Of a stretch of 64,000 bases of DNA, positions 1 through 64,000 are shown piece after piece; positions within the stretch are counted from its first letter, which is position 1, and each line of letters starts with the position of its first letter. A model generated the notes under the pieces. The model was not told the DNA's origin. It saw only the letters and a program-made list of their open reading frames with translations, and ran no database searches. The translations under genes were made by a program, and so were the position numbers. This stretch comes from Cubamyces lactineus (lineage: Eukaryota > Basidiomycota > Agaricomycetes > Polyporales > Polyporaceae): positions 434,001-498,000 of the forward strand of contig JACDTU010000018.1 in the NCBI GenBank assembly GCA_022376465.1, read 5' to 3'.

Positions 1-472
1 GCGACGCATCCGCATCATCGACGATAACACGCTCACCGTCTGCACCTTCCTCCGCTCGCGCTCCCTCGCCGATCCCTCCTGCCCCGTCGCGCGCCCCGCC
101 GTCAAGGAGGTGTACTATCCCAAGTGGTCGACCCCGCACAACTACGAGAAGTGCCGCGTACGTGGGCCGGACGGTCAGCCCGCCGGGGGATACGGCGGGC
201 TATTCTCCCTAACCTTCACGTCGACGGACGCGTCGAAGGCGTTCTTCGACACGCTGCCGTGCATGAAGGGCCCGAGCTTGGGTACGAACTTCACCCTCGC
301 ATGCCCGTACACCATCCTCGCGCACTACACGGAGCTGGATTGGGCGGCGAGCTGGGGCGTCGAGGAGGGTTTGGTCCGAGTCAGCGTCGGGATGGAGGAC
401 AGGGACACGTTGCTGAAGGGCTTCGAGAAGGCCCTACTAGCAGCCGAGGCGGTTGTCCAGCAACAGGCCTAG
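1..472 (+). CDS. Cys/Met-metabolism PLP enzyme, 3' part (cystathionine gamma-synthase type)
   Basis: The gene enters from the left edge. The frame is open from base 2 to a TAG at 470-472, so only about the last 156 residues are visible, without an intron. They carry GGYGGLFSLTF, then GPSLGTNFTLACPYT and VRVSVGMED, the usual ending of the small domain in the Cys/Met-metabolism PLP family (fold type I). The closest fit from memory is fungal cystathionine gamma-synthase, which joins an acylated homoserine and cysteine to cystathionine in methionine synthesis. The PLP-binding lysine is outside the window, so cystathionine beta-lyase or another family member cannot be excluded. The neighbouring gene converges on it, with 179 bp between the two stop codons. 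Confidence 0.8.
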   Translation, partial: RRIRIIDDNTLTVCTFLRSRSLADPSCPVARPAVKEVYYPKWSTPHNYEKCRVRGPDGQPAGGYGGLFSLTFTSTDASKAFFDTLPCMKGPSLGTNFTLACPYTILAHYTELDWAASWGVEEGLVRVSVGMEDRDTLLKGFEKALLAAEAVVQQQA

Positions 473-651
473 GAGTGAGGAGACGGAACGCATGCGCGAC
501 GGCGCGAGACGACGCGTGAAGATGTTTGAAAGGGTTTGGATTATATTTGAAGTCCCGTTCAACCGGTAGAGTCCCCGCAGACGATGTACACAAACATGTA
601 TCGTATAGCACATATACCATCCAACTGGCAACCAAGAACAAAAATTGCGCA

Positions 652-3464
652 TCACGTCACAAATTCCACGTCAGAGTCAGGACTTGAAGCAAGCAAACCA
701 TTTCCCTCAGGTGCGACATTGATGTCAACAACTCCACCATCGCCCTCATCATCCGGCTCGAAGTCGGCCGCGTGCAGTGCGACCTTCTCGTTGAAGGATG
801 CTGGCTCTCCTTGCACTGGCTCGCCGAGATCCAGCCCAAGCTTCTCCCCGATCGCGTCCTCCTCCTCGTCTTCGAGAGGCTCCTCGACGATAGCGCCCTG
901 TTCCCGGATGATTTCCCAGCTCTGCTCCGCGACAGCCAAGTTCTGTCCCTGGCTGATGGCTTTGACGATCTGGCCCTCATGATGCGCGTGAAGCGTGCGG
1001 CGGAGGGAGCGAGTGACGAATGTCGAGAGGATACGTAGCGGCCATTCTGGAGGAATCATTGAAATGATCTAGCAATGAATTATGAGTGAGCAGACATTAG
1101 CTTTTGAAGGGCGTAGTCTCGCTTACGTCGACGACATCCAGGTTCATAGCTTGAGAGTTGAGGAGCTGAGCGGTACGATCCGCTGTCGCTTCCCTGTAGG
1201 ATTCGCCGGTCGATTAGCACAGAGAGATTCGGGTTGGGGTATTAGACTTACCCGCCGCTCATGTAGACCTCCAGTAGAATCATGACGAGGTCTTTCTTGA
1301 CTTCATCATCGACAGTCTTCGTCCTCTTCATCGGCCCAGCGCTTGGCTTGATGGGTTTCCCTGGCGCAGCAAGAGGAATGACGAGTGCCGCCCACGGTTG
1401 CAGCCTTGCCCGCTCGCCAATGGCTTGTGCTGTCTTCGCAGGGACGACCTCACCACCGAGCGTGCAGTACGCCTCTGCCGACATCGAGTCGTTCATGTCA
1501 TGTACGAGGAGGGAGAGCGCCGATCGGTGGTTGCCAAGCTATCGCAACTTATCAAGACTTATGCAGTACCAGAAGCGTGAAGGACGAACCTTGCCCTCGA
1601 GGATGGCTAGCTCTAGCTTCAGGAGCTTGGCATGGGGTGACAGACGTGCGCGGATGGTCTCAGGGTCATACAAGGTCGATCCTTGGAGGAACAATACTGT
1701 TTTTAGCCGGACACGCTTGGGCTCAGAGTCCGGTGTTGTTGAGGAAAAGTAGGAAATGAATGGGGTATCAGAGCGGCCGGACGCATACGAGGAAGCTGTT
1801 ATTCGTGAGATCAGGCCGAAGTCGTGTACTAATGAAGGCTCACCCTTCGCTCGCCATAGCTTGGATGTCGACTCGTCGGCGAGGCAGGATAATAGCTGGT
1901 CCACGTAGGTAACCGCTAGTTGGGTGTGTAGCACCGGGTCCTATTGTGGTCTATTAGCATGATCCGCCACACACTAGATATCTGATACAACTGACAGTAC
2001 TTCGTCGGTGGATGACGAGATTTTCGAGAAGCTGTGCCCCCGCTTCAGGATTGGCTTCCTGGATCTCCTGCAGGAGAAGACGATCATCTTCCGCTTTTCG
2101 TTTCGACGACATTGTGGTCATCAACAGCTACTCGTCCCATTGAGCCATCACCCAGGTGCTTAAGAAAGGCAGTGGCAAACCTTCAATGCTCTCTCAGAGT
2201 CCCTCTTGACTAACCAGGGCATCCACTGTTTGATCAATGAGCGGTCTTTTCGGTCACTCAATAAGTCAAATATCCGGGAGAGCGGATCCTGTACGTCCGG
2301 ATCTACCCATTCTCCCCCAACGAGTCTGCAAATAACATCTGAGTTTCCTGTGTTCAGTGACGATGTTGTCTCAATACCTAGCCCATGTTTCGAGGAGTTT
2401 GGCGTCATCATTTCGCTGTTGGTATAGCTTGCACAGAGCATTGATGTGTCGCGACTTGACAAGCTCGGTTTCGAGCTCGGAAAGAGCGATTGCGTTAGGC
2501 TGGTCAATCAAGTTGTAGAGCTCAGGCAGCTTTCCGGTGTTCACATGGAGCTTCGCGAGTACTGTATCCACCACCTAGCATGCCGTTAATACGACCTCAG
2601 ATGATTCTATGACTGGGTACTGTTACCATTCGCACGGCTTGCGACTGCGGTGTCACTGTTTCCACTGCGAGCTTCCGCCGCCACTTTCGAAGGTATGACT
2701 CAAGCATATCCCTTGCAGCCATGTTCAGGGTGTTTCGCAACTCGACCGTAGGGGGCGCCTCGCGCGTGTTTGGCGCGAGGTGCGGCGAGTAATTCCTGAC
2801 TAGGTTTGCGACAACTAGTCAGTCCCGACAAGAGGCGACAGGCGGGACGGGCGGTGGGGGGAAACATAAGTCAATAGGGGGTGAATGGGTGGGGAGGCGA
2901 GAAAGAAAGAGTGCGCGTGCTCGCGCGCGGGAAGCATATGGCACAAACAGTATCTGAGCAAGGCGCGACTAAATAAAAACTCACTGATGTCGTCCACAGA
3001 GTCCTCCAAAGGCATATGCTCCGCTACACCAGCCATGACATCCACAGTCTCGTCTTCTGCGAAGAGCTCCCCGCGTAGCTCGGGATAGTAGCTAACGAGA
3101 ACTCGAGGATCTAGCTCGCCGTCGTACAAGCGGTTCCCTGCGTTTTCAAACAATGTCTCCTGAAAGCACTGAAATCCAAGTCTTTGGTTGACATAACGCA
3201 GTTCGTCAAGCTAACGTGACCGGTGTTAGCCATGCTTTCCGCCATCCACGAACAGCGTCTCACATCGTGTCTGTCTACATTCAACATAGACTGTAATCGT
3301 TTCCGTTGTTGTTCCGCAAGGTCCGTTACATCTTCGAGTCTGTGCGCCTCAAGCAAAGCGTCCGCTTGCGATATGAGGGTCGAGGGAAGCAGGGCTTGCA
3401 CGGCGTTGGAACCGAGTACCAGCACATTCGCCTTGGGGAAATTAGGGTATTGTAGGGTAGCCAT
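652..3464 (-). CDS. VPS3: Vps3/TGFBRAP1-type vacuolar sorting protein, C-terminal half
   Basis: Eleven exons close in frame to 720 residues: 3464-3264, 3210-2985, 2814-2627, 2574-2378, 2325-2181, 2127-1996, 1940-1844, 1795-1590, 1538-1252, 1193-1127, 1068-652. The product starts MATLQYPNFPK, then VLVLGSNAVQALLPSTLISQ, the segment that normally follows the CNH domain. It continues with the LYDGELDPRVLVSYYPELRG region, the helical repeats (NPEAGAQLLENL, LHTQLAVTYVDQLLSCLADE) and the Vps39-domain-2-like end PPEWPLRILSTFVTRSLRRTL, then an acidic tail. Family members are tethering subunits of CORVET (Vps3) or HOPS (Vps39) acting in endosome-vacuole fusion. No CNH domain lies upstream on this strand. 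The missing half is encoded divergently at 4027-5472. The ATG at 3464 is the first in frame and sits 3 bases after a CTAG that could be an old splice acceptor. The intron 2815-2984 is long (170 bp). Confidence 0.85.
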
Positions 3465-4026
3465 TACTAGCGCATCCGGGTGTTGTACAGGCTATAGAGC
3501 GTTCAGCAGAGAGCGCTGTGTTGCACAGCGTGGGGAGGGTGTGCAAGGGTTTGCACGCTCAAGTCGTGGTCGAGGACGAAATACGTATTTCGGGCGCCTG
3601 CCTTAATTAACGGCAATACACATAAGCGCCTATGCAAGTCTTACATACTCGCACAGGTTACTTACTTACACCCACTTCATTACATGCGCTTACCGTGTTC
3701 TACCGGACTACTACAACTGTGACTGCGCAGTCACCGCGGTTCCAAGTCGTTCGACTTGCCACCATCGTACTTCGCCGGAGTCGACGTGGAAAGCTACCCT
3801 ACTGTCTGAAGATTTCGAAACAATCTTGAAGCTGCGAGAGCATCGTCCTCGCACCCGTAATTGGTCAAGTCACACAGAAGTTGCCATTTAACGAGGACGC
3901 CCCAGTGTCCAACAGGTTCTTCGTGAGTGATTACTACCAGGATACTCTGGTCACACGTGTTCAAACCGACTATCGTTGAATAGGTGTTAGCGTTGTATAG
4001 GCGTTAGCCAGTTCTTTGTACGCAAC
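3465..4026. promoter_or_regulatory. intergenic region between the two divergent Vps3 halves
   Basis: These 562 bases separate the ATG of the minus-strand C-terminal half (3464) from the ATG of the plus-strand N-terminal half (4027). If both halves are expressed, their promoters must lie here or within transcribed flanks. I see no frame with family similarity and no clear TATA box. One breakpoint of the presumed inversion should lie in or near this interval. Confidence 0.4.
3868..3880 (+). repeat. 13-bp direct repeat, left copy (agtcacacagaag)
   Basis: The same 13 bases occur at 5418-5430, in the 3' end of the N-terminal Vps3 half, in the same orientation. The two copies lie close to both ends of the segment that carries that half. 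It may be chance or a trace of the rearrangement. Inverted rather than direct copies would be expected from a simple staggered-break inversion. Confidence 0.4.
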
Positions 4027-5472
4027 ATGACGTACGCACCTCGAAGGCCAATCGACGTACCTCCGTACCAATTGCAGCCGTTGCTGTCCGGTTTCACAGA
4101 TGCTCTCAGTCGTGAGCCTTGCCACCAAACCATAGTTGATATGCGTCTGACTTTGCTTATGCGCCAGGATCCGCGGGTCATCCTGTCAGCGTCCGATGCG
4201 CGCAAGCCATAGGTATGCTGAGTCTCCGCATTTTGCGAGTCAATCAGGCTGAACATCACTGTAGGCTCCGAGATTTATGTTGGTTGTTCGAATGGAGAGC
4301 TTCTTCGTTTTGCCCTGCAGGGGGGCGCTACAGATTCGGTATGTGCTGATGACGCCAGCAGCAAGCTTTGCTCACTCACCACCCTTAGCAAGAGTCTTAT
4401 ACCCTTTTGTCTCGACAATCGATACCCAACGAAAAGCCGATTGATGAGATCGTGCTAGCACCTAGTATTTCAAGGGCTTTAGTGCTCTCTGGTGCGACAA
4501 CTCGCGATTGCCTCGTGCGCGACTAACGAATGCTCTCAGATCACCAGATCCATTTCTACACTCTCCCTGCATTAGATGTGGTATCACACAATGTAATCAA
4601 ACCTATCAGGAACGTCGTGACATTCGCAGTCGATGAGCAACATCTCAGGAGACCACCACAATTGGCTAACGACATTCCGGTTCCTGTCGATCCGATCGAG
4701 TTTTGTGTAGTCAAGCGCAACGCAATCTCGCTGTATAGCCTACGTGAAAGGTTATTTTTCCAAAAGGTATGTACATGCTTGTGGAGAGGACGGCATATTT
4801 TCCAGTTCGACTCACATACTACGCAGGAGATACCCCTACCTACTGGAGGCGTTCTCGCGCGGCGCACTGGTCGATATCTGTGCATCGCCGATAAGGAAAA
4901 CTACAACGTGGTGGACCTCATACAGGCTTCTCTCGTTCCCTTGTTGCCAATCTCCCAAGCGTATGATTCGGACATTGTCGTAAAGCCATCTATCACGGTC
5001 ATCAGCGAGAACGAGTTCCTCATCTTGTCTTGGACCGGCGCCAGTACTATTGGCGTCTTTATCTCTGGTGAAGGCGATCCTGTGCGCGGAACACTGGAAT
5101 GGCCCAGCCATCCGGAGGCTGTTTGTGGGTTAATTGTTCGCATGAGTCCGCTTTGACAGCAAACTCACGCCATTGATAGCTCTTGACTATCCATACGTCA
5201 CAACTCTCCTCCCCAACAACACGATCGAAATCCACAGTATCGAGACGCAAACCATCGCCCAGGTTATACCAGCGCCACCTGAAGGGCCTGGTCCTCTCTC
5301 TGGTGACAGAAAGGCGCTCATAGCGTGCTTCAACGGATTCTTCATTCCCAGTGCGCAACGTACCGAGAAGCTGCGTCCCACACCCGTGCGACTTGTCAGG
5401 AGGGGAGGAGCGAAGGTAGTCACACAGAAGGGAAACGCTGATGATACTGTACCAGACCTTCCTGCCTTGTAG
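4027..5472 (+). CDS. VPS3: Vps3/TGFBRAP1-type vacuolar sorting protein, N-terminal CNH half
   Basis: Seven exons join in frame to 374 residues: 4027-4111, 4168-4212, 4265-4338, 4389-4491, 4540-4766, 4827-5124, 5180-5472. The product is a CNH (citron homology) beta-propeller: PPYQLQPLLSGFTDAL, GSEIYVGCSNGELLRFAL, SYTLLSRQSIPNEKPIDEIV, ISLYSLRERLFFQKEIPLP, FLILSWTGASTIGVFISG, then NNTIEIHSIETQTIAQVIPA and FFIPSAQRTEKLR. That is where basidiomycete Vps3/TGFBRAP1 proteins pass into the helical region. Here the frame instead ends after about 22 residues with no counterpart I recognise. The helical half lies on the opposite strand from 3464 leftwards, so the gene looks broken by an inversion. The 60-nt intron 4767-4826 is a multiple of three and free of stops. 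A bare CNH fragment could still act in trans with the other half. Confidence 0.85.
5418..5430 (+). repeat. 13-bp direct repeat, right copy (agtcacacagaag)
   Basis: Second copy of the 13-mer at 3868-3880. It begins two bases after an AAG|GTAGTC sequence (5413-5421) that could be an orphan splice donor inside the unique tail of the N-terminal Vps3 half. Confidence 0.4.
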
Positions 5473-6247
5473 TGTCTGCTGTAGCTATGCGAATGCTGCA
5501 ATATGGGTGCGCTTGTTCTTTTGGACCACAATTCTCCGAGACATATCCCTCGCGCGCCTACCGTAGCGGCTCGCTGGGGACGTCAAGACGATGTGCGCAG
5601 TGCAGAGAAGTCCATCCACGAGCAGAAACCACAACGGCTGACATCCACCACGTCTTCTCAACAGGTTATGTACACAATGAGCAAACGATGCAATCTCTTC
5701 CCGCGAACATTACCCAGTCTTTCGAAACACAAGAGCAGTGATCCTGGTGGCGCGGGATCAACCCGTCTCCAGGCGCTTGTTGTTCTCTTGTCTTCCGCTG
5801 CTACGAGTCTCTTCCGGCGTGTATTGTTCTGCACAAGATGTCTCTTTGTTTCTCTGTGGGTCCCTGGGCTCCTGGAAACAGGCACTCTTCTCCCTCTGCG
5901 ATCTCGCGCTCGCGGACAACTTGCAAGCCTCCCAATCCGGCAGTCCCGATGCGAGAGTTCGTCACGGAGAACAAAAGGGTGCCGTTTCGTCTGCAACGCA
6001 GGGGCCTGCATAAGACTGTGCTCGAACCCGCCATGATGCTCATCGTTTCTCCTGCTGCCGTCCTGTTGAGCAGGGCAGCTACGGCGTGCTTCACCGGATC
6101 CGTCGCTTGTTGATACCGCATTGCTCGACCGAGAGCTTCTGTAGCAACGCGTCCTTAAAGCGCTCCTGTTTATCATGTCAGAGGGCCCAAGGTAGGCCAC
6201 ATGCCCCGTTCGAACTCTAGACCACATCCGCTGAGCCGTCTTCGATC
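5473..6247. other. no recognisable gene
   Basis: Overlapping open frames exist on both strands (for example 5503-6036 plus and 6227-5658 minus), but none has a composition or motif I recognise and they overlap one another antisense. It probably holds the 3' flank of the CNH half and the 5' flank of the next gene. Confidence 0.4.
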
Positions 6248-8787
6248 ATGATAGCATCCCCGGGGGACTGCCCCGGCGCCCGCTGCCCACTCCTCCCACT
6301 AGAGGCAGCACGCCTCACGAGGACCGAGTGAGAATCGAAATCATCCCACACGGTAGCAGTGAGGTCCACGTCCACGTCTCTGGGAGGATTCCGGTCGTTC
6401 TAGGTTCCTCTTCGGGCCATACGGCTTCCTCCCAGCGGGCGTCTGGACCCAATGCAGCAGACACGCACATCGATAACGCGTCAGACGCGCAGGCCCCTCA
6501 GGCGGATGCCTCCGTGCAGGCTGCTCAAACTAACACTAATGTCCCAGCAGGCTCGGGGATTGAGAACGTCCCTCCTCAGACTGTCACCAACCCCCCAACG
6601 ATGGCGGGCCCTAGCTTTCTGCGTCCTTCCTGGCGGGGTCCGCGACCGATTCGTCAGCCATCGCCCGAATACCCACCGATGTATAATGTTGATGTTACCG
6701 AAACGATCCCACACTTCGACCCTCACCATCGCGTGGCTACTCCGGCCAGAGGCATTCTACGCCGAAGCGGAGGTACGCGTCAGTCCTCCTGTGTTGTTAC
6801 CCTCAGACGCCTGATGCGATGTCCTTGCAGCGGATCCCAGCCAATCGGGCAATCAGAATGCACAGTCCGGAGATGATGCTAGAGAGGGACAAGCGGGTCC
6901 ATCTTCGGGTGCGAGATGACTTCTCCGAGTTCATCGCAGTTGACGCCTGATGACGATGGTTGGTCTCTTTCGCAGGCGGAGCCCGACCGTCAAGCGGAAA
7001 CCGAGGACAGGCCCAAAACAACCAATCGCAATCACAATCTGCGCAGCATGCCGGCCAGCGACAACCAGCTACCCAGCCTCACTGGCAGCAGCACTGGCAA
7101 GGACAGGGCCAGCAACAAGTGCCCCATGCGGCGCCCTTCCATTCCGCCCAAGCACAAGTGTTCGCACATGGGCACCCCTTCCATATACCGGCGGGTTTGA
7201 CCTGTCAGGGCTGTTCCCAGCCACAGTATCACCACCCAAGTTGCCCAGTGTTCCGCAACTTGATGGCCCAACTTCAATGGGCTCAGGCAGCCCAGGCAGG
7301 CGCCCAGCAGCCGCGCAGGCCCCAATCAACAGACCGTCGAGATGGTGGCGCGGAGCCATCGGCCGAGACAAGACATCGGCGTACGTCTCGAAATCACTGT
7401 CGGTTCCGTCGACTCTGTTTTTTGAGATATTTCCACTCAGGGACGGCTTCTGGGGAGAGTGCACCTCGCCAGAGGGGAGATTCTGGGCGGTCGACTCGCC
7501 GTCGAGACGATGACGAGGATGAAGAGGAAGACAACGTATGTCTTCATCATGATCGTCTCACTCTCGCAATCTGCTGATGGTCGCTGTTAGCTGCTCCCTC
7601 GTCGATCTCGTTCTCCACTCTCGCCTCCCCCGGTCGTCCCACCACCTCCGCTTCGCTGGCGGGACCCAGCGAGGCTTGCACCTTTCGTTCCTCCGGGAGA
7701 TCCGCCACCGGACAGGCCAGTACTTCCAAGTCCCCCTCCATCGCGCGGCAACTCGCGCGAACGAGGAGCGAACCGTGCACCGCAGGCTGCCCGCCCAAAT
7801 TGGGGACCAAACACTCACCCGGCGATGTTCATTGCCCCCAATATGCAGGCCCAGATGTGGCCTGCATTCAACCACCAGGTCTTCACCGGGTTCGCGCCAC
7901 CCCAGCGCCCACCCATTGTGCCCCCGAACGCGCATGTACTCCCACCTCCAGGCTTCTGGAGTACGAGCCGCCCGCAGAGCCGGGCTTCACAAGGACGGCA
8001 TGGGGCGGCCCATGCTGCGACTCCTGCGCCTCAGGATTTCATTCCGTGGCTCGATACCGATGGTTTAGTACCCCCCCATTTCCTGAGTGAGGACGGCCGC
8101 ATAATCACGTCGTTCCCCGTCGGGACGACACCAGGAGGCCCCGGTTCATTCTTCCTCAGGCCTATAATGTTCTCGCCGTTCAGCGGGCCCCACTTGCATC
8201 CCTACGTTCTGCCCAACCCCGAGGCACACCACTGCCCGGTGCTCATCTGGGACGCGCGCCTCCCGCCCGAAATGATTAAGCGCGTGACGAGCCGGGAGCA
8301 GGTCGTGCGCCTCACGCCGGACAAGCTCAAAGAGTCGTTCACGTACCCGGAGGTGCGGGAGGCCTGGATCCGCATTGGGGTGCCCGGGGTGACCCCCACG
8401 CTACTCAACTACTGCCTGCCGGTGAACCTGAGGCAGTCCCGCGCGATCACTCTGCAGGACGCGCTGCAGGCCGTCTACGACTACCTGCAGAAGCCGGTCA
8501 CGCAGGAGCAGGCCGCGGAGTTCGCGCGCGAGGACGCCGAGTCCTGGGCGCAGGCCCAGGAGGCGTGCAGGCGGCGCTGCTCTGAGGCCCCGCACATCAC
8601 CATTCCTTCGGTTGAATGGCGCCAGGGCGTCAAGCGCGTTGACCTGCTCAAGGAGAACGTCCGGTTCCAGGCGATGGTCGCCCGTCATTACCATCACCCA
8701 GGCATGACAGACATGGTCTGGGTGATACACGCGTTCTTTGTGCCGGCGTATATGGTCGATCCGCGTCTGCGAAGGCCTCGCCACTAA
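6248..8787 (+). CDS. DUF6699-like protein with long disordered N-terminal region
   Basis: Six exons give about 746 residues: 6248-6327, 6387-6772, 6831-6908, 6976-7380, 7441-7535, 7591-8787. The 5' end is the weakest part: the ATG at 6248 needs a 59-nt first intron. Otherwise the first in-frame ATG is at 6601. The N-terminal two thirds is low complexity: a Q/A/H-rich stretch (PHWQQHWQGQGQQQ), an acidic-basic patch (RRRDDDEDEEEDN) and a proline-rich run (SPPPVVPPPPLRWRDP). The last 200 residues are ordered (CPVLIWDARLPPE, YPEVREAWIRIGVPGVT, ITLQDALQAVYDYL, FQAMVARHYHHPG) and resemble the DUF6699 domain, which is expanded in agaricomycetes and has no known function. Intron 7381-7440 is 60 nt without a stop, so retention would add 20 residues. 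Confidence 0.7.
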
Positions 8788-9363
8788 CTTCCACTCGTCC
8801 AAACCTCCCCACGATCTCGTGTGGTTTTGATATGGCTGCACCATGTGCACCATTCTTGTTTATTCAAAGTTTTTGTGCTGTTTTGATGTTTTTGTGATGA
8901 TGCTTTCACACTCTGTATGACACAACTAATGCGCTCGATGCTTTCGATGACCCTGACGCTGAGCATATGAAGTACTGTATCATTATATTTGTAACATACC
9001 GTGTACGACGCGACGACAGCCATGTATTGACGTTTCACGACGGAATGCTGCACCGGACAACCTAGTGAAGTGAACTGGTTCAAGCATTCGATTTGGGAGA
9101 TCTGATCTAGTTTGTACACGCCCTAGCGTACAAAGAGAAGGGATATACAAGTTGCATACAGCTCGACCGTGGCATATTATACAGTGTTCCAAACCCAAAA
9201 AGACATCATCGGCATACATATTCACAAACATCAACGGGGAGCAGTATCGTCCATTCGTTCACGTACGAGCAGCCAAATGTGGGGCGTATGTAACCCCTCA
9301 CGCGTCCTTCGCCGCATTGCAATTCAACGACCTCCTTCGTGAACTTCGGCTTGCACGCAGCGT
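8788..9363. other. convergent 3' region, no gene seen
   Basis: AT-richer sequence between two converging stop codons. It presumably holds both 3' untranslated regions. No motif or frame of note. Confidence 0.5.
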
Positions 9364-11339
9364 TTAGGTGTTCTCAGGTACGGGCACCCTATCCGCCCAG
9401 CGCACCTGGAAACCCTCGAGGCTGCTGACCGAGCCGAGCCGCTGCAAACTCGTCCGGCTGCTCGAACGCGAGCGCGCGGCGAACGAGCCGGAAGACCGAA
9501 GCGACTCGTTCGAGGATGTCGACGATGCGCGCCGGTGGCGCTGCATGCGCTTCGGGTCGACGTCTGGCACGTTGGCGATGCGCGCGAAGAGGGAGAGCAC
9601 TTGGATTGGGCGTGAGTATGGGTTGCGGGCGAGTGAGGGGGGTGAGGGGAGAGTGCGTACCGTCAACTACTGAAACTATCCCACAGAGGTTCGTCGGGGC
9701 AATGGAGCCGAAGGATGGAGAGCTCGACATTGGTGACTCCTCGGTGACGAATACGCGATGCGAATTCGCTAAAACATAAGAAGATCTAGAGTCAGAACTA
9801 GTGCGAAGGACCACGGGCGGGAGCGACTGACTAGCTAGCAGTTTCTGCATAGTGTAAAATAGCGTGTTGTTGGGACTGACGCTGTAAACTTGTCCGCGGT
9901 GGCGTCAGCACAATCGGCCGGCAAAGGAGTACATGACACTAGTTACCTGGGGATTTATCCACGCCGTCTGTTGAACCATCCGGCTCCTACGAGTTATGGA
10001 TCAGGGATCGTTTCATGGACACGATGCTGCATGAGGACTGACCTTGATGCGAGTTACGAGTTGCTGGAGCGGGGTTGTCAGGATTTGGTTACTCTGGGCA
10101 GGGACCACAAACTGCCCAACTCTGGTCAAATCTTTCATCGCATTTTGACGAAGGCAAACGTCGTACCTTCCCGATGTCCGTCACGCTCACCGCACTCAAC
10201 AAGCCTCCTGTTTCATCATCGACCACAGCGATACTGCTCACGCCCTCATCGCTCATGAGCGTCATCGCATCCAACACGGAATCGCTCGCTTTCGCAGCGA
10301 CGACCGACAAGTAGAGGTAGAGCGACGGCAACGATACCGACGAAAGCGGGGCCGAGAGGTACCGGAGTAAGCTAGGCGTCTTCTGCGCGTATGTCGTCAA
10401 CCACGAGAGCAGCCCTCGGTCAGAAACCATGCCAAGGTAGTCTAAAGAAGGCGCGGGTGCCTGGATGACCACTGTCCAATTGTGCGTGTCAGGACCGTTG
10501 GACGGATGCATGCGGGGAAGTCCCAGTACGATGATACTCGCCTCTGTGGGCGCCTCTGGAGAAGATAGCAAGGAGAGATATGATGTTCGCATCGTGCGGC
10601 AGGATCTCGAGCGGGTTCTTCTCCGACAGGTCTGCATACGTCACGCATGAGGTCAGGCTGTGGCGTACGGTCCTCAACCGGTCGACATACTGCTGATTAG
10701 ATGCGCAGGGACCTTGCCTTCGCGGGCGGCGTTCAGGATTTCCTGCACACGGGGCTTCTCGCGTAGCTCGTCCATGCTGATCTTGTGTCGCGTTGCAGCT
10801 AATGTCAAGAAAGCATTCACATCGGCAAACTGAGAAAAGACAGATATTCGTCATGTGTGCCACCCAGAGGACCGCGGTGTTTACGCACATCGAATAAGCC
10901 GCAGAAGGGTGTCTGCTGAGGAGAGCGGCCATGGGGCGTCTTGATGGCTAGACAGAGGATGTCCTGAGACAACAGCACCTACAGTAGCACCGCACTCGTC
11001 AGACACTAGTTGAGAGCCACCTGGAGCTACTCACTTCGCAGGCATCCTCCACACTAGTCTCAGCGTCGACAGCAACGACCGGAGAGTCAATGAGGTCTGC
11101 AACAGCGAGTTCAGCAGAGTTCCTGCGACATCCTATCACTCACAGAAATCATGCTGAAGGGCAGCTCAGGCGCGACCATGGGCACGTATTCCCGTTCCTC
11201 AGCACCAGTACTCACCTTGCGCCAAGGTCTGTCTCCACACCGAGATCCATTCGCCCGAGTCCGCGCTCGGCATCGCGGTGAGCACAGTCGGAGAGTCGCT
11301 CCGCGTGCTCGACACGGAGAGCCTCTTCCTCAACGACAT
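9364..11339 (-). CDS. SDS23: Sds23-type CBS-domain protein
   Basis: Eleven exons give 451 residues: 11339-11216, 11132-11035, 10978-10889, 10829-10691, 10631-10542, 10471-10167, 10111-10043, 9986-9947, 9888-9832, 9768-9661, 9599-9364. Four CBS motifs are visible: ADLIDSPVVAVDAETSVEDACE with LAIKTPHGRSP, then KNPLEILPHDANIISLLAIF with LGMVSDRGLLSWL, then AMTLMSDEGVSSIAVVDDET, then LFYTMQKLLATNSHRVFVTEE with IVSVVDVLSLFARIANV. The tail is Ser/Arg-rich. In fission yeast Sds23 binds adenine nucleotides and restrains PP2A/PP6 phosphatases under nutrient stress; the AMPK gamma subunit Snf4 is the alternative CBS assignment. The intron 10541-10472 has a GC donor (AGAG|GCGAGT), because no GT choice keeps the frame. 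Confidence 0.85.
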
Positions 11340-12154
11340 GGTTGTTTCTTTGCTTCACGCTGGCAGCGCGCGTCGAGGTCCAGAGCTAAGAGAGTCGCGT
11401 CCTATATATATATAAGTATGATCAACCTGCGTCGGTTGGTGGCGAGAAGTGGTGGTAGGTCTGTCGATCAGTGTGCTGCGACGATCGTCGACTCGGCACG
11501 CGTACGCGTTCTATGTAGTAGGCAGCAGGAGTTCAGACGGGAAGGAAGACGGTGGTGGCTACATGCCAAGAAGGGGAGGGCGAGGCCACGCAGCTGCACA
11601 ACTCCCTCGTCCGGTCGCTTGAAACGTAAACGGTAAAGCAGCGTTTGTAGATAAGATAAGATCTGCCCAATTATGACCTCATCCTCTCGTCCGTTTGCTC
11701 TTGGCGCCCGTCCTCGACACTCACACGTACAGCGCGATTGTGGATGTCGTAGTCTGTACGTGCACGCGCTATCCGACATTGATCCTCTACGCTCGCGCAC
11801 TCAGTATATTGTATGCACGGTCCGGATGGCGCCGCTTCATGGTGGCTTGCACCGTCGATCATCCCAAAGTCTCACCGAGAACGTAACGATCACGAGAGGC
11901 GCAGAAGGCTTGACACGCCGACGGATACATACGTTAACACTAGAATACACATGCTCTATGGTACGAAACGACAGTCTATAAGGAGTGATCATGACAGCGC
12001 AAAAACGCCGAGGAGTCGTCATAACCGGGTCTATGCATGGAGTAAAGGAAAACAGTGAGCGATGCAAGGAGAACAGGGGCAGAGACCTCCAGAGTCCAAA
12101 GTGACATGAGCGTTGGATGCAGAAGAAGAGGGGTATAGCGACGGCGGCGGCGCT
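11340..12154. other. intergenic, upstream of the CBS gene and downstream of perilipin
   Basis: Apart from the TATA-like run I see no gene. The open frames here overlap on both strands and lack recognisable motifs. Confidence 0.45.
11403..11415 (-). promoter_or_regulatory. TATA-like element upstream of the CBS-protein gene
   Basis: An alternating TA run (tatatatatataa on the plus strand) lies about 65-75 bases upstream of the ATG at 11339 read on the minus strand, a plausible core-promoter position. Simple TA repeats also arise by chance, so this is a position-based inference. Confidence 0.4.
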
Positions 12155-13340
12155 TCACGCGTGACCGTTGCCGTTCGAGACGCCGTTGACCGTCGTCGCC
12201 CCGCTCGTCGTGGTCACGCTCTGGTGCTCAGTCCTGTCCTCAGAGACCCGCGCCTTGAGCGCACCAAGGATCTCCTGCACCCGCGTGGTCGCAGTGTCGA
12301 GAATGGGCTGGACCCGCTCCTGGACCGTGTCGCGAACCTTGTTCACTTTCTCGGGGAGAGGCTCAGGGGACGTAAGGATCGTGGACAGCTCGTTGATGGT
12401 AGAAGTCAGATTCGCCGAGATATCGTGGAAAGAAGCCTGCAGGGTCCCCGGGAGCGCTGCCGTCGAAGCCTGTACGTTACACAATACCATGAGAACGGTG
12501 CCAATTAAGGTGCGATAAATGGCAACACACCTGGACTTTCTGGAGTTCTGCGAGCATGGTGTCGCTGAGGGCGTGTACCCGAGATTGCGCCGCACCATAG
12601 CTGGAGGAGGCAAGCTCGCTCAAGGACTGCGCGGTCGCAGAGGCGCGCTGGACGAGCACGCTCTGAGTCTTGATCTGGTTGATTTGCTCGGTCGAGTAGG
12701 TGAGGACCTGGTCGCGAAGCTCTTTTGTGAGGAAGTACGCGCGCTGGTACTGGAACTTGGCCTCGGCGGGCGGCTCGGCAGGCTTATCGGCACTGCCGTT
12801 CGAGTGGAGCTTGTTGACAGCGACTGCAAAGTAATCGACGATCGGTGCGAATTTCTGAATGGGACGACGTCATGGTGAGCACACACGTGCCGTTTGGGTT
12901 GCAATGGGTGAGAGCCGGTGCCTTACCTGGTCGATGCCTTGCGCGACCTGGTACGCCGGAGTCCTAACCTTCTCGTCGAGAGTCTTGTTCGCCACGTCCT
13001 TCGCGTGGTCGCTGCGTCCCTTGAGGTCCTTGATGATATCCTCGGTCGGCGTTTGGAACGGGTACGGGTAGCGCGACTCGACCGCGTCAAGGCCCTTGTT
13101 TGCAAGCCCGTCCGCCTTGGTGAGGATGGGCGCGAGACGCTTTTGGATAGGCTCTGTGTACGAGAGCGCAGACTTGGAGAGCTCCTGGGCGGTCGTGTAG
13201 GGCGAACGCGTGTAGGGGTTGTTGAGGAGGGTAGAATGGATGGTGTTCAGCGAGTCCGCGACGAGCGGAATGGCGCCCACCCGGGAGAGGATGGTGAGCT
13301 CTGGCTGGGCGGGCGGTGCTTGCTGGGTCTCCGTAGCCAT
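12155..13340 (-). CDS. perilipin-family lipid-droplet protein
   Basis: Three exons (13340-12927, 12854-12531, 12469-12155) give 350 residues. The N-terminal part LTILSRVGAIPLVADSLNTI, then YTEPIQKRLAPILTKADGLANKGLDAVESRYP, is the PAT-like start of fungal perilipins (Metarhizium MPL1 type). It is followed by long amphipathic helices rich in Ala, Thr, Gln and Ser (FAPIVDYFAVAVNKL, ALSDTMLAELQKVQ, LPEKVNKVRDTVQERVQ). Such proteins coat lipid droplets and protect stored triacylglycerol from lipases. There is no signal peptide and no transmembrane segment. Length and layout match basidiomycete relatives as I remember them. The start is the only sensible ATG and precedes a short Q/P-rich leader. 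Confidence 0.85.
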
Positions 13341-14558
13341 TGCTGGCGAACGCTGAGAGAGATAGATGTGAGGCAGTGGAAGTCGAAAGACGAGGATTGA
13401 GATAAGCTGCGTTTGTCGCGTCCTTGCGTTTTATGAACGCCAGAATTCGCATGTGATTCACACCGATCTGCCATTTAGATCGCCTCGTGCCTCTAAGCGC
13501 TCGATCTGAGATATTGAACATGGGCGCTACACGCATTTTCGGTGCCCAAAATGGAGCGGTCGACTCGGGGGATGCCGTCGGGCGAGTGCAAGGAGTTTGC
13601 AGACCGACGACCTCCATCATCCTCCTCCCCGACGTCCCGTCTCGCCGACGATGGCGGTGTACTCAACATGTGCGTCGACGAGCAAATTTTCCGCGCGGTT
13701 CGTCTCAAAGTCGCGACATACGCACGCATCTGATTTCCCCCACTGCGCAATGACACAGCAAGACACCATTTGCAGAAAATCACAGGCTCGCTTGCGCTCT
13801 CTCTGGCTGGGCTTGGGCTCTGGAGACCTGTTCGGAAATGCAATCGCGCCCCCTGGCCTGCGCTCTCGTCCATCTTTGTCGTGATCGGGGTCTATACCGA
13901 ACAGAGGGCCCTGGAGGGAAGATGGTTAGACGGGGCTTGACTCCCGCTCGAGTACCTTCCATAACCCGCCTCCATCAACTAGACCACCCTAGTCGACTCC
14001 GGAAGCCTCTGAGATTGGAAGAAGGCCGCTGATTGACGGAACGTGTCAAGGTAAGCCCTAGGAACCTGGAAACAAGAACGCATCTGTCTGCGGCAGCCTA
14101 GCTAGTCGGACCCTTGCGACGTATGCAGGCACGCCTCAGTGATCTCTGCCCTCCTCTTCCGACTTCCGCCCACAAAGCGTTCAAGAGCACTTGCACTGCA
14201 ATCGACTCGCTGGCTACACGCCTCGTCAGAACACAAACTCGGGCGGCTGCAGTGCTTTCTCAGCACCGGTATTGAAGTCAGCTCAGTAACCACCCTACCG
14301 AATGCGGACGTCTGGCTACACGTTCCGATTCCCCATTGACAGAATGCTTCGCGCACGTTGCACCAGTTGCTCATCGAACTTAAGTTGCTTACTGTGCTTG
14401 GGCGTCCCCTCAATACCGCACATGTGGCTTGGAGAGTTATATGGGCGTCCCCTGTTCTGTCTGCCCGAGGCCGCACCTTGGGCACGATGTCCGCAGTGTA
14501 CCCTATATACAGGCCTCCCTTCAATGCAAGCTCATCGTGACTGGAGGCGTCGTGCACC
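13341..14558. other. no recognisable gene
   Basis: Over 1.2 kb with only short or antisense-overlapping frames. The longest (14590-14102 minus, 162 codons) shows no domain and overlaps the start of the next gene. It presumably contains divergent promoters for the perilipin and the predicted tail-anchored protein. Confidence 0.4.
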
Positions 14559-15799
14559 ATGCCAGCGGATCGACCGCATCGACGAGCCAACCAAACGCCA
14601 GTCCTCCCCGTTCCCCTAGACCAGCGTTGTCAAGTCATCCCAGCCCCAGGACAACCCGGATGCCTTCGGAAAGGGTTTGGCAAACCTCGTCGGCTGTGCG
14701 GAGAACATCGCGCCCAGTACAAAGCGCTCTACGCGACTTACAAGGGGTTGTCGTGGCAAGTCGGGCGACTCGACGACGAGATCGCTGCTGAGCAAGACTG
14801 GGCCCTCGTGTCTGAGTGGAACAAGGCCAGGGTCAGCCTGGCGGTATCGTTGAGAACACGGCACGTCAACGCGATCAACGCGGAGATCGCTGCGCGCGAA
14901 CAGCACCGAAATTTGTTTATCGGCGACTGTAAGTCCTTGAGTCAAACGTACTATAAGCTCTTTGCTTGAACACGCACACACAGCGGACGAGGGCCATGTC
15001 GGCTGGCTGGACCGTCTGCGAGCTAAACGGCAGCGGTCTACAGATATCCTCGTGCGGCTGCGCCGTAGAGCAGAAGAACTGGCAAACACCCCCGAGCATC
15101 GTGCCATCGTTGAAATGCAACCGGAGCACGTGCCGGAGCCCGTCTGGCAAGCACAGCGCAGAGCGACAGAAGCCAAGCTGGCCGAACAGGCCCGTGCCAG
15201 ACGTGCGCAAGTATTCCAGCGTATATCGCAAGAACAGCAGCGACGAGCGGCACTCGATGAGACGCACCGCCGGGACGAGGCGAGGCGTCAGCAGGCCGCG
15301 TATCCCGCGGGAGTGTACTTGGACGTATCGAACTCGTCGGCTGGACAAAGTCGCGCCGCCCCCACATCGCTGCCTAGCGCGAGGGTGGAGTCACACGAGA
15401 CCGAGCCCCTCCTCGTTCGCTCTATTTACGCGCCCTTGGGGACATATGCGTACCGTGCACCTCCCACCGGCTTCCCTGCTCGCTCTACAACTGCACCCGC
15501 TGGCTTGTATTCGTATCGCGCACCTCCCCCCGACCTCTCCACACGCTCTACGAATGCGCCCTCAGGCTCATATTCGTATCGCGCACCTCCCGCCTACCGC
15601 CACCAGTACGATGTGGAGGCGCAACGAACATGGCGGAGCCCGTCGCGATGGCACTGCACTCTCCTTCCGCCCCTTGCGATTCTTGCGCTCCTCGCGCTCT
15701 CCTTACTGGTAAGGCATGAGCGATTAATAGCAAAGAATCGGCTGACCGGAATGGTTGTAGTTTTGCATATCATATGCCCTGCTGTCCAGCCGGAGGTGA
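14559..15799 (+). CDS. predicted tail-anchored coiled-coil protein with YRAPP repeats
   Basis: Three exons (14559-14928, 14984-15708, 15761-15799) give about 377 residues. The first 55 residues have spaced cysteines and histidine (C-x-11-C, then CGEHRAQYKALYATYKGL), like a Cys/His motif seen in unnamed agaricomycete proteins (from memory). Next come charged helices likely to form a coiled coil (LVRLRRRAEELANTPEHRA, RISQEQQRRAALDETHRR). Residues around 275-340 hold three copies of a unit of about 20 residues: RSIYAPLGTYAYRAPP, RSTTAPAGLYSYRAPP, RSTNAPSGSYSYRAPP. A hydrophobic segment, LLPPLAILALLALSLL, sits at the C-terminus, suggesting a tail anchor. The last intron (15709-15760) lies just after it. 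If unspliced, the tail becomes a different, longer one ending at 15816. Function unknown. Confidence 0.65.
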
Positions 15800-16208
15800 A
15801 TGTCTGTTGGCAATAGCTGGCTCGTTACGTGGCAACACTATCCTGAAGACCATAGTCGTTGTTCTGGTCTATTTATTTATATGTACAATACGCAGCCGGC
15901 TGTAGGCGGCTGATGTAGCTTCGCGCGAGGCCCTCTGAGAATCTTGGGTAGGTTCAAGGGTCCCATCGATGGCTGGTGTGAGCATAGATGACCTCTCACA
16001 AGCTGGGATGGACCGGCACCGGTGTGGCGTCCCGTGAGACAGCGTAGTGCAGATCGGCTGACCGGGGTTCCGCGCAAACGTTGCCTTGTGAATGCGCCCT
16101 TGTTTCCGACCTACAGCGAGATCGTACTCAGGCCTCAGGCTTGGTCTTGAACGCCCATCTTGATTCTCGAGGTCGCAGGTGAAGACAGCCCAGACGTGTG
16201 CAAGCATT
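15800..16208. other. intergenic, no gene seen
   Basis: About 400 bases between two plus-strand genes. It should hold the 3' end of the predicted tail-anchored gene and the promoter of the esterase. Nothing distinctive seen. Confidence 0.5.
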
Positions 16209-18317
16209 ATGTCTCGAGTCCATCTGCAGGAAGAGCTCGCCCGTTCGACCGCGAAGGTGACCGCAGAGACGCCGTTCGGCCCCGTTCACGGTCGCCGCGC
16301 ATCCAATGGCGCCGCGGTCTTCCTAGGTATGTACGCGCACACATTGCAGTAACACAGCGGCAGGAGATTCGAGTTACCACCCTCCATTCCTGATGGCACG
16401 CTAACCAACCAACGTCTCGTGCTAAGAGGTTCCATACGCGCTGCCCCCTGTGAGGTTCCAGGACCCCGTTCCTCTGCCTGCCTCGTACCGATACGAGGAA
16501 AAGGAGTACATTCTGGAGAGCAAGTGTACGTGGGTTGATCATGCCAGATGGGGCGTATTTCGGATTGACCTGGCGCACTTCCTCTAGACGCTGCCCAACC
16601 AAAGAACGATGGTCAAGCTGTCGGTATGTCGCGACGAGAGGCCGTCTGTCCAGAGTTCTGCTGGGTGTGCTGATATCTCGTCAGGGATGCCATTCGAGGA
16701 TAAGGTTGGGTTGGGGCAGCCCAGTGAGGACCCGTGAGAATTTCCCCATTGCAATCGCTACGACCCCTAGATCCCAACTAATCTTGGCTCTAGGCTCTTT
16801 GTGAACATAGCCTGTCCTCCGTCCTTCCCCGCACAAGGGAACTTCCCCGTCAAGGTGTACATCCATGGAGGGTACGCGTGTAGTCTCGACGCGACTGGAC
16901 TCAGGCTATTGCTCGGATTGAACCTTCCCTGATACAATATCGTCCAGATTCTTGCAATTCGGGTCGCCTCACGGTCTGAGCGCGCAGGCACATTTCGTCG
17001 CAGCAGAGCGATCGGAGGTCTGGGTCAACATTGGCTACCGCCTCTCCGCCTTCGGGTTCTTGGCCAGCGATGAACCCAAGATAGATGGGAACTTCGGCTT
17101 CAAGGACCAGTGGCTCGCCCTGCTGTGGATCCGCGACAACATCAAGGCTTTCGGCGGCGATCCTGACCATGTGCAGGTTACGGGCCTTTCTGCAGGTAAG
17201 AATGTTATACGGGTTGAATATAAATAGAGGCGGCTCACTACAATCGACTTTAGGTGCGCACTCGGTACATCAGCTCCTCCACCATGCGTCGCGCCTGCCC
17301 GAAGGCGAGAAGGCGCCTTTCCGCACTGCGATACTGCAATCGAACGCCATCGTGTCGGTATTCCTTCGATAAATCACTGGATGTGCATGGCTAACACACT
17401 GGACGATATCAGAACCACCCCCAAGACACCCGCAGAACTCAGGCCCCAGTTCGAAGCCCTGTGCCGCGCGCTCCTCCTGGATCCCAGCGCGCCCGACATC
17501 CTCGAAACGCTCCGCGACCCGCACCGCGTCCCCTGGTCAGCGATCACACATGCTATCGAGACTGACGCGCTCGGTGTGATCTACGGAACATTCCGCGGGT
17601 GCTGGGAGCAAGCTTGGATCGGAGACACAGATACCATGGCCTGGCAGCGCACCGGCGGACTCGCGCGTGGGCTCGCCGCCCACGGGGTGCGCGCGGTCGT
17701 CGTCGGGGACCTCACGGAGGAGTGGTACATCTACTCGCTTTCGCACCCAATCGCGTCCGCCTCGGACATCGTGACGAACATGGAGCGATACTACCGCGCG
17801 GACGTCGTGCACAAGATGATCGAGGCGTTCGGGAAGGACCCGGCGGATCCGGAGGAGGCGACGCGCGTCTTTGGGGAGCTGTTGGCGGAGGGCCAAGTTC
17901 ATCTGCCTGTGCGGCTGCTCGCGCGCGATCTGATCGATGCGGGATACCCTGTCGTGAGGTACGAGATCGCCTGGACCCCGGAGCAAGTACGCCCGTTCGG
18001 TGCGTACACGATCAGATGGTCTGCAAGAGGGGGTTCATCACCGGCTCACTCTCTGTCCTCTAGGTTACGTGACGCATGGGACGGACCGGGCGCTCTGGAC
18101 GCTACGGTTGAGCGTCCTCGAAGGCGATCAAGTGGACGTCGCGCGCAAGTGGTTAAATACCATTGCGGAGTATGTCAAACGCGCGGAGGCGGGCGAAGGC
18201 CTACAAGAGGTCAAGAAGGTACTCGCGCTGACTACAAGCAAAGAGATCCGGGAAAAGGAGGATGGCCTTTGGGACAAATACATGCGCTTGCGGTCGACAC
18301 TTCCAGGAGAGGAGTGA
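16209..18317 (+). CDS. type-B carboxylesterase (alpha/beta hydrolase)
   Basis: Nine exons give 522 residues: 16209-16326, 16427-16525, 16588-16623, 16685-16733, 16794-16871, 16948-17195, 17254-17353, 17413-17999, 18064-18317. The fold markers are in order: TPFGPVHGRR and VPYALPPVRF near the start, the oxyanion HGG near residue 125, NIGYRLSAFGFL, then FGFKDQWLALLWIRDNIKAF. The nucleophile elbow GLSAG follows, with the catalytic serine near residue 208, and the catalytic histidine is probably in YVTHGTDRALWT near residue 443. The enzyme should hydrolyse carboxylic esters. I see no signal peptide, so an intracellular enzyme is more likely than a secreted lipase. The intron at 17196 cuts the codon after the catalytic serine motif. 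The donor at 17354 (GTCGGT) is weak. Confidence 0.82.
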
Positions 18318-18970
18318 ATGTGTGTAGAACGAGTAAAGGGGAGACAGTGCTTTGTGAAGTCTGGAGGAAGGTGAGTTTGTCGCAATGTCTCGACAATCTA
18401 TAGTGCTGATGTTCGCGCGATGCTATCTCGTGACGGTTCCAGGTTCTCAGATGCCGATCCGCCCTCCGTGTATAGTATCAGGTCGACGAACAGCGTCGCT
18501 CTTCCGAGCAATCTTACTGACTTATATGTTCTAATCCTCAAGCCGCAAACAACGCAGTCGCGATACGGCACTCGCGGACATCACCTGCGACACTATAGAT
18601 ATCACCCCCTCTCCTGCCCGTCAGGCCAGTCCGCGGACCGGGGTATATTTTTCACACATACGGCAATTCTCCTGGGCAGATGACTGCACATATCCCATAG
18701 CAGCGTCGCGACCTTTGATCTCCCCCGGCCCGTGGAGGTAGGACAAACATTCGAGTGGAACACTCGTCCTCACGTGGACCCCGCTTGCACGGCTTCTGTG
18801 TGATGAGCGCCTTCCTCCCGTGGAGTATATACTCTCATACTGCGTGAGACATGGGAAGGTTGGGTGTGCGTATCTCTGGAAGACCTGGGACAGCGAGCTT
18901 CTGCGGATACCGTGATTGGCACTCACTGTGAACAGACAGCTAGACGTCTCAGCCTGGCAGTTCCGGAGCG
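18318..18970. other. intergenic, no gene seen
   Basis: Downstream of the esterase and upstream of the sugar transporter. Frames are short and unsupported. Confidence 0.45.
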
Positions 18971-21291
18971 ATGTGGATCGTGCGTCTGAGAGGAAAGTAT
19001 CTTGTATGGGCCATCACGGGTTCGTCCTCCTGCTACTGTCGTTCAATCGATGCGTGTCGTGTCTGACGGTGCGTGGTAGCGTGCTGCTGCCAGGGCTTCT
19101 TGCTACTGGGGTATGACCAAGGCGTCATGTCTGGTATCGTACGTTAATTTGAGACACGGTTCACACCTACACACCATTGGCGCGTCTGACGGCGTCTTCT
19201 ATAGATTGGCGCGAACAACCAGTTCGGAGCGGATTTTGGACATCCGGATCCGACTACCCAGGGCACAATTGTACGCACCGTTGATCCTACACCCTATGCT
19301 AGTCTGACGATCTCCCTGGGACCTAGGTGGCGCTATACGTACGTACCTATTCACTCTAACAGGTCCATGTACATCGCTTGACACGTCCATGCTCTCGCAG
19401 GACATCGGGTGCGCAGTCGGTAGCCTGATCACGTTCGTCTGGGGAGAAAGCATAGGGCGGAAGCGGATGATCATGGCGGGCGCATCTACGATGCTTGTCG
19501 GAACAGTGAGTTGCCCTTCACCCTCCGAGTTGCGGCGATTTAACACCTTTACAGGCGATTCTGACCAGCTCTACCACGCTGGCTCAGCTGTATGTTGGGA
19601 GGATTGTGACAGGCATAGTGCGTATACACTCTTGAAGACCGACAGTGTCACAACGGAAGAACACATGCGACCTGTGACAGGGCAATGGCTTCAACTCTTC
19701 ATCCATCCCTGTATACCAGAGCGAGACCTGCGGCGGCATGATTCGGGGCACCCTCGTCTGCCTAAACTCCACGGTAACAATCATTGGCCTTGTCATCGTG
19801 AGTTTCGCGTTTCAAATATTCTGTAAGTGAGCGAAGGCCTGATCCATTTACATTTCTCCTAAGGCGTACTGGCTTGACTATGGCATGTCCTACGTGAGTG
19901 GACCAGCACAATGGCGACTACCCATCGGTATGCCCCTGTAGTATGTGCGATGCGCGAGGGCTTACTGAGACTCACTCGCTATCAGGCTTCCAGGCCGTCT
20001 TCGCGTTGTGCCTCCTTCTACAAGTCCTCGTCCTTCCGGACAGCCCACGATGGTGCATGGCTCATGGACGCGTAGAAGAAGGTGTGCGGATTCTGGCACA
20101 GCTCGAAGACCGAGACTCTCCGGACCACCCAGACGTCGTCGCCAAGCGCAAAGAAATCGAGGTATCGTTGGCTCAAGAGAGTGCTGGGGGACCGTTCCGT
20201 TATCGCGAGCTGCTACAGGGCGGGCCGTTGGGCAACTTCCGGCGGATCTGTCTGTGCGTGGGAGTCAACGTCATGCAGCAATTTACGGGGTACGTATGTC
20301 ATCTCTCTGAACAGAGAGATGAAGTGTTCACTGTTGCTGTTGTGCAGGTCGAACATGATTAAGTAGGTTTAGAACATCGACGCTCAACGACTATTTCATC
20401 TCATGCACGGATACAGCTATCTCGCACCCGTGGTCTATCAGAATACCATGGGGCTGTCGAGGAACCTGTCTCTCATCCTGGGCGGATTTACGTCGGTGAC
20501 GTACATGATAGCGTCGTTCATCCCCTTATGGGTAAGTCACAAGTCTGGAGCCATACGAACACAGAACAGGGATGTATATTGACTTTGCACAACCCAGACC
20601 GTCGACCGTTACGGACGGCGGGTACTATTGATGACCTCCGCCACCGGGCTGTCTCTGTGTTTCGTCATCGCATCGATTCTGCTCTCGATCGGGACGAAGG
20701 GCGCCGCATATGGCGCAACCGCCATGGTGTTCATTTTCCAAATATTCCTAGGCATCGGGTACCTTCCTATCGTGAGTACCGCTGGTGCCTCGTCAGTAAC
20801 GCACCTCTCCTGACTGCGCGTCACATACAGCCCTGGCTCTATCCGGCAGAGGTCAGTGATCAGCGTCTGTCCATTAGGTCAGCTTGGCTCACATCCTCAC
20901 TATGTAGATTACCACCACCCGGATCCGCGCTCGAGGGTCGGCGATCTCATCCTTCTTCAACTGGATGTGCGTGTTTGCGGTCGTCGAAATGACGCCTCCG
21001 GCCATCGCGAACATTGGCTGGCGCGTGTTCATCATTTTCGCGATCTTCAACGCGCTCTGGGTCCCGCTCGTCTACATCTTCTTCCCCGAGACGAAGGGCC
21101 TTGAGCTCGAGGACGTCGATCATATATTTGAGAAGGGCGGGATTACGGGCGGGGTCTGGAGCAGCCCGGGGGGTAGAACTGTTGAGAGGAGACGGATTGT
21201 ACGGGATGTTGAAGAGACTGAAGGAAAGAATAAGGGATCCGTCGAAGTTCGCATCGAAGACGAGGGTAGCAAAGGAGACCGATTCAGATAG
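18971..21291 (+). CDS. MFS sugar transporter (hexose/lactose-permease type)
   Basis: Fourteen exons give 515 residues: 18971-19019, 19080-19138, 19205-19270, 19327-19338, 19401-19505, 19555-19617, 19681-19797, 19864-19927, 19986-20289, 20348-20362, 20417-20531, 20598-20771, 20831-20851, 20908-21291. Signatures of the sugar porter family are present: LLLGYDQGVMSG in helix 1, GESIGRKRMIMAG after helix 2, LYVGRIVTGIGNGFNSS, QSETCGGMIRGTLVCLN, LPDSPRWCMAHGR, QQFTGSNMIN, and FFPETKGLELEDVDHIFE at the end. The cytosolic tail is basic and rich in Glu/Arg. It should move a sugar across the plasma membrane by proton symport; the substrate cannot be told from sequence. Three exons are tiny (12, 15 and 21 nt), each supported by conserved residues and phase. 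Confidence 0.85.
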
Positions 21292-21954
21292 TGTAGTAAC
21301 TGCCGAGAGTTAGGAGGAGTTTGCATGCGTCATGTATGGAATACGTATCTAATTGCCATTTGCTAGTGTTACTGTTCTTTACACGTACGTCTATGTCGCA
21401 TTCACTCTGTCGCACGCGCCCAGCTACTACTGCAGCGCTCAGTCTCCGTCTCAAGACACGGTGAACTACTTGCAATATATTGCCGACTCCATCATACAGG
21501 ATGCCGGGCCCTGATGTACACCACATTCTCACCGTGATTAACTCCTTTCAGCGCATGCCTTCGAGTTGGTGTTCAAGGTGATCTGCCATAACAAGCGGCC
21601 GAGCTGCCTAAGACAGCATTCCCTATGCCAGGTGTTGTAAGTTCGCAGTGGCTTTCGGCCCAGGAAGTTCACAATCAAGAGAAGGACGAAATGACCAGAG
21701 ATTCTGGGTCGCAGATTCAACCAGAACAACAGCTCTGGCCACACGACAAGTTCCCTTGACTGTGCGGATTAGTCGTGACCAAATCGCCCAGAAGCGTGTA
21801 CAGTGCCTCGTGTTGTACGAATAGACTTTCCTAAGATGGTGGTGCATATTGTGTCACTGTGAGGATTGGTTGTAATCATCCATCACTGCTTGCTACCTTA
21901 AAAGGTCTGAAAGACTTCAGTATGAATACACGGGCACCTCCCTTCTGCTGCCAT
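21292..21954. other. convergent 3' region, no gene seen
   Basis: Between the stop codons of the sugar transporter and the disrupted oxidoreductase. No supported frame. Confidence 0.5.
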
Positions 21955-22454
21955 CTACTTCCACCGAAGCGCGCTCCCCCGCCCATGGAACACCCAATCC
22001 GATTGATGCGGGCTCTTGACCTCAATCCCTAGATCCTCTGCAAACGTGCGTGCGGCAGCCGGGTCCTTCAAGAATTGCGTCGCAACAAGGATGACGTCCG
22101 CCTGACCCTTGTCGAGAATTTCCTGCGCATGCGTGCCCGTCTTGATGCCTCCGACCGCGCCGACGAGCACGCGCTCCCCATGCGCCTTCTTGACGGCCTC
22201 GGCGAAGTGCGCTTGGTATGCCGGCGCAACGATCTCGATCTTCTGTCGGGGATCGAGGCCGCCGGAGGACACGTCGATGAGGTCGACACCGTGCTCTGCG
22301 ACAAGGCCTGCCAGACGGACGGTGTCTTCTAGTCGCCAGGACGGCTCTTCTGGCGCAACCTTCTCAAGCCAATCCGTCGCTGAAGGCCTACAGGAGTCGC
22401 GAGCGAGTTAGTCAATTGACAGAGTGATCCCTCTAACTATATTGGGATAGCTTA

Positions 22455-23066
<612 letters not shown>

Positions 23067-23080
23067 GGTTATGAGCCCTG
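23067..23080 (+). other. primer-binding site, complementary to initiator tRNA-Met anticodon region
   Basis: The sequence ggttatgagccctg directly follows the left LTR. It is the reverse complement of cagggctcataacc, the anticodon stem-loop of fungal initiator tRNA-Met as I remember it. Copia of Drosophila likewise primes from an internal half of initiator tRNA-Met cut in the anticodon loop, so this element probably does the same rather than using the tRNA 3' end. Confidence 0.8.
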
Positions 23081-23092
23081 GCCAGCTCCAGT

Positions 23093-26000
23093 ATGTCCGA
23101 CTTCCAGAAGATCACCCCTGACCCCTTCTCGCAACCCGAGGCAAGCTCGAGCGTCAAGATCCCCGCGCTGAACGAAGACGGCTCCAATTGGGTTCTATTC
23201 AAGGCTCAATTTCTCACAGCTGTCCAAGCGAAGGGACTTCGGCGCTACCTCGAGGGCCGGGAACGACTCCCAGTACCAACAACTGCGCCCGGGGTCGATT
23301 CTGATGCCGATGAGAAGTACGAGACTGCGATGGACAAATGGACTGGCAACCACGCCACCATCAAATCCCTCCTCCTCCAGACTGTCCCCGAGTCGCTGAA
23401 GCTCGAGATCGCCACCAAGATCCGTGCCAATGAAGCTTGGCAAGTTGTACTGGCACGCTATGATAACCAAGGCGACTTCGTGCAAGTCAATCTCCTTACG
23501 CAGATGCAACAGCTTCGATGCGAAGAGGGAGCCGATCCTCGCCCCGTTCTCGCTCAGCTCGCGCGTCTCCGTGCCGAATACGCAACCGCCGGGGGCATCC
23601 TCTCCGACAGTCAATATAAGGTCCTCATACTCGGTACGCTCCCCACCTCCTATCGCCCTGCCATCCGAGCCATTATGGCTTCCGCCCGCACCGCCGGAAC
23701 GACTATCACCCCGATCGCGCTCATCGACGCCATCACTGAAATCGCACGAGACGAGCACGCACTCGATGACAAGTCGTCCGGTGGCGCCTCCGCTCTCGCT
23801 GCGCGCGGCAACGTCAAGTGTTTTAACTGCAACCGCGAGGGTCATACGAAGGCCGAGTGCTGGAGCAAGGGCGGTGGGAAGGAGGGCCAGGGACCGAAGC
23901 GACGTCGGGGGAAAGGGAAGGGGAAGGGGAAGGAGAAAGAGAAAGAGAAAGGGACGGAGAAGACGGAGAATGGCTCGAAGACTGGCGGCGGGGAGAGTGC
24001 GAAGGTAGCGACGCCGAGTACTGTACAGGCAAGTGCAGCAATGACATCGCGCCTTGAAGACTACACATTTTGGGAAGACTCGGCATGCCTTGTCTCAACC
24101 GACTTCTCGAAGGTCTCTGCGCGCACACTGCCCCTCAGCCGTTACACACGACTCATCGACTCTGGCGCGTCTCGCCACTTCGATCCCTACCGTGACAACT
24201 TCGCAACGTTCCGCGAAATCACACCTATGCCTATCAAATCCGCGGACGGCAGGGTCTTCTATGCTATAGGCGAAGGGGACGTTCTCGTGTCCGTCAATCG
24301 CGACGATGCACAGCGCACGGACACGTTCACCCTCCGCAACGTCCTCTACGCACCCGCGATGCCTGTCTCCCTCATCTCAGTCAGCCAACTCGCCTCCTCT
24401 GGGTTTCAAGTACGTTTCGCTAGGAACGGCTGCCAACTCACCACTCCCGCCGGCAATAACCTACCCCCCATCGCCGAGCGGAGCGGCCTATACCCTCTGC
24501 TAGGTACTCGACCGGTACTGAACGCGCAGGCGCAAGAAATTGCTGCCGCGACATTGTCGGACCTCGAGTTTCACCGGCGGATGGGACATGCCTACCCTCC
24601 GACCTTGCGCAAGATGATCGCCGATGGCGTCATCACGGGCATCGACCTCGACGGCGCAGAAGTGCGGTTTTGCGACATATGTCAGCAAGCCAAGCAAACG
24701 CGCGTGCCCTTCCCGAAGGAGCGCTCGAGCCCGCGAAGCACGCGCTATGGTCAACGCGTCCATTCGGACGTATGGGGCAAGGCTCAGGTCCAAACGTGGG
24801 ATGGTAAGCAGTACTTCATCACGTTCCTAGACGACTACTCGGACGAAGTGTTCGTCTCCCTCATGCGCAACAAGAGTGACGCTTTTGCAAAGTACCGAGC
24901 GTACGAAGCCTGGGTCAAGGCCCATCGAGGTGTGACGACCATTGGGGAACTCCAGAGCGACCGAGGCGGTGAATACACCGGGACCGAGTTCTCTACTCAC
25001 CTCGAGTCTCAGGGAACTGTGCGCCGCCTTACGGTCCACGACTCACCGCAGCAAAACGGGAAAGCAGAGCGACTGAATCGCACGCTAACCGAACATGCGC
25101 GAGCCCTTCTTTTCGATGCCCAACTCCCGAAATTCCTCTGGGGTGAGGCCATCTTACACTCCGCCTGGCTACGCAACCGTACGACGTCGAAGAACACCCC
25201 TGGCTCGACTCCGCATGAGTTAGCGACCGGCGGGAAACCTGACTTATCGAAGCTGCCGCGCTTCGGTGTGAAGGTGTGGGTTCTGCAGGAGAACGCCGGC
25301 AAGCTCGACCCGAAATCGAAGCCCGCGCGCTGGGTCGGCTTCGACTTCAGCAGCAAAGGGCACCGCATCTACTGGCCCGAACGCCGAACTGTCTCTGTCG
25401 AGCGGAATGTGCAGTTCGAGCCAGCCGATGGTATCGAGGTCAGCGTTCGCACGCAGGTCGAGGGGGAGAAGAGCTCGGATGACGCCCTGAGCGCGCCCGC
25501 TAATCCCTCTCAAGAATCAAAACCGCCACTATCGTCGCAACCCTCTCCATCGTCCAAACCCCTCTCCGAAGACATTGGCGCAGCGCAACCGCCTTCGCAT
25601 TCAGAACCTTCGCCTTCGGACACACCCAAGGCAGCGCCAACCGACGAGCACGTCAAAGCCGAACCAAGCGCACCCAAGCCCGAAGAGCAGCAAGCACGTT
25701 CGAAGCGAAGCAAGCCTCAAGCCCGATGGGCGCGCGAACTCGCCGAGCTACAAGCATCCTCAGGTCAAGAGCCGGCTGGTGAACGCAGTGCTCGACGGAG
25801 CCTCAGACCTGCTCCAAGCGAAACAGCGCGCACGGCAGCGCCAGACTATGGAGACGCGGACTTCGAGGGGGAGAATGAGAGCAACGACGAAGTCGACTAC
25901 AGCGACGTGCACGCGGCGTTACCGTCAGGCGCACCACTCTTCGCATTCGCCGCCATGGGCTCAGAAGACGAGCCAACCTATCGCGAAGCGATGACGGGAC

Positions 26001-27451
26001 CTGAACGCGATCAATGGAGAACGGCCATGGAGGAGGAGCTAGAGCGCATCAAGAAGATGGAGACGTACGAGCTTGTGGAACCACCTGAGAACGCGAACGT
26101 CGTCGGAGCCGTCTGGGCACTGCGCAAGAAACGCGACCACAACAATCGGGTCGTTAAATACAAGGCACGACTCTGCGCCCAAGGCTTCTCGCAAGTCTAC
26201 GGTGTCGACTACACTCAGACCTCTTCGCCAACAGCTCGCCTCTCATCCTTCAGACTCGTGCTCGCTCTCGCCGCAGCCAACGACTGGGAGATCCATCAGA
26301 TCGACTTCAAGAACGCTTACCTCAATGGCGACCTCGACGAGACGATCTACATGCGACAGCCTCCGGGCTTCGAGATCCCTGGTAGGACCCATCTCGTTTG
26401 GCGCCTTCTCAAGGCACTGTACGGTCTCAAGCAAGCCGGATTGCAGTGGTACCGCAAGGTTCGAGCCCTCATGAATGATCTCGGCCTCTCTCGTAGCGAC
26501 TTCGACCCTGGCGTATTCTACCTTAATGACAAAGGTGCTGTCATTATTATCGTCATTCATGTTGACGATTGCACCCTCGTAACGAGCAGCACACGCCTTA
26601 TGGTCGCCCTCAAAGAGAAGCTCGCAAGCCGGTACGAGATCGTCGATCTAGGCGAAATCCGCTGGCTATTAGGCTTTGAAATATACCGTAACCGTGCACT
26701 ACGCCAGATCTCCCTTATCCAACACCCACACGCCAATCTCTTCGCATTCAATCTTGATGACGAGGAGCGTAGCGACATGCGGCGTAAGCCATACGCACAA
26801 CTCATCGGGTCCCTCATGTACGCGGCCATCGGTACACGGCCGGACATCGCGTTCGCCGTCTCGACACTCTCGCGATTCATGTCCGACCCTGCTCGCATTC
26901 ACTGGGAAGCCGCCAAGCGTGTCTTGCGCTATCTGAAGGGAACCCGCGACCACTCACTCACGTTAGGCTCCACCTCGGAAGGCCTTGTCGGATACACGGA
27001 CGCCGATTGGGCTTCACAAGCTCATCGTCATTCGATCTCTGGCTTTGTCTTCCTGCTCAACGGAGGCGCGATTAGTTGGCGCTCCTTCAAGCAGCCAATT
27101 ATTGCTCTCTCTTCGACTGAAGCGGAATACATTGCCGCTTCCGACGCAATGCGCGAGGCCGTCTGGCTACGCGCGCTTCTTGCTGAACTCACCTTCCCTC
27201 CGACTAAGCCGACGCTCATGCTCTGTGACAACCAAAGCGCCCTTCGCCTTGTTGACAATGCCGACGTCTACCATGCTCGCACGAAACACATCGACATTCG
27301 TTATCACCACATCCGCGAGCTGGTGGACAACAAGATCATTATATTCCGGTATTGCCCTACCACGGAGATGGTCGCCGACATCTTAACCAAGCCACTTCCT
27401 CGTCGGCGGATCGAGGCATTGTCGACCTCTCTCGGACTGCGTCAAGCTTGA
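23093..27451 (+). CDS. copia gag-pol polyprotein (1,452 aa), intact
   Basis: A single uninterrupted frame. Residues 1-230 are the Gag region (UBN2/retrotran-gag type). A CCHC zinc knuckle spans C243, C246, H251, C256 (CFNCNREGHTKAEC). A Lys/Glu-rich linker follows, then the aspartic protease with LIDSGAS (D356). The integrase has an HHCC zinc site (H494, H499, C527, C530) and a catalytic triad D559, D623, E659, with the last two 35 residues apart as expected. A Pro/Ser-rich spacer of about 160 residues precedes reverse transcriptase, with LALAAANDWEIHQIDFKNAY, LYGLKQAGLQWY and HVDD (D1158-D1159). RNase H has LSSTEAEYIAA near residue 1343. All key catalytic residues are present, so the element may be active. 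Gag and Pol share one frame, with no frameshift or stop between them. Confidence 0.97.
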   Translation: MSDFQKITPDPFSQPEASSSVKIPALNEDGSNWVLFKAQFLTAVQAKGLRRYLEGRERLPVPTTAPGVDSDADEKYETAMDKWTGNHATIKSLLLQTVPESLKLEIATKIRANEAWQVVLARYDNQGDFVQVNLLTQMQQLRCEEGADPRPVLAQLARLRAEYATAGGILSDSQYKVLILGTLPTSYRPAIRAIMASARTAGTTITPIALIDAITEIARDEHALDDKSSGGASALAARGNVKCFNCNREGHTKAECWSKGGGKEGQGPKRRRGKGKGKGKEKEKEKGTEKTENGSKTGGGESAKVATPSTVQASAAMTSRLEDYTFWEDSACLVSTDFSKVSARTLPLSRYTRLIDSGASRHFDPYRDNFATFREITPMPIKSADGRVFYAIGEGDVLVSVNRDDAQRTDTFTLRNVLYAPAMPVSLISVSQLASSGFQVRFARNGCQLTTPAGNNLPPIAERSGLYPLLGTRPVLNAQAQEIAAATLSDLEFHRRMGHAYPPTLRKMIADGVITGIDLDGAEVRFCDICQQAKQTRVPFPKERSSPRSTRYGQRVHSDVWGKAQVQTWDGKQYFITFLDDYSDEVFVSLMRNKSDAFAKYRAYEAWVKAHRGVTTIGELQSDRGGEYTGTEFSTHLESQGTVRRLTVHDSPQQNGKAERLNRTLTEHARALLFDAQLPKFLWGEAILHSAWLRNRTTSKNTPGSTPHELATGGKPDLSKLPRFGVKVWVLQENAGKLDPKSKPARWVGFDFSSKGHRIYWPERRTVSVERNVQFEPADGIEVSVRTQVEGEKSSDDALSAPANPSQESKPPLSSQPSPSSKPLSEDIGAAQPPSHSEPSPSDTPKAAPTDEHVKAEPSAPKPEEQQARSKRSKPQARWARELAELQASSGQEPAGERSARRSLRPAPSETARTAAPDYGDADFEGENESNDEVDYSDVHAALPSGAPLFAFAAMGSEDEPTYREAMTGPERDQWRTAMEEELERIKKMETYELVEPPENANVVGAVWALRKKRDHNNRVVKYKARLCAQGFSQVYGVDYTQTSSPTARLSSFRLVLALAAANDWEIHQIDFKNAYLNGDLDETIYMRQPPGFEIPGRTHLVWRLLKALYGLKQAGLQWYRKVRALMNDLGLSRSDFDPGVFYLNDKGAVIIIVIHVDDCTLVTSSTRLMVALKEKLASRYEIVDLGEIRWLLGFEIYRNRALRQISLIQHPHANLFAFNLDDEERSDMRRKPYAQLIGSLMYAAIGTRPDIAFAVSTLSRFMSDPARIHWEAAKRVLRYLKGTRDHSLTLGSTSEGLVGYTDADWASQAHRHSISGFVFLLNGGAISWRSFKQPIIALSSTEAEYIAASDAMREAVWLRALLAELTFPPTKPTLMLCDNQSALRLVDNADVYHARTKHIDIRYHHIRELVDNKIIIFRYCPTTEMVADILTKPLPRRRIEALSTSLGLRQA

Positions 27452-27458
27452 GGGGGAG
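27450..27458 (+). other. polypurine tract
   Basis: The run gagggggag lies directly before the right LTR and overlaps the stop codon of the gag-pol frame (tga, 27449-27451). It is the expected primer site for plus-strand DNA synthesis. Confidence 0.85.
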
Positions 27459-27796
27459 TGTTGGCGGGCAAGCCTTGACGCCCGCTCTGACGAGCACTTG
27501 CGTTCGTCCCAATCGGGTAGGACGAGCCTCGTGCCAATTATCCGGACATCTCCTTCCTCCACGTTTTCGTTTCGTTGTCCGCTCACATATACCGTAGATC
27601 CCTCATTCCGGTGCTTCAGTCTTTCCCCAGCTGAAGCACCGGTGAGCATTCCCTGCACTCCTGCTACTATTCATTATGCTGACCCTTCATATGTAGTTTG
27701 TCCTAGGTACATATGCCCGTATGCAATAAGAGTCTTTCCCCAGCTGAAGCACCGTTTGTCCTAGTCTCCCTCACCATCGGCTCGTAACTGTTATTA
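27459..27796 (+). repeat. right LTR of the copia element
   Basis: 338 bases that look identical to the left LTR over the full length on reading, including the inverted repeat and the duplicated 24-mer. Confidence 0.95.
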
Positions 27797-27801
27797 GGAC
27801 G
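27797..27801. repeat. target-site duplication, right copy (ggacg)
   Basis: Matches 22724-22728. Together the two copies prove that the element inserted here by integrase and was not joined by later rearrangement. Confidence 0.9.
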
Positions 27802-28505
27802 TTCCGCCCATTAGGTACAGCAGTGCCGTTCGCCTTGGAATCTACATTCCACTTCGCGGGTTTTTCCTCTTCGACATACGGGATCGCAGAGGGCGCGATC
27901 ACGTCCTCTGCATGTCCGCCCGCAGCTTTCGGCACAACGCCGCGCCCGGCGAGCCAGAGAGGCGAGAGGGAGCCTTTGCGTCCTGCGTGGGCGAGCTGGA
28001 TTCCGATCTTCTGCCCCTGGCTGTGGGCGAATTCCACGAGCGCGCGAAGCGGACTAACCTGCTCGTCGGACCATAGGCCGCAGTCATGCACGGTCGCACG
28101 GCCTTCCGGTGACACCGCGGTCGCTTCGATGAAGGTGAGCCCCGGTCCGTGCAAGATCATCGACCCCACTGGTCTCCATTGTCAGACCCTCTCAAATGTA
28201 CACGCTCGATATAGGGATACGTACACATCGCGAAGTGGAATGGCGTGACGGAGGAGTTGTGGTTTCCGGAGCTCATGCCCATGGGCGCTACCTGCCAGAG
28301 GGTCAATACATCTCATTCCGGACGAGGCGGCATCGAAACGCACGAGAAGGCGGTTGTGAAGCTCAAGGCCACGAATCTTGACGGGCTGGAATAGCGATGG
28401 GATTGGTTTCCCGTCCTTTGGCGGGGCCGCAGTGCCCGCAGGGGGCTCCTGGGCAGGTGTCCAGAAGGACGTGTTCGGTGCAGGCTTCGCGAGGAGTTCT
28501 GTCAT

Positions 28506-29673
28506 GCCGTTCGCTGTCCCTGGGATTCGATGAGTAGAGGCAGTGCAGTGGATGGATCTATCTAGTGTCCCTTTATAATGTACTACATACCATCAATGTG
28601 GGGTCGTGGCTGACAAAGGTGCCAAAATGCCCGCAGCTATCTTAGTGAGATTCGCATCCCCGAGAGCGGGGCTACAGTGTCACTGTCAGCATTGAGCTCG
28701 CCATCGTGCTTTCTAATGTGCTCACCCAGTCTTGGACCTTCCACATTACCTTACAGGGCCGAGGCTCATCGGCGACTGGAAGCGAGGTTCATTAAATACC
28801 CACATTGGCACTTGGAATAGGTTCCGCGTGGGAGTTGACGATGAATGCGGTCACACGATTGCCGTCCACGTTGAACGATGCACGCTGGTGACATCAGGTG
28901 CGCGATGCGATAAACATCGCGGTGACACTGGTATGTGTCCAGCTGCTGAACAAGTAATCGTCGATGGCAACATCACTGAGCGCAAGATAGTATTGATAAT
29001 GGATTCCCTGTCCACTGAACTTACCTGGATACATACCCGGCCGATCGTGGGCCCGTGGCTTGGGCGCTATCTAGCAGGAATCAGCACACAGGAAGCAAAA
29101 TCCCATACGGCGGTCAAGACCATTTGATCCTGCGCTCGGTGCGCCTCTAATAGAAATCGTCCATATGCGGCCCTTCTCGCCGTGCTTTGTGAGAGGCTTC
29201 GAGGTTGAATCTCCTTGTGCGCATACAGTATCGCAAGGAGGCGCTGGACAGAGCTCGAGATGGAAGCAGAGCGCACGCGTTGTAATGGACAATCTTCCGT
29301 AGGGAATAGCAGTAAGGTGAGAGATAGAATCTAGCATGTGGCCGATCCAGCACGTACACTGCATAAACCCAAGCACATTCCTCTGCTGTGTTGAACACAA
29401 CCTCGCGGTGCAAAGCTTATGAGTATGGGACTATGTTTACAACATTGTGGCCGTGTCCGAAGGGCTTTAGGCGCTGACACGCGTCTTCGACGCGTCTATC
29501 ACGTGGCACGAAGGCATTGACGTATCTCAGCGCCTAAGGATGCGAAGCCACTTTGCCTCAGTCTCTCACTCTCCTCGCGCATCGCTCTCCTGCCACTCCT
29601 TATTACTGCTGTACTCTAGTCGGGTTTCGTTGCTTCAACACAGAGAGTATAAGCTCTCTAATTTTCTTTCATC
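28506..29673. other. divergent intergenic region, no gene seen
   Basis: Upstream of both the disrupted oxidoreductase and the Lunapark gene. The frame 28732-29127 plus has no recognisable features. A TATA-less, CT-rich stretch precedes the Lunapark start. Confidence 0.4.
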
Positions 29674-31030
29674 ATGGGGCTGTTTAGCGGGTGGTTCAAA
29701 AAGGTATGTGAGCCGCAGTGCATTCCGAGGTTCATATCTTAAATCATCCCTCTACTTCGCAGAACCAACCCGAAGATTACGAGCAGGCACTGGCTGCGCT
29801 TGCGCGGGACATACAAAAGCGCCAGACGCACCTGTCAGAAATCCGTTTACGCGAACGCCGCGCTACGCTGTTGTTCTCGGTCTACGCGCTACTGCTATGG
29901 ATTATCTACACCAGCATGTGGTACAAGGACTTCATACCGACCCTTACTGCGCACTCGCGGAACAGCCAGTTTGAGAGGACGGTGGAAGCCGTGCCGGTCT
30001 TTGTAGGCCCGATTGTGTGAGTACTTGCGCACACAATGCATCGAGGTTATGCTCACAGAGCGTGGTGTCTGTTAAGGATCCTCTTCATCAGAAGAATAGT
30101 CCAGATATGGTACACGCGTATTGGAGATGCAGAAGGTGCGCACTTTGCGACCTGAGGAGCGAGGCCTGTGGCTGAGGTTGTGGTGTGCAGAGAAGGCGTT
30201 GGTGAAATTGCGCAAGCAACAGCAGGACAAGATTGAAGAGGTCAAACAGAAGACGAACTACTACTCTATGCGGAATCTCATCGAACGTTATGAGGGCGGC
30301 CCCGGGCCAACCCCACCCGAGACGCCTGCTAGTCTGCGCCGACGCGTTCCGCATCAGGTGCCTCAACCTGTGCCTCAAACACCTCAACGCAACCTGCAGG
30401 TAGCGCCTCCGCAAACGCCTGCCTTGGGAACGATGTCTCCAGGGCTGCAACAGCAACTGTCGCGTAAGTGGCTACGTTGAATGCATCTCACATCTGGAGG
30501 AGTCGTGTGCTGATACCATAGCATAGCATCTCCCCAGAGGCCTCTTCCGCCACCGCGAAAGCAATGGTTCGACAAACTTGCAGACGCCATCCTGGGAGAT
30601 GACGACTCGTCCGCGACAGGCGCAGCATCGCGTTATGCGCTCATTTGCCAGAAGTGCTTCGCCCATAACGGCCTTGTCAAGGAGAGCATGTGGGAGGATG
30701 CTCGTGAGTATCCCGTCGCGTTCCGATGCACTGTCAAGTGCGAGCAGCTGATGTTCCGCGTTAGAATATGTCTGTCCGAAATGCGGCTACCTCAACCCGT
30801 CTGCGCGCGCACTTCGACAGTTGAGAGAGGGGAAGAAGAAGTCGCCTTCGCCTGACTCACAATCGCCTGCGGGACAGTCGCCGAACACGGCACCAGGTGC
30901 GAAGGGGCAGTTCGCCCCTCCTCTTGGCGCTCCGGTTAAGGCGGACGGAGGCGCTGCATCCGCAGAACGTCCACAGGCTGATAGCGAACCCGCAGAGGGG
31001 GCGAGTATGAGCATGGAAGTCGACTCGTAG
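29674..31030 (+). CDS. LNP1: Lunapark, ER three-way-junction protein
   Basis: Six exons give 352 residues: 29674-29703, 29763-30016, 30077-30135, 30191-30463, 30527-30703, 30765-31030. It begins MGLFSGWFKK, where Lunapark proteins start with a possible N-myristoylation glycine. Two membrane segments follow (LLFSVYALLLWIIYTSMWY and VPVFVGPIVILFIRRIVQIWY), then a charged helix (LRKQQQDKIEEVKQKTNYYS) with the ..KTNYY..LIERY motif. After a Pro-rich linker comes the zinc-binding Lunapark domain, CQKCFAHNGLV then YVCPKCGYLNPS. The protein stabilises three-way junctions of the tubular ER. The C-terminal 80 residues are disordered and Ser/Pro/Ala-rich. All junctions close in phase. Confidence 0.93.
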
Positions 31031-31829
31031 TCCATGCCAGCCATATTATACGAGTGATTGCATGGTTACTCAGGTTTGATGTTGTCAGTAACGGTCTCTG
31101 TATATACTCAGCGTTTGACGCCGTGGTGGAGATCTGTGCATGAGAACACAGCGATAGCATTTGCGGGGTATGTGGAATGCAGTTACAGCATCGTTCATTA
31201 ATCTTGCATCTCATTGCAGGTCGATCGTCGTCGGAGTAAACGATACCTGTCTCGTAGGTATCGAACACCGCATCTCTGTCGGTGGCTTCGCTTAGGCTCT
31301 CCTTCGTTCGAACGTGTGTGCCATCGTACGTGAGGCGGGGCGAATCGGAAACGAAGTACAACCAGATGCTATTGTATTTTCGTATGTTCCTGACGAGTTG
31401 TTTGTCCCGCCAAGCGCGGCGCGCTTCGCTCGAATTGGGCAAAGTACATTCCGTGCCGCATGGCTGTGCTATGGCGCTAAGACCTCCATACAGCAGCGCC
31501 AAATCCAGTGCAACGCCCTCTGACTTTGGCTGCGATCTAGTCTAGTCGGCATCCAGGTCCGTACCGTGGCCCGCCTCGGCACTGGCAGGCTTGTCGCTCA
31601 GCTTGGGAACATCCCGGGTGTCGGCAAGAGTGGCCGCCTACAAGATCCAGTCATGCGACATCCACTATAGCCCCTGGTCAGTTGACGTCGCTATTAGCGG
31701 GGCAGTGCCTGCGGAATGCACTTCATATATAACCTTCTCACGAATCGAGCCTCCCGGCCTCCCCACTCACACAGATACAGTCTCCTATCACCTAGTCAAC
31801 AACCACCACCGCTGCAAGCCAACCATACG
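31031..31829. other. intergenic, no gene seen
   Basis: Between two plus-strand genes. The last 70 bases before the next ATG are CT-rich, typical of a fungal 5' leader. Confidence 0.45.
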
Positions 31830-34291
31830 ATGTCCAGCGTTGGAGACGGAACGACTGTAGTTGACGGACACGTGTCTACCGCAGGTGCAAGCGCCCATAA
31901 CGGGAAGGGTGTTCAGTTCGATGAGCCACTCAAACCTGGACGCAAGGAAGTTATAGCGAATTTCACTACCCCCGTCGACTATCTGGAGGAGGAACGTCCG
32001 TTCTTTGTGAAGATTGGCAAGGACGGCCTTATTGCTGCGCTGCAGAAGCTCGACACGCAGCTCAAGAACGTATGTACTGTCTGCATACTGTTGTAGATGA
32101 AGCAATTCATGCTAACGTAACACGCGCTTGCAGGCAGGCCGCGGACACGTGCTCTCTAGGAAGGTGCGTTGTGGCTACGACTACCGACATGTGCTCGAAG
32201 CTCACGATACGTTGTTCCCTTTGTACACAGGTCCCAACAGACTGGATCGGCAGGGAAGTCAATCCCGGCCAGATCGGTCTCATCAACCATGGTGGCCTCC
32301 CCAAGATCCTCACGCGTCCAGGTCGATACCCCGGCATGCCTCTGCGCAACTGGTGGGCGCGGAAGTGGGTTGGGACCTGCGGATGTACGTGTCATCTCTA
32401 TTGACTCAATATCTGCGGGGTGGAACAGCACTGATACGCCACACCAGTGTCAGATACTGTCATTGAGTTTGGCGGCCTCACCGTTGTCCAGGTATCCCAG
32501 AACCAGGTTAGGTTTCGACAGATGTTGGAAGACATAGCGTACTCTGGAGCTGACTTCATATACAGGCAGCCGTTGTCTCCGATCCACAGAACCACGTATT
32601 CGTGGTCAAGAACTCGGGGTTTGTAGCATATGCGATCGAGGGGACCTACAACGTGCTCTCGATAGTCGATCAGACCCACCTTCCTACAATGATCAAAGAT
32701 CCGATCACGAAAGTCACTCTGGGCTGGTAAGTCTCTGTCCTGTGAGTGGTATGGGGTGTCAGAGGAGTTCACGAATTTTGTCGAACCTGCCTACAGGAGC
32801 CACGAGGTTACCATGAAGAGTCGCACCGGCACTGGAACGAAGCAAGATTACGTCGTGGCGCTCTTGTACGTACCCATTATATAACCTATCTGCGTTCGGC
32901 TCAATGTCCCTCGATACATCCAGCCTGAATATACCAGCAAGTAACTGCGCGATTCTTCAGAAGGGCGACGACCTGGAACTTTTGCCTGCTGGACAGCACT
33001 ACATCACCTCGCCCAATGTCACACTTCGCGGTATGTTTACGCTTGGCGAGAACCAGATCGAGATGCCCACGAAGGACATGTGCGTTGCTTCAAGAAGCTT
33101 CATTGGAGTATAGTTTGAACGAACCTCGTGACGGTCTAGATTCACGCGGGACCAGGTCCCCGTCAGCTTGACCATATACCTCAAATGGCAGCTCACTGAA
33201 CCACTCAAGCTGACAACGCACGGATACAACACGCCATACGATGCGCTCAGGTGCGGTGAGAGTCCGGTAACAGACCTCCCCGGCCCCTTCACTAACTTTG
33301 CTCCAGGGACAAGACGCAGTCCATTTTGACCCAAATCGTTGCGCATCGTGGGTAATCTCCGTAAGCTACGTAGAGAACAAAGCATATTGACAGGCGATTT
33401 TAGTCGATTATAGTTCAATGGTCAAGCAACGCTCCCTTGGTCCGGACAACCTGGACGATGGCAGCGATGCGTCGTCGGCGTTCCTCGACGCGCTGAGAAC
33501 GCGTGCCATGGACGACCTACACCTTGCGGCACTGGAATACGGGATCATCATGAAGGATTTAGGTACGTTTCGGCGAATTCGCACGGACCACCTCATGTTC
33601 ACTTGCACTCTCAGCTGTCATCGACAGGCAATTCAAAGGTATGAAGTCATCCTCTCCACGCAATTCGAAGACTCTCACAGTGCTTTAGGCGATATTGCAT
33701 CGACAATGGACAAGTTGACGACCCGTGCGCTGCAGGCCCAGGTGGAGGCCGCTGTAAGTTCGATCTGCGATCAGTGAAGAGCAACAAAGAAGTGACCCCG
33801 TATGTAACAGAACGTCGATAGGGAGAACAGCAACAAGATCAAGCAGGAAGAGGGTGCACTTGCCGTCGCCCGGATCAAAGCCCAAGCACAGAATGTCAGC
33901 TAAAACTTCCTCCATATTCCCTTTGCCCCATGCTCTCTACTGAATGTATCAATCGCAGACAAAGGCAGACTCCGAGGCGTACAGCATTGTTGCTGCTGCG
34001 CAGGCCCAAGCCAAAAGGCTCCAGATAGAGGCCGAGGCCCAGGCGAAGGCCACACGGCTTACAGCAGAGGCAGAAGCAGAGGCAATACGCCTTCGTGCTG
34101 CCGCCGACGCCGCAGTCATCGACCAATTCGCCCGTGAGATGGAGCTGCGCAGGAACGAGGTCGCGCGTGTCAAGGCCTTTGGGCCGAAGGCGATCTTTGT
34201 GCCAACGGATGGCTTAGGCTCACAGCTAGGAAGCTCAATGGCCACAGGCATAGCTGCAGGACTCGGTGCTTCAGAGTCAAGGAAAGGTTGA
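31830..34291 (+). CDS. SPFH/band-7 domain protein
   Basis: Fourteen exons give 561 residues: 31830-32069, 32134-32163, 32231-32384, 32448-32506, 32566-32726, 32797-32865, 32924-33079, 33140-33250, 33307-33347, 33404-33562, 33615-33638, 33689-33753, 33811-33894, 33959-34291. The N-terminal 180 residues precede a band-7 core that includes LPAGQHYITSPNVTLRG, FTRDQVPVSLTIYLKWQL and RTRAMDDLHLAALEYGI. A long Ala/Glu-rich coiled coil follows (NSNKIKQEEGALAVARI, AAAQAQAKRLQIEAEAQAKA). SPFH proteins oligomerise on membranes and organise microdomains; the partner of this fungal-type member is unknown to me. No signal peptide or clear transmembrane helix is seen. Exon 11 is only 24 nt, but it encodes conserved AVIDRQFKG together with its flanks. 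Confidence 0.85.
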
Positions 34292-35047
34292 TCCTCATGG
34301 CTGCACGGTGTACGCGCCGGAACGTCGATAGCAGGTTCGAGCGTCTTAATTTCATGACTACGTGGCTGGAAGGAATCTCTTCCTAATTGTGCACTGTACA
34401 ACATTCCTGTGAGGGCTTCAACGTATATGAATGCCTGAAACCCTGAAGGCGCCATGCAGTACACAGTCGGGACATGAAGAGGAGCAATTCAGTCAAAGTA
34501 ATGCATGCCTCAAGCCAATCTTGAAGCAGCCCGGTCTAATTCCTCTCTTCTAGAAACACAACTCTGATATTCGACCTAGTAAGGCCGTTAACATGCTTGG
34601 CATGACGTCGACTGCTGAGCGCCACTGGCGGTGGCGAAAGATACCACCGGTGAGTCGGACCGTCAAAACCTTGGACACAGTGTTTCCAAGTTGGACGTGG
34701 TATACTCAAGTCATCCTCAGGCTGCAAGGCGATGTAGCGTTCTCGTAAGATCGGTTTGCATCTCGGGGATGCCTTGTTCGAGATTCCGCCTCGTGTCAAG
34801 CACTAGTCGAGGCAGGCTCCTCCCGGTGCAGGGCTCGTGCAAGTATTCGTCACCAAACGCGTTCGCCGCCATCCTCATGACCAGGTCCTGGTGGTCGCCG
34901 CGACAGTCGTCTCCAGTGTTCCGCCTGTACCGCTCGTGGTCTGCAACAACGCGTCCGCCATGAGTATCAGAACAAGTGCCTGCGCGACCATCCGCAAAGG
35001 CACACTTTTATACAGTCCCAGACGGATTCTCTAACTCAGCGACCCCC
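34292..35047. other. intergenic, no gene seen
   Basis: No supported frame. The frame of the next gene is open upstream of its ATG to about 34976, but without an in-frame ATG. Confidence 0.4.
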
Positions 35048-36197
35048 ATGTCACAGACACACCCGCGCGCGCATTGCCCAACGTATCCATCCGACAACGG
35101 ATACGACACCCCGTCTCACGACAATTACGACTCTTTTAGCCCAGGCAGGCACCATACCATGGACACCAACCTCTACGGCGGCAGGCAGGATCCTGCCACC
35201 ACACAAGATGGCTACGTACCCGTTTCTCATCACGGTTACGTCGGTCGCACACAGGGCGGCGGGTGGTACTATGCTACGGATGTAGGAGGCCTACAGGGCC
35301 CGAACGCCCTCTCCGGCGGTATCGACCAATCGGTCAGCAGTATCGGTGGCTTCTATTCCAATCTACAACAGGTTAGTAACAACGCCATTTTCGCACGGAC
35401 TCCGAGCTCACGTCAGGCCCAGAGTTCCGGGGCTCACGTCTACGATTCCACTCTGCCCGTCGGACTCGGTCCATCAGTGGAGATTAGCGGGTCATACCAC
35501 CCCGCTCTGATAGAGGGGCAACACGTCAACCCTACCCAAACCAACCAGCCCATTTGGAACCACCTACCTCGCACAGGCTACCATCTATATCCTCAATCCG
35601 TTCCATTTCCTCTGATAGCCTATGGCCGAGCACCTCATAGTCATGCTGTTGGCGCAGGGAGGACGCCATCACTACCTCCCTACAACTTGCCTCAGGCTGA
35701 CAACAGGGAGGTTTCTCCTCGTGGTAAGCATAACGCACAGTAATCGATGCTGGTTGTGTCTTACTGGAAGAGGGCACTACTCCGCAGTCAACCAGCCCGA
35801 GCATACAATACATTCCGGGCCTCAAATGACACCTGGCGAAGCTACAATACCGCAGCATACGGACGAGTGGCGGCGCTGGGACACAATGGAGACTCCCTGG
35901 TTGGTGAGGCCACCTGAGGCCCCACAAGGGGGACACGGCACCGCGATCAGTACCATCTAGCCACTTTGGCACCTATTCCTGCGTTTTGATTGCCCAATCT
36001 ATCCTATGCAGTGCGAGAATTGCCATAGGCAGAAGAAGAAATGCTCTGCTGCCTCCACAGGCGGCAGCTATCCCTGCGAACGGTGTAAAGAGCAGAGTCG
36101 CCAAAATCAATGCCGCCCTCACCAGGATCTACGTCGACGGCCTCGCGGTGGAACGCACTGGCAGCGCGGTGTCGTAAGCAACATGGCGAATCAATGA
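35048..36197 (+). CDS. disordered protein with C-terminal Zn2Cys6 cluster
   Basis: Three exons (35048-35723, 35788-35903, 36012-36197) give 325 residues. The first 260 are rich in Ser, Gly, Pro, His, Tyr and Asn without a fold I recognise. The last exon starts with CENCHRQKKKC and contains CERCKEQSRQNQC. The spacing C-x2-C-x6-C-x10-C-x2-C-x8-C fits the fungal binuclear zinc cluster that binds DNA, placed unusually at the C-terminus. The splice 35903/36012 (TTG|GTGAGG...TATGCAG|TGC) is canonical and in phase. If the intron is kept, the frame stops at 35960 and the cluster is lost. The model is tentative. A transcription factor or a regulator with a degenerate cluster are both possible. Confidence 0.55.
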
Positions 36198-38048
36198 GCG
36201 ATCCCTCTACCTCGTTATCCCATGTGAGTTTCCTGCACAGCATCGTAGCGATCATATGGACTCACCGCTTCCTAGTGGCACGCCTTTGATTTATTCCACT
36301 CTCAGCGAAGCGTGCTTTGCTTCGACCCCGACCACCTGCTAGACAGTAATCAGCCCTTCCTCCCTTCCATGCGTACGGGACACGTCTCACTGCTCGAAAA
36401 CCATCTGCACTGCATCTGCAGCCTTCGTCCTATATAGTTATGGTCCTTACCGCACTCCCGCGCAGGCAGCGGTGATCTCCACATACCTCCAGCAGGATTC
36501 TCTGCTTGCCGTTGTCGACACGCTTTCCTCGCTCTATTTTCCCCACTCTATTTATCTATCTATTTATCTATCTATCTACCTTAATCTCGCTCGCGGGTCC
36601 GTGCACGTTTGGCATGATTGAAGAACCCTCCTCGGTACCTCTTGCCCTCTCATCTCGCACACGGCCCGTAGTAGCGGAGAGCCATACTCAGGCAGGACGG
36701 TAAGCAGAGACCGAAGCGAGGAGACAAGGATGTCCGTAGTGGGCACTCGAGAACGGACTCTGACCTTTCTGGTCGCAAATGGATTCATGTGAATGGGGGC
36801 ATGTAGGATCCATCGACTATGGCAATACTAGTACTGTAAGTAATTGGGAGGGAACTGGGGATTAGGAAGGATAGTGCGGACGGCAAAACAGTGCGCAAGG
36901 GAAGAGTGTAGTTGTGGACGAGGCGGAGAGTGCGCGCGTGCTGCGAGCGTTATACATCCAGTGTCTGACTGTGTCTAAGCGTCAAGCCATCCGGCTGGGT
37001 CCTTCCCACCTGGTCGGACAATTACCGGTCACCTGCAGCGGGGATCGGCACAAGCTATCGAGGTTTGCGCAAACCAACCTCCTGTGTACGTGCGAATCGA
37101 ACAAGGACTGACAGTTCTTTCCGTAACGATAGACCCGTTTTTGAAAGTCGACTCATACAGCACCGTCGAATCTGAAGACGTCCGTGTCAGAACCTGCCTG
37201 AGGCTCAAACAAGCGAGCCGGGCGGTAATCAGGGCTTTATCGATAATAAAACGGCTATACAAACTCGAATGAAGATGCCGTTGATCAGGGCAAGAGTTTA
37301 AGGAAGCCGGGCACGAACCTGCACAGATAGCGTCAGTCGAGCACCGAAGCGCTAATACGCCGAAGTTCAAGCGAGCCGGTAGATCTAGGATATACCGCTT
37401 GACATTGATGCATGCAGGCAATTGAGATTGGAAAAGAGCGCGGTATCACGGTGTGTCAACTGGATACTCCATGGCATACCAGCGGCTTGATCGGTGCAAG
37501 ATGAACAACATAGGCAGTTCTGAAGATTTGAGAAAGTTCTCGATTATTAGTTGGTCCTGTACATGCTCCTCTGTCAGAAAACTATACTAATCTGAGGTCG
37601 TGTCTGAGCAGTATAGGCGGGAAGTTGGAACGCAGATTGGTGTCAAGCAGCGTCGAGGGGGACTAGTCGGTCACTCTCGGGAGCATGTGCGACGATCCCT
37701 TGGACTCAAGGGCATAACACAGCCTTTGGATCGCAGAGAGACGGATCCGCGAAGGTGGCCAAGGCAAATCGATGGAGGAGACGTGGGTGTGTGGGCGCCT
37801 GCACGGGGCGGTGAGTAGAAGGCGGTCTAGATTTGGATGATTGGCCGTTCTGGGCGATGACGCGCCACACGTGACATCATTTTGGACGACTGGATTGGGC
37901 AGAGAGCGATAGAGATGCAGAGTCGATACGCTGCCCAAACGGCTACTTATACCGCCATCGTCCTCCCTCATCCTCTTTCTCCATCTCCTCCTCCCCCCAC
38001 TGCCCGCCCCTCCGCCTACCGCCTCTCTCTCACTCGCTATCGCCCAGG
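36198..38048. other. long intergenic region upstream of the trehalose gene
   Basis: 1.85 kb without a supported gene. It contains a short tetranucleotide run of tttatctatc type (about 36548-36580), a cacgtg palindrome at 37868-37873 and a strong CT-rich stretch (about 37965-38030) just before the next ATG, typical of a highly transcribed fungal promoter. Frames such as 37421-37029 minus lack recognisable motifs. Confidence 0.45.
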
Positions 38049-41000
38049 ATGGATAGCTTCGCACAGCAGCGCAGACCCATCGACAACTCCATCTCCCTCG
38101 CAGACGTTCGTGCCCAGGTGCACAAGCTCGAGGCAGAGCTTCGCGAGAAGGACATCCCACTTTCAGGACGTATCATCCAAGTCTGCCACTACCTGCCCGT
38201 TACCTGCGCATTTACCCGTCGTCCGCGCCCAGAAGATATCCCCAGTCCACCTGCGACGCCTCCCGCCAAGGCCTCTGACATTCCACCTTCTCCCGTTGAA
38301 TCTCAGCATGGCGACTCCGCGCTCCCTGCTCCGCTAGGCGCCGCCCCGGAGAAGCCGTCAGCACAGTGGTCTCTTGCGGTCCGATACGGGCACTCAGCCA
38401 TGGTTAGCGGTATCGACTCGCTGGCTGCTACCCACGAGCAGATCTTGGTCGGCTGGACGGGCGACATCCAGGCCTCCTCAGCGGCCGTGCCGCCTCTTGC
38501 TGCTACTGCTGCCTCAGGACCCGCCGATCCGCCGACAAGCAAAGTCCCCGTAAGCGAGCTTAGCGAGGACGACAAGAAGGAACTCGAGACGCTGCTCCAG
38601 GAGTACAAGTCTCGCGACGAGCCTCAAGATGGGAAGAAGATCCACTACGTTCCCGTCTGGCTCGACGATAAGGATGCGCACGGTCACTACGACGGTTACT
38701 GCAAACAGAGTGAGTACACGTTCGTGTTATCTTTCCGAATGTCCGGCTTGGTTCCGCTTCTATGACTTCCTTATCCGAGCCTTGAGCTCGAGAAACGCGC
38801 ATACTCCGCCGTATCGGTGCTGTTGCTGTGCTCCAGGCCGTCTGGATCTGCGGTTGCTCTTCGCCCGCTGTAATCTCGGACCGCAACCGGATGGTCTCCG
38901 GTCCTATAATTCTCCCCATGCTTCTTTGAATACCAACGGAGGCAATCCAGTCTTCTGCAGAGGATCTCATACAATCGGCTGTGGATGAGTTGCCTCAAGT
39001 GTCAAACGCCTTTAGTGCAGCGTCTCCCGAGATCTGGGAACCTTTCTGCTTGTTACGTACAACGCTAGTACACATCGACTGTGATTGTCCTCGTGGCGTC
39101 GCCCCCGGCCCGTCCGATTTTCATCGGTGACTTAGTTCTGACGCAATCTCCTTGTTTGCAGCGCTCTGGCCGCTCTTCCACTATCTCCTCTGGCAAGACG
39201 TCGCCACCGAGTACGCTTCCGCAGATACTCACTGGGCGCCATACGCTGCCGTCAACGCCGCCTTCGCACGTCGTGTTGCAGAGGTGTACCGCCCCGGCGA
39301 TCTCATCTGGATCCACGACTACCATCTCTTACTCGTCCCCTCACTGCTGCGCCAGGCGCTCCCCGATGCCGCCGTCGGCCTTTTCGTCCACACACCCTTC
39401 CCCAGCTCAGAAGTTTTCCGCTGCTTGCCTCGCAGAAAGGAAATCCTAGACGGCATGCTCGGTGCGAACCTGATTTGCTTCCAGACGTACTCGTACTCGA
39501 GACACTTCACCTCGTCATGTATTCGCGTATGCGGATACGAAGTCACCTCGCGTGGCGGGATTGATGTGCAAGGTCACGTAGCTGCGATCGGATACTGCCC
39601 GGTTGGTGTCGATGCGGACCGCGTTGCGAAGGACACGTGAGTATATGCTCACCAGCAGTGGCATTCGTCGACTGATGCAGTATCGTTTAGGCTTCGGCCC
39701 GGTATCCAGCCCAAGTTGGACGCTCTACGCGCTTTGTACGAAGGGAAGAAGATTATTGTCGGCCGTGACAAGCTGGATGTCGTCAAGGGTGTCGTGCAGA
39801 AGGTATGCTTGATCTACCAGCCTTATCTGACCCTGCTGACCGTACTCTGTAGCTGCGCGCGTTCGAGAAGCTGCTCCAGGACTACCCTCAGTGGATCGGC
39901 AATGTCGTCCTTATTCAGGTCACGTCGCCCGCGCTGACAGACTCGCCTAAGCTCGAACGTCAAGTATCCGAGCTCGTCGCCCATATCAACGGGGAGTACG
40001 GTTCTCTGGACTTCATCCCCGTGCATCATTAGTATGTACATGCAGCATGATGGGTCATACAATTGCGAGGCTAACATGTACTTGTACAGCCATCAGACTA
40101 TCAAGAAGGATGAATTTTATGCCCTGCTTTCCGTCGCGGACCTTGGAGTGATTACGCCGCTCCGCGATGGTATGAACACGACGTCCATGGAGTTTGTCAT
40201 CTCGCAAGAGCGGTCGAAGAAGAGCCCATTGATCCTCTCCGAGTTCATGGGCATCTCAAGTAATATGACCGAGGCTCTTCAGATCAACCCGTGGAACCTA
40301 AGCGTACGTCACATGTGTCCTTCAATTGCTGGTATCTTGGCTCATAGCTTTACCCCTCGTGCAGGAGGTCGCGGCTGCGATGCACAGAGGGCTGACGATG
40401 TCGGACGAGGAGAAACTTCGGCGCCATCAGCAGCTTTACAAGACTGTCACCACGCACACGTCGCACACCTGGGCTGCCATGCTCGCGAAGAAGCTTTTGG
40501 AACGTCTCGGCAGCCAGAATATGGCCCGTCAGACGCCTTTCATCCCCAAGCCAGAGCTCGAGAAGCACTACATCAAGGCGAAGAAGCGTCTGTTCTTGTT
40601 TGACTACGATGTACGTCTTCTTGGGACCCACGCGTTATATGCTCTAAATGTGCTCACTATTCCTGTTATAGGGCACTCTTGCCCCCATCGTCAAGATACC
40701 GAGTGCTGCCGTGCCATCCAAGGAGACGCTCGAAGCGCTCGAGGCGCTCACGGCCGACCCCAAGAACGTCGTGTACATTATCTCAGGGCGCGACGGCGAA
40801 TTCCTCGAGCAGCATCTCGGGCACATCAAGAACCTCGGCATGTCTGCGGAGCACGGTGGCTTCATCCGTGAGCCCGGACAGTCGACATGGTCGAACTTCA
40901 CCCAGTCGCTCGACATGAGCTGGATGAGCGAGGTGCTCGAGATTTTCAAGTACTACACCGAGGTATGCATTCGTGTAGATTTCAGCTGAGTCCAGGTGCT

Positions 41001-41689
41001 TATATGCGTGCGTGTCGTAGCGTACCACGGGAAGTCATATTGAGGTCAAGAAGAGCTCAATAACGTGGCACTACCGCTCTGCGGATCCTGAATGGGGGTA
41101 AGTGCCCTATTCCAAATATGCCGACGCCCCTTAGCCGACACCTCGACAGTCTCTTCCAGTGTCATCAGTGCCAGGACCTCCTTGAGAACAATCTTGCGCG
41201 TAAGCGCCCAATAGAAGGTACGTTTCGCATAGAGTATATGCGCACCCGGTCATGCTCACATGTATGCTTTTAGTCCTTGTCGGCAAGAAGAACCTCGAAG
41301 TGCGCCCGCTCGCGGTGAACAAGGGCGAGATCGTGAAGCGGATCTTGTACTTCAACCCGGACGCCGAATTCGTTTTCTGCGCCGGTGACGACAAGACGGA
41401 CGAGGACATGTTCCGTGCGCTCCTCCTCTTCCCGCAAGGCGCAACGAAGGCGCGCCTCGACCCGCCCCTATCTGTCACCCTCCTTGCGAGCAGCAAGGAC
41501 GAGGCGGACCAGTACCGCCCCGTCGACCTCGCCATCGAGCGCGATGCCGTCTTCACTACTGCCGTCGGCCACAGCAGCAAGCGCACGCTCGCCGTGTGGC
41601 ACGTCACCACGCCCGAGGAGGTCGTCGAGCACATGCTCCACCTCGTCCGTGCCACGGATGAGGCGAGCGCGGCGAGCAGCAACCTATAG
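38049..41689 (+). CDS. TPS2: trehalose-6-phosphate phosphatase (Tps2 type)
   Basis: Ten exons give 912 residues: 38049-38709, 39162-39636, 39691-39802, 39853-40031, 40090-40303, 40365-40610, 40672-40962, 41021-41097, 41150-41217, 41274-41689. The N-terminal two thirds is a GT20 (trehalose-phosphate synthase-like) domain: LWPLFHYLLWQD, PGDLIWIHDYHLLLVP, VGLFVHTPFPSSEVFRCLP, LILSEFMGISSNM. The last third is a HAD phosphatase with DYDGTLAP at residues 627-634 (motif I aspartates), YIISGRDGEFLEQ, and CAGDDKTDEDMF (motif IV). It removes phosphate from trehalose-6-phosphate in the cytosol, the second step of trehalose synthesis, and matters in heat and desiccation stress. The N-terminal synthase domain of Tps2 proteins is usually inactive. 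The first intron is 452 bp, far longer than the others. Confidence 0.93.
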
Positions 41690-42378
41690 TCACGGCCGGA
41701 ACGAAGTCGACGGTCGATCATGAATAATCAGTCGGGGACGAGGCAGCATATAGTGAACCAAAGGTGTATCATACGTTTCTCTCTCTTGGCGGGCGGACTC
41801 TCGGGTGCGTGCATGCGTAGCGCATGTGCTTCTACGATTTCTTTCTCTCTCCTAATTGGCGGCTCGGGGCCGCCGCAGGCGTACAAACGACGTATCTCTT
41901 TGGCTCGTGGCGGACTCTCTTTTGCTTGCTGATGCTCCTTTCTTCTGTACTTATATACGCGTAGAGCTGCGAAATTCTTATCCACACATATACACACGGC
42001 ACATAAACTTCCCGTTTCGTCACGCTATAGAGGAAACCGGCGGGCGTATATCACCTGTATACGAATATACATGCATCTTGACTACCACCATCCAAATGCT
42101 AGTGGAAGAACCCAGATGTTTTTCGAGTGCACCGTGGCGTAGAGGGGAGAATAGAGCGTTCATACTGATTGGAACATACTTACGGGACATATCGTACTGG
42201 AACAAGCACCGTGCTGTTCGCACATCTCAGATACAGATACATAATGGCAAAGAAGGGATGATGAAGCGGCAGGAGTGCGCAGGCGTATATGAGGATAAAA
42301 AGGGGACGGATGTGCCAAGAAGCAAGACACTGCAGGACGAGCGAGACTGGTGGGATGAGACGATGGACGTGGCCGCCG
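41690..42378. other. convergent 3' region, no gene seen
   Basis: Between the stop codons of TPS2 and the RNA-binding protein gene. AT-richer and with no supported frame. Confidence 0.5.
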
Positions 42379-44783
42379 TTACATCGCCTCGGTCTGCATG
42401 GGCATCGCCTGGCCGCCCTTGGCGGCGCCAGGAGAGAATGTATGCCAGCGGTCGTTGAAGCGCACGTCTACGATGAGCGATAACGGTCAGCGACCAGCAG
42501 GAGACGCTCGAGAAGGCCAGAGAACGTACCGAGCGGCCGACCACCGTACATGTAGTTCTGGAATTTTGCTGTGGAAGGTATCAGATGAGTCACTGGGCAA
42601 TAGCTTGTCATGCGCCGAACTCACCAATCGCGGTCTCTGCCTCCTGCACCTGGGCGAACTGCACGACACCGCAGCCCTTGGAGCGCGTGCCTTCGTACAA
42701 AATCTCGGCAAGCTCGACCTGGCCTGTCGTCTCGAAGAGCTCGACCAGATCCTCGTTCGCCGTGGACCAGGGCAACTATCCCGCATCCACCGTCGTCAGT
42801 GAATTTGCACTTTCGCCGGGATGCCATTCAGACGATTCAAGCACTTACGTTGCGGACCATGATCTGCTGCGACGGCTCGGGCTCGAACCCAGCGTACGCG
42901 CCCGCACCCGCAGCAGCGTATCCGGCGTCGTATCCGCCCATGCGCATACCCCCCTGGGAGTCAGGCCCGGAGTAATCCGCGTACAGGTCCTGGCTGGAGA
43001 AGTCGCGGCCGCCCGCACCTCCGGCGAACCCACCGCGGAAGCCCCCACGGAAGCCCCCGCGAAGGCCACCGCCCCGGGCGCCGCGCAGCCCACCACGAAG
43101 GCCCCCACGGTACGAACCGGGCCCGGTCAGGCCAGCGTAGCGGTCCTCGCGAACCTCGAGCGTGCGACCGTACCAGTCGAAGCCATTGTACATGCCTATC
43201 AACGAATCCGCTCAGTTGACCGGTAGGTTGGATGAACCGAGAAAGACCTACTGATTGCCTGTTGGGCATCCTTTGCAGTCTCGAAGATGACTGTTCCGGA
43301 GCCCTTAGGACGACCGTCTAGACCGAAGTTTATGTCTGCGCGAATGATATTCCCAGCAGACCGGAAGAGATCCTTCAGGTCCTGCCAGCCAGCCTGGTAA
43401 GGCAACTGCGTGGGGAAGAGGACTTTAGTCCCATGTTTACGGGAATGATTGTTCCTCGAGCTTACGTTGCCGACGTAGAGCTGGTTGCCAGGATTCGATC
43501 CACCGAAGTAGTTATGGGAAGCGGGGCGGGGCGGAGGCGCAGCGTTAAGGCCCTGGCCAGCCATTGCCATGCCAATCTTGCCCGGAACGGGCGTAGCACC
43601 AAAGCGGGACTCGTGCTCACGGTCCTACATGACTCTTAGAACTAATGGCCGGGACTATATGCGGCGTATCTCACCTCGCGGATGAAGACAGGGCGACCAA
43701 GCAAAAGTTGCTCGGACAGCTCACGTATAGCACGCTGAGCATCCTCCTGATTGGCGTATTCAACAATACTACAAAAAAGTCAGTGTGAGATGACATAGCG
43801 GACTGTACAAGGACTCACCCGCAACCCTTGGAGACGCCGGTGGGCGTGACCAAGACTTCGGCGAAGAGGACCTCTCCAGCTAACCAAATCCAAAAAGAAA
43901 GCTCCCATCAATAACCATCCTCTCAACCGGGCACTCCGTCAGTAAACCGAGAAACTCCATCTCCGCGAAAGACTCCGGTGCAACGACGGCCTCCAATCCA
44001 ATAAGCGCGCGATCTCGCCTCGATCTCGCCACTCACGACACGGCCGCCCCCTCCTTTGTGTTCCCGCCGCTCCGCACCCAAACCCGAACGAAGGTAGCAA
44101 AAAACTGATCTGAGATTCCCCCACCCACCTCCCCTCATGAATTCCATCAGGTCGCGATACCTGACGTCGTAGCTAAGGTTGCCGACGTAGACGCGGTTTT
44201 CTCTCTTGCTTTGCTTGGCAAACTCGACGGCTTCTTCGTGCGGGGCATTCATAGGCCCACCGAGGGAACGAGCGAAAGGCTCTGCGGGCCTGCGGTCCCG
44301 ACTGCGCGAACGAGGACTCATGGATCTTGAGCGCGAATGCGAACGCCGTGACCTACGCCTGGGAGAAGCCGACCTCCTCCTTGACCGAGAGCGAGAACGA
44401 CTATGGGAACGTCGTGTCCGACGCTGAAGTAGGTTGTTTAGACACCAAGAAGGTACTCCTGAGCGCGACAGGTGCGGTACTCACATCCCCGTTGCGTCTG
44501 TCATCAGGTTCCCAGTGGTCGCCACCGCTTCGCCGGCTGCGTCCTGCCCACGATGTCAGAGCTACAAGCAACACAGAGTCCCAGCGTACGCACCCGGCTC
44601 GCGACGATCGCGTTCTCTATCGCGGTCCCTGTCGCGCTCACGGTCTTTGTCGCGGTCGCGCCTCTCTCTATCCCTTTCACGGTCGCGGTCCCTATCACGA
44701 TCTGCGTCGCGGTCTCTCTCCCGCTCCCTCTCACGGTCCTTCCTTTCCTCCACCTCATCCTTTATCTTCATGTCCACATCCAT
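42379..44783 (-). CDS. three-RRM SR/RGG RNA-binding protein (Gbp2/Hrb1-like)
   Basis: Eleven exons give 545 residues: 44783-44594, 44543-44485, 44423-44129, 43879-43819, 43768-43675, 43624-43466, 43405-43252, 43195-42849, 42775-42625, 42568-42530, 42467-42379. After MDVDMKIKDEVEERKD comes an Arg/Asp/Glu repeat region, then an SR stretch (RRSHSRSRSRSRRRS). RRM1 has RVYVGNLSYDV and SKGCGIVEYAN, RRM2 has QLYVGNLPYQAGWQ and GSGTVIFE, and RRM3 has IMVRNLPWSTANEDLV and KGCGVVQF. Between RRM2 and RRM3 lies an RGG box (RGGFRGGFRGGFAGG) and a Gly/Ala/Tyr-rich stretch. The layout matches yeast Gbp2/Hrb1, shuttling proteins that accompany spliced mRNA to export. The 249-bp intron 44128-43880 lies inside RRM1. 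The Arg-rich parts suggest SR-protein-kinase and methyltransferase control. Confidence 0.88.
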
Positions 44784-45445
44784 GGCGAGAGGGTCAGTGA
44801 GCGTGAGCGAGAGAGCGACAGGCAGCTGGACGATGTGGCGGCAAGAGACAAGTGTATTACGCGCAGGATTTTTGCTCCTAACCTCCGCAGACGACGGGCG
44901 CTTGTACGTCAGTCGGGGTTCCAATTGGCTGTCTCAGAATAGCAACCCAGTCGACTTGCAAGTTCACGCTGCGATCCTGAGACAGGTCGAGAGAAACCAA
45001 GGTAAGGTCACAGCGGGCCTGCGAACCCACCGAGGCAAGCAATTCGCGTTTGTTGATGCAAATTTACACCTATACCATCCACACGGACTTGATTGCCTCC
45101 CTGCCCAAGGAAAATACAACCAGGTCGAGACCACCAAAAAAACTAGGGCTGAAACCCTTTGTGCAGCAAACCTGGCAGGTTGATCCCTATTGTCGAGTGC
45201 TAAGCTGTGCAAGAACGATGGTACTTGTCGATTATGGCAATGAAAGCGTGATACTGGTACAAGCAACCTGTAACGATTACATCAAGACATACAGAGACAG
45301 ATGGGTTTGTGGGAGGAGCGTATGATTTGGATGTCAAGTCATGGGATGGTATGTAAATATCCAATGCGGAGTCCGTGCAGCAATGAGTGACCAGATGGAG
45401 AGTCAGAATAAGAATAAGCAGTCAAGCGGCCAAGCAAGTCTATCA
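44784..45445. other. intergenic, no gene seen
   Basis: 5' flank of the RNA-binding gene and 3' flank of the membrane protein gene. Nothing recognised. Confidence 0.45.
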
Positions 45446-46488
45446 TCATGACGCCATCCTAGACGACCCCTCGAGCTGACTAGGTTCTTCTGATACCATC
45501 GAGAGCGCCGGTGAGAGCATGATCACGGAGGTGAACATGGCAGAAGACTGCGTGATGGATGTGGGCGCCGAAGACGTAGCCGTCTTCGAGCTCTGCGCCG
45601 ACTTGGGGGGCGCGGGTCGATGTATCCTGCTCAGCCTCCGGAAGATGCTCCGTCTGTTCGGATCTGGTTCTTTTGGTGGCCCTGCAACTGGTTCTTCCAT
45701 CAGCGATACGCCCTACTTTATAGATGGAGAAAGCAAGCAGACGTACCATCGACTAAAATATCGATGCCCTTCTCTGGCAATCGACTTTGATGTCGCACTT
45801 TCCGGGCCGACCGCCGACGCACGTAAAATAATGCGAGAGCTACCGCAAGGACGACGAGGGCTGCTGCGACCGCGATCCCGGCGATCGCTGCAGTAGGAAG
45901 CCCCTTTGAAGAAGTGGTTGATTGTGAGCCGGAGTCTGGGGATGCCGTTCTTGACGGCGTTGCAGACGAAGCAGCAGATGTTGGGACCTCAGCGGCATCG
46001 TTGCCATTGTCATTGTTCTCCTCGCCGGAGACAGATGTGAAGTCGATGTAGTCGAGGCTATAGGTACCCCCCAGGACGGTGATGACCAACTCGTGCAGGC
46101 CTGGCTTTAGTGGGGTAGTGGGGTAGTAGAATGGCCAGTTGTTTTGCGTCGAGGGTACTTGTTGCACGATCGTCGTGACTGGTGGCGCATCATCCAGTTT
46201 GTAGCTACTTGAGCTCCCATTCTGGAACACCGATCCATATACGGTGATGAAAGTGCCTATCAATCAAAAATTAGTGATATTGAGGCGAGCGACAAATTAC
46301 ATGGGCGACGCACCGTTGAATACAAACTTCGCAGAAGCACCCGCGCTGGTCGAGATGTGACTCGTATTGTCGTAGTCTTGGGCATTTCCGTTTTCTGACC
46401 ACTGTCCCTCGTACTGAATCCGTGTACTTGTGTCATCAATGCGTAGCAGCATGCTACCTGCGGATGCCGGCGGCGCCGACATGAACAC
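45446..46488 (-). CDS. single-pass membrane protein with extracellular domain (unnamed agaricomycete family)
   Basis: Three exons (46488-46314, 46256-45747, 45693-45446) give up to 310 residues. The start is uncertain: the methionine at 46452 (MLLRIDDTSTRIQYEGQW) may be the true one, and an upstream exon is possible. The outer part has the pattern DDTSTRIQYEGQW...AKFVFNGTFITVYGSV, then WPFYYPTTPLKPGLHELVITVLGGTYSLDYIDFTS, a jelly-roll-like layout common in basidiomycete surface proteins. A Ser/Thr-rich stalk leads to one membrane helix, AIAGIAVAAALVVLAVALAL, followed by the basic stop-transfer FYVRRRSARK. The cytosolic tail of about 95 residues is Ser/Pro-rich and basic. I do not know its function. 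A sensor or cell-wall receptor is a guess based on layout only. Confidence 0.7.
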
Positions 46489-47769
46489 TGTATTCTATGA
46501 GCCCCAGATGAGCACTGGGCACAAATACGGAGATACCGCGCGAATTCTCAGTTCGCCCGGGGGAATCACTCACATGGGGGAGCCTGAGGCTGAATGGGAG
46601 AAGGTATGGGCTTCAAGTGTTAGCTGGGCGACGGGGAAAGTTTGCAACCCGAGACATCTTGCTCGGCGGTTTACATATATTCTCATCGCCACCACTGCTG
46701 ACGGCATCCCTCAGTGACCCGCACCACCCGGGAACGGGCGCTCTGGCGGCGAGCACGGAGGCAATCAGGATCCTAGTATCAGTGGCTTCTTCGATCTTTG
46801 AAATCAAGACTCGAAAGGAAGGGGTCGCGACGGGAACATCGTTGTGCCCCTGGGGTATTTAGTCTCGATGGAACGTCGCCATCCCCACACGAGGTGCCGA
46901 CCACCTCAAGCCCGGTGCGAACTCGGGGTTGCACACCACAGGGCTTCTCTCCGCGAGAAGTGCAACGACTAGAAGCCCCGTGGCGCGAGATCAGGACTTG
47001 CGATGCATCATGCGGCTCGGAGCGGCGAGGCACTGGTTGGCGGTACCAGACGCGCGTCGCGGACGTTGTTGGGCGAACAGATCCCGTCAAACCACTCCAC
47101 CGCAAGCACTGCCCGAAACAACCGAAGGTGCAACACATCATCACGCATCGACGGCATTGTGGGCACCTGAGAATATGTTGATGTGATGGGATGCCCATGT
47201 TGTGGGTCCCCCTCAACGGCGACGGCCTATCATCAAACCCTGTGCAGGAGCTGATCAGGGTCTCAGGACCAGCGCGTTCAGGCCAGTGAAGGCGATGGTG
47301 GTTTACAGTTTGAGAGTAAACTGCAGGGTGCAGGATCAGCATGGGCGCATCCTCAGGTAGTAGGCGACGCAATGCTTGGAAGCAGGCGCTAAACAGGCGA
47401 TTTCTAGACAGGAATGACTTGTAGTCAATACCTTCAGGTCCCAGGACCGCCTCAGCCACCGGGTGCCGCACGTGGTAGGAGCAGCTCAAACGTACTTCCG
47501 CCGGGACAGTACATATTCGTACTCTGCGGACGGTCAAAATGCGCGCAAACTGCAGTATTACAGTACCAGAACGTCCGGGATGTTTTGTTAATTCGGCCAC
47601 GAGGCGTAAGCTGTGCCAATCCGAGGTACGCGCAAATTGTAAGGGAGTGCTGGGCTGAAGGGTAACCTGCCGTGCAGAGATGAGAGGAAGTCACGCAGTG
47701 TATGACACAGCACGATGACAAAACCACTTACCGTACATCGTGTGTCCCCAAACACACGAGTGCATCACA
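46489..47769. other. intergenic region holding one long uncharacterised frame
   Basis: Apart from the 273-codon frame listed separately, nothing is recognised. It lies upstream of the membrane protein gene and downstream of the MFSD5-type gene, both on the minus strand. Confidence 0.4.
46779..47600 (-). CDS. hypothetical open frame, 273 codons (doubtful)
   Basis: An uninterrupted ATG-to-stop frame in a gap between two genes. It is rich in Arg, Ser and Cys (a cluster CPQCRRCVMMCCTFGCFGQC in the middle) and has no domain or membrane segment I recognise. Real genes in this window have several introns; this one has none. An 822-bp chance frame is unusual but possible at this base composition. 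Listed only because of its length. Confidence 0.2.
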   Translation of the reverse strand: MAELTKHPGRSGTVILQFARILTVRRVRICTVPAEVRLSCSYHVRHPVAEAVLGPEGIDYKSFLSRNRLFSACFQALRRLLPEDAPMLILHPAVYSQTVNHHRLHWPERAGPETLISSCTGFDDRPSPLRGTHNMGIPSHQHILRCPQCRRCVMMCCTFGCFGQCLRWSGLTGSVRPTTSATRVWYRQPVPRRSEPHDASQVLISRHGASSRCTSRGEKPCGVQPRVRTGLEVVGTSCGDGDVPSRLNTPGAQRCSRRDPFLSSLDFKDRRSH

Positions 47770-49390
47770 TCACTGCGCCCGGAGACTCGCTAGCGGCAGA
47801 GATCTCGCACGACCAAGGAACGACGCGGCGGTGACGACGGCCGTGAGAAGGAGAAGGATGGCACAAACCGAGAGCACGAAGTATCTCGCGGAAGCAACAC
47901 CCGTCATCAAGGACACGACCACGAAGACGTTGAGAGGCACGCGGAATAGCGAGGATAACTGGGCGATTCCCGCATCCGATGAGCGCACGTTCAGATGCAA
48001 CAGAGAGGACACTCACGGTCGCCCTGTGCTCGTCTGGGACGAGCTTTCCACGCAGCATGCCCTGCACGGGATAGTACATCCCCACACACGCCTCGAATGC
48101 GCAAAACGACCAAAAACGCTTGTGTTCGCTCTCAGTCGAGATGCTCAGCACGAACGCAATGGCGCTGGCCATACACACAGCCGAACTGAACTTCGCATGG
48201 AGAGTGACTGTGTGGTCGTGGGAAGAGGCTTCCGTAGGTGATGTCGGTTGACTCAGGGAGACGATGCAGTTGTACAGAAGGGCGCCCAACGTCATGGAGA
48301 GCATGAAACACGAGAAGACATAGCCAAGTGGAAGAGTCTGATCAGACGGTGCTGCCTCCTGCAGGAACGGCACCCAGAGGAACACGAAGATGTACATGGA
48401 ACCCTCGAAGCACGTTTGGGCGAGGCCGAGAACAAGCAGCCGGCGATCTAGAATCCAGGTCAGAGTGTGGTGACATGAGAGAGTATACTAGAGTTACCGG
48501 AACACACGACCGACCATGCGTTGGATAGCCGTCGTACGTTGAAGAGTTCTTGAACAGAGGCTCTAGCGCCACCGTAGTTCTCGTTCCAGCTCGCCCATAT
48601 AACGACCAGGTTTAGGAGCAATAAGGCGCCGCTAGCGAGGAAGGGGCTGCTGTATGAAGAGCTGTATTCAACCAGCTTGTTGCTGAGAACTCCCGCGGCA
48701 GTGGCGGTGATGGAATTGACGAAAGAAGCGTGGCCGAGGATGGTAGATAAATCGCGCGAGGAGAGGGAGAGACTGTTGGCAGAGGAGACTAGCCAGGACT
48801 CGAAACACGAGAACAAGATCGCGGTGGAGAAGCCTCCAAGGAGGCGTCCCACAAATAGGATCGGTAAGCTAGGGACTTGAATGATGGCACATGCGCAGGA
48901 GTACGTGACACAGAAGATCATGCACATTCGCTTTCGCCCGCTAACGATTTGCATGCAATGAGATGGGCACCAAATTCACATCGCTTGAAGTCTAGATATA
49001 CGCACTACTGATCTGCCCAAACGCCCACCGGGGGAGCGGCGGCGCCTGCAGTTAGGAACCCAAGAACGAATAGGAGAGCAACAATACGCTCTGACAGGCT
49101 ATATTGCTCTCGGTATATGGAGTATACGTATGGCCCCTGTAGCCAGTCCGCCCCTGGTCGTAGGTCTGAATGAACGCGAGCACGATAGACGGAAGAATGT
49201 GCATACCCATAGCAAGCCCATACACCCAAAGGTACTGCTTGGTCAGTTTGGCGACCACGGCGGGACCTACAGCATGTTCTGGCCGAGAGCCATATTGCGG
49301 AGCCTTGCCGAGTAGATACCGCTGCAGAAGTACGAAGATGGCACTAGTGAACACCAGAATAGCAAGCTGCGACTGGTAGAAAGTAGCCAT
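47770..49390 (-). CDS. MFSD5-type (molybdate-anion transporter) MFS protein
   Basis: Five exons (49390-49207, 49153-49009, 48940-48498, 48447-48017, 47958-47770) give 463 residues. The MFSD5 marks are clear: GADWLQGPYVYSIYREQYSL, then APPVGVWADQHGRKRMCM (the MFS loop 2-3 motif), FVGRLLGGFSTAILFSCFESWLV, and CFEGSMYIFVFLWVPFL with HRATLSSLFRVPLNVFVVVS near the end. About twelve membrane helices can be traced. Relatives have been linked to high-affinity molybdate uptake in algae and plants; in fungi the substrate is not established. The gene starts 307 bp from SEC23 in the opposite direction. Confidence 0.85.
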
Positions 49391-49697
49391 CTTCAGTGAA
49401 CACGGTCGGGGACCATGCCCTGGTCGCTATGCTTCACACTGCGGTCAATACGGACGAAAGTCAAGCTTGTCATAGCACAAAGTATTCAAACGTGCTGGCA
49501 ATGAGAGAGCGCGAGAACTACGGAAAGACGAACGAGCACGCAAGTCGCGGACGTGTCTCCTGCCAAATGCAGCAGGATACGTGATCCAATCAATCCACGT
49601 GGGAGACTGCGTCGCCGAGCGCGCTGTCGCTCAAGTCGGACACGTCCTCAACATCGCTCAGAAGTCCGACGACGAACACCACCTTTCTCAACTAGCT
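49391..49697. promoter_or_regulatory. shared divergent promoter, MFSD5-type gene and SEC23
   Basis: Only 307 bases separate the two start codons, so core promoters and 5' leaders of both genes must fit here. An 8-bp palindrome ccacgtgg lies at 49595-49602, about 96 bases before the SEC23 ATG, a typical bHLH or bZIP binding core. That SEC23 responds to ER stress through it is only a guess. Confidence 0.55.
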
Positions 49698-52971
<3,274 letters not shown>

Positions 52972-55577
52972 ATGTCCATCTCTTCCCCACCTACGGTCGT
53001 CGCGGAGCCACCGGAGAAGGCGCAACAGGTGGCGATTGAGCCCGAGGTAGTCGTGTTTCAGCCAGAGGACCCGGATGACCCGCACCAGTGGTCAAGGCGG
53101 AAGAAAAGGGGCACGGTCGCACTGACTTCCGCGTACGCGTTTTGCGCGGTGTTTGGGTCTGCCGTATACGTATGTGATTCATATGGCTATGCATATCGGT
53201 CCCCACGCGGGAGTGCTGAATATGTGCCCTTCGTTACTCGTGCGGGTGCGAACGTCTAATAGGCACCGGGCGAAGAGAAGATCCGCGAGCGATTTGGCGT
53301 GAACGCCGATGTCTCGAGCACGGGACTGACGATGTATGTTCTGGGCTTCGGCATCGCCCCGCTGATATGTGGGTGTTTCTGTTTGTTGCTGTGCCTCGGG
53401 CTACAGGGAATTCAAACGGCTTCTCACGTTTGATTTCCATAGGGGGTAAGTTTGTTCGTTGCCGATACCTCGTGGGACGTGTTAACATGGGCCCATCGAT
53501 GGCTCTGCATACTAGGCCCTTTGAGCGAACTGTCCGGTAGGAAACTACCGTACCATTTATCTTGGATCCTCCTCGTAGGTCAGCACGCAGCTCGTCGGGG
53601 ATAGCTGCAAGTATTTGACCCCCTTCACAGCGACGTCGGCATGCTCCGCGTTCATTGAGAATATAGCTGTCATCCTACTTTGTATGCTGATCTCGTTGAT
53701 TATCTCTGCGCGGCAGGGTCCATGCTAATCGAGATAATGTAGTCCGCTTTTTCGCTGGCTGCGCAGCGGCCTGCGCTCTGAACACGTGAGAATATCCAGT
53801 ACTTGTGTCGTTCGTGCTAATGATGTGCATAGCGGCCCCGGTGTCATTGCCGAGTGAGTCGCAGCGTCTCTCGATTGTCCCCCGAACTCACGGAAGCTAC
53901 TAGTCTGTACGCAAAGGACCTGCACGGTATGGGACTCGGTAAGGTCAATTTACGCACTCACGCCCACATCGTCGCTCACCGACTACACCAGCGACGACGA
54001 TGTTGTACGTAATATTCAGCAGCTCAACGCTCCACTGCAACACGAGCGAATGCTAAGATGTCGCCTTAGCGCCTTCTGTGCGCTTTCTGGTCCCTGCTTC
54101 GCTACCCTCGTGGGCTTCTTCATCGCAGCGCACACTGATAACGCGTACGCGTCTAGTCATCTCAGGCTTCCGTGTAGGGCAAGGGTGCTGATAATCAGCC
54201 ATTCAGGCTCTGGGTCCTTCGGGTGCAGCTATTCTTCGCCCTCGCAATGTGGCCTCTGCTCTTCGTGTTCCCGGAAACCTACGGACCAGTGATACTCGAG
54301 CAACGCGCCAAACGACTGCGCAACGCAGGCAGGGAGAACGCATGGGCTGCGCACGAGCTTCACCATCGCACGATGTCGCAGCTGCTGAGGGGACATGTCA
54401 TCAGGCCTTTCAGTACGTTTGTCGGTCCCCCATGACACGAACTGGGCTAACGGTAATCTTCAGCAATGATTTTATACGAGCCCATTATTCAAGGCGCTGC
54501 GTTGTGGGTTACCGTAACGTATGGGATATTGTAGTAAGTCTGATCAGGATCGAGGATGTCCAGGCCTTGATCGAGAAACAGCTTCTTTTTCGAGGTATAC
54601 CCCATAGTCTTCATCGAACAGGCGAGTGTTGGTTCCGTTGAGGCGATGGGCATCTCTCTGACCGTCTTGACAGCACGGTATCCCTTTCCAGCTTTGCGGC
54701 CTGATGTTCCTGTCCGTGTCTCTGGGGATGATCGTATCGGTAGTATCGTTCAACTACCTCGTCCAGACGTCCGAGAAGGTGCGCATACCGCTGATCGAAC
54801 GGAAGGGGGAGAAGCTCCCGATGGAAGAGACCCACTTGAAGGTTGTCATCATCGCCTGGTCAGTATGTGCCGGGCTACTCGTTGGTTTCAGCATGCTCAA
54901 TTGAATGATGCGGGCCCGTGTAGTTTGTGCCTGCCTATCTCCCTCTTCTGGTTCGCTTGGTGAGCTGGAGACTGATGACGCTCTATGATGCTGCCTGACC
55001 GTGCTCATGCGGAGTGCCGTAACAGGACGAGCGGCCCGGAGACGCACTGGATAGCTCCGGCGCTCGCAGGCATACCGTTCGGCTACGCCAACACAGCCAT
55101 TTTCTTCTCCTTCACCTCCTAGTACGCATCTAGTCTGATACAAATGACCGTTCGTGGCGGCGACTGACCTGGCTGTGCAGCACATCGCGGACGTACTCAC
55201 TGTACGCATCAAGCGCCGCCGCGGCGAACACGTTCTTCCGCTCTGTTGTCGCCTCCATTTTCCCCGTCGTCGCACATTCAGTCGTCGATGCGCTCGGAAC
55301 CAAATGGGGAGGTCAGTGCGTCCATCCGTGTGCAATTCACATGATGAACGTCACTCACGCGCATCTGCCGGTCTGTCCTCCGTTGCCAGTCACCGTCTTC
55401 GCGTTCATCTCGGTAGCCATGATTCCCATCCCCTTCATTTTCGTACGCTTTGGGCCAGCGTTGCGCGCTCGGTCGCGGCATGCCAGAGAGGCGAGGGACA
55501 TCATCGCGCGAATGCACCAACAAGAACCTGAAGACCGTCCAAGCTTGGAAGGGAAAGGCGAGCCGGTGGGTGAGTGA
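52972..55577 (+). CDS. MFS transporter of DHA1 (multidrug/polyamine) type
   Basis: Eighteen exons can be joined in frame to 520 residues: 52972-53169, 53263-53368, 53443-53445, 53516-53578, 53631-53681, 53743-53785, 53833-53853, 53904-53938, 53992-54004, 54070-54144, 54207-54412, 54464-54533, 54582-54627, 54692-54841, 54892-54959, 55026-55121, 55181-55311, 55390-55577. Family marks are DPDDPHQWSRRKKRGTVAL at the cytosolic start, GIAPLIWGPLSELSGRKLPY, FFAGCAAACAL, LFFALAMWPLLFVFPETYGPVILEQRAKRL, ISLFWFAWTSGPETHWIAP and PFGYANTAIFFSF. These are drug:H+ antiporters of the plasma membrane (Tpo1/Flr1-like). The 3-nt exon and the junction 54841/54892 are the weakest joints. If they are wrong, the gene could be decayed, although no internal stop is forced. 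Confidence 0.75.
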
Positions 55578-56540
55578 TTCTGGCTTGCAGAGCAGTCGCC
55601 GAGTCGATTTCTCATGCGCATTGCACAGCGGTTCTCGCTGTCGTCGGCAGGGATGACAAAGTGGCGCGCACCGTGTAGTACGGCGGCAAGCTGTAATATA
55701 CAATGATACGATATGTTGCATGCATCTTCTCGATTCACTACAGACAGTGTGGGTCAACGTCGAGAAGCAAATATCAAAACATGATGGTAGCATCGAGGGC
55801 AGGACGAAGTTCTGTACATGGGTAGAGTGAATTATAGCGAGAACATTGAGGCAGGTTGGGGCCGTGTGGGCCAAGGTACATCGTTCTAATGGCGTGTGGG
55901 CAGGAACACCATAGATCGAGCACAAAACACAGAGCGAGAGCCGCAAATCAAGGACAACGAAGCACTGCTTTCAATTTAGCGGGGCGCAGCGAAGTAGACG
56001 TACATACACCACAGTGGAGTGGTAGGGCCATGAACCTTGCTCACCTTGGCCGAAATTTGGGAGGAACCGTCCGCGCATCCTTGGCCGTTTCGTCTAGAGA
56101 TGTCCGACTGGCATTCGTCCGGGAGTCTCGCTCTATTGGATGCAGGCTCACTTTATCGCGCAGAACGTCCGGATTCTGCGAGGTAGGTTGTATATCCGTC
56201 CCCTTGTCGGAGCGGAGTGCAGAGCGCAAGACTTGGTCGCGCTCCGTGTATCCACGGTATATGTATATGACGATTGGGCTTTCGTAGCAACACGATGTTA
56301 CGACGCATGTACGTCCAACACAACTCTCATGGCCCATTAAGTTTCGCGCATACCTTGTCGATCTCACGTCCGGAGTACGTAGGACTCCTGATAGCCACGG
56401 CACCATTCGGTCACACAAGATTCCAAGCGAGAAATCCATGTCTCGCCGGCACTAATCTGCTCCAGACAAGCACAGAACCGTTGCAACGCAAGCGGGGTGC
56501 CTAGCGGTATGGATAGCGCTCACCATAGAGCGACCGGAAG
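55578..56540. other. convergent 3' region, no gene seen
   Basis: Between the stops of the DHA1 transporter and the MICOS gene. Frames on both strands are unsupported. Confidence 0.45.
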
Positions 56541-57508
56541 CTACACCAGCCGTTTTGGTTCTTTTACCTTCTGCTCTACCTTCTCTACCACTTCCGTGAC
56601 TTTAGCCTCCACCGCTTCTGCCACTTGTGCAGCCGACTCCTGTGAGGTCGCTGCGATCTCTCGCGTCTTCGTCTCGACGCTCTTGAGCGTGCGCTCGCGC
56701 CAACCGAGTGTCTCGCGGAGTTTCAGCCCGGTCGTCTCCTCAACCTTGCCCACCAAGTTGGCGACACCGCTCGAGAACGTCTCCCGGCCATTTTGGGTCG
56801 CATCCTTCACGCGCTCCCACGTCATGGCGCTGTGCTGCTTCGCAATCTCGTGCTTCTCCGCGAACGTGGGGAAGTGTTTGTCCTCGAGCTCGCCGAGGTA
56901 TGTGGAGACGTTGTGTGTCGTCTTGGGAAGGAAGTGGTTCAAGGAGAGTAAGAGTAGCGCAGGCGGAAGCGTGAGCCGCCAGAGGATGCGGTTGCGGGCG
57001 AGAACGGAACCGGTAAGCGTGGCGACGCCGACATAGAGAATGCCGGGGGTAAGCGGTTCTTCTGGGGCGATGAGAGACTTGACTCTGCCTTTCAAAGTGA
57101 CATGGATAAGCGAAGAGATAAGGAGGACATGGACAACATACGCACTTTCAACCGCCTGCTCGACCCCAATCCACCGAGAAATCACGCTCTGCACCCTAGA
57201 GTGTGCGTCAAGGTACGTGGCGGTGACAGCTCGTCGCGCGACACCAATCTGCTTTTCAAGTTCGGAAGGCGTCTCCAACAGGACCACTTCTGGGTCCGGA
57301 GCGGGGTAAATGGGGAGCTGGCACGAAAGAGAGGTCAACAGAGCTCGGACGTTTGTAGGAGGATGGTAACACACCTTGTCGCGGCTCTCGTGCACGCCGA
57401 CAGCTACGGCCGCAGCGACGGCAGCACGTCTGCTCTATAGCAGCAAATGTCAAGCAAGGACGGTGCAAGAAGACTGGGAGGGACACAAACCACGAGGACT
57501 CTGAGCAT
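56541..57508 (-). CDS. MICOS subunit Mic26/Mic27 (apolipoprotein O family)
   Basis: Three exons (57508-57491, 57434-57375, 57317-56541) give 284 residues. The first 26 residues (MLRVLV, then SRRAAVAAAVAVGVHESRDK) look like a mitochondrial targeting or membrane segment. LPIYPAPDPEVVLLETPSELEKQIG is the conserved start of the apolipoprotein O domain. Next come LIAPEEPLTPGILYVGVATLTGSVLARNR and LTLPPALLLLSLNHFLPKTT, two membrane stretches with small-residue motifs. The end is helical and charged. The protein sits in the inner mitochondrial membrane at crista junctions and helps to assemble Mic10. The first exon is only 18 nt. It is chosen because it is the only upstream ATG that keeps the phase. 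Confidence 0.88.
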
Positions 57509-58734
57509 CGAGGCTTGATGGTGGTGGAGGTGTGAGGATTAGACGCTGACGTCGGACGGGCGGTCGCGGAAACTGCCGGCGTCCAGTGTCCAGTGTTGCT
57601 GGCGCCGAAGCTACTACGTATACTTGAAGTTACTGTATGTTACTACTGTACTCCTACTTATCAAGTTGTTTTCCTTCTCACCGTCTCTCTGTTCAGCTAG
57701 ACAGCACCCGGCCCTCAGGTGAGTACCCTTCTCTATGGAAGGAATTGGAGGCGTACGGCGACGTTCATGATAACAGCCAGTGCAGCTCACTGAGCTCAGG
57801 CTGTCAAGTGCGGTTCGCCTTAGTCCGCACGTCAAGATGCTCATGATTACCGTGCGGTTGAGTGCAAACCATCACCGCGTGTGTCGCTGACTGCAGTCGG
57901 AGGAAGAGCAAGCAGTTGTTATCGCACCTTTCAGGACACCACCCTGCCTAGGAGGCATTTCGTTGCTCGTGCTTGCCCCGCCCGAGCCCACAGGTGACGG
58001 TAGTGCCAGTGATCTAACTATCATACTTCGCGCCAAGGACGCCGACACGGCTTCTCAATGCAAATGTCAATCCGCATCGTGTACGTTTCCCATGAAATCG
58101 CCGCATGTGGTTGACATCGCGTAGCAATGAAATTTATGTGTAAATTATCCATCGTAACCTGCAGCGCACTGTCGCCGACCCGCCGCGAGAGGTGCCTCGA
58201 TGGCGGCCGAGGGCTCAACGTTCAAACGTTCAACATCCATACATCATCCATTTGGTTCAGTCATGCACGAGGTCCTTCTGTGAGCGGTCCGATCATCCAA
58301 CCGTCCACATTCTCGACTTGTCGCCGCTCCTTGTGCATCATGACTGTCGCCGCGACCTCGTGCACAGAGTCCACGCTCCATCCTACCCAGGAAGCTGCGC
58401 CGCAGCAACACTCTGTCCTGGATCAGTATTACGAGGGCGCCGATTGTGCTTGACACTGGTGATGAGTCGCCGACCGCGGCGAGCACACGTTCCTTAGGTA
58501 TACTACATCCCTGCTCAATCTGTTCCCCGACAACTGCTAGAGATTCCACACACACACACACATGCTCCAACATCTGAGAAAGTGGTGCTCGCAGCCTGAG
58601 ATTAAGTCTAATCGTACACAGAATACAGATACTCCTTCAGTCCGAACAAATCAAGAAGCACACGACCCAACGAGTCCGTCTTCCCCGCCTTCCATCTTAT
58701 CGCCGCAACTCTGTCCTCGTCCTCATCCTCGTCC
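57509..58734. other. intergenic, no gene seen
   Basis: Over 1.2 kb without a supported gene. A (CA)n run spans about 58547-58562 and CTCGTC-type repeats occur near 58705-58740. Confidence 0.4.
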
Positions 58735-59624
58735 TCATGCTGCCGCCGCAACGACCCTCTCCGCCCTCCACGTCTCGCCCTGCACCGGAATCCTGCCAAA
58801 GTCCACCCTCTGTCCTACAACCTGCTCTGCCGCCGCAGCGCTCCATCCCCATCCCGCGCCATAAGCACGCGCGCCGCGACGCCGCCTGCCTTCGACGTCG
58901 GCGCCGACCGCTGCAGGGACGCGCGCCTTCGCGCTGCTCGGCTTGCGACCTGTGCGACGCCTGCGCGGGCTCGGCACGTCTGTCTTCTTCTGCGGCGCAT
59001 CGGGCGCAGCGTCGGCGACGGGAACGGTGACGTCGGTAGCTGTGGCAGCCGAGGTCTTCTTCGACGCCCGAGGCGCGGAGGAGCGGACGCGGGACATCAT
59101 GAGGGGGATGTGGGAGTCGACGATGGAACGTTGTGATGGAGAGAGGCCGATCGCAGGCGAGGACGCGAGGCCAAGGAGCTCGGTGAGTGAATAAATACGT
59201 GATTGAGTTGTTGTTGTTGTGTTGGGTATAATCGTTGCAGGGGGTATATTCGCCGAAGCGAGGGGGTCTGCGCAAACACAGGTAAGTCAGCCATCTCGAG
59301 CTCTCGACGCGCGCCACGCGTGTACGGGGGAGTTGGAGACGTACCATAACGGTTGGTGCTTGAAGGCGAGACGGAGCGCGTGCGCGTGGGAGGCGCGGGC
59401 GCTGCGAGACGTCTTGCCGAGAGCGCGCCGCTCTCGGGGAGGGAGGACGCGGACGCGCCGCGTCGGTGGACAGGTACGTACACTCCGCTCCCGCGAGTGC
59501 ATGTTACGGTAGGAAGCGAGCGCGACGTAACGCTCTGCCACATGTCCGAGTCGTCAACGCGGCCCTGAGGCGCAGCGGACGCGCCGGACTTGGTCGCACG
59601 GGGGATCGCAATGGGGCTCGACAT
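58735..59624 (-). CDS. basic low-complexity protein with eIF4E-binding-like motif
   Basis: Two exons (59624-59345, 59267-58735) give 270 residues. The N-terminal part, DDSDMWQSVTSRSLPTVTC and TRGSGVYVPVHRRG, is a block I recall in other basidiomycete proteins. It is followed by a Ser/Arg/Pro-rich stretch. After the intron comes RIYSLTELLGLASSPAIGLS: YSLTELL fits the consensus Y-x4-L-hydrophobic of eIF4E-binding proteins, and the flanking residues are conserved-looking. The end is basic (SPRRRRTGRKPSSAKAR) and Ala-rich. A role as a translation repressor that competes with eIF4G is an inference from one short motif. The C-terminal 60 residues may be partly mis-modelled. Confidence 0.55.
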
Positions 59625-60466
59625 CTCGAAAGTTGGAATAAGCTTCGGGTGGTTGAGTGGTGGTCGAAGATGCGAAGAGCGAAGAGCGTGCGAGTTGTGG
59701 ATGGATGAGAGCGGTAGAGCTGGGAAGCAGCGAAGAGACAAGAAGCTCAAGGGCGAACTCGACGAAGACGAATTGCGCGACTGAACTCTGGTGGGGAGAA
59801 CACGTCCCCGCCCCGCCCGCGCAGGTCTTTATACCAAGCCCGGGACGGTACGCGTGGCGGACACAGCGGAGGCGACGTGTACACCCAGCCACACGCCATA
59901 TCCGGGGCGCAGCGGGAGAGTGCGGGAGGTGGCGCGCAGCCCCGAGACGCGTCATGCACGCTCCAGCGAGCACCTGAACATTCTCGAATCCCGATCCCGT
60001 TTAGGCAAGGCCGCGACGCGTAAGCGAGCGGTTCCTGGCGTGGCTGTGCAGGCGCTCAGCGCTCAGTCCTCGAGAGTTGTGGGTGCCCGTGCTAGGCGCG
60101 GTGTGGGGCATTCGTCTTGTCTGTGGATCCCATCCAATCTGTAAGTCTCTCGAAGTTCCAAGCCGTAGACGCGGAAGCGAGGAAGCGAGGGCTCTAAGAA
60201 GTGATTTGAGGAACGGTGTATTGATTACATGATTGGGTAATATACAAGTATGTCGTGCACTGAACGTCTATGAATGCTGCCGTGTAATTGGCGATTGTAG
60301 ATTCCAAACCATTCTAGTAAACCATATATCCACAACCACTTCAACAAAACCAAATGCAGACACACATCTCGACAAACGATATACAAGTCCAAGAAAGACA
60401 GAGTAAACGAAAAATCAACGCGTGTCCGCTGAGAGCGCCTCGCTCGTGATCATACGGACCGCGGTA
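59625..60466. other. intergenic, no gene seen
   Basis: 5' flank of the basic protein gene and 3' flank of the carrier gene, with AT-rich sequence near 60200-60420. Nothing recognised. Confidence 0.45.
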
Positions 60467-62502
60467 TCATAGCTTGGAGAGGAGGAGGCCGATGACAACG
60501 AAGAGGATCGTCGATGGCGGCGTGACGGCGCAATACGACCAGAAGATTGTCCGGCTAATCAGGCGCTCGAACGCGTCTCCCGACGCCGCTTGCGTGATCT
60601 GCGCCAACGTCAACGCAGGGGGTGACGCGATGAGCAGGACGTTCGACACCACGAACACCGGGCTACAAGAAGTAAAACGACTGTCAGCATGGGCAGCAAA
60701 TTGCACAAGGAGAGGAGGCACGTACTCGTCGAACACTTCCTGCAAATCGAACTTCGTGCACAGCACCATGACCGGGAGCAAGAGAAGCGGCGTGATGATC
60801 ATGCGCGACATAATCGCGACGATGACCGTCTTCGTCTCCCCTGGACGCATATTCTTCTTCGCCGACGCACCCAAAGCGCCACCACGCTCCGCCCTAGGCT
60901 TACTCGAGAACATCTCCCGGACGCTGTCCAACAACGACACCCTCGACTCGCTCCGCAACGGCTGCTCACGATGCTCCGGTAGCGCCGCGCGCTTCCGTGC
61001 GTCGCCCGCGTCTGGGGGCGTGTAAAAGTACGCTCCGAGGACGACGAGCGTGATGGGGATCGAGCAGTTGCCCGCGCTTGCGATCGCGCCCTTGACCGGT
61101 GGTAGGTGCTCATCCAACGCGTGTTGCAGTGGTTGTATGCAGGCGACGATGAGCGATGCGAGGGCTGCCCATAGCGGGGCGGTCATAAACTCGCGGAACG
61201 TGCGCCACGTATGTCGAACTTTACACTTGAGGCGGCGGATCCGGGACTGCCAGCGCGATGACGTAGGCTCTGTCGTAGCGCGACGCGACGGAGGTAGTTG
61301 CAAAACATCACCGTCATCGTCGAGATCGTTATCGTTGTCCTCGAACTCGGTCGTCGTTCCAGACACGGACGAGCCCGGGAGGTCCGTCCGGCGAGACGCG
61401 GGCGTGTTCGGAAACGAATAGAAGAATTTCCTGCCGTCGACCTCCTCGACAGAGACGCCGGGGTTTGAGCGGGATTGTGGCTTGATCCGCGAGTCCTGGG
61501 TGGATAGAGAGGTCGAGGAGGTTTCGTGGCGGAGGATGCGCTCTTCCTCAGCAGGTGGAGGGAAGGGAACTTCGTCAGGGGTCAACAGTGGGCTAGCTTC
61601 TCCTTCCTCGTCCACTTCCGTTTGTACGGGTTCCGGGTCAGCTTGAGAGAGGAGGCGGACGCCGTAGCTCCATCGGACCTGCAACGTTCATCGGTTATCG
61701 CGCTGACTTGAGGCATGGACTGAGGCATGGACGAAGTGTACGTACCACCATGCCCAAAGTGGAGTACAGCACGAGGTATGTGAGCGCCCGTCCCACCATG
61801 GCGTCGTCATTATCGTCGTCGCCCCACTTCAGCCCGGGGACTGTGACGACAAGACTTTGCATCAAGGCGATGGGGAGGGAATTTGAATTCATGAACATCG
61901 AAGCTGCTATCGCAAAGGACCTAACGGAAAGGATGAGCTCGGCGCGCACGTTGAATCCAGTGAAGATACACACCTTTGGGACCGCTTTAGCCTCATTACG
62001 ACGCTCAGCACATATGCGACCGCCATCGAGACCAGCGTGGTCACAACGAATACTATGGGAATGACCCATAGTTCTCGCAATTTTGCTGCGATTCCCATCC
62101 AATCAGGATATGCGGACGCCGGAGAGATATCGCAGGGACGCACCAGGAGATAAGAAGAACGCGACTTTGGAGAACAGGAGGGAAGGCGTGAATATAGACA
62201 CGTTCAGCCTGTTCAGTTTCTGCACATGAAAGGGTCAGCTTGGCGCGGATCCGGGGACGCGGCCACGAGCCGTGGCTGCATTTGGAGATGAAGGGCCGCG
62301 TAGATCGATAGGCGTACCTTCTGAGTATTCCTATCAAGGATGCCCTTCCGGGCGAGGAAGTAGCCAGTGAAACATATGAGGAAGACCTCAAGGATGGACT
62401 ATTAGATGATGTAGAGGTTAGCTCCAACCTGGATACCCAACCAGACAGGGTACCTACTTCGAAAGTGGTCTTGAGAAGAGGTGCTATAGGTGTCCCGGCC
62501 AT
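60467..62502 (-). CDS. auxin-efflux-carrier (PIN-like) family membrane protein
   Basis: Seven exons give 541 residues: 62502-62458, 62386-62318, 62219-62144, 62085-61974, 61920-61746, 61678-60726, 60662-60467. The N-terminal membrane bundle has TPIAPLLKTTFEVFLICF, TGYFLARKGILDRNTQK, NRLNVSIFTPSLLFSKVAFF and ASMFMNSNSLPIALMQSL (the conserved Asn/Pro crossover). A hydrophilic loop of about 210 residues carries acidic and Ser/Thr-rich stretches. The C-terminal bundle has FMTAPLWAALASLIVAC, GNCSIPITLVVLGAYF and SNVLLIASPPALTLAQITQA. The family moves small organic anions across the plasma or ER membrane. Fungal members are not shown to carry auxin. The intron 60725-60663 is 63 nt and stop-free, so retention would only insert 21 residues in the last loop. 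Confidence 0.88.
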
Positions 62503-64000
62503 CAACAAGAGAACAGCGCGCGAGCACGAGCAGAAAAGCGACGGTCGCAAAGGTCAATGAGAGGGACGAAGATGAGATGGGGACGCAGGAGCGTCGAGCG
62601 CGAGGGGCGGAGGGAGGGCAAGTAGCGGAGCGTGCGTCGAAGCGGGTTGTGTCATAGTTAAGCAGCTTGGTGGCGCCTCTGCCCAAGAGTTATCTTTCTC
62701 AGATAGCCTCAGATCTAGATCCTATCGCTCCCCGGCCTGGCCTCGGCCAAAGCCGGGGAGCCCCTGGGCTGTGTCTGGCGCCCGATAAGATAAGATCAAT
62801 CTGTGCTACTCCCCCGAGATTCGTACTGCAACTCCTTGCAGAACTAAGTACCACCATGAGCAAGCTTAAAAAGTGACTTCATCGAGCATATCATTAGGGT
62901 AAAATCACCCTTGGCGCACTCCCCATGGCGCGAAACATCATCGCCGCAGCTGCCAAGCCCTCCTTTCCAACATCTTCGCTTCCTCCAAATGTCCAAGAGC
63001 TGTCGGAGTTGCTACAAGCGCGACACTTGGCGCTCGACTCAATTCGATCCGTGGGCTGCGGGATCGAGGGGACGAACGTGCGTCGACCAGCCTGTCTCTA
63101 TCATTCTACCCGTGGCCTGGCATGGGAGAGCTGATTCATAAAGTATCGTGGGCTTTTGATTGCTGCTTGAAGTCAAGTCCTTGTCTTGGCGTCGGGGACT
63201 CGGACTCCACTCACACTGGGCAGCGCATGTTTGCCAAGTCGAACCAGGCGGTATTATCAGTCTAAGGGCAGGACTGCACCGACATTCATACTACGCCAAT
63301 GATGCGGCGGTACTGGCGAACACGTCATGGCTAGCTTATCAGGTAGATGAATCACTGGATGCGACGCCCAAGTACATTGAGAAGCCTTGGCTCGGGGCAA
63401 CAATGCGAACGCAATTCCAAAGTGCTTCGTCATGAGACATATGATACAACGTGACGCTCAAATCACAGGCGTCATCCATATCTACGAGTGACAAACTCAG
63501 GTAGCCTTCAAAACCCAAGGAGCATCAGTCGTCTCTAAGCTCAGGCCGACATACCGACGTGTTCCAGGGACTGAACGTCATGACGAGCGATGATGATAGA
63601 TCGCTGAGTGAAGCACAGAACCCTCGAGACAGGACAACCAGAAAGAGCGAGCATTCCTAGACAAGCGTCGACCAAAGAAGAAAACACTTTCGTGTCGGAG
63701 GTCGGGTTAACTTACTTTCTCAGTTGGGCATTAAGTTGGCACCACGGATATTCTATGGGGTGCCTTGGCCCAAGGATACACCAGCAGAGTCGTGCGTGAG
63801 GATAGGAGGAAGCCACTGGATAAAGTTTGGGGACAAAGTCTGGGGACAAAGTCTGGGGAGATGTCTGGACGCGGGTAGAGCGCACTCGAAGGATTCTAAG
63901 CACGGCTCGTCCAACCAAGCATCTCGAGTAAGCTGGCCGTGGTGAAGGACGCACCGGCAGCACCAATGTCAAGCTCCCCCAGATCCTTCGTGCCTTGATG
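62503..64000. other. right-end region, no gene recognised
   Basis: About 1.5 kb with only short frames (for example 62925-63134 plus). A 13-mer, ggggacaaagtct, is tandemly repeated at 63829-63854. A gene entering from the right edge cannot be excluded. Confidence 0.4.

Follow-up and report, generated by a model that had tools for sequence, protein, structure and literature searches.

The Vps3/TGFBRAP1 gene of Cubamyces lactineus consists of two genes on opposite strands, and the fission that separated them lies at a common point throughout a single clade of fungi in which both pieces are retained. In the window (the whole analysed stretch of 64,000 nucleotides), these genes encode an N-terminal half and a C-terminal half (Table 1). 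Gene models, domains and introns, six in the N-half and ten in the C-half, all GT-AG, agree with the original prediction of one gene in two divergent, intact pieces, as does the predicted combined length of 1,094 residues. The C-half model includes a 48-base intron (1843-1796, minus strand) recognised from a 720-residue Cubamyces relative; its retention would give 736 residues. The intergenic region is presumed to be a divergent promoter common to both halves, and the N-half tail may be either a leftover of a linker or a new gain.

Table 1. Features of the split Vps3 locus (positions within the window)
Feature	Position	Strand	Description
N-half of Vps3, 374 aa	4027-5472	+	7 exons; CNH propeller without last two strands
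N-half exons	4027-4111, 4168-4212, 4265-4338, 4389-4491, 4540-4766, 4827-5124, 5180-5472	+	
C-half of Vps3, 720 aa	3464-652	-	11 exons; last two propeller strands, then alpha-solenoid with Vps39_1
Codons 12-30 of C-half (ANVLVLGSNAVQALLPSTL)	3375-3431	-	exon 1, numbered from the start at 3464
Intergenic region, 562 bp, 50.7% GC	3465-4026		separates the two start codons, head to head
Codons 351-374 and stop of N-half	5398-5472	+	variable C-terminal tail past last strand

Pfam searches were run on the Cubamyces sp. orthologues, which are 92% (C-half, P0001) and 93% (N-half, P0122) identical to the window's proteins, and found CNH (PF00780, E 2.7e-15) in the N-half and Vps39_1 (PF10366, E 5.3e-7) in the C-half. 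Vps39_1 also scores at the window's locus in a family search of the assembly. The N-terminal CNH propeller and C-terminal Vps39_1 solenoid of Vps3/TGFBRAP1 are both present, then, but on separate polypeptides from two genes on opposite strands rather than in one open gene. By sequence score, and not by a gene tree that includes Vps39, the fused relative P0087 is nearer Vps3 than Vps39: its best sequence match among solved chains is yeast Vps3 (8qx8 chain E, E 4.5e-7), whereas the N-terminal domain of Chaetomium thermophilum Vps39 (7zty_A, E 0.0089), a one-chain HOPS subunit, is a weaker match. A second Vps39_1 locus, on contig C1, is a candidate Vps39 gene on sequence grounds. The Vps8 family was likewise found in the assembly, and the two halves are probably members of CORVET. 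IFT-A and other propeller-solenoid chains ranked high in Foldseek with the whole fused model, at low TM scores, and were not treated as kin.

Searches of the 36.3-Mb assembly turned up neither half a second time. All nine matches to the C-half query fall at the window's locus; of the seven to the N-half query, six do so too and the seventh is a weak match (41% identical) on contig C43, which also scores in the CNH family search. These searches with both halves revealed no intact full-length VPS3 elsewhere and rule out the scenario, raised with the original prediction, of decaying copies alongside an intact gene.

We further note that the plus-strand gene does not encode a complete propeller, as had been proposed; the cut, placed earlier just after the CNH domain, falls slightly before that point, within the propeller's final portion. 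In the predicted model of the fused relative, a strand at 347-351 is followed by a linker, strands at 378-385 and 389-394 and then helices, and the ANVLVLGSNAVQALLPSTL segment of the C-half matches the last two propeller strands of this relative. The linker is modelled with middling confidence (pLDDT 56-75 as 10-residue block means) and shows no strong disorder, and complete propellers such as RACK1 align right across the cut. In the predicted model of the N-half alone (P0122), strands end at 306, the remainder and the N-terminal strand are unformed and the last blade is absent; the two predictions come from different query species and different alignments (63 and 54 rows). Models and alignments together place the cut in a variable loop within the propeller, with the last two strands predicted to be held by the helical half. 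The first strands of the C-half are also more conserved than the rest of it (entropy 0.92 versus a C-half mean of 1.33), and conservation around the final strand of the N-half is only about average.

Standalone forms of both halves, cut at a common point, are found in Polyporales, Agaricales, Russulales, Gloeophyllales, Corticiales, Atheliales and Boletales, and one-piece proteins in Hymenochaetales, Gomphales, Auriculariales, Cantharellales and one mucoromycete. The C-half search scored 7,992 candidates, those with most words in common; among the best 120 of 239 matches, 114 are standalone C-halves and the remaining six are one-piece Hymenochaetales proteins. A helix motif pattern was matched in 105 of these 114 (nine had no match), and all but three of the 105 begin 18-26 residues upstream of it, among the matches listed. 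Standalone N-halves, among the best 120 of 293 matches, come from many of the same species. A chance arrangement is excluded, since the orthologues are conserved across orders. The screen for one-piece proteins returned at least 14 matches including the query, without the fused Phellinidium P0079 that the C-half search found; its matches contain no yeasts, Tremellomycetes or rusts, so the outgroup picture is thin. Thelephorales, Trechisporales, Sebacinales and Phallales, and the species Coprinopsis cinerea and Schizophyllum commune, are absent among the matches listed. Searches for a relative of the Cubamyces C-half in DNA of other species found none in viral contigs (12 pattern matches) or genome contigs (58).

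Pairing by name shows that at least 74 species keep both halves. Judged from locus tags and contig sizes, our guide to orientation and linkage beyond the window, the halves lie on equal-sized contigs in 32 of these 74, on unequal ones in 36 and in separate assemblies in six. Neighbouring locus tags occur in Trametes cinnabarina (g46/g47) and Rhodofomes (g4966/g4965), and 31 of the 38 Agaricales compared have the halves on different contigs, both being kept nonetheless. In a quick tree with long outgroup branches, reduced from 74 to 59 species (Mycena and Trametes limited to four each), the split genes and Lactarius form a single clade (SH-aLRT 98) adjoining the fused Hymenochaetales, with Lactarius nested inside; L. 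deliciosus was left out of the tree, and the alignment excluded L. pseudohatsudake and L. vividus. Mean pair identity is 61.5% for N-halves versus 57.3% for C-halves, which argues that the N-halves are not decaying. The identities of the two halves correlate with r 0.84 over 1,770 split pairs, lower than the r 0.98 of 55 fused pairs, a correlation that may arise from common ancestry alone.

The single origin and common fission point identify an ancient gene fission, and we consider it probable that the two chains rebuild one propeller by blade sharing and act as one CORVET subunit. VPS3 (TGFBRAP1) would have broken once, in an ancestor of Polyporales, Agaricales, Russulales and the related sampled orders, in sequence encoding a variable loop that joins two of the late strands of the CNH propeller, and both pieces would have become separate genes retained as orthologues today. 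The solenoid half would dock on CORVET by its C-terminus, like yeast Vps3, and would hold on to the CNH half through its own first two strands, inserted in the final propeller blade; in Cubamyces lactineus the head-to-head pair may be under one promoter. Two polypeptides working together is now the better of the two options first offered, given joint retention in 74 species matched by name and the single clade of the split genes; their contact would be by strand sharing. Several results weigh against this reading: the linker of the fused model lacks strong disorder, the N-half's final strand has only average conservation, the identities of split pairs correlate less well than those of fused pairs, and yeast sorting can persist without the N-part of Vps3. 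Four Lactarius records in which both halves, each covered at least partly in BLAST, are joined collinearly on one strand also stand as an exception if they are not merged gene calls.

Merged calls of tandem genes are likelier than re-fusion in these records. The joint differs among the four models, and a true re-fusion is not accepted as shown. Three of them lack the first C-half strand there, and in P0248 some 27 odd residues precede a standalone-like start, MASTFPRSHVLILG. At their tails the N-parts look like standalone Russulales N-halves, and L. indigo P0241 has CNH above the Pfam cut-off and Vps39_1 under it. The joined models, their joints and their tails also favour an origin, compatible with blade sharing, in which fission occurred and no inversion was involved: the linker would have gained a stop and a new promoter, giving collinear genes, with the head-to-head layout arising later in polypores and Lactarius keeping the collinear order or having rejoined the pair. 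We regard this as quite possible though not favoured, as Lactarius may simply be rearranged and orientation elsewhere comes from locus tags and contig sizes only. The in-place inversion proposed originally can explain the layout if the N-half was inverted with its promoter, but this genome is much younger than the fission. With the halves on different contigs in most of the Agaricales compared and collinear in the Lactarius records, inversion may have followed later or played no part in the split.

The halves may instead have parted in function, the solenoid half serving alone in CORVET and the CNH half in a new role, for example as a free Rab or lipid binder. In the yeast experiments described in PMC3688683, Vps3 was divided at residue 426: CORVET assembles with the C-part alone but not with the N-part alone, neither alone bound Vps21 in vitro, and sorting persists without the N-part when Vps8 retains its own, so that contact between the fungal halves is not strictly required. 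The contig data from Agaricales, which indicate that linkage is not needed, and the lower correlation in split pairs point the same way. However, the C-half keeps two strands, conserved above its average, that would be of no use without the N-half, and the N-half remains conserved although its model alone lacks the last blade. A parting of functions is unlikely on this balance. A recent in-place inversion or mis-assembly that split an intact gene in this one genome could produce the head-to-head layout, but as the origin of the split it is refuted, as are the very recent event and assembly error considered originally, by standalone orthologues in several orders that form one clade and by neighbouring locus tags in other polypores.

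The split is a natural counterpart of the yeast truncation experiment. Yeast Vps3 and human TGFBRAP1 similarly have a CNH-type propeller followed by an alpha-solenoid, but as one polypeptide (1,011 residues in yeast) where Cubamyces lactineus has two genes and two polypeptides. The laboratory split follows the same general division into a propeller part and a solenoid part; it was artificial, with parts assayed singly as PMC3688683 describes it, whereas the natural cut precedes the last two strands. The split SDHB and split Mic60 genes of Euglenozoa are likewise lineage-wide two-way splits of conserved complex subunits, but these are mitochondrial complexes rather than a tether, and the account in PMC10952624 describes no common propeller blade.

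We tentatively propose that a large part, perhaps most, of Agaricomycetes have a seven-polypeptide CORVET in which Vps3 is an obligate pair, its last blade built from two chains with the solenoid hairpin set among CNH-chain strands; the CNH module could then be produced, controlled or swapped separately from the CORVET core. Much of the mushroom-forming fungi thus has a core eukaryotic tethering subunit that is divided in two. The arrangement suggests that a propeller can be severed within its last blade and yet be retained, and the role of the Vps3 propeller is directly testable in species where the genes are already separate. We found no description of a split Vps3 in the open-licence literature searched, judged mainly by titles and abstracts. 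A comparative study whose Vps3/Vps39 analysis covered Phanerochaete chrysosporium and Schizophyllum commune contains no words that start with 'split' or 'fission' in its main text (PMC3785458). Database names such as 'hypothetical protein', 'CNH domain' and 'Vacuolar sorting protein 39/TGF...' mask the split, which as a rare genomic change is a candidate marker for where Hymenochaetales stand among these orders.

The two divergent, intact genes of the original prediction are borne out: the N-half (the CNH-propeller part of Vps3, TGFBRAP1) and the C-half (its Vps39_1/solenoid part) point outward from start codons 562 bp apart, and 16 of 16 introns across the two are GT-AG. An intact second VPS3 was looked for, and neither half has another copy in the whole assembly (36.3 Mb, 43 contigs). 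Vps39_1 also occurs at a separate locus on contig C1, a candidate Vps39, and the family of Vps8, the other CORVET-specific subunit, is found in the assembly. Among the matches listed, the closest named relatives are Cubamyces (Polyporales; C-half 92%, N-half 93-94%).

Features of the window and their coordinates
Feature	Position	Strand	Description
N-half gene	4027-5472	+	7 exons, 374 residues
C-half gene	3464-652	-	11 exons, 720 residues
Cys/Met metabolism PLP-enzyme gene, 3' end	1-472	+	convergent with C-half, 180 bp from its stop codon
DUF6699-domain frame	7591-8784	+	downstream of N-half
LTR retrotransposon, open frame	23075-27448	+	1,458 residues uninterrupted; copia-type gag, integrase, reverse transcriptase domains
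Frame with Sec23/24 helical, beta-sandwich and gelsolin domains	51176-52393	+	ordinary neighbour; presumably a COPII coat subunit
ApoO-family protein frame	56544-57434	-	ordinary neighbour

A C-half search returned 239 proteins, the best 120 of which comprise 114 standalone halves and six one-piece proteins with the CNH domain included (1,083-1,154 residues, all Hymenochaetales). The best 120 of 293 N-half matches are standalone, mostly of 335-380 residues, and many of their species also have standalone C-halves among the matches listed. In the 74 species sharing a name between these two sets of 120, median lengths are 703.5 (C-half) and 373 residues (N-half), with a median sum of 1,079, near the 996-1,173 residues of 11 fused proteins. 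Since standalone orthologues of both halves occur in many other species, the proposal that the split is very recent in this genome does not hold.

Among the matches listed, a helix motif pattern was matched in 105 of the 114 standalone C-halves, 102 of which start 18-26 residues ahead of it. In a quick tree on both regions together, with some long outgroup branches (72 rows: 60 split, 11 fused, one Lactarius), the split genes and Lactarius form one clade (SH-aLRT 98) adjoining fused Hymenochaetales; outside both lie fused Auriculariales, Cantharellales, Gomphales and one mucoromycete. From the common cut point and single clade, we infer that one fission underlies the split genes; scoring Lactarius as fused gives two changes on the tree, versus one. 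A screen for fused proteins, not a census since it missed one known case, found at least 14: five Hymenochaetales (including the query), Ramaria, two Auriculariales, Tulasnella, Benjaminiella and four Lactarius.

In these Lactarius models (P0241, P0243, P0246, P0248) the halves lie on one strand with inconsistent joints, and L. indigo is placed inside Russulales in the tree. The joined records are probably tandem genes merged by gene callers, or a re-fusion. The in-place inversion once proposed would produce the observed head-to-head layout, if N-half were inverted together with its promoter. If the Lactarius records are merged tandem genes, as their inconsistent joints would suggest, collinear fission first and inversion in polypores later is as good a story.

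Inferring a common contig from identical contig sizes in the 74 species, where a common long contig is no proof of adjacency nor different short ones of separation, places the halves together in 23/27 Polyporales, 2/2 Gloeophyllales, 1/1 Corticiales, 1/1 Amylocorticiales, 1/3 Russulales, 0/2 Atheliales and 4/38 Agaricales (orders mostly as we take them to be, five names having been looked up). Contigs differ in 36 species, including Mycena sanguinolenta (5.9 and 2.1 Mb), and six pairs (three Polyporales, three Agaricales) come from different assemblies. The halves are numbered consecutively in Trametes cinnabarina and Rhodofomes roseus, and also in Daedalea quercina and Daedaleopsis nitida, where model numbers need not follow the map. 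The different contigs in many species indicate that the two genes are independent, and that linkage was lost in part of the clade while both halves were kept.

Neither half shows signs of decay in identity or entropy comparisons of split species. Mean pair identity is 61.5% for N-halves and 57.3% for C-halves in split species (1,770 pairs; N/C r 0.84), versus 46.2% and 46.5% in fused proteins (55 pairs; r 0.98). Where C identity is matched, split pairs show higher N identity than fused ones, and N-half is therefore not relaxed; their weaker correlation counts against close co-evolution. In C-half the first strands, matching the last two propeller strands, have entropy 0.92 versus 1.33 for all of C-half (142/702 windows equally or more conserved); the final strand region of N-half is about average (1.15 versus 1.25; 185/353 windows). 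Sequence evidence for contact between the halves lies mainly in the C-half strands. Both halves have persisted, and propeller strands have stayed with the solenoid half, which suggests continued pairing of the two.

In yeast, PMC11187117 describes Vps3 as anchored on the CORVET core by its C-terminal helix, with a flexible propeller at the far end. In the portions of PMC3688683 consulted, the C-terminal part assembles alone and the N-terminal part does not, neither part alone binds Vps21 in vitro, and sorting is strongly impaired only with loss of both Vps3 and Vps8 N-domains. These findings suggest that a break between the parts was tolerable at once, which would account for the fission becoming fixed. 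We found no prior description of a split Vps3 in the open-licence papers searched; subunit-gene fission itself is known, as PMC10952624 indicates for SDHB and Mic60 of Euglenozoa, where, like Vps3 here, the gene for a complex subunit is in two.
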